Shown: piece by piece, positions 1-64,000 of the stretch | How the letters are laid out: each line of letters starts with the position of its first letter | How positions within the stretch are numbered: position 1 is the first letter of the stretch | Assembly: GCA_032718865.1 (NCBI GenBank) | Contig: JALUTQ010000028.1 | Span: forward strand, 124,001-188,000 | Origin: Tilletia caries | Taxonomy: Eukaryota; Basidiomycota; Exobasidiomycetes; Tilletiales; Tilletiaceae | Direction: 5' to 3' | Length of the DNA stretch: 64,000 nt | Made by a program: the position numbers and the translations under genes | The notes under the pieces: model-generated | The model's database searches: none | Seen by the model: the letters and a program-made list of their open reading frames with translations, nothing else | Told to the model about the DNA's origin: nothing

Positions 1-583
1 TGGTGCTGGTGGAAGACCAACCAGAAGGTCTGCGACCGAGACCTGACCAGATTTGTAGCCGCCAGTCCTCGATAGTATCCCGACGGTATCCGAAGAATCC
101 CAACGAGCCTCAAGGATTTTGCTGCAGCCCGTGTCGACAACAGGTTGGGCAAGGAGGGGAGATCCATCGCACGGTGGCTTTGCTTTGGCCTTTTGACCTG
201 GAAGCTCGTCCGGATGTGCCATGAGCGGAAGACCGATCAGAAGACCTGCAGCGGTGACAAGGGCGAGCTTGTACCCGAAGTACTTGAGCAGCGCCTCGGT
301 GTTCTCCAAAGGATGCCAACGAGGAAAGATGTCGCTTCCGGGAGGCTCGACAGCAGGTCGAATCGTTTTGGCTGTGTCGTGTTTGCCAAAATACGAATTC
401 GTCGACGTCTGTGAATAGTGATGCACATGAAAGGATTCAACCGGCGCCGGCCTCATGCCCCACATAAGCTTGTGGATCTTTGCGTACTCACCGTAACCGA
501 ATGTCCAGCCGCTGTTCTTCCGGAAGCGATGAGGATCGCGACGTCCAAGGTGATGGCTCTGAATCGCATGGCGCTGATATGTG
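1..583 (-). CDS. Partial unidentified ORF running off the left edge, one probable membrane segment
   Basis: The minus strand is open without a stop from about 583 to position 1 (about 190 codons). The part at about 408-1 includes WHPLENTEALLKYFGYKLAL followed by a hydrophobic run ending GLLIGLPLMA, so one transmembrane segment is likely. Two 5' models fit. In one, the frame reads straight through (RFRKNSGWTFGYGEYAKIHK). In the other, an ATG at 569 opens a 26-codon exon, then a GTGAGT...CAG intron at 409-491 joins phase 0 to the same downstream frame. I do not recognise the family and the 3' end is outside the window. Codon use resembles the neighbouring genes, so I think it is real, but start and function are undetermined. 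Confidence 0.4.
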
Positions 584-2024
584 CTGTTTTCTTGATCGGA
601 ATGATTCCAGACTGGTCAGGGTCAGACCTGTCGCCGAGAGAAAGAGGTGCTAAGCTTGAACGGCAACGACAGTGGGCTGTATCCGAACGGGTTCTGCAGG
701 TCTCACGAAGCGTTATTGAAGTACGTCTCTGTCCTGTGACCAGTCAACGCTGGGATGGCTCAGTGTTTGGAAGAAATGAATAGGCGCGAGCGGCAAGTGT
801 CCTCCGAAAAGAGATGAGGAGTCTGCGCGCGAAGCACACACATCCTCGCAGAGCCAATTGGTTCATGATATATGTACTGTATGTACCATATCCCCCCCCT
901 TCTTCGCTGGAAGATGGTTGGGCGCCAGATCGGAAAATCCGCACCTTTCAGTTCAACTTCAGACGTTCAGACGAGCATCACTTCCGCGCGTTCGGAGGGG
1001 GAAAGGTTGTTCCACAGCTGGAAATAGGAAATACCATCTCAAATTCAGCCCCGAGACTGCAGTTGGCAGCTGCCAGCTTGCAGAGTGCAGACACATACAT
1101 AAATAACAGTTGCGCTGTATGGCCCAGTCCGACAGACGAGCCCCACGGTATTACGCAGCCATCCTTGTTCTTCACCTACACAGCTTCAAACCCTACGACT
1201 TCAGCAACTGGTTTGCATCACAGATACATTCTAGCATGCGGCTATTCTATTTTTTCCTCGCAGGTACCTGTGCTGCGAAGGCTTTCGATAGCGGGCATCA
1301 TTTGGACGCTACGGTACGTGTGCACACGAAGACAGGCTCGATAACCTACTGATTGATCCTACTCTTACGCATATAGCACAGGAAAGTCGTCCTGTTCGTA
1401 CTGAGAGTGCCGGAGAGCTCTACTGTAGAGCAGCATCTCCATCCTCGACAAGACAGGTGCCAAGTTGGTGAGTGACGGTCAGCAGCGCCAATGTCCGTCG
1501 AGTTGCTTCTCTGATATCTTGTCGTTGATCCTCCGCAGCCTTAGCTCTTGTTGGCATTCCACTGGGAGTTGGAGCCGCCTATGCGCTCGGAAGGTACGAA
1601 CAGTCGCGTTTTCAGGAGGAATGGCAGAGGCATCGGGGTTTGCGTCCATTCAGGCACTACTCTACATCACCGTAGAGATCGTCACTCCCACTGGTCGTTC
1701 TCCCTCCCCATGTCTTTTGCTGGGTGTTATATTCGTCTGTATCCACGTGCCCATGCCCACCCGACTCCGTAACCAAACTCGTGCAGAACGGCAGTGCTCG
1801 CGGTCAACATTATTGTCGTCTCTGACGCGTGAACTGTGCTTCTCTATACATCGTCTCTGAGGTGAAACCAGTGGCGTCGTGTTTGCGAAAGTTACCGCAA
1901 CAAACAAATGACAAACCACTTCACCTGGTTGAATTTGAAGACAACAAGTGCGATTGGGAAACGGATGTGCAAATCACGTTCGATACCCTGGCGAAGCGGC
2001 GAGGAACCGTCTCTGAAAGCCTGC
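584..2024. other. Stretch without a secure gene; one weak exon candidate
   Basis: No convincing complete gene is visible. One short plus-strand frame at about 1539-1675 follows a CAG acceptor and encodes LALVGIPLGVGAAYALG then RYEQSRFQEEWQRHRG and a stop. It looks like the end of a small membrane protein, with possible upstream exons at about 1373-1470 behind GTACGT and GTGAGT donors. The upstream joins were ambiguous, so I do not call a gene. Confidence 0.3.
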
Positions 2025-2503
2025 TCATGCACAGCTGTGCGGCTTCGGAATGCAGGTATCTTTGCTGTGACAAAGCAGATCGCAATTCTGCCAAACCGCG
2101 CCGTGGTCGATGCCTGGTGCATCACGGCTCTCGAAGCAGCCCTGACGGCAACCCTGCGATGGCACGAGGAACGTCAAAGTATTTTCAGCTTGATATATGA
2201 GCCGAGGAGGAGGGGCGCACAGAATATGCGGATAGGTTACTCACTTTGCCTTCTTTGCTCCAGCTCAGCGTGCACATGCACGACGTCCAGCCGTAGAACG
2301 AATCCTGCTTCGGGCAGGTGCGCGCGACGGCAGCGCACTGGTGCGAAGGCTACAGAGGGTTCAAGAGGATCAAGAGCTCAGCTTTCTTGTTTGACAATTT
2401 GGATGAGTGGTCTGCAGGAATATTGAGAGCTCACCTCATCTGCGCTGGTCATGGTCGCCGTGAGGAGGACGGCGAGAAAAGCTAGAAGGATGTTGACCTT
2501 CAT
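2025..2503 (-). CDS. Small secreted cysteine-rich protein (100 aa, three exons)
   Basis: The exons on the minus strand are 2435-2503, 2245-2349 and 2025-2153, joined by introns with GTGAGC...TAG and GTGAGT...CAG borders. They sum to 303 nt (100 codons plus stop). The ATG at 2503 starts a clear signal peptide, MKVNILLAFLAVLLTATMTS, with likely cleavage near ADE. The mature part of about 78 residues has ten cysteines (positions 28, 35, 47, 49, 60, 64, 82, 86, 92 and 99), an even number that suits disulfide pairing, and ends HSCA. There is no transmembrane segment after the signal. I recognise no family. The pattern is that of fungal small secreted proteins, often effector or antimicrobial candidates, but that role is inference. 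A similar three-exon gene lies at 8666-9240. No single frame of this gene exceeds about 43 codons, so simple ORF calling would miss it. Confidence 0.75.
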
Positions 2504-2972
2504 GATGAGGTCGTGTGTTCAGAGCGGATTTCGAAGAGAAACAGCTGTCGAGGAGGACGAGAGGAAAGTGTGTGATGGGGGAGATAAGTGAGTGGACTTG
2601 AATCATCGTGCGCGTCTTATGTTCTTTTGCAGACAGCAGGTGGGTAAACATATGGCGCGGCCTCGGGTCGGCTTGCCACTGCAGAACATCCCGCAGGATC
2701 TGCGAGAGCTCGGCCGGCGGACGAGCATGCATGTAGTAACGAACAACAGACGAACGCAGCCTATATGCAACTTGCAACAATGTAACAAATGAAATGATGG
2801 GGATGAATGTAACTGCACCATCTCATTCCTCATAAGTATGTACTCTATACTGGCCGTCTTGCTGCACATTCCACCAGACATCGTAATTCCATGTTCTCCT
2901 GATTCGCTTCCAAAGTCAAAATGAAGATTGATGTCCGAGTTGCAGAATACGTACAGTATGAGTGTAAAAGGG

Positions 2973-5778
2973 CTATCGAGACGCAAGTTTCTGCCTCAGA
3001 ACGGTGCCTGCTTCGACATACTCCGATAGAACCTCAGGATTGAGCAAGGTCGCCTTGTTGATGCTTTCCAGAGAAGCGCCGTTGATGACTGTTTCCGTTT
3101 AAAAGAGACATGAACCGAAAATCTCGGTCGGTCAGCAGACACTTCTGATGAAGTTGCCGGGAAGTACCGTGATATGGAACTCACGCTTCTTGACAGGCAC
3201 CTCGACGCGTTTGCCATTCAACGTTTTCGGCACGCCCGAGACCTGGTACACAAACGCAGGTACATGCCTCGCACTGCGTCTGGCCCGGATCAGCGTCTTC
3301 ACCTGCGTCGCCAACGCGTCAAAGGAAGCTTCGTCTTCTCCACTGCGAAGGACGAGGAAGAGGACGACAACTTCGTCGTCGCCTTTGGTTGTCTTGAGGG
3401 CCACCACCAGCGAGTCTTCGATGGAGTCGAGGAAGGAGAGCGATGGGTCGTCGGAGGCCTTTTCAAGCGTTTCGTATATTTCCGAGCTGCCGAAGCGGAT
3501 ACCACCTGCGATTTAAAAGTGTACCAGTAAGAGGATCAGAGCCAGCGGTTTAAAATTGCCGGAGAAACGAAAATACTCACCTGGGTTTAGGATGCCATCA
3601 CTGCGCCCAAGCATCACGAGACCTTGGTCCTCTGACAACATGCAAAAGTCACCGTGGAACCAGACGCCCGGGAATTGAGAGTAGTACGAGTCTTTGTACT
3701 TGGACTCTGGTTGACGCCAGAATCCAAGAGGTTGGGCAGGGAATGGCGTCTTGCATCTGTAGAGTCACAGACCGATCAGATCGTTGCTGCGAGGCCGAAA
3801 GTAATTTCGAAGCTTCAACTCACACGAGATCGCCTTCATTCCCTAAGCCGACGCTTTTACCAGCATCATCGAAGACGTCAACGTCCATGCCCAGATTTCT
3901 CGCCTGGAGCTCACCAGCTCGGACAGGTAGAGCCTCATTGTGGCCTGCAAAGAGGGAGCAAATATCTGTGCCTGTATGACGAAAGCACGTTAAGGAACTG
4001 AGTCAGGGTGTAGTCCGGATAGAGGCTTGGCAACAAGAGTGGGACCTCACCGCCTGTGATTGATCCAATAAGAATGTCAGATCCAATCGCTTCCAGAATC
4101 CATGGATAGAGATCGGCCCGCAGTGGCGACCCCGTGGACAAAATCTGGGGTGGTGTTGGAGATCTTGGTAAAAACATTGCAATACTCAAGACGCCTTTTT
4201 GGGGAGCTTGCTTACCTGTCGAACTTTGAGGTTGTTGAAGTGATCCTTGGGCCGATATCCGCTCTTGTTTAATGCGGAAAGATACGACGCGCTTGTGCCG
4301 AAGACGGTGACACCATGCTGGGATGCCATTTCCCAAAGCACAGAAGCTGGTTTGAGTGGAGAGCCGTCATAGAGGATGAGAGGGCATCCAGCGATGAGTG
4401 CCCCCCATGCTGGTTAATGGGTGGAAAGTGGCGAGGGTCAGAGAGAAAGTCACATGAAGAGTTGCCAACAGCACTTCTAGCTTGACGAGGCTGGTCACTT
4501 ACCAAAGTTCATCATCATCCAGCCAGGCTGTGGCATCAGCGTTGGGGATCTGTCAGACATGGTAAAACGAGGAAGAAAGGCATTAAATACGCACAGTAGT
4601 GTATTCTGTGCATGTGACAGTAGAAAAAGTGATTAGCTGCCTGGCGAAATCGGTGCGACGCGCACGACAACTCACGAAAGAAGACGTCCTTCTCCGAAAG
4701 TCCACCATGAATGAGATGTTCCTTGGCAAGCTGAATGAGCATTCCGCCTGCTCGATGGGTGATAGCTTTGGGAGCGCCTGTGGTTCCGCTTGAGAATAGA
4801 ATCCAGACAGGGTGGTTGAAATCGAGCTGCTCGTATTCAATCGTGCTGAACTCTTGACCTTCCTTGAGAAAGTCGTCGAACGAGGTCCAGCCGTTTCGAG
4901 TCGAACAAGCTTGATCGGCGCTGACAGAGTGCTCTGGAACGAGGTCCGCAAGTACAGTGAGTTCAAGCGGTTGTTCGTCCTCTGAACGGTCCGCCTCGAG
5001 CCCCTTGACGACACCTTCGACTTTGGCCACATGATCCAATATCTTTCCATTATAACGGACGGCGTTGACACCAAAGAGAACCTTAGGTCGGACGGTGCGT
5101 AATCGCTCGAGGGTACCGGCCTCTGCGAAATCCGCTGCGGCTGAGACAAAGACAGCGCCAATGGAGCTTGCCGCGAGGAAGGCGATTGTGGTCACGACGC
5201 AGTTGGCACCATATACCGCCACGCAGTCGTTCTTGGTGACGCCACGCTTTCGCAGTGCTCCAGCGGCTTGTGCAACACGACTGCGGAGTTGTGAGAAGGT
5301 CAGGGTTTGAAGGGTTGTAAAGGAAGGCTCAGAACCTGGTGCGGCTTCTGCACATTCGATAAGCGCAATTCCGGTCGACTTGCGATGCCTTTCCAGCAGA
5401 TTTTCGGCGATATTGAGACGAGCACCCTCGAACCAGCGCGGAGGGGGGTAGATGGGTGCGTTGGGTGGGAGAACCTGTTTTGCCAGACGAGGAAAGCGTA
5501 AACACGGAAGACTCTCTGAGCGTTCTCATGACATTGGGGTGTGAACTGACCTGATCATACTTTTTGCTGGCAATGATACCGACTTCATCCCAGACTTGAG
5601 CCCAGAAGAGGTTTGGACGACTGCATGACCATTTCCAGAGGGAATGATAGTCTTGAGCGATGCCAGGTCCGTGTTTGGCTTCGACCCTGGCACGAAATTG
5701 GTCCATGCGTGTGGAGGGCACGTCGGAAGGTGACCACACGAGTCTGCCTTGGAGCGAAGTCTCATCAGTGAAAGCCAT
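2973..5778 (-). CDS. Acetoacetyl-CoA synthetase
   Basis: This enzyme is an adenylate-forming ligase that activates acetoacetate (acetoacetate + ATP + CoA) to acetoacetyl-CoA, feeding sterol and lipid synthesis or ketone-body use in the cytosol. The start ATG is at 5778 (MAFTDETSLQGRLVWSPS), with the N-terminal ACS-type region around SLWKWSCSRPNLFWAQVWDE and PPRWFEGARLNIAENLL. The ATP-binding P-loop WILFSSGTTGAPKAITH lies near 4760-4810. A GWMMMNF block near 4500-4520 is characteristic of this subfamily rather than of acetyl-CoA synthetase. The C-terminal lysine region is GKRVEVPVKK, followed by a spliced tail ending LRQKLASR and a stop at 2973. Several short GT-AG introns interrupt it, including donors after KKYDQ (about 5551), after KDVFF (about 4675) and after VPVKK (about 3190). 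It is transcribed away from the MFS gene at 6209. Family call is firm; not every exon border was fixed. Confidence 0.92.
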
Positions 5779-6208
5779 GATTGCTGTACAAGCAAGTAGT
5801 CAGCAAGCAGGTGAAAGGCGCTTTGCTTGAGGCCGCCGTCGTCGTCCTTGCTGTTGCCGTCACCAAGGACAAGTCAGAACTCAATCAATTCGTGCGGAGG
5901 GGGTGGAGGGATTCGGCAGTTCGGCTACGCGGGGGAGGACCGGCGGGGAAGGTTCGGATAAACTGCGGCTTACGTGATGAGAAGTTCTCGGATACTCACG
6001 GATGCGCTCCCTTCCTTCGGATGCCCCTCCTTCCTTCCGTCCCTGTCGTGCTGTTAAGAAGAAGCCCGTCCTTTGCCTTTCTTTCCCTCCTAACTTCCTA
6101 ACTTCCTAACTTCCAACGTCTCTCTCTCTCTGAGTCTCTTCCTCTCTTCCTCTCTTATTATCTTCCTCTCTGTCTCGCTGCTCTCCGCCTCTCTCCGTTC
6201 CTGGAAAA
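5779..6208. promoter_or_regulatory. Divergent promoter interval between the acetoacetyl-CoA synthetase and MFS genes
   Basis: The 430 bp between the two start codons must hold both promoters. The side facing the MFS gene is strongly pyrimidine-rich, with tandem CTTCCTAA units at about 6088-6115 followed by a CT-rich run up to the ATG, typical of fungal 5' leaders. I see no clear TATA box. Confidence 0.4.
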
Positions 6209-8332
6209 ATGCAACAGCGACGACTTCCCGAGGTCCCTTTGCTCTGCATCGCCAGACACCCGAAGCTCCTCGCAAACTTAGTCGTTGTCTCGGTAGCGGC
6301 GACCACGGTCCTACAGTCGCTCGTCAATGGTGCCCTCACCGTCGCCACGCCGTCCATTGCGGATGACTTAGGTCTGCCCCCGGATCAGCTTCAATGGCCA
6401 ATCGCCTGTTTCTCCCTCTCTAACGGAGCCCTCTTGCTCATCGCCGGCGCCATCGCGGATACCATAGCCGGTCGGCGCATCACGTTCCTCGCCGGGCTGA
6501 CAGCCTTCACCATCTCGGCTGTTGGGACGGCCTTCGTTCGATCAGGAGCGGAACTGTCGGCCCTCTGCGCATGCATGGGTGCAGCAGCAGCGATGCTCAG
6601 CCCTGCCGGCGTTGGAATTCTGGCTGGTTGTCTCCCCGACGATGGTCAATTCAAGAGTAGGGCGTTCGCTGCGCTGGGAGCAGGTCAACCTATTGGGTTC
6701 ATTGTCGGTCTCTTGCTCGGTGGAATCCTCTCCACTGGCGGACATTGGCGACTGATCTTCTGGATCACAGCGGGCATCGGATTCATCTTCCTCGGTCTCT
6801 GCATTGCTGTTCTCCCACTGGACGGTACCACCATCGTTTTCCAGCGGCGACCACTCCCGAACTCGTCTGCCACACGTAAATCCGGACCACCTGTGAACGA
6901 ATCAGACAGCACCCGCCACATCACCTCCGGCGCAGCAACTCCTGCTAGACGCTCCATCAGCAACATAGACAACGACAGCAACAATCAGCTCGAACGCATA
7001 ACAAGCATCGTCGCCATAGATTCCGAATTTTCCCGGACCACTCTCCGCCAGGCACTCTGGCACTTCGACTGGCTCGGTGCCTTCCTCTCCACCTCTGGAC
7101 TCGTCCTGCTCACCTTCGCTCTCGCGGACGCAGAGACTGCGCCACAAGGATGGAAGACACCTTACATCCCAGCGATGTTGCCTCTTTCCATCTTAGCTTT
7201 GACCTCCTTTGTGCTCTGGGAACGCAGGCTGGAGCGAGCGGCCATCGCCAAGCGGAGCAGAGGTGAGCCCGGCCTCACCTTCGAGCCTCTCCTCCCTCCA
7301 GCCGTCTGGAGGGCTCCACGCTTCGTGAGTATCTTTCTTTTCCAGGCGACTTCAGTGACCGATCAATACTCACGTCTAATTCCCGATTTTTGCAGTCTCT
7401 CCTGCTCACAAGTGAGTCATTCCCTATTTGGCGACTTTATTGACGATCAATACTCACGTTCGTTCCCCAATTTTACAGTCATATTCGCCGCCTGGCTCTC
7501 CTTCAACTGTCTTTCGTACTTCATAACCCTGATGATCCAGCTCATCCAGGACGTCTCGCCCCTCCAGACCTCGATCCGCTTCCTCCCCATGATCTTCGTC
7601 GGCATCCTTATCAATTTCCTCTCCGGCTGGCTTCTCCCCAAAATCCGACCGGTCTGGATGATCACGATTGGATCCACCGGCGGCTGTGCAGCTGCGATTC
7701 TGTTCGCTCTGATCTCCCCGAAATCGTCTTACTTCCCCGGCATGTTCCTCATAATGGTTCTGGTCGTAGCGACGGACTTCGCTTTCCCTGTCGCCCAACT
7801 TTACTCTGTCCGTAGTGTGGGTCGACAACACGCCGCGCTGGCGGGCTCTCTGTTCGCCACCACGGTCCGAGTGGCATCGTCCATAGGTCTTGCTCTCACC
7901 TCGACCATTTCTACAGCGGTCGCCCGTCAGTATGCCCACTCGCACACCGACGTCCAGCCGACTGACCCGGACGCCCTCCTACGTGGATATCGGGCCGCGG
8001 GCTGGACCTGTGCCAGCTTCAGTCTGTTCGCCGTGGTGCTCGCCTTCATCGCTCTGCGCGATGTGGCACCCCTGCGCAGCGAAGAGACGCGCCACGAAGA
8101 GAAGGAGGCCGTCGTCGGGGACGCTGCCGGACTCAGCCGGCCGAGCGATGTGGAGCGAGGTATCGTCGCCGCTGCTGAGGCCAGCGGGATTCAACCAGCG
8201 CTCTTGCTGGTCACTTCTTCTCGAGTTTCGCCATCGACTTCGTCCGCCTCAGGCAACGAGGTGGAGACCGTCGAGATGCAAAACATCGGCGCGGAGAAAG
8301 AGAAGGCGGCTCCATCTTTGCCTGGCGTCTGA
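6209..8332 (+). CDS. Major facilitator superfamily transporter, probable 14-TM drug:H+ antiporter type
   Basis: The model is join(6209-7324, 7396-7411, 7479-8332), which sums to 662 codons (661 aa). The protein has many hydrophobic segments from about residue 20. It carries a motif-A-like loop (IADTIAGRRITFLAG) and a motif-C-like helix (GAGQPIGFIVGLLLGG), both typical of DHA-type MFS antiporters. A long hydrophilic central loop and a charged C-terminal tail of about 90 residues flank the second helix set. It is expected in the plasma or vacuolar membrane; the substrate cannot be read from sequence. Two introns enclose a 16-nt microexon, and splicing gives APRFSLLLTIIFAAWLSFN. These introns resemble each other (separate entry). 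The start is the first ATG after the CT-rich leader. Confidence 0.92.
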   Translation: MQQRRLPEVPLLCIARHPKLLANLVVVSVAATTVLQSLVNGALTVATPSIADDLGLPPDQLQWPIACFSLSNGALLLIAGAIADTIAGRRITFLAGLTAFTISAVGTAFVRSGAELSALCACMGAAAAMLSPAGVGILAGCLPDDGQFKSRAFAALGAGQPIGFIVGLLLGGILSTGGHWRLIFWITAGIGFIFLGLCIAVLPLDGTTIVFQRRPLPNSSATRKSGPPVNESDSTRHITSGAATPARRSISNIDNDSNNQLERITSIVAIDSEFSRTTLRQALWHFDWLGAFLSTSGLVLLTFALADAETAPQGWKTPYIPAMLPLSILALTSFVLWERRLERAAIAKRSRGEPGLTFEPLLPPAVWRAPRFVSIFLFQATSVTDQYSRLIPDFCSLSCSQVSHSLFGDFIDDQYSRSFPNFTVIFAAWLSFNCLSYFITLMIQLIQDVSPLQTSIRFLPMIFVGILINFLSGWLLPKIRPVWMITIGSTGGCAAAILFALISPKSSYFPGMFLIMVLVVATDFAFPVAQLYSVRSVGRQHAALAGSLFATTVRVASSIGLALTSTISTAVARQYAHSHTDVQPTDPDALLRGYRAAGWTCASFSLFAVVLAFIALRDVAPLRSEETRHEEKEAVVGDAAGLSRPSDVERGIVAAAEASGIQPALLLVTSSRVSPSTSSASGNEVETVEMQNIGAEKEKAAPSLPGV
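7325..7478 (+). repeat. Two homologous introns flanking a 16-nt microexon
   Basis: Intron A is 7325-7395 (71 bp) and intron B is 7412-7478 (67 bp). From GGCGACTT onward they align almost base for base, sharing GATCAATACTCACGT (the branch-site region) and ending in closely similar tracts before TTGCAG or TTACAG. Only the first 15-20 bases differ. The exon between them is 16 nt. This points to local duplication of an intron or to insertion of related introner-type units. Confidence 0.7.
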
Positions 8333-8665
8333 ACGTACCCAGCTGCACCAATCACCCATCCCGCGCTCTCCTGGCAACCAGGACTTCATGATCCTCTTTT
8401 TCACGCCGTTCTTGTATACACTTATCGACTGTCCTAGCTTGCTGTAGAACGCCAATCGTCACCCTTCCTCCCAAAAGAACCAAGCTACAGTTCTGTTCGC
8501 ACAGTCGTGTTCTAAAAGTCACCAGGACAGACTTCCCCAAGACAATTTTCCCATAGCAATGGACCTCTTTCGCGAACCGCAGCTGATGAATCGATGAAAG
8601 CTGACAGCAATTGAATTGCGTTACGCCGATTGCTGTAGCACGGCAGACCAGTCGCAACGTCGACC
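8333..8665. other. Convergent 3' interval, no gene seen
   Basis: This holds the 3' flanks of the MFS gene and of the minus-strand secreted-protein gene. I see no coding signal. Confidence 0.4.
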
Positions 8666-9240
8666 TCAGAGCTTATGGACCAGAGCGCGATGGTTGACGC
8701 AGCTCGGGCCATAAAAGGGACAGCAACGTCCATCGATGCAGCAGTTCCGCTGCGCCGCCTTGCAGTCCGACGAGCATTGGCCAGGGTTGAGATCCAAAGC
8801 GCAGGACGATTCGCAGTCGACGAGGGGCAATTCGCCATCAGGAGTCTGTATGAATCGAGAAAATCGAATGAGCGATGAGCGTGCAGAACAATGGCGTGGA
8901 AGGAGCGTGTCTCGAAGTTTTGCCGGATTACGAGTGATGGGGTGTTTCACGGGTGAGCGGAGGACAGAACGTACCAGATACGCAGTAGACCAGGCTTGGA
9001 AGCAGCTCTGGCATTTGGAGAGGCATTTGGGCGACATGGACCCACAAACGATTTCGCAATCCGGCTGGGAAAGGATTGGAGAGCTTGATGCTTTGGCACG
9101 GAAATTCTATGCATCAGCTTGGGAGAGTGCGTGGCTGGTTAGGAACGTAATGGAAGACGTACCACGACGACGGCATGGGCCTTGCCAGTCAAGAGCAGGA
9201 GGAAGGACGTAATTGTGAACAGAGCCGTGGAGCTTCTCAT
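8666..9240 (-). CDS. Small secreted cysteine-rich protein (129 aa, three exons)
   Basis: The exons on the minus strand are 9163-9240, 8975-9106 and 8666-8845, with GTACGT...TAG and GTACGT...CAG introns. They sum to 390 nt (129 codons plus stop), all in phase 0. The ATG at 9240 opens a signal peptide, MRSSTALFTITSFLLLLTGK, followed by AHAVVV. The mature part has fourteen cysteines, clustered as CEIVCG, CLSKCQSC, CESSC, CSSDC and NCCIDGRCC, and ends HRALVHKL. No transmembrane segment follows the signal. I recognise no named family; the CxxxC and CC patterns suggest a disulfide-rich extracellular protein. Architecture (signal exon plus two cysteine-rich exons, all phase 0) matches the gene at 2025-2503, but I could not align the mature parts, so common descent is only a possibility. 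Confidence 0.75.
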
Positions 9241-10575
9241 GTTGTGATGGATCGAGGGCGTCGGCGAGCAGTAATGATGGCGGAGGCTCTTGGGCGTGAG
9301 ACGTCGAGGTTAAGATGGTGATAAAAGCTGGGAGGGAAGGCAAAGGAGTAGAAAAAGGTGAGGAGACGAGTGAAAGAGGTGAGCTTCCTTCAGTATATGT
9401 ATTCCCGGTGAACGTGGCCAAGCAAGCTGAACAACAGACGGCTTTCTTCAGAGAAGCAGAGACGTAGATGACAGAACGTTCAGCCCCCCAGATATTGCCG
9501 TCTAGCGATGTAATGTTCGCGGGCCATCAGTCGGTGCGGACAACGAGCCCGGTGGCGTAGACTATGTAGGAAGCGAGCGAGTGACCGGACACAAGGACCA
9601 TATACAAGAACCTTCGAGCCCATAGCTCGCTCCACCATTTACTGATCTGCAGTACCAACGATTGGAGACAGTAGCGGTATACGGGGATGATGGATCGAGA
9701 GCGCAGGCGACGATCCGTAGATGTCCTTGAGGGCCGATGAGATGAAGAACATCGTCGTTCCCGCTGCTAGTACGGCCAGGAGAACCGAGTTGCTGGTAGT
9801 GCGTGCTGTTAAGTCTCTGCTCGCGGGGGTGTTGGAGGGAATTGGCGTGGGCTTAGCGATGGTCGACGTTTCGATGGACCAATGTAAACAAAACGTAAGT
9901 CTAAAGTCAGTGGGAAGAGGGGCCACAGAGAGATCACAACCCTTTCGGTGCAACGCTTCGACTCACCTCGCCAGGGAGCTGATGAGAGACAGCGATGACA
10001 CGAAGAGAGAATCTGGGACGCATTTTCGATGACCGCGATCCTTGATCCGAAAGCCTCAGATTCCTGGGCGAACCAAGGTGAAACCCTGTGGCGATGTGGT
10101 AGAAGCGTGGAAGAGGAGCGACACGGTTAGAGACAGTGATGAGCAGACCAGCTGCTCACTGACTTGAGAGGGATAGGGTTGAAAGAGGGTAAGGAACGTA
10201 ATTAGGTCGTGGTTAGTGGCGAATACGTACCAGGGCTGTATTTGTAATTGATCCTCATCGCACTGGATACATAACCCACGCGCTTTACTGACCACAGCTT
10301 GGGCGGCACAAATGGATGCTCAATACGAAGATGGGAGCGATGTTCTCTTGCTCGGACGGCGGGTAGATCTATATACCTCCCCTCCTGAAGGTTTTTGGCG
10401 ACACCGGCTTCGGACAGAAGGACCTCAACTATTCTCCCATAAGACGCCGATTACTTATATTCTTCCACGAATGACGGGAGCTCGCATCATCTTTCCTCCT
10501 CTTCAGTGCAAGTTCAGTATCCGATGCAATTCCTCCCATCCTAAGGCCTACCATCTGTCATCATAGAGACACCTG
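9241..10575. other. Gene-poor interval
   Basis: No gene that I can support. A minus-strand frame at 9639-9953 contains a hydrophobic run (SVLLAVLAAGTTMFFISSAL) and GTGAGT/AG signals lie upstream. However, none of the exon joins I tried gave an uninterrupted protein with a start, so I leave it as an unresolved small-gene candidate. Confidence 0.3.
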
Positions 10576-10585
10576 CGACACGGCC

Positions 10586-11115
10586 TAGTCTGGTCACACC
10601 AGACCGTCGACGCACGTGATGAGAGGACACAAGATCCCGTGGAGACGGTCTGGCACCACTCGACTCGATTTCATTGGGCACCTCCCTCACTCAGAGCCAA
10701 AGTTGTCTACCTCATTTCGTCGCCCATCTCGCGCTTCCAGAGGGCTCGCGCACGGGCCCTCACTCACTCAAAGCTCCCTTCGACTGACTGAGCAAGGCTG
10801 TTGCTATGCAGAGGAGTGGAAAAATAGGGCTGAGGTAGCAGATAAAGGAAGAGACCAGAAATGCGGTTGACAGAAGCGTCAGCTACGACCATGGGAAGTG
10901 CCGGAATACCAAAACAACACCTGGACTGTGTACTTTGGGTGTAACCCTCACAAGGCCGATGACTTTGTTCTGACATTGGTTGATGAGTAAAGGTGCTGTG
11001 AGGCATGGAAGTGTGCGTTGGTTGGATGCAAAAAGGAAATTTTGCGGGAGGTGTCACTCAAATTTCGTCGAGTGGAGCCAGACCGCGCACAGCGCGGTCT
11101 GGTGTGACCAGACTA
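10586..11115. mobile_element. MULE-like MITE with perfect terminal inverted repeats
   Basis: The element is 530 bp with 21-bp perfect terminal inverted repeats (10586-10606 and 11095-11115) starting TAGTCTGGTCACACCAGA. Each terminal repeat is itself largely self-complementary around TCTGGTNNNACCAGA. The flanks are a perfect 10-bp direct repeat, CGACACGGCC, at 10576-10585 and 11116-11125. A 9-11 bp target duplication is the mark of Mutator-like elements. There is no transposase inside, so it is non-autonomous. Just inside the right end, a second short hairpin (AGACCGCGC...GCGCGGTCT) is present. Confidence 0.75.
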
Positions 11116-11125
11116 CGACACGGCC

Positions 11126-12255
11126 TCTAATGCTTTGCGTTCAAACGGGTGAACGAACATCTACGGCTCGGCGTACAGGGTAATTACGTTGTCCGAAGTA
11201 TAGCCCAAGCTCCGCTGCCGCAGCAATCAGCAGTTCCGGAACATGCCCCGCAGTAGCCTGCCCGTAATAAGCATGAAGCATGGAGCGTCGTCTACATTTG
11301 TGGGGCGATCGGGACGTCAGTAAGTCACACTGTGGCCTGTGAGCGTTACTGAGGGCAGTGCAAGCCGGTAAAATAGCGGAGAGAGCAGGTCAGTATTCAG
11401 GAAGCCGCACGTTCGCTGTGTGAGCTGTGAGGGTCGTGATCGGACTTGCAACCTGCCCCACGTTGTGTATGTACGATGGACGAGCGTACGAGCGGTCCAG
11501 CATTAAAATTCCACACGTTCAAAATGTACGCCTCTTTCAACAGGTCTCGACTCTCGATTGAAAGTCCGACCCTTTTCATACGGCGACGGTGGAAGCCCAC
11601 TGCGCGACCCCACCGCGGAGCATACATCGTCCGCACTCAAGAAAATTGAAATACGGAAGCCTGAAGCGCTGGCCGATCTGATTATCTGACTCTTGCACGC
11701 ACTTGTCTCGCTGAGACACCCGACCCTTGGGGCGGGGTCTCGTGACAAATGTGGTCGCTGCGAGTGGGAACGGCCACCGCCGATGTCGATTTGGCCCTCT
11801 TTCGTACCGTCGCCACTCTCAACCTGCTCTATGAACATAATCTCAAACTCGAGATATCTGGCGTCGGAGATCTAGACAGTCACCCAGCTAATTTTGAGAT
11901 CAGGAGACCCATCTGTTGAGCAGGACCAATGCTCCGTGTGTAGTGATTTTTGGAAGCCTTGGCCCTCGAAACTCGACAATCACAGGCGGTTCACACTTGA
12001 CCAGCTGAGGGTTTGAAACTCAGTCAGATTGTAATGTCGTCATTTTCGTCTTCCAGTCTTGGTCTTCGCTCCTCTTGGTCTCCTATGTATGTCCTCTTCA
12101 CCTCTTGTCTCTGGAGTTTTGGTCTCTTTCAGTTCGACCCATCACCCAACCACCGTCCACCAAGCCGCTGTCCAAGAAGCAGATTAGAAGCAGACGCTGT
12201 CCAAGAAGCAGATTAGAAGCAGACGCTGTCCGGCAGCCAGCGAACGAGTGCAACA
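11126..12255. other. Upstream region of the helicase gene, with a 29-bp tandem repeat
   Basis: No gene seen. Two adjacent copies of a 29-bp unit (GCTGTCCAAGAAGCAGATTA... and continuation) lie at about 12168-12230, immediately before the helicase ATG at 12256. The rest shows no coding signal. Confidence 0.4.
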
Positions 12256-12962
12256 ATGACGCCGCTAAAGGACATCAGCAACATCGTTGATCGCCGTCCG
12301 AGAGAGGATGATCTCGGTGATCCAGGCGAAGATCGCAGCGCTAAGCGGCGGCGGAGTTCACGCTTACTGCATACACAGACCTCCCTCCAACCAGTTGCTT
12401 CATCGTCTTCGACGTTATTACCGGCACAGGCGGATGCTGAGCTCACATTTTCCCTGAACAGCACCATACGAGATCAAGAACGGTGCCTTCTTTCGCTCTT
12501 ACAGTCCCATCGGAAGTCGTCCTCCTTTCAACCTACACCCTGGCAAATGGAAACATCTTTGCGCATCATGAATGGATGGGATGGCATCGTAGGCGCGCCT
12601 ACAGGAGCAGGCAAAACACTTCCAGTGGAGATGATTGCCCTGGCTTCGCCGGGGAAAACCATCGTTGTGGTGTGTCCACTGGTCTCATTGGAGGACGATC
12701 ATGTGAGTGTAGCTGAAGCCTTAGCGCCTGCGGTGCATCCATCATCTTGCCGCTTCAAGTGATCATTGCTGACCTCCGCTGCATCATTCCTCATTTCACG
12801 AAAAAATCTCATATGGTGCCTCCATCGTCCTTCCCTCGGTCTCTGTCAGGCTCGAAAGTTCCGAGGTACCGATATCCGAGCAATCTCGATGAGTCAGGTC
12901 ACAACAGGGCCCATCCACACAGCAGCAGGGCCCGAGGAAATCGAAATAGCCCGTGGTTCGCG

Positions 12963-14385
12963 GTGAGTATGTGTAAGGTTTCCCAACTACAAGAGAGCAA
13001 TCGACCTAGTAGATTCGGTGTTGGACAGTCCACGTGTAGTACCGCTCGTTGTATGGAGACAGAAGTGACACGCTGCTAGAACTTTGGCCTATGTCTACTG
13101 GGTTGATCACTGATCTAGATGTTAGTAGTCCTACAGGAGGTGTGGTGTATAAAAGTAATAAAGTGTATGAGACTAATTGTTGAAACTTGATGAGACTCAG
13201 ACTTCACACGTTTGACTTAACTCTGCAATGTTATGTGATTGCCAAGTTAGGTGTCAAGGTGTGTGAAAGTATAGAGCTGGGGGGACAGAAAGGGAGGAAA
13301 GGGCGAGAGGGGCGCTCCTTTTATACCTTTCAGGCTTCCCTGGTGCGCAGCAGTGCGCAGCAGTGCGCAGCACACTGTGCAGTGCGAGCTGCAGAGATGT
13401 TGTGTGGCGAGAGCGCGTTTGAGTGCTGGTGACTCGAGTAAGTCACAGCCACGTCAAGTCGCACAGTCACCATTAAGCATCCATGAGTCAAAACCCAGTC
13501 ACTCCTCTTGGCACAACTTAATCACAAACAGAGTCATCGGGACATATTGATGACTTTAGACAGAGAGACTGGGAGAGCTTGAGTCAAGAAGCAGCAAAAG
13601 GGAATGGGGGAGTCGAGAGAGCCAGAGTGGCAGACAGAGAGTGAGAGGGGATGAAGCGGTGAAGTGGTGATTGCGCCATACGGCTACCGTGCGGGTGGTG
13701 CACGGGAGACGGAGTTAGAGATAGGGGCAAGTCAGTGAAAGGAGATGAAACGGTGATTGCGGCATTGCGCCCTGCAGGTTACGTGCGGGTGGTGCACGGA
13801 CGCTCGACGCGCGTCGCCGGAAATAGCGGCTAGTGGGTGGTGAGTGAGGAAATAAACGTGAGGCAAAAAGAATTGATAACCAAAAAGTCTCCGACAAAAG
13901 GATTCGAACACACGACCTTTTTGTCGACACAAATTTTTAGTCAACCATAATACCAACTAGACTATGCAGTCATAAGTTGGAAGCAATAACCAGTTGGTCA
14001 TTATACACCACCATGCTCAAACCCACTATTCACAAAGTGAAGGCGCAACAACAATTCATCATTGATGCCCACACTAGTATGAACATTGAGGGAGACTAAT
14101 AGGATATGTGAGAAGTAGTAATCTTGTATAATTGTAGGATATGGAAGAGTGGCTGCGAGTGATCAGCACACTCGACCATAATCCTTACAGTATGAGCTGC
14201 AGTCCCTCCCTTTCCCTTCCCCCTTTCCCTTCCCGTGCACTTCACTCTCGTTTGCTTGGAGTCTTGATGATGCTGGATGCATGCGTTCCATCTTCCGATT
14301 GATGGCGGCGGAAGCGGGGCTCAGCGTAACGGCACAAGAGTGTAGGCGTATCAGCTATTGCGGTAGGCGCCAAGGGCTCAGGTCT
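12963..14385. other. Repeat-derived intronic sequence of the helicase gene
   Basis: The long helicase intron starts with GTGAGTATG at 12963. Up to the LTR element it holds no ORF of interest. There are short internal duplications: GTGCGCAGCA tandem units at about 13350-13370, and two related blocks at about 13655-13710 and 13738-13802 that both include CGTGCGGGTGGTGCACGG. A tRNA-like block is listed separately. It looks like decayed repeat sequence of unknown class. Confidence 0.4.
13882..13972 (-). other. tRNA-like pol III promoter sequence (tRNA pseudogene or SINE head)
   Basis: On the minus strand a box A match, TAGTCTAGTTGG (13953-13964), is followed by a box B match, GTTCGAATCC (13900-13909), and then a TTTTT terminator-type run (13882-13886). 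The acceptor and T-stem do not pair properly (GTGTG opposite CCTTT), so it is not a working tRNA as read. A degraded tRNA or the head of a SINE are both possible. Confidence 0.35.
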
Positions 14386-14390
14386 CACTC

Positions 14391-14646
14391 TGTACTAGAT
14401 AGACTAGCAGTGCGAAGCAATATGCAACAAGTGAAGAGTGAGTAATTGACAAGGAGAAAGAACTAAGTACAAGGATGAGCTCGGGAAGGGAAAAGATGAG
14501 GAGGAGAGAGAATAGCGTGGGAAATGTGGAGGTACTGGTGTTGCTATGCGGAGGAGTGCGAGTGTGAGAAAAGGAAAGGAAACGAAGAGGAAGAGGAAGA
14601 GAACAGATAAGATAAGATAAGAGCCACATGGACCTCGTCTAGCACA
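14391..14646 (-). repeat. 3' LTR of element 1
   Basis: This is the 256-bp terminal repeat nearest the left flank. It begins TGTACTAGATAG and ends CTAGCACA on the plus strand, and is almost identical to 16762-17018, with A4 in place of A5 at one run. Confidence 0.85.
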
Positions 14647-14705
14647 TCCCCACCGACAAAAGACGACTGTCCCGAGTCGTGGTTGAGGAATGCACCGGAT
14701 GCGGC

Positions 14706-16453
14706 TCAATGGATAGGGAAGAAAAGAGGCGCAAACGAGTCCTGGCTGAAGAGGCTTCGAAGTATCTGCGCGTGGTGTGTGAATGGGCGATAGAGCTGAG
14801 GATGGGCGAGGCACGGATTCGACGTCCATAGCCATGACACACAAGGCCTGAAGGAAAACAAAGTCGGAAGGTGATGAGGTGAAGAGCTAAGTGGCGGGGG
14901 AGGAGCGAAGACCGACGGAGCAGCGCTACAGTCGCCATAGTGATTGTATGGAAGAGCTGAGACCGTACGATCGACATCCAAAGCAAGGGAGCCAGGAGTG
15001 CGCACGGATGATACGGAGGCGGTAGTCGGCGGAGCTGAGTCTTCATGTATCCATTGTCGCGCAATTCTCCAAGCCTCTGCGACGCGAGCAAGAGCATGAT
15101 TCGGAGAAGAGGGCCGATATGGAGAGCTGATCGCTGTTGGGGCAGCCACATGCACGGGCGGACGAGAAGGAACTTGTGTGGCGGTAAGAGCAGCCGATGC
15201 TGCATCCATAACCTCCTGTCGCAATAGCAGCCACGCTGATCGGATGCGAGCCAGCGCACAGTCGACGGATCCAAGCCTCGCCTCGCTGTGACAGGTACGC
15301 GTCGGAGCTTCTGATGTGGGGGGGGGCAGGAGATGATAGGGTCGGTGCAGACGTCACTTGCGATGACGAAGGTTTCGCGTTCTCACTGCCATGATTGCCA
15401 GGCGCGGCTGAGGGACTCGGTGCGGTTGAATGCGGTGACGAGGGCGCGAGTACCGAAGTCGATACCGAGGTGGAGGAGACCAAAGAGCCGGACACCGTTT
15501 CGGCAGAAGCAAGTTGGGTCGCGTCCTGAAGAATGCCCTCATGGTCTGCTTTGGTGCGCGGACGCAATGGATCGATGACTTCGCCAGAAGAAGCGCAGTC
15601 CGGAGGCGGTAAACCAAGGACCGTCGACGAGTGTGTTGTTGAGATGATGCATGGTGGAGAAGAGAATTTGGGCGTTGCGGCGGTAGCGGAAGCGAGGCAA
15701 GCAGGTGGTGGATCGTACGCATGGGAATGTTGTGCGATCAGTTCCGCGTAAGAACGAGACACGACGGGACGACACTCGGTCGCAGAGCTGGTGGTATGGT
15801 CTATTGCGGACGACGAGGAGGTGCTGATGCCGGGGATGCTCGTATGAGATGGGAGAAGCGAGTCGGAGACCGGTACTGGAGTAGTGGGAGAAGCTGGAGA
15901 CTGCAGTACCGAAGTCGGTACCGAGGTTGGTACCCGACTCGCCGAAAGCGTCCCGGCTTTGTCACGGCTCGCTGACTGTCGGCTGGGTCGATCCTGCGCC
16001 TTGTCTTCCCGAAGGTCTTTGAGGAGCTTGCGTACACCGGGCCAATTCGTGGTCGTGGGTGCTGGAGGAGGAAAAGAGATGCGAACGCGAACAGCGCACT
16101 CCGTTTCGAAGCGAAGACCGTCCTTGAAGTATTTGCCAAAGCGCAGCTTGTCGCCGTCCGAGAGCGCATGTACACGGTCGCCGAGCAGCCGTCCGTCGAT
16201 GCACACCGAGTCAGAATGCCAGGGGACGGACTTGAGCGTAAAGGAGGAACCATCGTAACGAATGAAAGCCTGGTCGATCACCAAGGCAAAAAGAGGGAAG
16301 AATGGCGTTGTCCGCAGCGGGAGCGGGGAGGAAGTTCAAGCCGGGGACGTGGCCATCGAGTTCGAGGGTGGAAGGACGGTCAAAAAAAATGAAGGTCTTG
16401 GGGGCAAACGACTCGCCAGAGCCGGTAGACGAGAGACGAAGCTCGGCGTGCAT
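14706..16453 (-). pseudogene. FHA-like protein of LTR element 1, frame broken twice
   Basis: Reading on the minus strand from an ATG at 16453 (MHAELRLSSTGSGESF), the frame runs into an FHA-like segment. This contains IDQAFIRYDGSSFTLK, then CIDGRLLGDRVHALSDGDKL and RFGKYF, which fits the strand-loop pattern of FHA folds (an NG-like turn, then L.DGD.L.FG). A long serine/threonine/proline-rich middle follows. A C-terminal part has two related motifs, LARIRSAWLLLRQEVMD and LARVAEAWRIARQWIHEDS. Two single-base homopolymer differences break the frame: an A5/T5 run at 16288-16292 and a G9 run at 15318-15326. One base fewer at each would join all parts. They may be real lesions or sequencing errors. 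FHA domains bind phosphothreonine; whether the binding arginine is present here I could not establish. The start may lie upstream of 16453. Confidence 0.6.
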
Positions 16454-16761
16454 GTTGCGGGCGGGATGGCTTGTAGTTGGGGAGGGCCGGACACGAGAGC
16501 ACTGGAGGAGAGCTGTGGAGATCTTGGGGCGGAGGGAAGGTTCGACCTCGACGCACGCGCAGCGGAACAGCAGCGAAAGCGCGAGCAGAAGGGCGAGGTG
16601 TTCGTGTGACCTGAGAAGAAAATAAGGTGAAGGTCGAAGGAGGTCAAGAAAGGGACGATGACAGCGGTGAGAAGGTGGGAGGGTAAGGGAGAAGGGTGGT
16701 GTCTTGTGGGTCGCTCGGCCTGCGTACTTCGCTCAGCGGAGCAGATCTACTCTCATCACCA

Positions 16762-17018
16762 TGTACTAGATAGACTAGCAGTGCGAAGCAATATGCAACA
16801 AGTGAAGAGTGAGTAATTGACAAGGAGAAAGAACTAAGTACAAGGATGAGCTCGGGAAGGGAAAAAGATGAGGAGGAGAGAGAATAGCGTGGGAAATGTG
16901 GAGGTACTGGTGTTGCTATGCGGAGGAGTGCGAGTGTGAGAAAAGGAAAGGAAACGAAGAGGAAGAGGAAGAGAACAGATAAGATAAGATAAGAGCCACA
17001 TGGACCTCGTCTAGCACA
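16762..17018 (-). repeat. 5' LTR of element 1
   Basis: This is the 257-bp terminal repeat. In element orientation it carries TCTTATC-rich sequence near its start and pyrimidine-rich sequence downstream, and is followed at once by the putative primer-binding site. Confidence 0.85.
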
Positions 17019-17344
17019 CACTCACTCCTCAGAGATGAGGAGCATGTGGATGGCTTTGGAAGCATTGTGATCAGTGATCTGGTGCAGCTTCAGGGCTTAG
17101 CGCGGGCGGAAATCGGAATTGTCATGAAGCACAGACTGCGGTACACCGTGCAGATCTACCTTTGGGCTTTGACCCATAGTCCATCGTGTAGTCTGATGCG
17201 CACAGCTGCAGCTCTGGCCTCTGCTACGTTAGACGCTGGGATCTTCATTTTCCCCATCTATTCTTATTGCTATTTGCTGATAACTTACTCTGCACCCCGA
17301 CTCAATAGAACCGTTCTTCAGGCCACACGACGCCAGCACATCTA

Positions 17345-18955
17345 CAGTGGCGAGCAGAAATGGCCGCATGTTCTTCCAGTACACACATCTCAGTCAATTG
17401 CACCTCATTTTCCCTATACTACCACGTTGTGACTTTTTTGTGACCAAAGCACCAGATAGTAGCTTTTAGAAACTGCAACGCGCGCACAGGTCGCTGGACT
17501 ACGTCCGCGACGCCAGCCCCTTTAACCTGAGAGCCCTGTGGCCATTTTTGCACCTCCCCCCCTCACCATCCATCCCAGCTTCACCATACCATATAGTAAG
17601 TGCCGCAAACTGCATGTAAGAGGGCTATTGGGACTGACAGATGCTTTTTCGCCTGCAGAACGGCAATACAATCAATGAAATCTTTAACCCCTGCAAAGAA
17701 AGCTCATATTGCGGCTGAGCTGCGGAAGGGCAAGTCGAGCCGGGCCGTGGCACGTCAATGTGGGGTCAGCAAGACGACTGTGAAGTGTGAACTCCCTGAG
17801 ATCACAGCATAAAGATATACCGCATGCAAAGCCGAAAGGCAGGCCGCCAAAACTCGACAATCGGGACAAATCCGCTCTCAAGCGTGCGATAAAGACGGGA
17901 AAAGCAAACAATGCTCGTCAGGCTCTAAAAGAGCTGCAGGCAGCGAAGGGCCTCAAAGTCTCTGTCTGGACGGCACGGCGGGCGCTGCGCTCTGTGGGAA
18001 TGCACCCTGTCGTCAAGAAAAAGAGACCCTTGATGACCCGGCGGTACAAACAAAATCGGCTCCGCTTTGCCCTCAAGCACGTTGAGTGGACCCCGGAAGA
18101 CTGGGCACGCGTCATATGGACGGACGAGACTAAGATCAACCGCATCTCTAGTGATGGGCGAGAGGTGGTCTGGGTCGAGAACGGGTCGGGCCTCAGCGAA
18201 CGGACGATTACCCCCACCGTCAAGTTTGGGGGCGGCAACATCATGGTGTGGGGCTGCATGACATGGTCTGGCCCGGGCAAAATAGAGCTCGTTCAAGGCC
18301 GCATGAACGCTCAGCAATACACCGAGATCCTTACGAAAAACCTCGTTCCCGTTATCGATGCGATGTCACTGCTCCCAGACTCTCCGGCGCGCGACAAGAT
18401 CATCCTGCAGCAGGATAACGATCCGAAACACACCGCAAAATTGGCAAAAGCATGGTTCAAGGCCCACAATATCACCCCCTCGAGTGGCCTGCAAACAGTC
18501 CGGACCTTAATCCGATCGAACACCTATGGAACACCCTCAAGCGACGCCTTCACACCTATTCGACCCAACCCAAGGGCGCCCACGAGCTGTGGGAGAGGGT
18601 TCAGGTAGAATGGGAACGACTTCCGACTGATACGTGCAAGGGGCTGATCGAGAGCATGCCTAGGAGGTGTGCAGCGGTCATTAGGGCCAAAGGCGGCAAC
18701 ACAAAGTATTAGGTTTGTTGGTGTTTCTCTCTGGCTGTGGGTCTTGGTGCAAAATGGCCGAATGAACAAACAAACCCTTTTCTACTTTTTCTACGTCCTC
18801 GGTCGAATTCAACAGCTGGAAATGCCAGCATAGAACCTTGATACGTTGCTTTCCTCGGCCCCAATAGTTGGCTATGGGTTTGTTATTTTGGAGTGGTCTT
18901 TCTCGTGGTGTTTATGGTTTACTTAAGAACATGCGGCCATTTCTGCTCGCCACTG
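17345..18955 (+). mobile_element. Tc1/mariner element copy A
   Basis: The element is 1611 bp with 31-bp perfect terminal inverted repeats (17345-17375 and 18925-18955) starting CAGTGGCGAGCAGAAATGGC. It is flanked by TA at 17343-17344 and 18956-18957, the standard Tc1/mariner target duplication. It sits inside a coding exon of the RecQ-like helicase. A near-identical copy in the opposite orientation is at 29627-32025. Confidence 0.92.
17674..18712 (+). pseudogene. Tc1 transposase (DD34E), frame broken
   Basis: The ATG at 17674 starts MKSLTPAKKAHIAAEL, followed by a helix-turn-helix (SSRAVARQCGVSKTTV). A second DNA-binding part has PKGRPPKL, an AT-hook-like GRPPK. The catalytic triad is visible as VIWTDETKINR, QQDNDPKHTAK and SPDLNPIEHLW. 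The spacing between the second D and the E is 34 residues, placing it in Tc1 rather than mariner. The frame is interrupted near 17780-17790 and again near the CCCCC run at about 18475, so no single frame covers it. Copy B shares both of these breaks. DDE transposases cut and paste the element as a dimer bound to the inverted repeats. Confidence 0.85.
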
Positions 18956-20652
18956 TACGACGAGCTGATCACAAATCAGGCTCGAATTATCTTTGCGTCG
19001 CCTGAAGCGCTGATTTCGAACCCTACTGTGCGAGAGATTATGAAGAACGATGTCTTCCGTTCTCGGCTTCAGTGCATCGTGGTAGACGAGGCCCACATTG
19101 TGGAGACGTGGGGTCTGACACCATCTGTCCGGACGAATCTGCCATTCCGGCCGCTGTTCAGCAAAATCCAAACTCTGCGAGCGCTTCTAGGTTCCCATCT
19201 GCCCCTTCTTGCTATGTCCGCAACCCTCCCACCATCCACGACGCGATCGATTCTACCACTGCTCGATTTTGGCTTCAAAGACACCTTCACGATCGACGTG
19301 GGGGTCAATCGTTCCAACATCTTTTATCACGTTCTTCCGCTTCGACACGCAGTGACGACTTATCGAGACATTCTCCAGCTCTTCAACCAAAACTATGCTG
19401 AGCGGAGTGACGTTCCGAAGACCCTGTTGTACGTCAAGACCCGGGCTGCCGCCTATGCCGTCGCTGACCTACTGGAACAGCATTTCAGTCGAAAGGGTCT
19501 GGGAGGTATTGTGCTCCCTTTCACCTCCTTAACCTCAGCTTCATCGAAACAGCAAATCTTGGGCGTCCTTTTCCAGCCTGGAGGAGTGCTCCGGATTCTG
19601 ATATCGACTGAGGCGGGAGGATTGGGCATCGACCTCCGCGACATTCAACAAATCGTGCAGTATCTTCTTCCGGGTACTGCGCTTGAGTTGTGTCAGCACT
19701 TTGGCAGGGCGATGCGAGACTTGGCTCGTGGTGGAAACGCAATTCTAATGGCTCCTTCTCGAATTCTGATCCAGCCGGGTCAAAGCGGCAGCGTCAGTCG
19801 AACCACCACAAAGCTCAGGCAGGACCTCGACACGGGAATAAAAGCTGTCACCGGCGGCGAGCGATGCATCCGTAAGGCGCTCTCCCACGCGGCACGGCTC
19901 TGCCCTTCCACCGTACGCAGCCTGCTTTCCGACCTCGAGCCTGTGACCGGAGGTCTTGCTGCTGGAAACCTTCGTTGTTCGGTCGCTCCATACAGCCTTC
20001 TTCGCCAGAAACACCAACTGGCCACCACCTCATGTGCGCATGACGAGGAGGCGGCACCCCCGGGCTGCTGCTCCACGTGCTCTCCCGACCTCACCATCGC
20101 AGCGTTTCCAAACTTCTTCAATGCAGCACCTTCAGCTCCTGCCCCCGAATCTGAATGCACCACCACAGGAACTCGCAGCCGGGCACCTCCTGCCCACACA
20201 GCCTTTCTCCCGCTTCAGACCGACCTAGCTGAGGTGCTACACGACTTGCGACTGTCCGTTCACCGCTTACACATCTTCCCCAACTACTTCCCTCAGCGCG
20301 CAGCACTCCCGGAGCCTTTGGTCTTCCGCCTGATCACCCAAACCGGTCGACTGCTCGATGAGTGTCGTCGCAGTGGCACCACCAACATCGAGATATCAGC
20401 GATCGATACCCTTCTAGGAACTCTTGCGACGCAGCTCCCTGATCAAATGCGGGAGCCTCTGTCCTCTTCCCTCACCACTTGGGCTCAGACATGTGTTCAA
20501 AAGTACCCAGGTGTTCTCAACCACATCAGCAACAGTGGCTCATATCTGTCTCATCCTGCTCCTAGGCCACTGCCTCAATAGACAACAGACATTTGATTTG
20601 CTACAAGCTGTCGGTGCTCAGATACCTCTAGGAGTATGCGTTGATGCATCGT

Positions 20653-23600
20653 TCATTCGTCCTCGCCGCTTTCATCGCTTTCCGAGTCTACACGTTCCCT
20701 TCGTGACCGTAGTCCCGCTTCCGCTGCCCTGAGGTCCTCGTCGCTGAGATCGAATCCGGGCTGCTCTGCTTGACGTTGACCATCTTCGTCCTCTTCAGAC
20801 TCTGGAACGGCACTGTTGTCCTGGTCCGCGTCCTGCTCGTTGGCCATCTCGAACACATCAACATCCCGCGTTCTGATGTCCCGAACCTTGCTTCTGAAAG
20901 CGTCCAGCGCGCCGCCGATGAGCTTGAGGTATCCGAGCTCAAGAAGATCATCGGCGTTCTTGCTTTCATCCCGGTGGGACCTGTTGACGGAGTCCCACAC
21001 TTGTCGGGCTTGTTGCATTGCTGACATCTTCTCTTTGGACGTCGACCCTTCTCCCTTCTCCTCCCCAGATGTCGTCCTCGTGGGCGGCCGACAGGTCGTA
21101 ATCCCATACGCTGTCGTGTCTCTGGCGACGAGCAAAATGTCGACCTGCTGCTTCCTTTTCCGCTTTCTTCGCTCACTCAGGCCGATTCCCAAACACAGTG
21201 TCACGCATTGAGAAAGTGTCTGGCCGGCGCCGACGAAGGCTGAAATCTTATCCTCCAATCGGACGATGACGTGGTCCGTAGCATGAGGTACATCATAGTC
21301 CTGCATGAGAGAATGAAAAGTGTCAGCGGACAGCGACCTGGTGTGAAATTCCACGTCTGAGGACCCAGCCAAACTCACTTTGATGCGGCCGTTGAGGATC
21401 TCCTGGTAGTGATCTGCTCCCTGCCACGAGCCAGCCTTCCCGCTCGTGTTCACAAGCTGTGCTGCACGTAAGGATTTTGCTATGCTGGGATGAACAGTAT
21501 CCTCCAGAATCCGGTCTAGGAGCAGAGATCCGTACTTCGTTTGGCCTGCTCCGTAGAAAGATTGGGCGAGAAACTTCTCCGTGGCAGCCATTCTTCCAAT
21601 GTCCCCATCCTGAACCGCAGCGCTGTATTCCCATCCCATCACACAGTCACGAAGAAACAGAACGGTGTTTACCCTGGCGCTGTCGCCAGCTGCCCTGGCA
21701 GTAGCGACCGCTTGTTGGGACATGTGCCGAGTATGCAAGTTGGCCATTGTGCGGAAAAGGTCTTGAGATGATGGGTTCCAAGTGTCGCTCGATTCGTCAT
21801 TCTCTTGCAGCTCCTTTCTAGAATGCCCAAATGAATCAGAAATGCCTCATGGTCACTGTAGAGTGCAGACCATCATCAGAGATACTCACTGTAGCATTGC
21901 GAGAAGCCGTCCTATCCAGACGCACCGCAACAGGCGCCATCCCTCCTCAAACTGCGGCTGCTTCATGTCGAGGTCCGTCTTCCCACGTCCGAGAGCTTGC
22001 CGCATACGCTCCAGAGATGTGGACCTATCCCTGTTGCTGTATTGTCGGAACATCATGTAAAGCCAGTTGAGGAGAAGATGCCATGGTCCGGAGACCGCAT
22101 AGATTCCTTCGAGTTGTCCCGACGGGTCTTGTTCCCAACGAGCGGCATGACATGCTGCATGGACATTCATGACCGTCAGCAGGTCGCCTGCGACGACAAG
22201 AGAATCTGTACCAGCTCCTTCTATCTTGAGCTCCGCTTTTGCACGTTTGAGGACCTCTTGAGTTCCCTCTATGGTACCCTCATTGACGTGCAGCAGCTTC
22301 ATCGGTACGGATGGCGTTTTGAATGGCGTTAGGGGCTGTATTGCGTGGATTTTGACCCTCCTTGACAGAGCTCCTCGTAGGGTCTTTGATCGTCTTTCCG
22401 ATATCTTCAGAAGCGGAAGCATTGCCTTGACCATGTGTATCTCGCAGGAGCGCCGCAAGAAGTCATCGTCCCCGAACGTCATGTCCATCGTCAACCGTTC
22501 TCGATCTAAGCGCAGTACTGTCTCAAGATCAGAGTGGGTAAGCGCGTGACATCCGGGAGAAACAGCAAACACAGTTCTGGTTGTGAGTGCAACGGGAGTA
22601 TTGGCTGCGGTTGTCTGTGTTGACGCATGGTGTACGGAGATGTTGATGTTGTCGAAAAGCAAGGTAGTCCGTCCAGGGTTGTCCTCCCGTAGCTGACACG
22701 CACGCTCCACAGCTCGGGAGGACATACCGTCCATCGCTCGGTGCACAGTGCGGTTCGAAACAATGATCCCGCAGCAGTTGAGGATGCGCATCGAAGCTGT
22801 CGGCACACGTTGTAGGCCGAAGACGATTCCCAAAGACATTTGAAATCGATTTGCCTGCTGCGTTCGTCCCGCGAGCACACAAGATGCAGCCGTCAGGATC
22901 CGCTGGTAGATAGGGGACGTGGCAGAAAGATGAAGATAGTCAGAGCCGGATATGCGGATTGGTGGCTAAATGCCAGACGTTAACAGACTCACTGCTTCTG
23001 TTCTACTCAACGCCTTCTCGTCCTCCTTGGTTCTGCTCCCCTCCTCATCATCATCCTCTCCGTCCTCTTCACCCTCTACTTCAACTCCTCTTTCCTCTTC
23101 GTCAACTTCCTGGCGTTGCTGCGGGGTGATGGCATTCTTGACTGCGTCGGACGTATCGTACGACGACCTCAGATCGGACATATGAGCCAAAAGAGTCATT
23201 GTTCGAGGCATAGTGTCGTTATAGAAAGATTGAATGTCTCGAAGATTGCCAGTCAACGCCTGCTCACTGGTCTCGTCGCTGAGGTCGGCGGTATGGGGGA
23301 CGCGAAGCCACTGGGACGATGCAGCTTTGGCGACTTCTCGAACGTACACGTCTTGTGAACGCTCCGCCATCGTATCGACAAAGCTCTTTCGTTGTTCCTC
23401 ATCGGCTCGAGATTCGACGGCGTCCCACACCTCGTTGACGAGCGTAGATGGCCCGTATGACGACAGATGCGTGTGGCTGCGCAGCCATTTCGTAGTGGTG
23501 AGCCTGACTGTTGGATTCGAAGAGCGTATAACACCTACCACGAATTGCTGGAAACTCAGATTATGTGCTTGAATTGTTTTGGTTATCTCAATGAGCTTAA

Positions 23601-23673
23601 GCTGATGCCGAGTTTGATCGTTCGACCCGTTCGGATGTGGTACTGATCCGGAAGGGGATGCAACATCTGTCAT
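20653..23673 (-). CDS. DUF6589-type protein, possible transposase-like enzyme
   Basis: The minus-strand exons are 22993-23673, 21890-22902, 21379-21817 and 20653-21300, summing to 2781 nt (926 aa) with all phases matching. The start is MTDVASPSGSVPHPNG. An acidic stretch (VEVEGEEDGEDDDEEG) precedes the core. The core contains TTLLFDNINISVHH, then VVAGDLLTVMNVHAACHAA, then GIYAVSGPWHLLLNWLYMMF, and later LRDCVMGWEYSAAVQDGDI with KFLAQSFYGAGQTKYGSLLL. The spaced DN, GDLLT and WH/FH motifs are what I associate with the fungal DUF6589 family, which is widespread in mushrooms and smuts, multicopy and of unknown function. The acidic C-terminus ends DSESDESGEDE. Multicopy occurrence and aspartate motifs suggest a mobile-element enzyme, which is inference. 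It is convergent with the RecQ-like helicase. Confidence 0.7.
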
Positions 23674-24433
23674 TGTATTGCTCGCTGCCTGTTTGCAAGA
23701 AAAAAATTGAAGAAACATAAGGGGTGAGAGGTCAACCATATTCTTGAGACGGGAATTGCAGCATAGAATCGAATATCGATAACGCACGATGACGGATGAA
23801 TTGTGATCAGCATCAGCGAGACAGCTGTCGAGAGAGTGGTAGAATGGAAAAAAAGAACATGAGTAATCAATAATGTCTGTCACGCCTTTGCCTTAACACA
23901 GAAAGAAACCCACTTACTCTCCCAAACCCCAATCCGTCACGACGTCTCCAAAGCAGGAAAACGATATTGGACCGAGCTTCAATGGCGTGCAGTATGAATT
24001 CCAACAGCAACTATCTGAGAGTGATTATAGACCATCGTCAGCGTGTGCGAAGGATTTAGAATAGACCAGATTCTCATTTGACACTCACTCAACGGAAATC
24101 ACGAGTCACGACACGCAAACAGAACCCACAGACCGCCCAAACCGCAGCGAGGACCAGGGCTACCGAGTTGTTTTGATTCTGCCTATCGTTATTGATGTAT
24201 GATGGGCGCGAGGGCATGTAGATTAGGCGAGGGACGCATAGAAGTAAGAACATAGGTCAGCTGTAGAGTCGTGACTTTGGCATGACGCCTGAAGGGGAGA
24301 AAAAGACAACACTCACGCGTCCAGGACTCGGCAAAACTAAGGCGACTAAGAAACTAAGACTATCCGACTAAGCCTTAGTCCCGACTAGACTAGACTATGA
24401 CTAAGGGTTTTTGGCATCCGACTATGACTATGA
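23674..24433. other. Interval ending in ACTAAG-type repeat
   Basis: The first 650 bp hold no gene that I can support beyond the probable 5' leader of the DUF6589 gene. From about 24345 the sequence changes to repeated ACTAAG and CGACTA words, into which LTR element 2 has inserted. Confidence 0.4.
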
Positions 24434-24438
24434 CTAAG

Positions 24439-24727
24439 TGTGCTGGTACCATATGGTGACCACCATGTGGCCAGTATCTTTGTGCTGGTACCATATGGTG
24501 ACCACCATGTGGCCAGTATCTTATCTTCCCATTCTTATCTCCTTTCCCTCTCTTTGCCACAATTCTTTGCATAGCAACACCAGTCCTCCACTTTCTCACG
24601 CATATTCCTCAGTCACATCTTTCACCCAGATCGCAGCACTCCCTTGTACTTAGTTTCCCTCGTCATTCATCACACTCTACTTGCTTTCACTTACTAGGTT
24701 GCCTATATTACAGGTACATCTAGTACA
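24439..24727 (+). repeat. 5' LTR of element 2, with internal 42-bp tandem duplication
   Basis: Two adjacent 42-bp copies (24439-24480 and 24481-24522) of a unit starting TGTGCTGGTACCATATGG open the LTR. The unit includes the palindrome ACCATATGGT. The rest is CT-rich. Confidence 0.85.
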
Positions 24728-24848
24728 TGGTGATGAGAGTAGTTTCGTTTCCCAACGCCTCATCAGCTGCGCGCAACGTGCCTTTGATCACTCTCCCTCC
24801 CTCACCCACCCTTCTTCTGCATTCCTTACCTTATTCTTCTTTTCCGCC

Positions 24849-26504
24849 ATGGGTCGCTCTTTCTACTTCCATCTCCACCTCATCCCCCTCACCGGCAGAA
24901 CCGACGGTCCCACCACATCTTGGCCGGCAGATGACAGCGGCCATTTTTTCATCGAGCCGTCTTCCAGTCCCGCAGCTCCTTCCACCTCCGAACTTCCTTC
25001 CAAGCAGGTTCGGATCAGCTTCTGCGCGGGCTCTTTCACTTTACACGATAGCGGTGACCGCAGTACCACACGCGTCAACGGCCGTTTCCTGGCCGCGGGC
25101 GCCTGCCGAGTCCTCGTACAGAACGACATCGTGGAGTTAGCCTGCACCGAAACCTCCTCCTCCTCCTCGTTCCGGCCCGCTCTCTCTTGCCGAGTCGACC
25201 TCCTAACTTCTTCATCTCCGTCGCTCGAGTTGCCTGGTCCGTATACCTTCAGTTCCTCCCAGCATGGCCCCCGGTATGCACAGCCACACGATCGGAGCCG
25301 AAGTCTTGATGACATGGCTCGGCACTTCAAGCTGTCGTCCTCCCCTTCGCCCTCTCGTCCTGCTCTCTTCACTTTCAGCGCCTGCACAGTTACGACTTCG
25401 CCACTCCTTCGTTCCATGTCCTCCGGACCGGATCCATCCACTTCCGGGCCCACATGTGCCTCGTCCGTCTCGTTCCGGTATGGCGACTTCATAGACGCGA
25501 CTCGTGTCATCGCCGGCAGCAGCAGCTCGTCCATTGCTCCCCCGGACACCTCTCCTAGCACGCGTTGCGCTGCCATCAGTCCACGCGTGCCTGCGGGGGT
25601 CGTTGACTCGGACTCCACAAACACTCCGGTCGTCGTGGCATCGAGCCTTCCAACTTCTTCGACCACCACAACCCCAGATTCATCCACCGATCATTACATT
25701 GCCACTCCGGATACTACAACGACCTCCCCTTTGACGACAGACGCATCCGAAGGGGCTTGCGCATCAACTTTGTCGTCCCTCAGTCCGAGCAGCACTTCGG
25801 TACTGACCTCGGGACTGGGCTCAGTACCGACTTCCTCCTGCCCCAAGTTTACGACAGATCTCGGTGCTTTCGCCTCTCCTGCCGCAACTGAAGCTTCCAA
25901 TACCCCCATCGGAGCAGTTGAGTCGCTACCCTGCACCCATGACGCATCCCGCGATGATATTGTCATTTCAGATCCTACCTCGACCTCGACGGCGACGTCC
26001 GACGCGAAGAGGCTGCATGCTGCGGAAGTCGCGATCGACCGCGTTCGGACCGCCTGGGTGGATGCTCGACGCTGGAGCCTGACGGAGCCGCCGGCATCAA
26101 CGCACCCATCGTCGCTTGCGGACGTAATTTCACGCGTAGGCAGGGAATGGATGCGGGCTCGATCGTTTCTCGCAGCGGAAGAGGGCGACTCATTCGGACG
26201 GTCACCTTGTCGACCGCATCACCATCTCCAACCCGCTGCTAATCATGGTTCTCCTGCAGAAGTGCTGGATGCGCTGCAGCCGCTTCACCTGCGTTCGCCA
26301 GAATACCAACCCGTCGCCGCCAACCGCTTCACACCTCAGCATCAACACGCGCCCATTGCTTCGGCAGTTCAGCCCCCGACGGTGGATGACGTCCTGAAGA
26401 CGGCTACGCCTTCCATCAATCTCACGCCACGCCAGCTGTTTCCGCATCCGACCCCATCACTTTCCATCGCATCAATTCTGCCCAGCATTCATTTTTTACC
26501 GTGA
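24849..26504 (+). CDS. FHA-like protein of LTR element 2 (551 aa)
   Basis: I chose the ATG at 24849 (context CCGCCATGG), because the frame is also open further upstream into the LTR. The N-terminus is MGRSFYFHLHLIPLTGR. An FHA-like segment at about residues 50-110 includes VRISFCAGSFTLHDSG, then TTRVNGRFLAAG and VLVQNDIVELAC, comparable with the element 1 protein. A serine/threonine-rich middle of about 270 residues follows. The C-terminal part has AIDRVRTAWVDARRWSL and ISRVGREWMRARSFLAAEE, which align with the paired W-AR motifs of element 1. It has no cysteine-histidine zinc knuckle, no aspartic protease and no polymerase motif. FHA domains read phosphothreonine, so a role in docking to host kinases or chromatin is possible, but this is speculation. 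It is the only protein of its element and its frame is intact. Confidence 0.7.
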   Translation: MGRSFYFHLHLIPLTGRTDGPTTSWPADDSGHFFIEPSSSPAAPSTSELPSKQVRISFCAGSFTLHDSGDRSTTRVNGRFLAAGACRVLVQNDIVELACTETSSSSSFRPALSCRVDLLTSSSPSLELPGPYTFSSSQHGPRYAQPHDRSRSLDDMARHFKLSSSPSPSRPALFTFSACTVTTSPLLRSMSSGPDPSTSGPTCASSVSFRYGDFIDATRVIAGSSSSSIAPPDTSPSTRCAAISPRVPAGVVDSDSTNTPVVVASSLPTSSTTTTPDSSTDHYIATPDTTTTSPLTTDASEGACASTLSSLSPSSTSVLTSGLGSVPTSSCPKFTTDLGAFASPAATEASNTPIGAVESLPCTHDASRDDIVISDPTSTSTATSDAKRLHAAEVAIDRVRTAWVDARRWSLTEPPASTHPSSLADVISRVGREWMRARSFLAAEEGDSFGRSPCRPHHHLQPAANHGSPAEVLDALQPLHLRSPEYQPVAANRFTPQHQHAPIASAVQPPTVDDVLKTATPSINLTPRQLFPHPTPSLSIASILPSIHFLP

Positions 26505-26658
26505 CTTTCAGATCCCACGCATCGATTTTTCCTTCGCGCGCAATGGCTTCCATTCTCCGCTACCTTCCCTTCTCATGCGCCTCTGCTCATCCATGCTCAC
26601 TGAGGTACCTCAGCTCCACCACTACGACTCGGGACAGTCGTCTTTTCTCGGTGGGGCA

Positions 26659-26947
26659 TGTGCTGGTACCATATGGTGACCACCATGTGGCCAGTATCTT
26701 TGTGCTGGTACCATATGGTGACCACCATGTGGCCAGTATCTTATCTTCCCATTCTTATCTCCTTTCCCTCTCTTTGCCACAATTCTTTGCATAGCAACAC
26801 CAGTCCTCCACTTTCTCACGCATATTCCTCAGTCACATCTTTCACCCAGATCGCAGCACTCCCTTGTACTTAGTTTCCCTCGTCATTCATCACACTCTAC
26901 TTGCTTTCACTTACTAGGTTGCCTATATTACAGGTACATCTAGTACA
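26659..26947 (+). repeat. 3' LTR of element 2
   Basis: This has the same length and, by eye, the same sequence as 24439-24727, including the 42-bp tandem duplication. Confidence 0.85.
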
Positions 26948-26952
26948 CTAAG

Positions 26953-27339
26953 GCCCCGCCAGGTCCGATTATAGTCGGTATTAGTCTGTTAGTCAGACCC
27001 TTTTTTGGGTTTTCGTCCGGGCTGAGATGCTTGGAAGGTCCTCCTTTGCATTCACAAACTATTTCGAGTCGTGCATTTCGAATTAGTAGGTACACATAAT
27101 TGTGACAGATATCTCAGACTAACATCCGACGATTCGTCGGATTAGTCCGAGAAATAGTTTGACTTGTCCGACATCTGTGATCTGACTAACATTCGCATTA
27201 GCCGAGTCTCTATTACATAATGTGTTATGTAGTTATGTACACAGCTTTCCGGGTGTGGTACCACGTCCACCTCTGCACGTCCGCTTGCGATTTGCGAACG
27301 GTACGGGGGTCATACTCTTTATACGACGATCTCAGTACC
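26953..27339. other. Remainder of the repeat hosting LTR element 2
   Basis: No ORF. It contains TTAGTCTGTTAGTCAG and several TCCGACGATTCGTCGGA-like short inverted words. It probably belongs to the same ACTAAG/CGACTA repeat seen at 24345-24438. Confidence 0.3.
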
Positions 27340-27640
27340 AGACTACCAGTATCCAGTGGCCAGTACTATTCTAGGAGTTAGGACTATACTAGGACTATAG
27401 CACCAGTGGTCAGTGCTATGCTACGACTATAGCAGGACTAAGTAGGAATATAGTAGGACTATAGAAGGACTATAGTAGGACTATAGTACCAGACTACCAG
27501 TGATATAGTTGGTGCTATAGTACTAGTGCTATAGTCATTACGATAGTAAGTATTACATTCGTACAGACAGAATTGCTATAGTAGGTGCTATAGGAGTGCT
27601 ATGGGAGATACTATAGTAGTGCTATAGTACTGTCTGTCCG
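27340..27640. repeat. Degenerate CTATAG array
   Basis: About 300 bp made of imperfect units such as GGACTATAGTA, GTGCTATAG and ACCAGACTACCAG. CTATAG or a one-base variant recurs about every 10-20 bp. No coding frame runs through it. Confidence 0.6.
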
Positions 27641-27664
27641 AAAATGGCTGCAAAAACAGTGTGA

Positions 27665-27726
27665 GAACGGCTCAAGAATGGCCTGTGATTCAGGATCTCG
27701 AATCACAGGCCATTCTTGAGCCGTTC
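27665..27726. repeat. Perfect 26-bp inverted repeat with 10-nt loop
   Basis: The arms are 27665-27690 and 27701-27726, starting GAACGGCTCAAGAATGGCCT, with the loop CAGGATCTCG. All 26 pairs match. It may be a hairpin of a small RNA, a terminator-like structure or a foldback element end. Confidence 0.7.
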
Positions 27727-27810
27727 CGCAGTATCGGCCGTAAGTCTCAAGACTATTTGTCGATCAATAGTCCCATAGTCGGACTTAGTCTAACTAAGAA
27801 AACTAATAGT

Positions 27811-28480
27811 CGCGTCCTCCGTACCGCGGAGGCTGACAGCGGAGGGGCGGACGGAGAAGTACCGCCAACGACTTGAACGCGGACGGAGGGCGGAGGGGTT
27901 TGAGGTTCCCGGACTTGAGCGCGGACGGAGGTGTCGACAGCCCCAACTTCGGCGGAGTTCCGGCGGAACTCCGCGCCTCCGCGCTTACTCCGCTCTGAGA
28001 CTGAAAACTCAGGGGTTACACAGGGTCTCACCTATTGAAGGGGTCTCAGAAGACGGAGTCTCGGGTTTCATATCACGTGATCTCTAGTCACACCGGAGTC
28101 TCAAGATTTGAGACCCCTCTTCAAATGATTTTTTTCGCCGAGTTAAGCAAGTAACTCCAAAGTCTGAGACCAAGACTTGGGTCAGCAAGTTGGGATCGCG
28201 GAGGCGCGGAACTCCGCCGGAACTCCGCCGGAGGAAGGCGGACGGAGGTTCCCTCCTTGGAAAACTCCGCCTACCCACCGCGGACGGAGGAGGCGGCCTC
28301 GGTGAGGACCACCCTGCTACGGCGGACGGAATGATACCGGCCTTGCCGACACCACTGTCTTGGGCGGACGGAATGATCCGCTCAAAAATGAGCGCGGAGT
28401 TTTGGCGGAGGTAGGCGGGCGGAGGCGCGGAGGCGCGGAGTTCCTCCGCGCCTTTCCTTAAGCGGCGAGGACGGCAGCCC
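27811..28480. repeat. CGGAG/CTCCG-rich repeat sequence
   Basis: The stretch is dominated by CGGAGG, GCGGAGTT, CCGCCGGAA and ACTCCGCC words on both strands, interrupted by a plainer segment at about 28000-28180. The same vocabulary fills the nested element at 30586-31364. It would fold strongly. I found no matching terminal repeats or target duplication here. Confidence 0.5.
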
Positions 28481-29626
28481 GCAACGGTGAGCAAGCGGCG
28501 AGGACAGCAGACCGCAGTCGATGACTGTTGTCTTGAGGTTTGATCTGGGTGGAGTGTGGACGAACCAGAAGCCATAGTCAGTACAAGGACAACGAGTTGA
28601 GCAGCATTGTCTTGACTCACAGTACACTGTACCGGTGCACAGGTATGGAGCGGTTGGTCTTCCTGTAGAGAGATGGGTCGTACTCGGTACTGGTCAGTGG
28701 TGAGCTCGTTGAGGTGGTGTTGCATGTCAGTATGAGATGCGGCGGTTGCCGTTCTCACTCAGACTCCGGAGATTTGTCACGAGACCGTCCTGCGGACGTC
28801 CCTGACCCGCAGGCGGGCTCAGCGAGACAATGCACGCACAACATCCAAGAACAAAGGGAGAGCGGGGCCAAGAGCATCAGAGGCCGAGCGCAGGCGGGAC
28901 ATATCGAACATCTAACGTGGTCCATATGTAGCAGCGAATTACATAACATACGAGCACGGTCACGGCGTTGCCTACCGCCTAAGTCCTGTGCGCTGATCGT
29001 TGATCCAGGCGCTGTCGCCTGCGCCTCAGCGTTCCATGCAATTCCTTCCATCATTTTCCTCGACCCAGAGGCTGCAGCGCTGCAAAGGATGCATGCCGCG
29101 ACCGAGGCACGGCTATGATGGCCAGATGAACCGAGAAGAGGAGCATGTTGCACTCGCCATCCGGCTGTCCGGTCTGGATGCTGGAACACGAGCCGGTTTC
29201 TCATGACGTGGAGGTCAAGGAGACGAAGGCAGGGTAGACGTGTCTGTGAAAACTGGAATGGAACTTGGGCTTTGTGTTGTTTCACGTGCGTGATGCTGTG
29301 ATCTCCATGCATTGTCCCGGGGGCCCGGGACTTAGCGGACGGCGAAGACGGAAGAATGTCCCCCATCACTTTAATAACCAACCAGCAGGAGGTCACTAAA
29401 TGGTAAATATCACTCACTCCTTACTAAACTTAGCCTGCCTGACGCGCGAATCGCGATCATCGTCGCGACGCGTCGATGTTTGGACCGCGTCTGACCAAGT
29501 CACTCGATCTGTTCTCCTTCCCCTTGTACACAAAAGATTCATGCCGATCTCGGGACCTGACATAAAGGATCTTTCGAGCCGGTAGTGGTGAAAATTGACA
29601 GAGTTCCTCCCGCGTGTCCCAGCATA
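28481..29626. other. Interval without a supported gene
   Basis: A minus-strand frame of 220 codons at 28755-29417 has no recognisable domain, no good start context and codon use unlike the neighbouring genes. I treat it as chance. A short tandem, AAGCGGCGAGGAC, occurs twice at about 28460-28510. Confidence 0.35.
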
Positions 29627-29870
29627 CAGTGGCGAGCAGAAATGGCCGCATGTTCTTAAGTAAACCATAAACACCACGAGAAAGACCACTCCAAAATAAC
29701 AAACCCATAGCCAACTATTGGGGCCGAGGAAAGCAACGTATCAAGGTTCTATGCTGGCATTTCCAGCTGTTGAATTCGACCGAGGACGTAGAAAAGTAGA
29801 AAAAGGGTTTGTTTGTTCATTCGGCCATTTTTGCACCAAGACCCACAGCCAGAGAGAAACACCAACAAAC

Positions 29871-31696
29871 CTAATACTTTGTGTTGCCGCCTTTGGCCCT
29901 AATGACCGCTGCACACCTCCTAGGCATGCTCTCGATCAGCCCCTTGCACGTATCAGTCGGAAGTCGTTCCCATTCTACCTGAACCCTCTCCCACAGCTCG
30001 TGGGCGCCCTTGGGTTGGGTCGAATAGGTGTGAAGGCGTCGCTTGAGGGTGTTCCATAGGTGTTCGATCGGATTAAGGTCCGGACTGTTTGCAGGCCACT
30101 CGAGGGGGTGATATTGTGGGCCTTGAACCATGCTTTTGCCAATTTTTGCGGTGTGTTTCGGATCGTTATCCTGCTGCAGGATGATCTTGTCGCGCGCCGG
30201 AGAGTCTGGAAGCAGTGACATCGCATCGATAACGGGAACGAGGTTTTTCGTAAGGATCTCGGTGTATTGCTGAGCGTTCATGCGGCCTTGAACGAGCTCT
30301 ATTTTGCCCGGGCCAGACCATGTCATGCAGCCCCACACCATGATGTTGCCGCCCCCAAACTTGACGGTGGGGGTAATCGTCCGTTCGCTGAGGCCCGATT
30401 CGTTCTCGACCCAGACCACCTCTCGCCCATCACTAGAGATGCGGTTGATCTTAGTCTCGTCCGTCCATATGACGCGTGCCCAGTCTTCCGGGGTCCACTC
30501 AACGTGCTTGAGGGCAAAGCGGAGCCGATTTTGTTTGTACCGCCGGGTCATCAAGGGTCTCTTTTCTTGACGACAGGGTGCATTCTAAGGTTGTCCCCGG
30601 AGTTGACGCGGAGCTGGGGTTTTGCGGACTCCACACTCCTCCGACGGAGGGCTCCGCCGGAGGCGGAGCGCGGAGCTCACTTTCGAGAAATTTTTGATCT
30701 TAAAAAAGCACGGAGTCCGCTTGGAGGACTCCACCGGAATTTGTGCGGAGGCGGAGCCCAATCCTGGGCCCACTTGCCAAAAGTGCGGAGCGCGGAGTCG
30801 TCAAAATTGTGTGAAAATTCCGGCGGAATTCCGACGGAGCTGTGAGGTCACGTGATAGTCGAAAATCAGGGTCACGTGACCTCATTTCGGGTGCGCTCCG
30901 CCGGAATTCCGCAAAATTTCCGCGGAAAGTGCGGAATTCCGAGAAAATAGGCATCCTCGAGACACCCGCAGGGGATAAAACAGGCATCATCATCCGTTGA
31001 GAACTTCAAAATAGCACTGGAGTCAATACCGCAACAATGTCGGATGGTGAATGTATAGCTCTGAGTGTATTAGAGTCATTCTGAGAGCAACTTATACCAC
31101 CACTGCGCTCCGACGGAATTCCGCGGAATTCCGAGCTCCGCATACACGGAGCACGGAGGAGCATTATGAAAAACGCACAGAAAAAAACGCGGAGCGCGGA
31201 GCTGGGATTTCAACTTTTTGTATAATTCCGTCGGAACGCGGAGCTGGTTTTTTTCCGCTCTGTCTTAGTCTGCGGAGGCGGAGCTCGCCTCAGAAAGTCA
31301 AAATTCCGGCGGAATTTGGAAGTGCGGAGGCGGAGCCCTCCGCGTTACTCCGGGGACAACCTTAGTGCATTCCCACAGAGCGCAGCGCCCGCCGTGCCGT
31401 CCAGACAGAGACTTTGAGGCCCTTCGCTGCCTGCAGCTCTTTTAGAGCCTGACGAGCATTGTTTGCTTTTCCCGTCTTTATCGCACGCTTGAGAGCGGAT
31501 TTGTCCCGATTGTCGAGTTTTTGGCGGCCTGCCTTTCGGCTTTGCATGCGGTATATCTTTATGCTGTGATCTCAGGGAGTTCACACTTCACAGTCGTCTT
31601 GCTGACCCCACATTGACGTGCCACGGCCCGGCTCGACTTGCCCTTCCGCAGCTCAGCCGCAATATGAGCTTTCTTTGCAGGGGTTAAAGATTTCAT
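29871..31696 (-). pseudogene. Tc1 transposase of copy B, interrupted
   Basis: The DNA-binding half (start MKSLTPAKKAHIAAEL at 31696) lies right of the nested element. The catalytic half, with VIWTDETKINR, QQDNDPKHTAK and SPDLNPIEHLW, lies left of it at 29871-30554. Near the second aspartate an extra A shifts the frame. This gives KIGKSMVQGPQYH where copy A reads KLAKAWFKAHNI, after which the frame is open again to NPIEHLW. The protein cannot be made as a whole because of the insertion. Confidence 0.85.
30586..31364. mobile_element. Nested 779-bp element with 18-bp inverted repeats and 8-bp target duplication
   Basis: The ends are TAAGGTTGTCCCCGGAGT (30586-30603) and its perfect complement (31347-31364). 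The flanks are GTGCATTC at 30578-30585 and 31365-31372. Eight-base duplications fit hAT-, P- or related superfamilies, but the TAAGG terminus is not the usual hAT CAGGG, so assignment is open. The interior is packed with CGGAG/CCGCCGGAATTCCG words, has no transposase, and contains two CACGTGA motifs near 30850-30880. It lies inside the Tc1 transposase gene of copy B. Confidence 0.8.
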
Positions 31697-32027
31697 TGAT
31701 TGTATTGCCGTTCTGCAGGCGAAAAGCATCTGTCAGTCCCAATAGCCCTCTTACATGCAGTTTGCGGCACTTACTATATGGTATGGTGAAGCTGGGATGG
31801 ATGGTGAGGGGGGGAGGTGCAAAAATGGCCACAGGGCTCTCAGGTTAAAGGGGCTGGCGTCGCGGACGTAGTCCAGCGACCTGTGCGCGCGTTGCAGTTT
31901 CTAGAAGCTACTATCTGGTGCTTTGGTCACAAAAAAGTCACAACGTGGTAGTATAGGGAAAATGAGGTGCAATTGACTGAGATGTGTGTACTGGAAGAAC
32001 ATGCGGCCATTTCTGCTCGCCACTGTA

Positions 32028-33804
32028 ATCTCCTCCCGGATCCCGGATCCCGATCCTCCCCAAAATTCTCAATGATCTGCAGAGTGAGCATCGCTAGATC
32101 GAAACCCAAAGGCTGTGTGCGTCGAACAAATAAGTTACAGTGGCTTCTGAGGACCCCAATTTGAGCGATCAATTGTTCCTCGGCCGGCTGTAGTGTCGTC
32201 GTGATCGATGAGAGGAAGACAAAGGAAAGCGTTTGTCAAGAACATCGTTCAGTTGTGTGAAGCTGTGAAGGAACACGGACCCATTTGATACGCCCCGACC
32301 GCAAGGTGGCCAGGCGTGCCGGCGTTTTATGGAACACCTCGATCCGCACACGTTCGAGATGCTCGCTCTCTCCCAGCATGGTCTCAGCAAATTTTCAACC
32401 GCCCTTTTCCCTTTCTTTACAGCTGATCCGTGAATTAACCAGCGATATGCCGATCATGTGGTGGCTTGTGCCACAGGGGCGTAGAATGCGCCCCCGTTCC
32501 TGAATCCGGAAGCAGCAACGTGAATAAAAAATGCTTTATGCTTAGATAATATGTGAGGGATACATTATGGCCCCGGATGCAAGGAGAGAGAAATGAAATG
32601 CCGATCCTTGATCCTGGGAGTACCCTCGTTTTCTTCGCCTGACACAGGGGCCCTCTCGATCCTGGGATCTCCTCGAACGATGGGGTAACGCCGCGTGGGT
32701 CGCCCCTCCTTCCGCCGGTGGACGCTTTGAAGCGTCGGGCAGTGGTCAGAATTATGTCAGGGTCGCAATATGAGGCTGTTACAGGACCAAGGCGACGATC
32801 ATGAAGCATGAAGAGCAACGGGCTGTTGCAGTGTGTCGGAGGCAACAAGGGGTTGGATCATGCTCTCTCCCTGCTTTGACTCCGTCACTGGGACGCGCAC
32901 CAGCATGAAAATTTTAATGTTCAGCGGGCGCCTCAGCGACAAATCAAATGAGGCCTCAATATATTTTGCAATGATCGCCCGACTGCAAGGTTACTCCGGC
33001 GCTAAATCAGTGCGGCGTCTCCGTGAGAATCCTCGGAAAAGAAAAAGGTTCGGGTGACAACCGCCTTTTACCTTGGAATTCGTTGTTGATCAACAACGAC
33101 GCAAGACGGGCTTTGGACGGAGGGCGAGAACAACAACGACATGAGGAAGCAAAGGAACAACATCGACAGCATATCAATGTAACAAAGTAAACAAGGGCTG
33201 GCGCGCTGATCACTGACCCCCCGGGACGCGTTGCTCTGCTGTAGTGCTCCTACGCAGGCACCCGTTCAGTGTCGGCTGACGATGGCCCTCGGGCGCATGC
33301 CTTGTTCACAGCTCTGGTTAAAGCAGCAGTATAACACGGTAACAACCTTTGTCCGGCTGGATTCGCTCACATTCCCCGAACTTTGCCCTCTTCGTTTTCT
33401 TACATACCTCACTCACTACTCACTCACCTCGCACTCCCATCCATCTATCCCTTTCCCCAAGCGTCAAGCGTTCCTTCGACAGCCTAACTGCTACTAACAC
33501 GGTCAACAGTACCCTCGACTTTCTTTCCCGATCCAGAGTGAGTACCCTCCTTTCTTCCGGTCTATCTTATACATATCTCCAGGTAATTGACATGCCGTTC
33601 TTCGTTCTTCTCATCAGCAAGAATCCTATAAGAAGGACAGCCAACCTCGAAGCCACTTCCCCCTCTCATCCACTCACTCAACCACCCACCCACTCACTCC
33701 CTCCAACACCTCGCTCTCCCTCAGCAACCGACTCAGGTACCCAGTAAGCCACAACAGCTACCAGCCACCCAACACGTCAACCAACCAACACAACCACAGC
33801 AAGA
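32028..33804. other. Interval without a supported gene; right part is the leader of the secreted barrel protein
   Basis: I see no coding frame with support. From about 33380 to 33800 the plus strand is CT- and CA-rich (CACTCACTC, CAACCACCCACCC), typical of a fungal promoter and 5' leader. GTGAGTACC at 33538 and later AG sites may mark a leader intron. Confidence 0.4.
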
Positions 33805-34266
33805 ATGCGTTTCACATCCTTCCTTTCCACGGCCCTGGTCGCACAAACTCTCCTACTCCTTTCCATCACAGCCGCTCCTCTGCCACAATCAACACTGTCA
33901 AGATCACCAGCATCGTCTTCCAGCCCAGCACAAGCACAAAACGCAACCACAAACGCACTCGATCTCGAAGCCCGCGGGGGAACACATCACGGATCAGCCA
34001 CCTGGTACGGACAGCAATCGAGGGGCGCCTGTGGTCAGTGGCACAAGAACAGCGACATGATCGTCGCCATCTCCGGGAGCGCTTTCAAGATGTCCATGTG
34101 CGGACGCACCGTGGCCGTAACATCGCGCGGCAAGACGATCTACGCACAGGTGGCCGACGAGTGCCCCGGTTGCCCTCGGGGCAGCTTGGACATCAGCCGA
34201 GGCATGTTCGGCCGCTGGGCATCCCTCGACGTCGGCGTGCTTCCCATCTCCTGGCACTTTGTCTAA
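33805..34266 (+). CDS. Secreted RlpA-like double-psi beta-barrel protein (153 aa)
   Basis: The ATG at 33805 opens a signal peptide, MRFTSFLSTALVAQTLLLLS, followed by a serine/alanine-rich propeptide-like stretch to about residue 55. The barrel domain begins GSATWYGQQSRGACGQW and includes MSMCGRTVAVTSRGKTIYAQ and the hallmark ADECPGCPRGSLDIS, ending near VGVLPISWHFV. The conserved Asp and the cysteine pairs are those of the RlpA/barwin/expansin-like fold. Fungal members are extracellular and cell-wall associated, and some are induced during host contact. No catalytic activity is implied. The gene is uninterrupted and flanked by long non-coding leader and trailer. Confidence 0.88.
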   Translation: MRFTSFLSTALVAQTLLLLSITAAPLPQSTLSRSPASSSSPAQAQNATTNALDLEARGGTHHGSATWYGQQSRGACGQWHKNSDMIVAISGSAFKMSMCGRTVAVTSRGKTIYAQVADECPGCPRGSLDISRGMFGRWASLDVGVLPISWHFV

Positions 34267-35705
34267 ACTCCCACGAGCCGAGAGCGAAAGCTCACAACAC
34301 ATCAATACACGCACACACACACACACACACACACAAGACACAAAAACCAACACAAACACCAAAAAACACTATCCAACTCTCATCAAACTTACATGCCAAC
34401 CACTATTCGATCCTCATCATCAGCATTTGCAATACTCCCTCCTTCGGCCTTCAACTTGGGACTTGGGCCCGGAGCTCCACGCCAGCTCCTGCCCGCCCTC
34501 GTCCCTCCGTCCAAAGGCAATCTCCACTCGACTTTCTTTTTCTCTCTCTGGTACCAAGGAAGCCGGTCTCAACCCACCCACACGCGTCAAGCCCCACCCA
34601 AGCGAACGCAAGACCCCGGTCAACCCTACCCAACCAAATCCCGTCTTTTCTTCGTCTTTTCTCATTTTGCGGGGTCGTCTCCTCAAGTCACGGTCAATAG
34701 CAAACATCGCCAGCTAATCAATCGCACCTCTTCGAGTACGAACGAGCACACGGGAACGCGTTCCCGAATCTCGCTCGTTCCCTGTCTTTTATCTTTTTTT
34801 GGACTTCTCCACGGGGACTTGGAACGGTGCTCGACCTCAGTCGTTGATCCGTTCGCCGATCAGCCAGCCTCATCCACTTTTACCCACCTTCACCTTCACT
34901 TCGAAATTCAGCGCGGTGGCTCCCTGTAGCCTTGCGACAATGGTCAAAGCGCGCCCCTTCCTTGGGGGCCCACTCCGGAGTCCCAACTCGCACAGCACCC
35001 TCTTGACCTTAACCCCCTCCCCTTCACTCTTACCCACTCCACCTGCAAATCGCGAGGTATCCCCACACCAGCATGTATTACTCTACCCCCTCTCTCTCTG
35101 TTGTCAAGGAATATCACTATAGACGCCGCTTTCCTTTCCACACCTTTGCCCTTGTCTGATCTCGTTGCGAATGCCATCAGGCCGATGAGTGACAAGGTAC
35201 GAGAAGAGAGGAATGGAATGATTGATTGTGCGCCTGAGATTTTTTGGGAGGGGGGTCAAGGTGACTATGATTGAAAGAAGCACAGAGATTTGAGGAAGAG
35301 AAAAGGAGCGCGAGAGGGAGACAGAGATGGAAGCAGGAGACCGAAAGGGAGCGTGATGCGTGATGGGAGGTTGGAACCGTCGTTGAGCGTGGAAATAGGC
35401 TGGATGGAGGGGATACCGAGGATCGTGAATATGAGTGCAAAGGGACTCGTTATCGTTTGGATTCGGGGTTTGGTGGGGACCGCACGGGGCCAAGTTTTGA
35501 AGTCAGGCAACAGGGGATGGTGTGTTGCCAGTCTGGGATGGATCACTGAGATGTTTGTTGCCGTGGAAAGAGAACCCCGAGCAGGAAAGATATGGTCCCA
35601 AAATCGACCGATGCCTCGAGAGTTTCTTGTTCCCTCCGTACCGTAAGTCGCAGATCGCAAGACGGAGGCGAAAAAAGAACGGGGGAAAGAGCCCCTCTCA
35701 TCACC
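34267..35705. other. 3' flank and spacer with a CA microsatellite
   Basis: A (CA)12-like run lies at about 34312-34335. The rest is CT/CA-rich, then purine-rich (35270-35400). No supported gene. Confidence 0.45.
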
Positions 35706-38700
35706 TCAGTCATACCGTCTCCGAGTGTTCACAATCCCAACGAGCCGGTCCCGCGCCGCAAGGACAGCCTCCTCCGTGCCCGTGATGATACAAACCGCCT
35801 CGGCCGCACCAGCATTCCCATCCGACTCCCTCGGAATCTCCACATTCGCCCCCGTCTCCCCCTGCAACGCCGCCAGCCCCGCACCCTTCTTACCCACGAT
35901 CCGAGGCACCGCCCCACGATCGACGTACAGCCGCCCGATGTGCGAGTGCGATTTCGCTTTCGCGACTGCGTTCTCGATCGTCTTGGCGGCCTTCTCCACC
36001 GAGGCCGCGTCCCGGCCGTTCAGCGTCCAGGTGACCGTCGCGTCCGAGGAGGCGTCCAGCGCGAGGGTCTCGAGGTGGAACACCAGTCCGCCGTTCTCGT
36101 CGTCGTCCTCCAGGTCGTTGTCGTCCGCGTCAATGCGTGCCGTCGCAGCGGCGGCAGAACTTCCATTCGTCGGGCGCGCAGAGGCAGGTGCAGGAGCAGC
36201 AGCTTGTGTCGCCGCCTCCTTCCCAGCACCGGAGTCCCGCGGGGTGTCGACAGAGACACTGTGTGCCTGCCGCAAGTTCACAAAGAACTGCGGCTTGCCA
36301 ATCTTACTGGCTACCGCGCGCGGAATCGTGATCTTGCGCGTCACCGACGTGTACTCCTTCTTCATCTCCTTAGCAAGGGCCTCACACGCCTCCGGCTTGC
36401 CCACAATCTTGATGACCGTCTCTGCATCCCCCTCGGCGAGCTCGGCCGCATTGACCGGTTCGCCAGTGGACACGTATTCGTCCCAGCCGGGGAAGACGAG
36501 GCGGACGTTGTGCTTCTCCTGAAGCTCCGCCCGACGCGAGCCACCTTTACCTATGATGATCCGGTGCTTCATCTTCTCGATCACCACGCCATAAACGACA
36601 CGCGAAGAAACGTCCCCAGCGACCTTCTCCAGCTCCGCCTTGAGCTTCTTCGCAATCGCACTCGGACCTTGAACAGTGACCGTGTTCGCATTGGCCGGGG
36701 GGCCGCCCTTCTTCGGGAAGGACACGAAGCGAGCGGCGGCCCAGGCATCTTCGGGTCCACCGCATCGGATGACGAGGTCCCGGATGGCCGAGCCGCCAGG
36801 CCCGATGAGCTCGCCGTGGGCAGAGGCGGGGATGTCGAGCTTGAAGGTGGCTTCGTCCTCGGCCTCGGCCGCGAGCTCGAGGATGGCCGCCTTGGCAGCT
36901 GCGATGGCCTTCTTGGTTCCGCGGACCTTGATCTGGACGGTGCCGTCCTTGCTGGTCTCGGTCTCCCTGTCAATGTCGATCTGCGCATCAGTGTCATCTC
37001 GAATTTCTGCGTAAAACACACATGACAAAAAAGGTCAAAAAATCAGTATATGCTCGTGATTTATCGAGTTTGGCAATCGCGATCTGGCAACTCACGAGAG
37101 ACAGTCTGACCACCTTTACCCACAATCCGCGAGATCGACTTGGCCGCGACGTCAAACGTCAACGTGTTGTTGTTCTCCTTCTCGTAGTCGACAAGCTCAA
37201 GCAGCTCCGCCTTGGCACTCTCGACACCCTTCTTGCCGCCCCGCAAGGTGACTTCGTCCGCCTTCTGTGCCCCGTCGCCGTTCGCGCTGGGGAAGTTGAT
37301 CCGGACGCCGTACGTGTCTTGTAAGCGAGTCACTGCGGTTTATGGAGAGTGATGGTCAGTTTACGAAAGGGGGGGGGGGACACGACAAGAAAATAGGCCC
37401 GCGAAGGAGAAGAAGGAGAAGATAGATACGCACCGTACTTGCCACCGGTACCAATGATCGACCCGTGCAAGTTGGCCGGAATCTTGACCACGATCTGCGT
37501 CTCATCCGCCAATCGCGCAACCTGAGTCTGCAACCGCTTCTTCGCCTCTTCCACATTCTCCTTCCGGCCCGTGATGGTAACTTTAGCCAACGCACTCGCT
37601 CCGCCCGCACCAGCCTTCTTCTTACCGATCGTCGTCTTCTTGGCCTTGTCATCCGCTGCGGCTGCTGGTGCATCCCCATTGGCAGCGGCACCAGCGGCAG
37701 TAGGGTCAGCAATGTCGATCCGGACACCGAGCTCCTCCTTCAGCTTGGTAATGGCCGCCCCGCCACGACCGACGAGGTGCGGGATGTGCGAATGCTCGAC
37801 GCTCAACTCCGCCACGTGGCCATTCACGATGCTGTCCTGCTCCGCATCAGCAATGATCGATCGGAGCGCCTTCACCACACGCTCCACCTCCGCCGACGGC
37901 CCACGGACCGTGATGTCCTGCTCTTCGGATCCCGTCGAGTTCGTCGTCGTCGTCGACTCGCCAGCGCCGGCGTTGGGCAGCTTGACGTGCACAGCGCGCT
38001 CCTCGCCGATGACCGCATTGAGCGTCGTCCCGTTCGGGCCGAGCACGGCGCGGTACAGCTTCGGGTCGCAGGCAACTTTCTCCGTCCGGATGTCCGCCGC
38101 GAGTTTTTCAGCGCTCTTAAGCTCGTTCGCGGCGGAGTCGAGGATCTCAGCCGCTTTCGCCTCGCGCGCCTTCTTCTCCGTCGGCAAGTCGGCGGACGGG
38201 TTGGAGAAGACGAGCAGGACGTCCGACCGGGATCCGGCTCCGCTCATACCTGTGCCCTCCGAGGCGTTGGAAGAAGAGGCGACAGCGGGGAAGATGACGT
38301 CGATCCCTTTTGCCTCGTAACTCTTCAAGCCGGTGCCCTTACGACCGATGACCAAGCGGTGCACGAGCGGGTCGACGTCGATCTCCTTCACGAAGGCCGG
38401 GCTGATTCCACGCACGAGGTTGAAGAGGTGTTCGCGAAGCTTGACGACTGCGTCCTCCTGCGCGCCTACGATCTCGAGCTGGACCTGGCCGGTACTCTCG
38501 ATGACCTGTGCGCGCGGGATGAAGACCTGGGCCCCACCGGCCGCACCGCGGGGCAGCTTACCCGTCGAGATGAGCCAGCGGAGCAGACGCTTAGCGTGCG
38601 CAGGGTCGTGGTGAGCAGTGACCAAGTCAAGCACCTCCACCCGTACACTGTTCGCCTTGTCCATCACAGCCGTCAAAGCCGTAGGCAGATTCTTAGGGGG

Positions 38701-40221
38701 CCCGCGAATGGTGACCGTGTCCGACGTACTCTCGATCGAAGGCAACTCGACCGAACATCCCGTGGCGGCGAGGATCTCGTGCGCATGTTCGCCGACGAGG
38801 AACCGGTGTTGACGCTTGGGGGTGTCGATGTTGAGGGTCCGGTACGAGGACTTCATCTCCGCGACCTGGCGCTCGATCTCGGCCACGACGCGCTGGACAG
38901 CTTCGCGGTCTCCCGAGAGGACGATGGCGGGGTCGCGTTCGCGTTCCTTGGGCTTTCCGGAGGCATTGTCAGTACCGGTAGCGGCATCGGCAGCAGAGTC
39001 GATGGCTCCGTCGTCCGCATCGGCCGAGGTGACTTCGCGGGTCGAGAGCAAAGCGGCACGGGGCGGGATCCGAACGTTGACTTCTCCATTTCCGAAGGCC
39101 TCTTCCTTCTCGAGACGAGCGGCGTTGGCGTTCTTGGGACCTTGGATGAACGGGTACAGATTGTGGGCGATCTCGGTCAGACGGACGGTGGTCTTGCTGG
39201 TGCGTTCGGCGACGATGGCCTGGATGAGCTTGAGGGCGGTGTTGGCGTTGATCTCATCGCCGTCGATGGTGACGGGTATCTGCTCTTCGTCCTCGAAGTC
39301 CTGGTCTCCGTGGGCGGGCGTGGGTGCCGGGGCGGCAGGGTCCTGTCTGGGTATGTTGATGCGGACGCCGGTCTGGTCGGTGATACTCTTGAGGTTCTTT
39401 CCCTTGGCACCTATGACGAAGGCACGGAGACTGCTGGGGACCATGAGGGTGAGGGTGACAGACTTGGCGAGGAGGACGGTGATCTCGCGACGGGCGGCCT
39501 TGACGTTGGCTTCGTTCTGACCTTTGACGACAAAGGTGGTGACGCCGTTCTTGCGGGTGGTGCTAGCGTCGACCTTGATGCCGGGATACTTGGTCTGGAC
39601 GCGCTGGATGACCTGGCCGAGCTTGTTGGGCTGGGCGGCGGCGGACTCGGCATCGTACGGGATGGTGAAGACTTCCTGGGCGGAGGAACGAGCGATGACG
39701 GGGACCGTGGCAGCAGAGGAGGCCCAGTTGGCCGCAGCGGCCGCTCCACCGCCAGACGAGGCGGGACCAGCGTTACGGTTCGTGGCGAGCTTCTTGGACC
39801 AGGATCCTTTGGGAGGGGTTGCAGCAGCACCGAGCGAGGGGAAGGCCGACTCGGACGAGCTGATGGAGTAGTGGATTATATGCGTTCAATTTTGGACTAC
39901 ATGCGTCTGTATGCATAGCAAATTCCACACATATGATACTCACAAGTCAGGCTGAGCCGAGCGCTTAGGGGCCGGGGTGCTGCTGGGTGTTCCAATGGGA
40001 CCAGCGGCGCCAGCAGCAGCGGCGGCTCCGTGACCGGTGTTGGCAGCGGAGGGGTTACCAGAAGCCTTGTGACCGTTCGTAGGCGGGAAGGGATCCTCGA
40101 TGAGGGCGGGGAAAGGGTCTTCCATGGGCACCGAAGAAGAGCCGGAGCCAGGGCCGGCAGCAGCGGCGGCAGCAGCATCGTGCTGACGCTGGAGGTCAGC
40201 GGCGGAGATAGGAGTAGCCAT
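35706..40221 (-). CDS. SCP160: Vigilin/Scp160-type multi-KH-domain RNA-binding protein (1413 aa)
   Basis: The minus-strand exons are 39944-40221, 37434-39859, 37096-37332 and 35706-37006, summing to 4242 nt with all phases correct. The N-terminus MATPISAADLQRQHD is low-complexity. KH-domain GxxG loops follow in series: VIGAKGKNLKSI, VIGRKGTGLKSY, VLGPNGTTLNAV, LVGRGGAAITKL, IIGTGGKY, IVGKGGQTV, LIGPGGSAI, IIGKGGSRR and IVGKKGAGL. Several more are degenerate, as is usual in vigilins. These proteins bind mRNA on ER-associated polysomes and act in translation and ploidy maintenance. Length fits the family (about 1200-1300 aa). The opposite strand has very long open frames, an effect of codon bias. 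It is divergent from the FKBP gene. Confidence 0.93.
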
Positions 40222-40674
40222 TAGACGTCGATGGGTCGCGGGATGGGTGGGAGGGTGTGTACCGGGGGGTTCTGTCGGAGCAACGCCGGGCCAGTAATGA
40301 TGGGCGAGTAGGTACCAGGTAGAGCGAAGGCGGGCGGCAGTTCAGAATAACCAGACACTCAGTACTCAGTCAGTCAGTCAGTCAGTCAGAGTGTCGTCGT
40401 CCCATTCAGCAGGGCGAGCGTGTGCGCGGGCCAAGAGCGAGGCGACCTTCCCGCTCCGACCTTCCAGCAGGGCTCGCACTCCAATCCCCGAACCGCCGAC
40501 AGGCACGCGGTTGTCCGGGCCGACACTCCGACGCACCACGCCCCGATGCAGAAGTCACGTGCACCGACTCGTCGCGAAGAACGTCAGACGCTTCCCAAAA
40601 AAAATTGGCTGGGGCCTGATCCATCCAAACATTGCCTCGACCTCAGCATACATAGTCATCCACAGATCGACAGA
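40222..40674. promoter_or_regulatory. Divergent promoter between the vigilin and FKBP genes, with a CAGT microsatellite
   Basis: The two start codons are 453 bp apart. A (TCAG)n run lies at about 40367-40391. No clear TATA box. Confidence 0.4.
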
Positions 40675-40906
40675 ATGGCAGCGCCTCCACTCAGTCTGTT
40701 CGCGCTCCACATCCCCGCGGGTGGCGAGGTCGTGTATCCCGAGGTCAGCTTCTCCAAGGACTTCACCATCTCGTCCATCACCTTCTCAGACGAGCTGCCC
40801 GACGGCGCAAAGCCAAAGCGCTCCTTGGTCAAGGTACACCACACACCCATCCCAGAGGACGACGAGAGCGACGACGACGACGAGTACTTCGAGGATGACG
40901 ACGATG

Positions 40907-40940
<34 letters not shown>

Positions 40941-42507
40941 CGAGCTTGCCGATGCCGCAAAGGCAAACGGAAACGGAAAGCCGGCAGCCGCAAAGAAGCT
41001 CGCCCTCGGTGATCACTCCGTCGACGTCAGCACAGACGAGATCGACCCCATTCCCGAAGAGGAGACCCACACCATCTGCGCCCTCGTCCCCGGCCAACAG
41101 GAGACCGTCACCGGTCTGAACGTACACTGCGCGGCCGAGGACATGCCCGGCTTCTCCGTCACCGGCCCCTACGCCGTCGACCTCATCGGAGTCTACACCG
41201 CCAACCCCGTTGGCATGAACCAGGAGCCCGACTCGGACGAGGAGGACTCCGACGAGGAGATCGACTCCGACATCTACGGCGAGAACAGCGATGACGACGA
41301 GGATGAGGAGCTCTACTTCGAGGACGATGACGACGACGACGACGAGCCTATGGACCCCGTCCTCGCCGGTCTGCTGAACCCAGAAGACTCAGGCGAGGAA
41401 GGCGCAATCGAAGACCCCTCGCGCTTCAAGGTCATCAAAGACGGCAAGACCTCCAAGAAGGCCGACAAAGCTGCCGCCGCTGCCACTAACGGGAAGAAGC
41501 GCGGTGCCGACGCAGCAGGCCTCGACGCCGACGCCTCCATGGCCTCCGCCGTCTCCTCAGCCCCCTCGGCCGACGGCGACGACCTGACCCGAAACCAACG
41601 AAAACGGCTCAACCAGAAGCTCAAGGCAAAGACAGAAGCCGGCACTGCTCCTGCTGCTGTCGGAGACGAGAGCACCGCATCCACCGCATCCGCCAAAGCC
41701 AAGAAGCAAGTCTCTTTCAAGGACAAGGATGCCGCCGCCGCTGAGACGACTGCCAAAGCCACTGCTTCCTCCAAGAAGGAGAAGGCTGCCGCTGCTCCTG
41801 CGGTAGAGAAGAAGAAGGAGGCTAAGGCCGCTGCTCCCGCTAAGGCGGCTGCGAGTAAGAAGATCACCACTCCTACAGGTCTGATCATCGAGGATGTCAA
41901 AGTCGGGACGGGGGTACAGGCCAAGCCAGGTCAACGCGTCGGCATGCGGTGAGTTTTCTCTCCCTCCCTTCCTCCCTCTCTCCTCCCGCCGCTTGAATTC
42001 TATGAGCTGGCGAAATCTGACTTGGTCCGTTTCTCTCTCCTTTTTTTTTGTTCTCCTGACGCGTCTTCTACTGGGTTTGTCTCTCTTTAGTTACATCGGC
42101 AAGACGAAGGAGGGCAAGCAGTTTGACGCTAACACCTCCGGAAAGCCCTTCTACTTCAAGCTTGGCCGCGGAGAGGTCATCAAGGTAAGCACCACTCTCT
42201 CTCTCTCCCTCTCTCAAATTCCCTTACTACTTCGCGTGACCATGGACTGACTTTCTTTTCCTGCCTTGCGAATTCATAAGGGATGGGACGAGGGTGTCAA
42301 GGGTATGACGATCGGCTCGGAGCGGAGGTTGACTTGCCCTCCCTCGCTGGCATACGGGAGTCAGAGACTGCCTGGCATCCCCGCCAACTCCACATTGATC
42401 TTTGTGAGTTTAGCCCTTTCGTTTCCTCTTGATTTGTTGGTCCCTTGCTCACACTCTTCCTATTACTATGCATCTCACAGGACGTCAAGCTCGTCGACAT
42501 CAAGTGA
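40675..42507 (+). CDS. FPR4: Nucleolar FK506-binding peptidyl-prolyl isomerase (505 aa)
   Basis: The exons are 40675-41948, 42091-42184, 42281-42403 and 42481-42507 (1518 nt). An N-terminal nucleoplasmin-like region ([21 protein letters not shown]) is followed by two acidic blocks of Asp/Glu and then a Lys/Ala-rich basic stretch. The C-terminal FKBP domain contains [32 protein letters not shown], the block [20 protein letters not shown] and DVKLVDIK. This order is that of Fpr3/Fpr4: a histone chaperone and proline isomerase acting on histone H3 tails and rDNA chromatin. Three introns lie within the FKBP domain only. The symbol is by family; Fpr3 and Fpr4 are yeast duplicates and basidiomycetes usually keep one gene. 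Confidence 0.92.
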
Positions 42508-42910
42508 AGGGACGGAAACCCGCTCTCTCTCTTTTCTCGAACCCAACACGGTCCGACATTATCATCACCCCGGAAAAAAGGCTACGGCCAGAAGGAGCTT
42601 CATGGCCTACCTCGACTCCGTATAGCAGCCCTAGTTTCTCCCCTGGCTTGCTTCTATGAGCCCCTCATCATAAAAGATCGCAAAATCAAAACGTCTCTCT
42701 TATAGCATTTCGAAAACCAAAGATCTCAGTGCAGGCGGCGGTGACGAGCGACGCCATACGAAAGGGTCGCCGCGAAAGCTATGTTCCTTGAGTGCGTTGG
42801 ATTCTGTGCGTATGCGAAATATCGTCTAGATTTGCAAGAGGCGATGCGTTAAATAAGTATATGATACAGAAAGTATGTAGGGGTGACGACTGACGAGATG
42901 GTCGTGCAAT

Positions 42911-43576
42911 TCAGGAATCCATCTGCTCCCTATACGCCCTCAGCATCTCCAACGCCCTCTCCCCCGCAGACTCCGGCGGAAAGACAGGATAGCTCAGATT
43001 GACGACCTGGCTCTCCCTCAAATACAGCGTGGCACGTTTCAACCACGACCTCCCCTCCCACTCAAACGTAGGTAACTCCAACTTCTCCCTCAACTCGCCC
43101 CCCGCGTCCGATAGCAGCCGGAAGGGCAAGCGTAACCGGTCCGCGGTCTCTTGTTGTTCTGCGTTACTCTGCGAACTGAGTCCCAAAATTTGGAGATCTG
43201 GTTCGAGGGTGCGGAGTTGGGTGAGGAGGGGCGGGATGGAGAGTACGTGCGCGTCACACCCTCCCGCACCAGGCGTCGCATTCCACGAGTCGGGAAGCGT
43301 CTCGGAGGGAAGTGGCGTGCGTGGGTAGATGAAGAGCAGGACCGGTCGGGAGAGCGCGAGGTTGAAGAGGTCTACGTACCCTCGCTCGTCGATTGCCGCT
43401 TCGAGCTCTTCTTGGGCTTTGCTTTGGGGATGGGGGTCGGTCAGTCGGGTGCAGGGGAGCTCGACGAGGACGGGGAGCGGGTGGCCGATTAGGTGTTTAG
43501 TCGCGCCGTCCTGTGTGGGTGCGGGCAGGTCCGCGGGCAGGTCGGCCAGGGGGGATCCGGAGGGAGCAGCTGACAT
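42911..43576 (-). CDS. Peroxiredoxin-like (AhpC/TSA, thioredoxin-fold) protein
   Basis: A single-exon 221-aa frame starts at an ATG at 43576 (MSAAPSGSPLADLPADLP). Thioredoxin-fold landmarks are VLLFIYPRTPLPSE, then GAGGCDAHVLSIPPLLTQL, LQILGLSSQSNAEQQ, RLRLPFRLLSDAGGEL and FEWEGRSWLKRATLYL. The pattern FIYPRT...GC matches the 1-Cys/PrxQ-like group in which the usual PGCT becomes PGAGGC. A peroxidatic-type Cys may therefore be displaced or the protein may be non-catalytic. Likely role is thiol-dependent peroxide handling, or a structural relative of it. Confidence 0.7.
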   Translation of the reverse strand: MSAAPSGSPLADLPADLPAPTQDGATKHLIGHPLPVLVELPCTRLTDPHPQSKAQEELEAAIDERGYVDLFNLALSRPVLLFIYPRTPLPSETLPDSWNATPGAGGCDAHVLSIPPLLTQLRTLEPDLQILGLSSQSNAEQQETADRLRLPFRLLSDAGGELREKLELPTFEWEGRSWLKRATLYLRESQVVNLSYPVFPPESAGERALEMLRAYREQMDS

Positions 43577-44442
43577 GTTTGGCTAGTATTCTGGGTCGAG
43601 AACAGGGGGAAACCATAGAGGTGAGAGGGGTCAGCTATTTGTGTTTCAACGGAGCGCGATGGAAAGAAGGAGAGGGAGTGGTGGATGTGATCCCATCAGG
43701 ACAATAACGCATATTTGAATGTAAGGCCCAGCATTTTGCAATGAGTCGCCAGTATTTGAATTTTTCTGTATAGGTTGATCATCTTTGGGAGAGAGGAGGA
43801 GAGAGAGGGAGACAGGAGTAGAAAAGAGAGGGATGGATTGGAGGGGATCTTCGAGGCTTCACACAGCGCACTAACTTACATCTAGAGGGGGGTTCGTAGC
43901 GATCGCCGGTGTGCCAGAGGAGGTGCAAGAAAGAAACAGAGAGAGCAATTGTCAGCGATGACGATCTGAGAAACGCGCGCGCAGTAAGGAAGGGATGGGG
44001 TGGAGCCAAAAAAAAGTCAGATAATGAATATGGTTCGTCTCGCCATCGGAAATCGTCTCGTAAGAGCGACGGCCTCGGTGGATTGACAGATTGATTATTA
44101 GATGTACCATTTCATCTTTCGAGGGGTTGTAGGTTCGGGCGGAGAGGGAGAGCATGCGTGCTGTGAGGGGGAGGAAGAAGAGAAAGACTCACCTTGAAGT
44201 ACAAAGGAAAGGCGAAGGTGAGGGTTCTCCAGAAGAAAGCTTGCGCAGGAAGAACGCGAGCTGGTGCTGTTTTTATGCGAGCGAGCTCTCTTGGCCGAGA
44301 AAAGCATCACCCAGTTCAAAAAAAGGCTCCGAGCAGCTCACCCAACCCTCGTCCGTGCTCGCAGCTCGCAGCATACGCATTCATTCGCAAAGGCATCCCC
44401 CACCCGTACAACCCGCCCGTGCCCCCGAGTAAAGAGAGACAA
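43577..44442. other. Divergent interval, no gene seen
   Basis: This separates the peroxiredoxin-like gene from the PAC-like gene. It is purine-rich in places (GAGAGAGG at 43790-43815). No supported ORF. Confidence 0.4.
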
Positions 44443-45646
44443 ATGGTGTACGACCCCGACCCGTTCTCCCGCGCCGCCGCTCCACCGCGCCACAACATCG
44501 AGAGCGACTCCGAAGATGACGACCTCGACCTCGACCATCGCACCGAGCCCCAACCCGAAACCCGGCCATCGATCTTCTTCAAACCTACAACCACAACCGC
44601 AGGAAGGCGAGGAACATCCAAGAGACCCCTCCTCATCGTCCTCCCTCCGACACTCACATCCGGCCCGGGCGCAAGTTCCGACGCAGCGCTCGCGCATGCG
44701 CTCGATGCGTTCGCGCAGCTGGAGTGTGTTGGCACTTTTGAGCTCGGCGGGGAGGGAGCGGGGGCGCAGGCGGCCCTGGGTCCAGCTGGGGAACGGGATG
44801 GGGTGGATGTATTGCTGCTGGCGCCTGATGCGGAGGGGGCTGAGCATCCCACGGCTTCGTTGCTCGCGAGGGAGATTGTGAAGGAGCTTATGCCTAGTCG
44901 GTCAGTTCCCCCCCCCCCCTCCTCTTCCCTTCCCCCGCAGAGCCAGCTCATCATCTTAAACTGAAAATCCCCTGTCTTTACACAGCATCACCCTCCTGAG
45001 CACGTACTGGCCCCCAACCTACATCATCAGTCCGGACGTCGAGCCGCCCACGTCAGACGAGCCGCCCGTGCGATTCCTGAGCTCGAGCCCAGCTTGCTCG
45101 GCGGCTATTGTGCAAGCTGCGGAGGTGTATGCGAAGCAGTTCAGCGCTTCGTACGATGTTTCGCCGGCTGTGCTGCCGTTTGACGTGCCGAATGCGCTTA
45201 CGGGTGTCGATGGGGCGTTGGTGTTGCAGGTACGCTTCCTTTCTCTTTGTCCCTTGTTCCTACCGCGATAACCCCTCGCTGACACAACCAATTCCCCCAA
45301 TCTCTCACCCCAGGCCAACCTGCTCCAGTTTCCCATCAGCGTCCTCCTCCAGCCATTCGAGATGCTCCAAGGTCTAAGCCCGACCAGCGAGTCCATCTTC
45401 CCACTCTCCAGCCCCGCAAGCACAAGCACCACCTCCCCACTCTCCGCCGTCCTCCAAGCCAGTCTAGGACTTCCCCGCCCTCTCTCGCTGACGACAGCCT
45501 CCTCCTCTTTAGAGATTTCTCGAACGGGCGACTTCGTAAGGACGCGGAAGAGGAGTCGGAGACTGAGGGAGGTGGAGGAGCAGGCTGTGAGGGCGAAGCT
45601 TGTCGGTCGGAGGGCTGAGGCTGCCGAGTCGACGTTGTACGTCTGA
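44443..45646 (+). CDS. Unidentified conserved-looking protein, tentatively proteasome assembly chaperone 1-like (344 aa)
   Basis: The exons are 44443-44900, 44986-45229 and 45314-45646 (1035 nt), with clean GT-AG borders. The start is MVYDPDPFSRAAAPPRHN. An acidic stretch, DSEDDDLDLD, is followed by a hydrophobic strand, KRPLLIVLPPTLTSG. Next come LLSTYWPPTYIISPD, PPVRFLSSSPACSAAIVQAA, then LPFDVPNALTGVDGALVLQA and LLQFPISVLLQPFE. This alternation of buried strands around a single domain resembles the Pba1/PAC1 proteasome assembly chaperones. I am not certain, and no single motif proves it. The C-terminal tail is charged (RTRKRSRRLREVEE). If correct, it would act with Pba2 in 20S alpha-ring assembly. 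Confidence 0.45.
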
Positions 45647-46169
45647 AGAAAGAATCCAAGCTTCAGAATTTGCATTGCAAAGGGGTGCGAGAAAGGAAAG
45701 AGGGAAAGAGGGAAGAGGAAAGAATGTCCGACCCAAACGGAAGCGTAACTCCCATGGGCAAAAGGAGAGAAAGCCTTCTTAGCGGGCCGAGTGAGAGAAG
45801 GGGGAGTCGCCCAAAAAGGGAACTCTCCCCCCCCTTTTCGTTCGCACGGTAAAAAACCTCCCACACCTTGGCGCCTCCCCTCGGAAGGGGGGCCACAAGG
45901 GGTGGATGTTGGATCATGGCGACATCGAGGCGTGTAAGAGGCGCGCAGGACGAGAGTTGCAGCGAGGCCGTGGGTTCTTAACTGAGAGTCGTCTCGATGG
46001 ACGCGGGGCGAAGGATTTTTTCTGTCTTTATGCATTTCTGCGAATTTAGACCACGGGAAAAGTCTCATATGGGCTTCTTCTATGAGCGAGAGTCGCATGG
46101 TTAAGATGATTGTGCATTATTCATGCTCTCCTCTCTCTGAGGGAGTCGAGCTCCAGGATGATTATTTTC
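45647..46169. other. Convergent 3' interval, no gene seen
   Basis: This lies between the stop codons of the PAC-like gene and the palC gene. It holds a CCCCCCCC run near 45830 and short GGGGAGG inverted words, but no supported ORF. Confidence 0.4.
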
Positions 46170-48231
46170 CTAGTAGTACGCCCCCGCGCCCGCATACTGC
46201 GCGACCTCCGCCGTCTTCCGCTGCGTGCCCAACAAAGTCCCCTCAGCAGGCGGCGGTGCATGATCCCCCTGCCCCTCCCCCTCCCCAAGCTTCCCCTCCT
46301 CTTCCTCCTCTTCAGCATGTCCAAACCCAAGCCTGCGCATCCCCACACTCAAAAAGCCACCGGTCGCCCCCGGCCCGAACGCGGGGGTGGGGGGTACGTA
46401 CGCCTTCAAGCCGACGGCCGCCCTTCCTGCGGGGATCTTGCTCAGCACGTCCGCAGAGGGCGGGATGGGGTAGAAGGTGATGGTGTTGTTCAGTTTGGAG
46501 TAGGATTGCGTCCAGTGGGCGATATCCCTGAGTTCGAGGGCGGATTGGGCACGGAGGGAGGAGCGCAGTTCTTTCGTTCGTGTCGAGGTGGTGGAGGAGA
46601 GGTCGCCGATTTTACGCGCGAGTTTGCCCTTCTTGTTTTCGCTGTTGATATGATTGTTACTAGAGGAAGAGGAAGAATCACCATCTTCGAGCTGATCGCG
46701 AGCTAGGGCGAGGTACGCGAGCGCCTCGCCGTACGCCGATCGTCCTTCGCCCGTATCGACGGCAAGCCAGCGATACGCCTGTGCGCGCGCAAAGAGCGCG
46801 TTCGTACTCAGGTAGTTGAGGAGGGAGGACGTTATCCCTGGGTGGGAGTAGGACGACGAGCCACCGGAGGAGGAGGAAGGGTGGGAGGGCGGTGGTGGTG
46901 AGTCGGAGGATATTCCTGGGCTCGGACTGGAGCGGGCGTTCCCGAGTCGGGAGGCGAAGTGTAGCAGACGCGAGGGTTTATTCCCACCGCTGGCCCCGCC
47001 GCCGCCGCCGGCGGGGGAGTACGGATGTCGTGGACCTGCCACGGGTCCGTTATGGCTGCTACTCCCGTCGTCGCTGATGTCGAGTGCACCCCCACCGCGC
47101 GGGATGTTCGAAGAGTCCGCAACTCCCGCTCCCGCTCCTGCGCCCGCGCCTACTCTGCTGTTCCCTAAGAGCGAGGATGGAGGTTCGATCGCTCTTCTTC
47201 CCCCGCTCCCTCCCACACGCCCGGAAGCACTGGCTCCTAAGCCCATCCCGCCACTCCCACCACTCCCACCGCCCACCGCCCGCTTCGAGCCGGCCAACCT
47301 GGCAAGCTGCTCCGCCGATTCATACAGCGCACAGGTCTCCAAATGCAACTTAGCCAGCAACGACGGCGACGGGTGTGACTTCGGCAACGGTGGGCCCGGC
47401 GTGATCGTATCCTCCGCGAGGGAGACCGAGGGGGAGAGCAGTTTACGAATGGCAAGCGTCTGCGCGTCGGCCAGGGCCAACTTACTCAACGCGCTCGCGA
47501 GCTCCGGGGTGCTCTCCGGTGGACGCGGGTCGATGTTCCCCACTGCGTTCTCCCACGCGGGTATCAAGGAACTGGCGACGTACTCGAAGACACCAGCGGC
47601 ACGCGCGAGTAAGTCCGCCGCGGTCTTCAACCGATCGTCCTTCTGCCTACGGTCAGCTTCGGAGAGGGAGCGGTCTCGTTCGTAGGAAGGGCCGAGGGCT
47701 GCTATGAGTGAGCTTGCGAGGTTGGAGAGGGATGTGCCTGAGAGGAGGAGGGTGGATACGAGCTCGTAGTGGATGCCGCGGAGTGCGATGCGGGGCGGTG
47801 GCCCGATGAGGGAGGCGGCGGAGAAGCAGGTGCGCCAGGAGAAGTCGGGGTCGTACTTGAGGATGAGATCGTCGGTCTGGAGACAGTTGTGTATGGCGAA
47901 GAGACAGGGCAGGTACTCCTCGGTGGCCTTGACGATGGTGATCCAGTCTGTGGTGGGCTGGCTGCGGTTCGCCTTGAGGAGGGCGCGGATGCGTGCGCGG
48001 AGCTCGGTTGCGTGTGCGAGCTGGTTGACGAGGCTGGGGGAGGAGGCGAGGAGGAAGTCGCTGAACACGATCTCGCCGGTGGTTGGCAGCTCGTGCACGT
48101 ACATCTTGGGGAATGAATAATGAACGATGAATGCCTGGCTGCTGGCTGCTGGCTGCTGTGGCTGTCGTCGAGCTCACCTGCACCTCGGACGCGGGCGCGA
48201 TCGTCCGACAGACGACAGTGCACTGGTTCAT
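46170..48231 (-). CDS. palC: pH-response regulator PalC (BRO1 domain)
   Basis: The main frame is 46170-48104. A short first exon, 48178-48231 (MNQCTVVCRTIAPASEVQ), joins across a 73-bp GTGAGC...AAG intron to MYVHELPTTGEIVFSDFLL, giving 662 aa in phase; alternatively translation starts at 48104. ELPTTGEIVFSDFLL near the N-terminus is the typical PalC opening. BRO1-type helices follow: WITIVKATEEYLPCLFAI, PDFSWRTCFSAASLIG, IHYELVSTLLLSGTSLSN, LLARAAGVFEYVASSLIP, then LASALSKLALADAQTLAI. A glycine/serine-rich insertion of about 150 residues splits the domain before ARAQAYRWLAVDTGEGRSA. PalC works with PalA/Rim20 and ESCRT-III at the plasma membrane to activate the alkaline-response factor PacC/Rim101. 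Confidence 0.85.
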
Positions 48232-48476
48232 TTCATTGATTTGAGCTTGCGGATTGCGGATTGCGGAGATGCGGGCTTTGGATTTGGGCTCGTTATCTAA
48301 TCTAATCTTTACCGAGTGACGTCCTTCCCTACGAGCGCGTCCCAGAAATTTCGAGACGTTCGGCTCGCCATCTACGAGTACGTCGACGCTGAGGTCGAGT
48401 TAGATAAAAGGGCTGGCCATCGAGCTGGACATTTGACAGTCTGTGTGCTGATCTTCCCTGCTGGACGATATCGAGA

Positions 48477-49715
48477 ATGCCGGCGACACACAAGAGACAG
48501 CCAGACGAGGTAGAGACCGCGGACGCAGCGAGAGACCCAGACTTCTACGTGCCCCCTCCCAAACGAGCCCATCTCAATCCGCGGCCTCAGACCCAGCATC
48601 CCAGAAGGCACCGCTCGCACTCTGCCGCATTCCCATTCACCGCGTTCTCAAAGCTCAACATCAGTCCACAGCATCAGCATCAGCATCAGCATCAGCAACA
48701 ACTGCCCCAGCCCACACTCTACCAGCCCACTCCCATCAGACCACAACAGCACACCAGGCCACCAGCTGCGTACGACATCGACACACACCGCACCATCCTC
48801 ACATCCCTCGACGACGATGACGACGACGACGACGACATCACCCTAAGATCACGCTCCCCATCCCCGACACCCCCCGCATCACCACACTTCACTCTCAACC
48901 CAGCACTCGCAGCACAGCTCGCGGCCAACCACCCCTTCGCCAGTAAAGCATCGAGCGTGTCCATCAACGATCTCTCATCGCCCTTCCCTGCAGCCCCCTC
49001 AGACTGGAAGCCCGGTCCCGGAGCTCTCATCCTCTACAAACCCGTCACCCCCAAGGCAGCCTTCGTACGACCAGAGGACGAAGAACGCGAGGACGAGGAC
49101 GACGATGCGGTTCCTACCCAACGACGAGTCGAAGAGCCTTTGATCGAAGAAATCGACGAGGAGGTATACCTACCGCGCGCACAATCCCGTCGAAGCACAA
49201 GACCGGGCCTACCGCACTCGGCCTCCTCTTCCTCTTCACTCCGGATCATCGAGCTCGACGACAACGACGACGAGCTTGAAGCTGACCAGATGCGTGACCG
49301 GCGCAAGGACGGTGAGAACGACGAGGAGGGGGAAGAAGACCTCCTCTATCCGAGCTACTACGTCGAGTCGCCTTCCTCGCCTGGACTCTCCACCGCATCG
49401 ACGCCCACCTCGTCCTCACACCACAACCAGCACAATCCCAGCGTGATCGACTTGTCCCAGCCACAACAACATCTCCAGGGTTCCATCTATTTCAATCCGC
49501 CTCCTCAGTTCAACTCGTTGGGCCCGGTCGTCACGAATCTTGCGGAAGGAGCGGGCGCAGAGTCCGAATCGCACTCTTCCTCCTTCCCGGCGACGCCCAT
49601 GTCACTCTCTACCACGGGCTCCAACACTCCCGTCTCATATACCCCATTGCATCCCTCCCTTCTCGCCACTGCCAATTCAGGAGGAGACGAAGAAGCTCCT
49701 ATGGACCTCGATTGA
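48477..49715 (+). CDS. Unidentified low-complexity acidic protein (412 aa)
   Basis: A single-exon frame starts at an ATG at 48477 (MPATHKRQPDEVETADAARD), with a 245-bp divergent gap to the palC gene. It has PPPKRAHLNPRP, a His/Gln repeat (about residues 65-75), an Asp run, and conserved-looking short segments such as GPGALILYKPVTPKAAFVRP and EEPLIEEIDEEVYLP. No folded domain is recognised. It is probably intrinsically disordered and nuclear. Codon use and the long open frame support a real gene. Confidence 0.7.
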   Translation: MPATHKRQPDEVETADAARDPDFYVPPPKRAHLNPRPQTQHPRRHRSHSAAFPFTAFSKLNISPQHQHQHQHQQQLPQPTLYQPTPIRPQQHTRPPAAYDIDTHRTILTSLDDDDDDDDDITLRSRSPSPTPPASPHFTLNPALAAQLAANHPFASKASSVSINDLSSPFPAAPSDWKPGPGALILYKPVTPKAAFVRPEDEEREDEDDDAVPTQRRVEEPLIEEIDEEVYLPRAQSRRSTRPGLPHSASSSSSLRIIELDDNDDELEADQMRDRRKDGENDEEGEEDLLYPSYYVESPSSPGLSTASTPTSSSHHNQHNPSVIDLSQPQQHLQGSIYFNPPPQFNSLGPVVTNLAEGAGAESESHSSSFPATPMSLSTTGSNTPVSYTPLHPSLLATANSGGDEEAPMDLD

Positions 49716-50564
49716 CCGAAACGACCCCCGAGCCAAACAAACAAACTCTCTTACCACGCAAAAAGCATGTCATGCAGTCAGGTCACCAGAATCCTCAAGA
49801 AACGCAAGCAAATCTCGTCCCTTTTCCCACTTCTGTCTTCGGGTTGGGTTGACCCCAGCAGCACACCTTCCCACGCATCCCAATTTCCCAGCAAATCATG
49901 TCATCAAGCCCATCGCAAACCCACCCCCCCCCCCCTTCCCACAATCCTAATTCCACACACGCACGCATTTTGTTCAACCTTTTCGCCCTTTCTGTGGCAG
50001 CGAGCTGAGAATTAGGACAAGGATGACGAGAGAGAGAGAGAGAGAGAGAGAAAAGCGACCTTCGACTTGTTGATTCGAAATGGATGGACGTGGTGTACAA
50101 CGGAAGCGGAAGAAGTTGTGTGAAGTCAAAGTATATAAATCGATGGATGGGATGGAACAAGGGGGGGGGGGGGGGGCAAGCGCCGATAAGTTGAAGAGGG
50201 GCGAAGGTTGGGGTGTGTGTTGTTGTATGTATATGCAGAGATGGAAGGAGGCCAACCCTCGAGGCTCGAGGCTCGAGGCTCGAGACCGGGAGGCGAAATC
50301 TGGAGGGTGGGAGGGTATAAATTCCCACCCGGAAAATATAAAGAAGCACGTCGCGTCGGGGGGTCGTCGAGTGTGGAAGTGTATAGGCGGGCAAAGGCCG
50401 AGGGAGGCCGGGGGGGGGGGGTATACTCATCGACAAAAACCGAAAGAGTCGAGTCGTAAACAAGCCAAAGAGGCAAGGGGCGAAGGGCGAGTATAAAACA
50501 TCGAAGAGTGCTGAGTAGTTTCCGTTATACCCCCCATTTCACAGCCCGCCCGCCCGAGCTCGGC
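49716..50564. other. Convergent 3' interval with simple repeats
   Basis: It contains a C12-like run near 49925, a (GA)n run at about 50028-50052, a G16 run at 50161-50176, GAGGCTCGAG repeated three times at about 50261-50285, and a G11-like run near 50410. No supported gene. Confidence 0.5.
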
Positions 50565-53500
50565 TCAATCGTCATCCATCGCAAAACTCGTAGGATGCGC
50601 CAGACTGCGCGAGTCGATCGAGGGCGCAAGGACCGAGGCTGAGTCCCCGTCCCCGTCGTCGTCCCCGTCGTCGTCGTCGTTGTGCCACGAAGACGTCGAC
50701 GTCGTCGGCCCCCCGCCGGCACCGCTGCCGCTGCCGCTGCCGCTGGTGAGCTTGTACGGCCTCCGTCTCGGTCTGGTCGGTTCGTCGGCGAACGTTTGTG
50801 TTCGGTTGGCTTCGTCTTCATCTTCGTCGTCGTCGTCTTCATCGTTGTCTTCGTCGTCGTCGTCGTCGTCAAAGTCGTCACCCTCCGAATCCTCCTCGTA
50901 ACCATCTTCTTCCTCCTCCCCATCCTCCGTAAAAGTCTCATCATCTTCATCCTCATCCTCATCATCCTCCTCACTCTCCCCTTCCCCCTCCGTCCCATCC
51001 CCATCCTCATCGTCCTCATCCTCCAACTCCTCCTCCTCATCATCATTATCAAACCCAGGCCCTACAACCCGCCCCCCACCGCCAGAAGAAACCGACGACG
51101 ACGAGAGCGAAAGCACCCCCCTACCCGCCTTCTTCTGCCCTAACACCCCAACCCCGCCACCAACAAACGAAATCGGCTCCACGCTCGTCCGCCCACTCGA
51201 ACTCGCCCCACAATCCGTACCAGCATCCACACTAAGCGTGCGCGTCCTCGGCCCAAACCCAACCCCACAATAGCCAGAGCCAGATCCAGAGCCCGCCCGA
51301 CTTGTCGGCCGCGATTCGCGCTGTTGTTGCTGCTGCTCGGTAGATGACAGCGCCGGCGGCGGTGGGCTGCCCCCGAACGCAAAACTCCGCTGTTGGCGCG
51401 ACGCAGGACGAGAGCGACTCCTCCCCTGACTCGCCCGCAACAACGCACTCAGATTCATCGAGCCGGATCCCGATCCCTCAGCATGCTCCGTCTCGGAAAT
51501 AGCACCCGCGCCTTCAACAACAAGGAGGTCGCCCCGCCGACTCCGCCGCCGGCGTCGTTCGGCCCGCAGGAGGGGTAGGATCGAGGAGGACGACGGTGGC
51601 CCGCCCGGGTACGGGCTCACGCCGTAGATTTGATGGTCTGAGTACCGTCTTCCCCTGCCTGCTTCGGCACCACCACCACCACCACCGCCTCGACCACCAG
51701 CACCACCACCGCCGTCATCACTCCGCAAGAGCTCATTCTCATTCTCGCCCTCGCCCTCGCCCTCCCCATGAGACACGTACGCCCGCATCGCACGCGATTG
51801 ACGACCACGAAGGCGACGGTGTAATCTCCCTCCCCCTCCCCCTCCAGTGGCCCCGGCGGACATCTGCGACGAGAGCATAGTAAAAGGCGCAGGCGACCGA
51901 CCTAAGACCGTCCGACCCTGCTCCTGCACCTCCTCCTTATTCCCCAGCCCCAAGCCCGAGGCGAGCACGTGCAGATGGGACCGCGCAGGCTGGGGAGGCG
52001 TCGCCAGTTTGATACTGGACTTCCTCGGCGTCGGCGTCGGTGTGGATACCTTGGGTGTGGGTGTGGACGTGGACGTAGCTTGAGGCGTGCTCATTCCCGA
52101 TGAGTCTTTCGTGTTGAGCCCCGCTCCGCCACCGCCAGCTAAGGACAGAGGAGGGGGAAGTCTGCGCGTACCGTCCACATTAGATACCGGCACTTTCCCC
52201 TGCCCCTGCCCCTGCCCCTGCCCCTGCCCCTGCGCCGGTCCTCCAGAGACAGTCCCAACCTCCGCCGCCGCGGCCGCTGCCGCTGGGATCACCACGCCCG
52301 AGAAGTAATCTTCCTCCCCCTCCTCTTCAACAGAGACATTCCCAGGATCAATCGGCCCAAGGACCAATCTCGCCCTGCCCTCCTCCCCTCCCGCACTCGA
52401 GCGTCTCGTGGGGACGATAGCAGCAGAATTCGCCCCCCTCCCGTCCACGTTCGCTCCCTCTCCTACCTCTACCTCTGCTCCCTCGTCGCGCTCATGGCCG
52501 TCCCAATCGTCGGCATCTACGAAGCGAGGCGAGCAGACCTCTGGCGGACTTGGACTTTGTTCGTCGGGCATTGGGGGTGGGGAGAGGACGAGAGGGAGTT
52601 TTTGCTGTTGTGGTTCGAGAATGCTGGAGTTTGAGTATTCGAATGCGGGATCGTCCCCGTCGTTGGCTGCGGCTGCGGGCGGGAGCGGTGAACGTCGTAG
52701 ATCGTATCCGAGCTCATCATGTTCCACCTCGTCGTCCCGCTCGTCCGTCTCCGTCCGGGAACGTCCATGCGAGCCTGTGTTTCCTCAACAAAAAAAAAAA
52801 AAATGTAAGGGTCCACTGAAAAAGAAGAAGGAAAGTAAGGAAATTAGATGCACTCACCCAATCGGAACGAATGCACGACCTCCCTGTCCTCCAGCCCCAA
52901 GCCATGGAACGACTTCCGTCTCCTCTCCGCACTCTCATCCTCCCGCTCCGACGATCCTTTCATCCCGCCACCCGCAGCAGCAGCAGCGGCTGCCCTCCGT
53001 CTGAGATGCCGCGGTGGCGAGGACGGTGGGACGAATTGGATATGTCGGGCTGCTGTTGGCGCGGGGTTGCTGATGGCTGGATCTCTTGGAGTTGGGCTCT
53101 TGTTGGATTCGAGCTGGCACGTGTTTACGATGGGCGGGGAGAGGGCGCGCTTGGGGGACGACGACGATGCTGATTTCGTCTCTGCGAACTGGATGTGTCG
53201 CGCCGCAACGGCAACGGAAATGGGAGCTGTGGTAGTATGTTCGTCCTGTGCCGGACTGAGGATCGGAGGGGAGAGCGCCCGCTTTGGCGACGACGAATGC
53301 GTCTCTACGAATTGAATATGCCGTGCCGCAACAGGGGCAGGAGCAGGAGCAGGATTGAGGTGCAGGTCCTGCTGAACCGCCCCACCGCCGTTCGAAATGG
53401 AGACGGAAGAAGGGGAGAGCACGCGCTGAGGACTTGTACCTGTACCTGTACCTCCTCCCACCGTGACCGGATCGACGGCGACAAAGGGGGAAGATGCCAG

Positions 53501-54598
53501 TCTGTGTTCGCGGCTGGTGAAGGCCAGTCGTGCCCCTGCTGCGGGGTCGACCATAGAGATAGAGCGTCCCGGGTGGAATGGTCTCCCACCCCCGCCACTG
53601 CGTGCCGGTATACCCTCCTGACTGATGACCATGCTCCTGCCTTTCCCCTTCGCCCCCGCCCCCGCCCCCGCTTTCTCCACGTTCGTCTCGTCAAAGACGC
53701 CGCTGTCGAGACTGAGTCGGAGCGGGGTGGACCCTGCGGAGAGTCGTCGAGCCGTTCCTACACCTGCTCCTTCGTCCTGTTTCCCTCCTCCTGAAAGCCC
53801 GGCTCCGGAGGACGTGCGGACTGTGCCGGCTGTGATGCGGTCTCTTGCTGCGTTCTGGAGGGCGACGAGTCGTTCGGGTGGCCACCATGGGAACTTCTTC
53901 TTCGTGGTGGCGGTGGTTGGCGTGGGCGTTGTTGTGGGTTCGACATGTACTCTGGAGGAGGGAGGAGGGGATGAGCCGGGTCTGGGTGAGGCTTCTGCTG
54001 AGCGTGAGTTGAGCTGGGGAGGTGGGGAAGCGATGGCGAAGGGTCTCCAGCCGAGACTTGAGGATGGTCTGCTTCGTCTTCCCAGTGCGGAGGGTGATGT
54101 TGCTAGGGAGTGATCTTCGTGCTCGTCGTTGTGTTGTTGCTGCTGTTGCTGCTGGCTGATGCGATCAGGCTGTGTGTTCTGTATCCCGTTGCAGAGGGAG
54201 GCGAGGAGTTCGCGGTCTGTTGTGTTGTCGCGTGGAGTGTTGTGGTCTGCGAAGGTGATGGTGGTCTGTCGTCGCTGTGGGGTGGGCGCGGTGAGGATCG
54301 ATGTCGTCGCTGCTGAGTGCCGGCTGTGGTGGTGGTGGTGGAGATGTGGTCTGTGCGGGATCACGGGCTCGTGGAAGCGTGGGTGGTCGTCTGTGGGTGT
54401 CTGCTGGGAGTGTTCGTCCCTGCGGAGGATGCCGTGCTGCTGTTTGACTGCGCTTGTTGCTGGCTGTGGCTGTGGCTGTGGCAGGGGGTGGTCGCGGATG
54501 CAGGCTGTGAGGAGCGATGGGCCGTGGCAGACTGGGGGCGGTGTCTGTACTTTCGCGAACAGACGCTGGAGATACTCTTCCTCAGTCTCGTCACTCAT
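50565..54598 (-). CDS. Large disordered protein with three RHIQF motifs (1316 aa)
   Basis: The minus-strand exons are 52858-54598 and 50565-52774, joined over an 83-bp intron that contains a long T run (3951 nt in total). The start is MSDETEEEYLQRLFAKVQTP. The protein is mostly Ser/Pro/Gly-rich. Notable segments are TTITFADHNTPRD, KKFPWWPPERLVALQNAARD, and three spaced copies of AARHIQFVET or AARHIQFAET/AARHIQFVPP, two of them followed by SSSPKRALSPP. A C-terminal acidic region has very long Asp/Glu tracts, and the end is RSLAHPTSFAMDDD. RHIQF fits the degenerate RVxF pattern used to dock protein phosphatase 1, which is suggestive only. No catalytic domain is recognised. Confidence 0.7.
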
Positions 54599-57500
54599 CT
54601 TCGCTGTCGCTGCTGCTGCTGCTGCTGCTGTCGTTCACCGGCTCGTCGCCGTCGTCGTGAAGAGCTAGCCTCAGAAACTCAGGCGTGTGTGTGTGCTGTA
54701 ATGTCGCTCACGTGATGCTCTCTCGGCCGTAATGAATTGCTCAATGGCCAGAAGCCGCGGCGTGCACAAACACGCCTGAGCACACTTGCAAGGAGCGACC
54801 CGGACTGCCATTTCCACACAGAACTTAGACGAAATAGACCGCAATCCACCACTGTCTACCTATGTACATTTCTAGCTTGCTTCTGCTCCTTACTCTCAGC
54901 CTTCAGACAGCATATTGGACATTGAAAACGATGAAGTGGATTGCAGATAAATGCTATGCCAAGTGCCAACAATGAATAGGTGAAAGACGTTCTTCTGGCT
55001 CGAGAAGTGAGAACGAGTGTGCTGTGTAAGTGGGAGGCCGGAGGACCGACAGCGGCTCGCTCGAGATTGCAGGAGAACACCGGTCATGGCTAGCCTGGTT
55101 GATGAGTCTGTCAACGTGAACGAGAAGTGAGTGAGTAAGTGAGTGAGTGAGAAGATCTGCGGCAGCCGAAGGTGGATGGGCACACATACCTTGAAGTTGT
55201 GGAGGGCCCTGCGATCGGTGTAAGAAAGGCAAACTGCAAAGGGAGAGAAGCAAGTAGACGTTGTGACCTGTGAGAGGAATGCAGAAGGGGAGGACAAGGA
55301 AGACGAGAGCATTGAGCAAGCAGCGACATCTAGGTACGCGTAGTGTTGGGCGCGAGAGGCAAAGGGCTCAAAGAAGATAAGCGGAAGTGTAGCAGATGTT
55401 AGCTGTATGAGAAAGGAAACAAAAGTGGGACTTGGGAGCTGTCAGCTGGATGTGAGGAGTTTGAATACTGCGCACTGCGGAGACAAGAGGAGGAGGTCAG
55501 TGGACGCAATCCTCCGAACTAACCAAGCAGCAGCGCGCAGATAGGATGCTTGAGAGGATGACAGTATGCGTATGTGCTCATCGTGAGTTTGGTCGAGGTG
55601 CGAGGATGAAGTGTGACGAGGGGTCAGGTATGTGAGTGGTGGATTCGGTCAATTTTTGTCTAAGTCCCCTGCGGAGGTGGCAGTCCGGGTAGCTCCTTAC
55701 AAGTGTTCTCAGGCTGTCTATCGCGGTGTCTCTGTCTGCTCTCTAATTGAATTCATCTCGGCCGATAAATTTGCCACGTGACACTGCGGCAACGCCGTTG
55801 CCGCGACCGCATAGACACGCCTGAGTCAATGAGGCTAATGGAGATCGGAGATGAGCGATGAGCGGGAATTGGAAATCAGATGAGCTCACAAAAAAAGTCA
55901 GGACCCCGCGCTATGTATTAAGGGGTTTCGTCAGATCTTGTAGTGCTAAATCGTACTTCCACGATATCTCACCAGATGAAGTACGACACGGCGATTCGGT
56001 GTTTCCCTCAATTGAGTACGATATCGTTGTCGGAAATGCAAAAACGTGCTCAGGTGCACCTTTTTGGCTCACTTCATCCTCATCGTAATCCCATCATCTC
56101 ATCTGGCCTTTCCCATCATCTCATATCCCACATCGCTTCTTCCAGAAAGACGTGGAAGATGTCGGGGGGGTGTTTCTCCGCGGACACGCACGGTCACAGA
56201 ATTTCTCCGATGGGGTCACGAAGCGGACACAAGTTGTCGCAGAACGGTCACCAACTCCACAAGCATCCTCCTTTGAGCAACCAGCCCGAACCCAACCCAA
56301 CGGACAGAGTAAGTACTTCACAGAACACCACTACCGAGCACTGAGTATAAGTAATCAGACACTTGTACTGACGCTGTTGATTTCCTTCTCATATTGCTCT
56401 CTCCTCCGCCCCTCGCACTTGCTGATCGTTTCTCCCTATTTCTTCTTCGCTTCGCTCCCATCTTCTCAGCACTCACAGTCTACATCGCTGCTCGCAGCTC
56501 CCGTCTTGCGCCCTCGACTCTGCTCCGCGCGCGCTGTTGCGCGTCTGCCGTCGCCGGCCGCTGTTTGTTGCCGCTCCTCGGAGTTCGGACAGTGAGTCCC
56601 CTATTTCCCATTCATGCGCGTCGCTTCCAAGGGCAAATTACTTATGCTGACGCCTTCTCTCTTTCTCAGTGTTGTGTCGGCAATGAAGTTGGGTTTTCTG
56701 GAGGAGGGTGAGCCGCATCCATCAGAGACATCAACGAGTTTACGCGCAATGTGCTGATACGCGTTCTTACTTCTTTTTCTTCTTGCTTGTTGGATTCTTT
56801 CCCATTCAGATTTTTCTGCTAATCATTCAATTCCGGTTTGCGGTGCTTGAGGAGAAAAGGGGATAGGAGAGTCTCGTCGGCAGGGGATGTTGCCAGTGGC
56901 GCAGCGCATCCTCTGCCGCGGACAACATGGCGAAAATAGGGGGAACGTATGTCAGTTTGGAAATGGGATGTCGAGGCGAGGTAGTCTCACGATAGTCGAT
57001 AACTGATAGTCGATAACTGACACTTCTCTCGTCTTTCTTTGCGCAGCTATTCATCAATCGACGCTGGAGGCTTCAGAACGAGTTAGGATTCAGAAATATA
57101 CGGGGGATGAATGATCGAAGATTCGAAGTGAGTAATGCCATAATCCCAAAACCTTTAAAGAGACCTCAGCTGATATGCTTTTCCTTCACTCATGAAGCTA
57201 CTGTTTCCTCCACCGATATCCTATTCACTATACAGGCACTTTCGTCTTAGACTTCGATGCAATACAATCCCAATAATTGTTCTTCAAGCCAATCACCCCG
57301 CGCGACGCAAGAAAGGAAAGACTCTGCACAAAGTTGCCCAACACATCTTCTGGCAATCAGCGACAGTGCGCGTAAGGAGGGACAGCCCAAAGGTCGGTGC
57401 AGGCCTAAACGAACACACAACCACGGGAAGAGTCAAGACAAAAAAGCGATGGAAATGCGGGAACGAGTACGAAGGCCAGATTACATGAAACAGTCGGAGA

Positions 57501-57866
57501 CTCGGGAGACGCAAGTGCGAGAGGACGAAAAGTGCGAGCGGACCAAATCAAAGCGGTGACGACGGGCGAAGGAGAAGAGCTTGCGAGGCGAGAAAAAAAA
57601 CAAGGCCGGATGATGGATTTGGCAGACTTGGATGGCGCAGGTCTGCGAACGTGTCGTATCGCCTCGACCACCTGGGGTATCGACTACGTCTGGGAGATGG
57701 GACCTGGATAGATAACTCAGCTGTCTGAGTGGATGCATAATGAGAGAGGGAGAGAGGGGACGATTTTCTGGACGCTTCGAAAGGAGTTGGCGTCACTACA
57801 GTAGTCAGTATAGTGCAGATCCCAGCAGCAATAATGAATAGGAAATTAGGAAGACTACTCACCTTC
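54599..57866. other. Long interval without a secure gene
   Basis: There are several GTGAGT, GTATGT and CAG signals and short frames, mainly on the minus strand at 54960-55320 (a hydrophobic-start candidate of about 80 residues needing a 32-bp intron, which is too short). Plus-strand frames near 56160-56320 and 56580-56710 also occur. None gives a complete protein with a recognisable domain. It may include the 3' flank of the Crypton element; I could not find its terminus. Confidence 0.35.
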
Positions 57867-60800
57867 TCATGGTATCGTAGCAGTTGCTGAAACAGTTGCT
57901 GAAAGCGCAGAGCGGGGAGAGTCAAGCTCGAGGTCGAGCTTGATGTCGGCTACGAATGTAGCGCGTACGTCCTTCTTGGCGAGAACGTTGTCCGAAAGAG
58001 CTCGCAGTCCCATCTTCCCCAAGGACTTGAGCTTTCGATCCACCTCAACAGCGACCTTGTCCCGGTCCGTACCGCTGCTCAGATCCTCGACCAACTCGAT
58101 CACCCTGCGCCAGCGACTGAGAAGCTTGCGCGCAGCTACCGCTCCCGCATCCAGGCCAGCATCTTTCCCCTCCAATCGGTCTTTCAGAGACCTGATCAGC
58201 CTATCCCCTACATGCCATACCTGCACAAGCTGACGCACCGATCCAACGCGCTTCGCCAGCTGCAGCAAGGAGAGGGGTGTCGAAGTAGCAGAGGGGGGGG
58301 GAGCAGGGGTTCGAGAGGGAGATTGAGAGGAGGGTAGGAGAGCGGGAGAAGCAGGAGGACCGGGGGCTTGAGGGACAGACGCGTTTGAGAAGGCTGCTAC
58401 CGACCGAGCACTGACATCGTTGATGATAGGAACGGTTGGAACGGAGCTGCTGACAAGAGTGAAGGGCGCTGTAGGCGGCTGTCCAGTGTCCAAGTGCTGC
58501 TGTAGTCGAAAAAGTGCTGCATCAGCATCGGAGGAAGGGCCGGAGCTACCAACGAACTGAAGACCAAAGAAAGGAGGCATGTAATGTCAGAGCATCGAAC
58601 ATCAGGAGAGAGAACAAACCACATCAATGATCCAATTACCTCCTCAGCTTCGAGAAGCGCGCGAGCACTCGTAGCAAGTGCCCGACGAGTGTTGCTGCGC
58701 TGCTGCTCTGCACTGTTGTTGTTCTGCTGAAGCGCCGACACAACGAGACGGAACATATCCGAAAGGAAGGCCCGTGATTCTTCGCGCTCGATGCGCGCCT
58801 CGGTGACCGCCGCCTTGACCATCGCCGAGGTCTCCTCCTGCTTGACGCGAAGCTCAGCCAGTGCATGACCCACCGCAGGGACAAGTTGTGTGATGGTGAC
58901 CTCAATAGGGCTGACTGCTGCGGACATAGCTGCTGTGAGAGCGGAGGCGAAGGTCCCGAATGCGGTAGTGTCGAAAGGTGGCATCGACCAAATAGGGAGG
59001 CCTTCGTATTGATGTCTGAGGCACGCTGCGTCTTGTAACATTACGGTCCGCAGCCACTTCAACAAGGCCAGGAAGTTCAGCGCGGCCTGGTCGGTCTCTC
59101 CGCCCGTCCGATGTCGCTCCTTGATGGTCGTCTCCGCCTCCTCGATCTCTGGCCAGAGCTGCTGCTGAAGCGCCAGTGGTGGTTCCACCAATGTGCGCGG
59201 CAGCCAATAGTCGCCTCCTCCTGCGCTGAAGCCCGCCAACGCTCGCACAGGCTGAAGCGCCACACCTGTCAAATATCGCTCTATCAGCTGATCACCTCCA
59301 GCAGTCCAACGCCCATGCTTCCGGATGCTGTCTTCCGAGCAACCACGCTCGAATGCCATTCTGGCTCCTCCTCCTCGCATCGCGTGCGTGACATTCGAAG
59401 TCGCAATGCCGAGGTCGCTGAATGCCTTCTTGAGTACCTGAGCTTGATCATCCCATGTAACGCCGCTGCCCTCGACCGCGTCGTCCTCGCAGTCCGTCAA
59501 CAGCATGAGGTGGTACCAGGAAGCACGACTGGAGAAGTTGGGAAACGGCTCCTTTCGCGTGTGCCAGCGCTCATAGAAGAAGAGAGCAAGCGCTCCCACC
59601 GGGCAGGCCTCTACGTTCTTATGCCGAGCCGCAATACCGACCTCTTTCCGACCTTCTGTGTTGACTTTGCTGCGGGGAATGGTCACCACAAACGCTGGAC
59701 ATGCTTGAGGCTGTGATTGAGGCAACTATGATGGACGAACGAGGAAGGCAAAACAAAACCAAGTCAGATCATCGATCAATCATCAAGCATTCAGAGCAAT
59801 GGCGACATCTGACAACACCAATGCCACGCCAGACCCATATCCCAGTACAACCAAACCGAGGCGCACACAGTAGTCACCGTAAGACACACACAGTGCAGAC
59901 TACAGGTGCACCCCCGCGACCCCGCACCATCTTTGCCCTGGTTTCAGCTGACGCTCCCCCCGACTGCCGTGGGCCAATACCCACATGTCGTTGTCCACCC
60001 CTGATCTATCATCTATCCGATGACATCAAGGGGGAGGAGAAGGGGAGGACGAGGGAAGAGGGAAATGACTCACTGTGCGCGTGTAGAGTCGCGATAGCTT
60101 GGCCTTCCGTAAGTCTTCCGACCTTCCCATGATGGCATGCTGCATCAGGAAGTCGAATCGAGCTCTCCAAGTGGAGGTGTCGCAGGCGTCGGAAGCTGAG
60201 GCGGGGTAGGCGATGGTGCTGTGCTGCTGGGAGGTGCTGGGCTGCTGGGACATTTGCCTGAGGTACCATTGACTGATCTCGAGATGCTGATCCTCCGTGT
60301 ACCCGTCGTTGAGCGAGTGCTTCCAAGTGTCCTCTCCGAGCAGTTCTGAGTGCTGAACCTTGTGTCGCCGGACTGCTTTCCTGAAGGCTTTCAGCAGGGC
60401 GCCATTGCGCGGGTGAGGAAAGGTGTTGGCGCCCTTCAGGACCTGCGTCTCCCAAAGGTTGACGATAGCTTTGACATGGGTCTCCAGGCCCTCGTCGCCG
60501 ATCTGTGGGTTTCGGTGCAACACAAAGCAGCTGTGGTGACGATGCAAGCCCAAAGACACAATACCAAGTCAGCCACTCGAGCACAACACAACAATGTGAT
60601 ATATTGACAGCAGGATGCATCTGCCCTCACCATACCAGCTCGCTCGCACAACAGACAACAACCAGCACTCACTTCAAGTATGTGACGAGCTTTTGCTCAG
60701 ACACCAGAACCTCGTCGACGTTGCTCTGCTCCCGCGCCTCACTCTCCGCGCTGCTATCTTCGGTGTGCACCTCCATCGCATCACAGGCGTGGGCGTTCGC

Positions 60801-61952
60801 TGTGGCTGGAGCATTTTTCGTTGGCTGCTGGTGCTGCGCTTGCGCTCGGGCTCGAGATCACTCTTGCTGGTGCTTGCATCGATAGCGGAGAAGGGACCTC
60901 GGCTGCAAACGACGCTCCAAGCGCTGGTTGCTGCGAGCGAATGCGGTTGAGACAGCGCCAAAACGTCTGAGAGAGAGAGAGAGAGAGAGAGATGCCGGGG
61001 TAGAAGTGAGTTGAACAAAGAAGTCAGTAGTCTGAGATGCCAGTGTCAAGCCAAGGGGACTGGACTCGCTCAACACATCGACTTACGAGAAAGCTGCTCT
61101 TACACCGGTCCCAGTTTGCTTTGGTTCCAGGAGCGAGAGTACTCTGCTTGAGGTGGAGCGCAAGATCGATCGTCTCGTTCACGAACGTTTGCGCCCCCGG
61201 TCTTGTGTCGGCGTCCAGCTGGATCGCCATCGCCCCCGCAATCTCCGCATCGGTAGCCAGTGCACCACTAATCCGCAGCTGCTCAACTAGCTCGGGCGGC
61301 AACACACCAGGACCAGCCGCCCCGAATGTCTCCTCGCTCTCCACCTGTGGACCAAGTCCGTCCGCTCGTTCGAACGCCGTCGAGGATTGTCTCTCTTGCT
61401 CGACCTGTGTATTGCTTCGGACACCGCTGACGTTACGACTACCTCCTGGTTCCCGGGCGAGAGAGTTTGCATCCTGTGGCTTCAAAAAAAATATCGCGAG
61501 ATTAGAGGCAGAAGAACGTGATCGATTTGATGTAAGCTCTTCAGCCAGAGCTGAGTCAGGAGCTGGAGTGCATCCAAGGCTGCATCGAGTGTGAGAAAAA
61601 GACGCTGTATCAGACTGTGTGCCCAGGGACTGAATCAAGCTGTGATCCAAACTCACTTGATGCCTTGATCGTGCGTCTGCTTCCAGGAGTACAGTGTAGG
61701 CACACCTACGCCAAGCTGCTTCGCCCTGGAGGCCACAGTTCCTCCCTTCTCCTGTCCAAAACACCAGAAAACCGCCAATCGCTTTCTACTGTCGGTATAT
61801 ATGACTCCATCTCGTCTCCTCTTGATACCTCGTCCACCCACTGCCGTTGATGGCGCTGAGATGAGACTGCCAAGCGGAGGAGACGCGACAACCGGGACAA
61901 CCGGAGGCTGCGTATCCGCCGAGGGCGCGGTGGACGGTGCATCCACGTCCAT
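57867..61952 (-). CDS. Crypton-type tyrosine recombinase with N-terminal helix-turn-helix
   Basis: The minus-strand exons are 61657-61952, 61087-61579, 60673-60966, 60074-60530, 58640-59725 and 57867-58556. The sum is one base over a multiple of three because of an A5 run near 60814-60818; the palindromic copy has A4 there, and that length gives 1104 aa in frame. The start is MDVDAPSTAPSADTQPP. An HTH-like segment contains VASRAKQLGVGVPTLYSWKQ. The core-binding part has VKAIVNLWETQVLKGAN and RARFDFLMQHAIMGRSEDL. The Ndc10/Crypton-type catalytic region has HTRKEPFPNFSSRASWYHLM, the box THAMRGGGARMAFERG (H-x-x-R) and QLIERYLTG (the tyrosine). The C-terminus has SVRQLVQVWHVGDRL, similar to GCR1_C domains. 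Tyrosine recombinases of Cryptons cut and rejoin DNA via a 3'-phosphotyrosine. Element ends were not found. Confidence 0.82.
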
Positions 61953-62284
61953 CACGGAGGAGGGAGGGAGGGGAGCCGTCACTTGAATGAAGCAGACCAG
62001 TCGGGGAGTCGGGAACTTGGGTGTGTGTGTTGCAAGGAGAGAGGAGAAGAGATGGATGTACAGGAGGAAAGACGCGCTGGTTGGCAGGAAGGAAGACGCG
62101 CTCACGCGCTGCGCTCTACTAGCTCAAGGCTTTCGGCCGATACATGTACATCCTATAGGAGCCCCGCAGGATAACTGTCCTAGGTTCAAGGAAATCGGGT
62201 ATTTCTAGCTGGTGACCGCTGTGTCCGGTAACGTGACCTCACTCTAATGTCTGTGACCATTCTCTGAAGAACGGATGGGGTTTC
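60628..62284. repeat. Left arm of giant inverted repeat
   Basis: The arm is 1657 bp and mirrors 62345-64000 around a centre at about 62314.5. It covers recombinase exons 1-3 and upstream sequence. The only differences I saw are in homopolymer lengths (at least six places). Confidence 0.92.
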
Positions 62285-62344
62285 GTCAGTTCCGCTTTAT
62301 CTACATAGTACGATGAGTTACTGGTAAACTTTTTCCTGCGAAAT
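62285..62344. other. 60-bp spacer of the giant inverted repeat
   Basis: This is the unpaired centre between the arms, beginning GTCAGTTCCGCTTTATC. No feature recognised inside it. Confidence 0.85.
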
Positions 62345-64000
62345 GAAACCCCATCCGTTCTTCAGAGAATGGTCACAGACATTAGAGTGAGGTCACGTTA
62401 CCGGACACAGCGGTCACCAGCTAGAAATACCCGATTTCCTTGAACCTAGGACAGTTATCCTGCGGGGCTCCTATAGGATGTACATGTATCGGCCGAAAGC
62501 CTTGAGCTAGTAGAGCGCAGCGCGTGAGCGCGTCTTCCTTCCTGCCAACCAGCGCGTCTTTCCTCCTGTACATCCATCTCTTCTCCTCTCTCCTTGCAAC
62601 ACACACACCCAAGTTCCCGACTCCCCGACTGGTCTGCTTCATTCAAGTGACGGCTCCCCTCCCTCCCTCCTCCGTGATGGACGTGGATGCACCGTCCACC
62701 GCGCCCTCGGCGGATACGCAGCCTCCGGTTGTCCCGGTTGTCGCGTCTCCTCCGCTTGGCAGTCTCATCTCAGCGCCATCAACGGCAGTGGGTGGACGAG
62801 GTATCAAGAGGAGACGAGATGGAGTCATATATACCGACAGTAGAAAGCGATTGGCGGTTTTTCTGGTGTTTTTGGACAGGAGAAGGGAGGAACTGTGGCC
62901 TCCAGGGCGAAGCAGCTTGGCGTAGGTGTGCCTACACTGTACTCCTGGAAGCAGACGCACGATCAAGGCATCAAGTGAGTTTGGATCACAGCTTGATTCA
63001 GTCCCTGGGCACACAGTCTGATACAGCGTCTTTTCTCACACTCGATGCAGCCTTGGATGCACTCCAGCTCCTGACTCAGCTCTGGCTGAAGAGCTTACAT
63101 CAAATCGATCACGTTCTTCTGCCTCTAATCTCGCGATATTTTTGAAGCCACAGGATGCAAACTCTCTCGCCCGGGAACCAGGAGGTAGTCGTAACGTCAG
63201 CGGTGTCCGAAGCAATACACAGGTCGAGCAAGAGAGACAATCCTCGACGGCGTTCGAACGAGCGGACGGACTTGGTCCACAGGTGGAGAGCGAGGAGACA
63301 TTCGGGGCGGCTGGTCCTGGTGTGTTGCCGCCCGAGCTAGTTGAGCAGCTGCGGATTAGTGGTGCACTGGCTACCGATGCGGAGATTGCGGGGGGGCGAT
63401 GGCGATCCAGCTGGACGCCGACACAAGACCGGGGGCGCAAACGTTCGTGAACGAGACGATCGATCTTGCGCTCCACCTCAAGCAGAGTACTCTCGCTCCT
63501 GGAACCAAAGCAAACTGGGACCGGTGTAAGAGCAGCTTTCTCGTAAGTCGATGTGTTGAGCGAGTCCAGTCCCCTTGGCTTGACACTGGCATCTCAGACT
63601 ACTGACTTCTTTGTTCAACTCACTTCTACCCCGGCATCTCTCTCTCTCTCTCTCTCTCTCAGACGTTTTGGCGCTGTCTCAACCGCATTCGCTCGCAGCA
63701 ACCAGCGCTTGGAGCGTCGTTTGCAGCCGAGGTCCCTTCTCCGCTATCGATGCAAGCACCAGCAAGAGTGATCTCGAGCCCGAGCGCAAGCGCAGCACCA
63801 GCAGCCAACGAAAATGCTCCAGCCACAGCGAACGCCCACGCCTGTGATGCGATGGAGGTGCACACCGAAGATAGCAGCGCGGAGAGTGAGGCGCGGGAGC
63901 AGAGCAACGTCGACGAGGTTCTGGTGTCTGAGCAAAAGCTCGTCACATACTTGAAGTGAGTGCTGGTTGTTGTCTGTTGTGCGAGCGAGCTGGTATGGTG
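62345..64000. repeat. Right arm of giant inverted repeat, reaching the window edge
   Basis: Position 64000 still pairs with 60628, so the true arm may be longer than seen here. Confidence 0.92.
62677..63955 (+). pseudogene. Mirror copy of the Crypton recombinase 5' half, frame broken
   Basis: An ATG at 62677 repeats MDVDAPSTAPSADTQPP. Exon 1 breaks near 62860-62875 (extra bases in two homopolymers) and exon 2 breaks at the G6 run near 63390-63396. A run after the intron is also one base shorter than in the left arm. Exon 3 (63663-63955) is intact here and ends at a GTGAGT donor. The copy continues past the window edge. Confidence 0.8.

What the first reader, a model, noticed from the sequence alone, without database searches (positions are those of the whole stretch)
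14391..26947. Two LTR-flanked elements that carry an FHA-like protein instead of gag-pol
Both elements have TG...CA direct terminal repeats, perfect 5-bp target duplications (CACTC; CTAAG), a primer-binding-type site and a purine tract, so they moved by LTR retrotransposition. Each interior of about 2 kb encodes one protein with an FHA-like segment and a paired W..AR C-terminal motif, and nothing like reverse transcriptase, protease or integrase. Non-autonomous LTR elements (TRIM, LARD) usually encode nothing or a gag remnant. A conserved phosphopeptide-binding-type fold suggests a selected function, such as docking to a host kinase, packaging or steering integration. I know of no described element of this kind.
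Basis: partly seen in the sequence, partly recalled or inferred. Interest (0 to 1): 0.87.

Follow-up and report, generated by a model that had tools for sequence, protein, structure and literature searches.

The report
LTR retroelements carrying only an FHA-fold protein
In a wheat bunt fungus, a family of short 'copy-and-paste' DNA parasites lacks the usual copying genes but keeps one conserved protein with an FHA fold, which suggests that a parasite living off other parasites has kept a useful gene of its own.

Summary
Both elements are real: E1 (14391-17018, coded on the minus strand) and E2 (24439-26947, plus strand) have near-identical LTRs, perfect 5-bp duplications, a tRNA-Leu-type primer site, and no protease, RT or integrase found in the ORFs tested. 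They belong to a large, divergent family in this Tilletia genome. The FHA call holds by prediction: models of an E1-type protein and of E2 match FHA domains best in the PDB, and four sibling proteins (two nearly identical) pass Pfam's FHA cut-off. The N-terminal part with the FHA domain is under strong purifying selection (dN/dS 0.13-0.22). But most phosphothreonine-binding residues are lost, so phosphopeptide docking is not supported. The likely helpers are Ty3-type elements with the same primer site and, in some, the same covarying hairpin just after it. Best reading: helper-dependent LTR elements that encode an FHA-fold adaptor selected to favour their own RNA or cDNA. The adaptor step is inferred, not shown. 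TRIM, LARD, BARE-2 and TR-GAG do not fit; my searches showed no described equivalent. New variant of a known kind.

The parts
14386..14390 (.). 5-bp target-site duplication of E1 (CACTC), left copy
14391..14646 (-). E1 LTR, 256 bp (3' LTR on the coding strand)
14648..14675 (-). Purine-tract end of E1, the conserved 28-mer next to the 3' LTR
14709..15353 (-). E1 stop-to-stop frame with both W..AR motifs (another frame than the FHA part in this copy)
15046..16284 (-). E1 ORF with most of the FHA-fold domain and the TTNWPGV..L..LR and SRSYAELIA motifs
   Evidence: unbroken homologue L003, P0005
16211..16453 (-). E1 ORF with the start codon and the N-terminal end of the protein (MHAELRL), a third frame
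16703..16750 (-). Leader stem-loop directly after the E1 primer site
   Evidence: 47.0 bits, E 4.4e-10; E1 is in the training set
16747..16761 (-). E1 primer-binding site TGGTGATGAGAGTAG
16762..17018 (-). E1 LTR, 257 bp (5' LTR on the coding strand)
17019..17023 (.). 5-bp target-site duplication of E1 (CACTC), right copy
24434..24438 (.). 5-bp target-site duplication of E2 (CTAAG), left copy
24439..24727 (+). E2 5' LTR, 289 bp
24728..24742 (+). E2 primer-binding site TGGTGATGAGAGTAG
24849..26504 (+). E2 ORF, 551 aa, unbroken: FHA-fold domain about residues 5-121, RYGDF motif, two C-terminal W..AR motifs in predicted helices
26629..26656 (+). Purine-tract end of E2, the conserved 28-mer next to the 3' LTR
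26659..26947 (+). E2 3' LTR, identical to the 5' LTR
26948..26952 (.). 5-bp target-site duplication of E2 (CTAAG), right copy

Best explanation
E1 and E2 are recent insertions of a large lineage of non-autonomous LTR retrotransposons in Tilletia. They are most likely copied in trans by Ty3/gypsy-type elements that use the same tRNA-Leu primer site and, in some cases, the same leader hairpin. In place of gag-pol each lineage encodes one protein: an FHA-fold domain that has lost most of the phosphothreonine-binding signature, a low-complexity S/T/P-rich middle with short conserved motifs, and two C-terminal W..AR motifs in predicted helices. Shown here by sequence: anatomy, family, purifying selection on the N-terminal part, shared primer site, covarying leader hairpin. 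Predicted: the fold. Inferred: the protein is a protein-protein adaptor that acts mainly on the RNA or cDNA of the copy that encodes it, for example by linking it to the helper's Gag or integrase or to a host factor. Selection on a gene inside a helper-dependent element is easiest to explain by such a cis benefit.
For: Termini, duplications, LTR identity. Primer site with LTR end: 367 sites with up to 2 mismatches against 29 for the reversed control. 18 of the 100 listed exact sites have one of the 150 listed RVT_1 matches 2.5-5 kb downstream on the same strand; controls 6 upstream same strand, 0 and 2 on the other strand. Five tRNA-Leu-like genes with the matching 3' end (anticodons read by eye). 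Ty3-type pol in L071, L079, L080. FHA fold; Pfam FHA over cut-off in L026, L076, L077, L078. dN/dS 0.13-0.22 in ten pairs, two of them repeats, with pN/pS 0.98-2.08 in the other two frames. W..AR motif in 8 of the 30 primer-site loci, L063 and L064 overlapping, none in reversed sequences. Leader hairpin: 32 cells changed on both sides, 0 of 500 shuffles; found in L033, L022, L028 and L018 outside the training set. Not gag by direct comparison.
Against: Mobilisation in trans is inferred from shared signals. The hairpin is not found in E2; the hairpin-core motif is in 15 of 31 distinct leaders (shuffles mean 0.56, max 4). Of 8 helper loci given to the model it was found in L041, L069 and weakly L050, all three in the training set, and not in L047, L053, L060, L066, L071. 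In the 22-site alignment two of the five covariation measures do not stand out (102 and 73 of 500 shuffles reach them). LTR similarity to helpers is short and weak. The one helper purine end read (L071) differs. E1/E2 match the tRNA over 13 bases, then differ at the next, and ARAGORN called no tRNA in the one locus scanned, L072. 9 of 10 proteins and L003, P0006, P0007 have no Pfam FHA match. Synonymous divergence is near saturation. Model confidence is low outside the FHA part and low overall for E2 (mean pLDDT 39.1). The helices do not stand out as amphipathic (1 of 13 seed motifs under 50 of 1000 shuffles). No expression data.
Confidence: 0.7

Rival explanations
1. The FHA domain binds phosphothreonine on a host kinase substrate or chromatin protein and so steers integration or packaging.
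For: FHA fold by prediction; the E2 model's best PDB matches include Rad53 FHA1.
Against: Signature residues mostly lost: arginine 2 of 15, serine 3 of 15, asparagine of SSNGT 1 of 15. The alignment is approximate around the arginine loop.
Confidence: 0.12
2. The protein counters host silencing or restrains rival elements rather than acting on its own RNA or cDNA.
For: A selected accessory gene in a diverse parasite lineage; otherwise inference.
Against: A benefit shared in trans would not hold each copy's gene intact; no direct evidence either way.
Confidence: 0.2
3. The ORF is an extremely diverged Gag, or an accessory ORF of an extinct autonomous lineage that lost pol.
For: It sits where the helpers have gag. 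Pfam is a poor test: the helpers' own gag is not matched in L071 and is below cut-off in L080 (17.3 bits against 24.1).
Against: FHA fold at the N-terminus. No FHA-type sequence hits a helper gag-region ORF at 1e-3 with filtering, one at 2.6e-4 without, while all 28 gag-gag pairs do.
Confidence: 0.08
4. A passenger host gene captured and carried without function.
For: Host FHA domains exist; capture by LTR elements is known (PMC13317346, passages).
Against: Purifying selection between diverged lineages and a shared multi-motif plan.
Confidence: 0.04

Closest known systems
TRIM and LARD non-autonomous LTR elements
   Same: LTRs, target duplication, primer site, purine tract, no pol; moved in trans
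   Different: By definition as I recall it they have no coding capacity; these encode a conserved, selected protein
TR-GAG and BARE-2
   Same: Non-autonomous LTR elements that keep some protein (PMC10552921, passages)
   Different: TR-GAG keeps a GAG domain, BARE-2 is 'life without gag' (title in that reference list); here neither gag nor pol is recognisable
Bs1 of maize
   Same: LTR element carrying segments of host genes (PMC13317346, passages)
   Different: One element with gene fragments; here a diversified family with one shared protein plan under purifying selection
Bdelloid rotifer LTR elements with ORF3
   Same: LTR elements with acquired non-envelope ORFs (PMC5408684, abstract)
   Different: Those keep gag and pol; here the extra protein is the only one found
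Helenus and Ajax
   Same: Newly named non-autonomous LTR elements (PMC12859917, passages; original not read)
   Different: Marked by small-RNA-derived sequences used for transcription, not by an FHA protein
FHA domains such as Rad53 FHA1 and SLMAP
   Same: Predicted fold
   Different: Phosphothreonine-binding signature mostly lost

Membership tests
LTR retrotransposon | Paired LTRs TG...CA with short target duplication | tested here: met
LTR retrotransposon | Primer site complementary to a tRNA 3' end next to the 5' LTR | tested here: met
   13-base match in E1 and E2, longer in some siblings, to five tRNA-Leu-like genes; ARAGORN called none in L072
Autonomous LTR retrotransposon | Own RT, protease, integrase | tested here: not met
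   No Pfam match in the ORFs tested
TRIM | Very short, no coding capacity (recalled) | tested here: not met
   551-aa ORF in a 2.5-kb element
LARD | Long non-coding interior (recalled) | tested here: not met
TR-GAG | Encodes a Gag | tested here: not met
   No similarity to 8 helper gag-region ORFs that all match one another (one unfiltered hit at 2.6e-4). A Gag too diverged for BLAST in the C-terminal part is not excluded; Pfam is uninformative here
FHA domain | FHA fold | tested here: met
   By prediction; Pfam over cut-off in four siblings
FHA domain | Phosphothreonine-binding signature (GR, SxxH, SSNGT; positions recalled) | tested here: not met
Satellite of a Ty3/gypsy helper | A Ty3-type element with the same primer site in the genome | tested here: met
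Satellite of a Ty3/gypsy helper | Shared leader RNA signal | tested here: inconclusive
   Covarying hairpin in E1, siblings and 3 of 8 helper loci, not in E2
Satellite of a Ty3/gypsy helper | Mobilisation by the helper demonstrated | not testable with these tools
   needs an experiment

The most novel reading that the evidence does not exclude
These are satellites of Ty3-type retrotransposons: helper-dependent LTR elements defined by a gene of their own, an FHA-fold adaptor that lost phosphothreonine binding and was turned to winning helper particles or integration machinery for the RNA that encodes it, the retrotransposon counterpart of satellite viruses with their own gene.
Probability: 0.35. 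Interest if true: 0.85.

Novelty: new variant of a known kind. Interest (0 to 1): 0.7.

Why it matters
Non-autonomous LTR elements are usually seen as passive passengers. A diversified family that lacks gag-pol but keeps one protein under strong purifying selection would show that a helper-dependent element can keep a gene for its own benefit. Primer site, leader hairpin, likely helper and protein are all identified here, so the question of how such elements gain preference for their own RNA becomes testable.

Tried and rejected
Gag. Functionless passenger: rejected. Pfam names Cas_GSU0054, DUF4655, DUF7091, Ring_hydroxyl_A and GPS2_interact are below cut-off and taken as chance. PDB by sequence: profile A3 no match, L026 only three unrelated marginal ones. 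Rfam at gathering thresholds: none in 14300-27100. Homologue searches found only Tilletia proteins, in each only the roughly 8,000 candidates sharing most words were scored. A tRNA pattern with an exact 5' acceptor gave none. Amphipathic C-terminal helices: not supported. L030 and L031 are identical over 223 codons and give no dN/dS. A W..AR model match in helper L071 (11.2 bits) and one of 8.9 bits in L051 are taken as chance. My reading of the first 30 primer-site loci in contig order: 8 gag, 9 FHA-type or W..AR (some are near-copies), 13 unclassed within 1.5 kb.

Literature. No held paper has the terms LTR retrotransposon, FHA domain and non-autonomous together. Searches showed no such element, judged from titles and abstract starts of the rows listed, which were all hits and a part in the others. 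In PMC3248453 (passages) FHA and Tilletia do not occur. PMC9172201 (passages) surveys Tilletia transposons by superfamily; the passages shown do not mention such elements.
Full report
What is there. E1 (14391-17018, coded on the minus strand) and E2 (24439-26947, plus strand) are LTR elements with TG...CA repeats and perfect 5-bp target duplications. E2's LTRs are identical over 289 bases; E1's agree at 256 of 256 aligned bases with one 1-base indel, so both insertions look recent. After the LTR on the coding strand both have TGGTGATGAGAGTAG. Next to the other LTR both have a conserved end whose 28-mer occurs 50 times in the genome with up to 3 mismatches and 0 times in the reversed control. 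The ORFs tested hold no Pfam gag, protease, RT or integrase match. The E1 copy in the window is broken into three frames; L003 is unbroken over the protein, L002 and L004 are not. Such one-base frame changes could also be assembly errors; I could not tell.

Host. The closest proteins outside the window are named Tilletia controversa, T. laevis, T. caries and T. indica. The genome is 38.1 Mb in 40 contigs; a T. caries assembly of 38.18 Mb appears in the listing (PMC10684912, start of abstract). I take the host as a bunt fungus of that group.

A family, not two oddities. The primer site with the LTR end has 367 sites with up to 2 mismatches against 29 for the reversed pattern. Of the first 30 exact-match loci in contig order I read 8 as having gag-like ORFs after the primer site, 9 FHA-type or W..AR ORFs, and 13 remain unclassed within 1.5 kb. 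E2's protein alone matches 12 places; the first 1610 bases of E1 match 48, mostly LTRs, with 40 of 298 candidates scored. Of 27 FHA matches in the genome up to E 1, I place 16 beside a primer site, LTR match or purine end of this family by comparing coordinates by eye; 4 of those 16 are over Pfam's cut-off (C40:1783963, C10:124870, C7:2514135, C40:603500). Some copies lie in regular tandem arrays.

Function of the FHA part. Aligned with three host FHA segments, element proteins keep the asparagine of the [VI]NG turn in 11 of 15 rows, but the GR arginine in 2 of 15, the SxxH serine in 3 of 15, its histidine in 4 of 15, and the SSNGT asparagine in 1 of 15. That speaks against phosphothreonine binding as the conserved function; the alignment is approximate in the arginine loop.

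Selection. Over the N-terminal conserved part (FHA domain, in E2-type pairs also the next 100 residues) Nei-Gojobori dN/dS is 0.13-0.22 in ten pairs; two of these repeat others because L030 and L031 are identical there. pN/pS in the other two frames is 0.98-2.08. The middle of L031 and L032 gives 0.60, without a contrast to the other frames. dS is about 1 to 2.4, so values are rough.

Not gag. The helpers' gag-region ORFs form one family: all 28 pairs of 8 match at 1e-3 or better. Thirty FHA-type sequences (some duplicates and fragments) give no match to them at 1e-3 with the low-complexity filter; without it one reaches 2.6e-4 (P0008 with L060).

Helpers. Of 100 listed exact primer sites, 18 have one of 150 listed RVT_1 matches 2.5-5 kb downstream on the same strand, against 6 upstream on the same strand and 0 and 2 on the other strand. 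L071 has this primer site, LTRs of about 270 bp and gag, protease, RT, RNase H and integrase parts, in several frames; L080 is similar; L079 lies downstream of the L069 primer site, and its RT matches Ty3 best among PDB sequences. Five tRNA-Leu-like genes end in the matching 3' sequence (anticodons by eye; ARAGORN, bacterial setting, called none in L072). LTR blocks GCATAGCAAC and TTGTACTTAG are both present in 9 of 30 loci, among them helpers L047 and L048.

Leader hairpin. Directly after the primer site many elements have a stem-loop, usually with an A-N-N-G-A loop (E1's loop departs from it). The core motif CGANNGAC is in 15 of 31 distinct leaders against a mean of 0.56 and a maximum of 4 in shuffles. 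On 14 leaders chosen for having it, 77.9% of cells pair and 32 cells are changed on both sides; no shuffle of 500 reaches either, and sliding the partner destroys the pairing. I read the structure off folds of these leaders, which favours it. A covariance model finds 22 sites in the window and 44 of 78 loci then held, each at an LTR or primer-site end by my reading; L033 (an E2-type element, 2.2e-10), L022, L028 and L018 were outside the training set and are not near-copies that I know of. On that alignment three of five covariation measures beat all shuffles; two do not stand out. It is not found in E2 or in five of eight helper loci searched. A role in packaging or dimerisation is inferred.

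Conclusion.

Noticed in passing
L079:362-3199 (minus), L080:1622-6202, L071 (minus); likely helper elements: RNase H looks split by the integrase: Pfam matches the N-terminal half of RNase H (profile about 1-52) after RT, then integrase parts and an SH3-like domain (below cut-off), then the C-terminal half (profile 29-88). In L079 this is one open 946-aa frame. One search, with narrow phrases, listed one unrelated paper; PMC3248453 (passages) says domain order in pol varies.
   Followed up: partly
genome-wide; E1 15905-15924, E2 about 25797-25830 (not an exact match): A tandem unit TCGGTACYGAC recurs in many of these short elements, by eye in one frame (TSVPTSVL): 22 exact genome sites of TCGGTACYGACNTCGGTACT, 0 in control. 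The core TCGGTACCGA is a palindrome. No tandem in the first 1.5 kb of 8 helper loci and no unit in L071.
   Followed up: partly
C32:812-821 kb, C33:760-766 kb, C22:647-654 kb, C28:751-760 kb, C3:556-563 kb, C4:154-160 kb: Regularly spaced tandem copies of these elements, as if neighbours shared LTRs.
   Followed up: no
24439-24522: E2's LTR opens with a 42-bp unit twice in tandem, in both LTRs.
   Followed up: no
L052, L068, L069, L070: Primer sites where complementarity to the tRNA runs on into the T arm or beyond, up to about 45 bases in L052, by eye.
   Followed up: no
about 17650-18710: Tc1/mariner-like transposase sequence between E1 and E2, by eye; a similar piece lies beside L031.
   Followed up: no
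about 18950-20300: Helicase-like sequence with a VDEAH motif, RecQ-like by eye.
   Followed up: no
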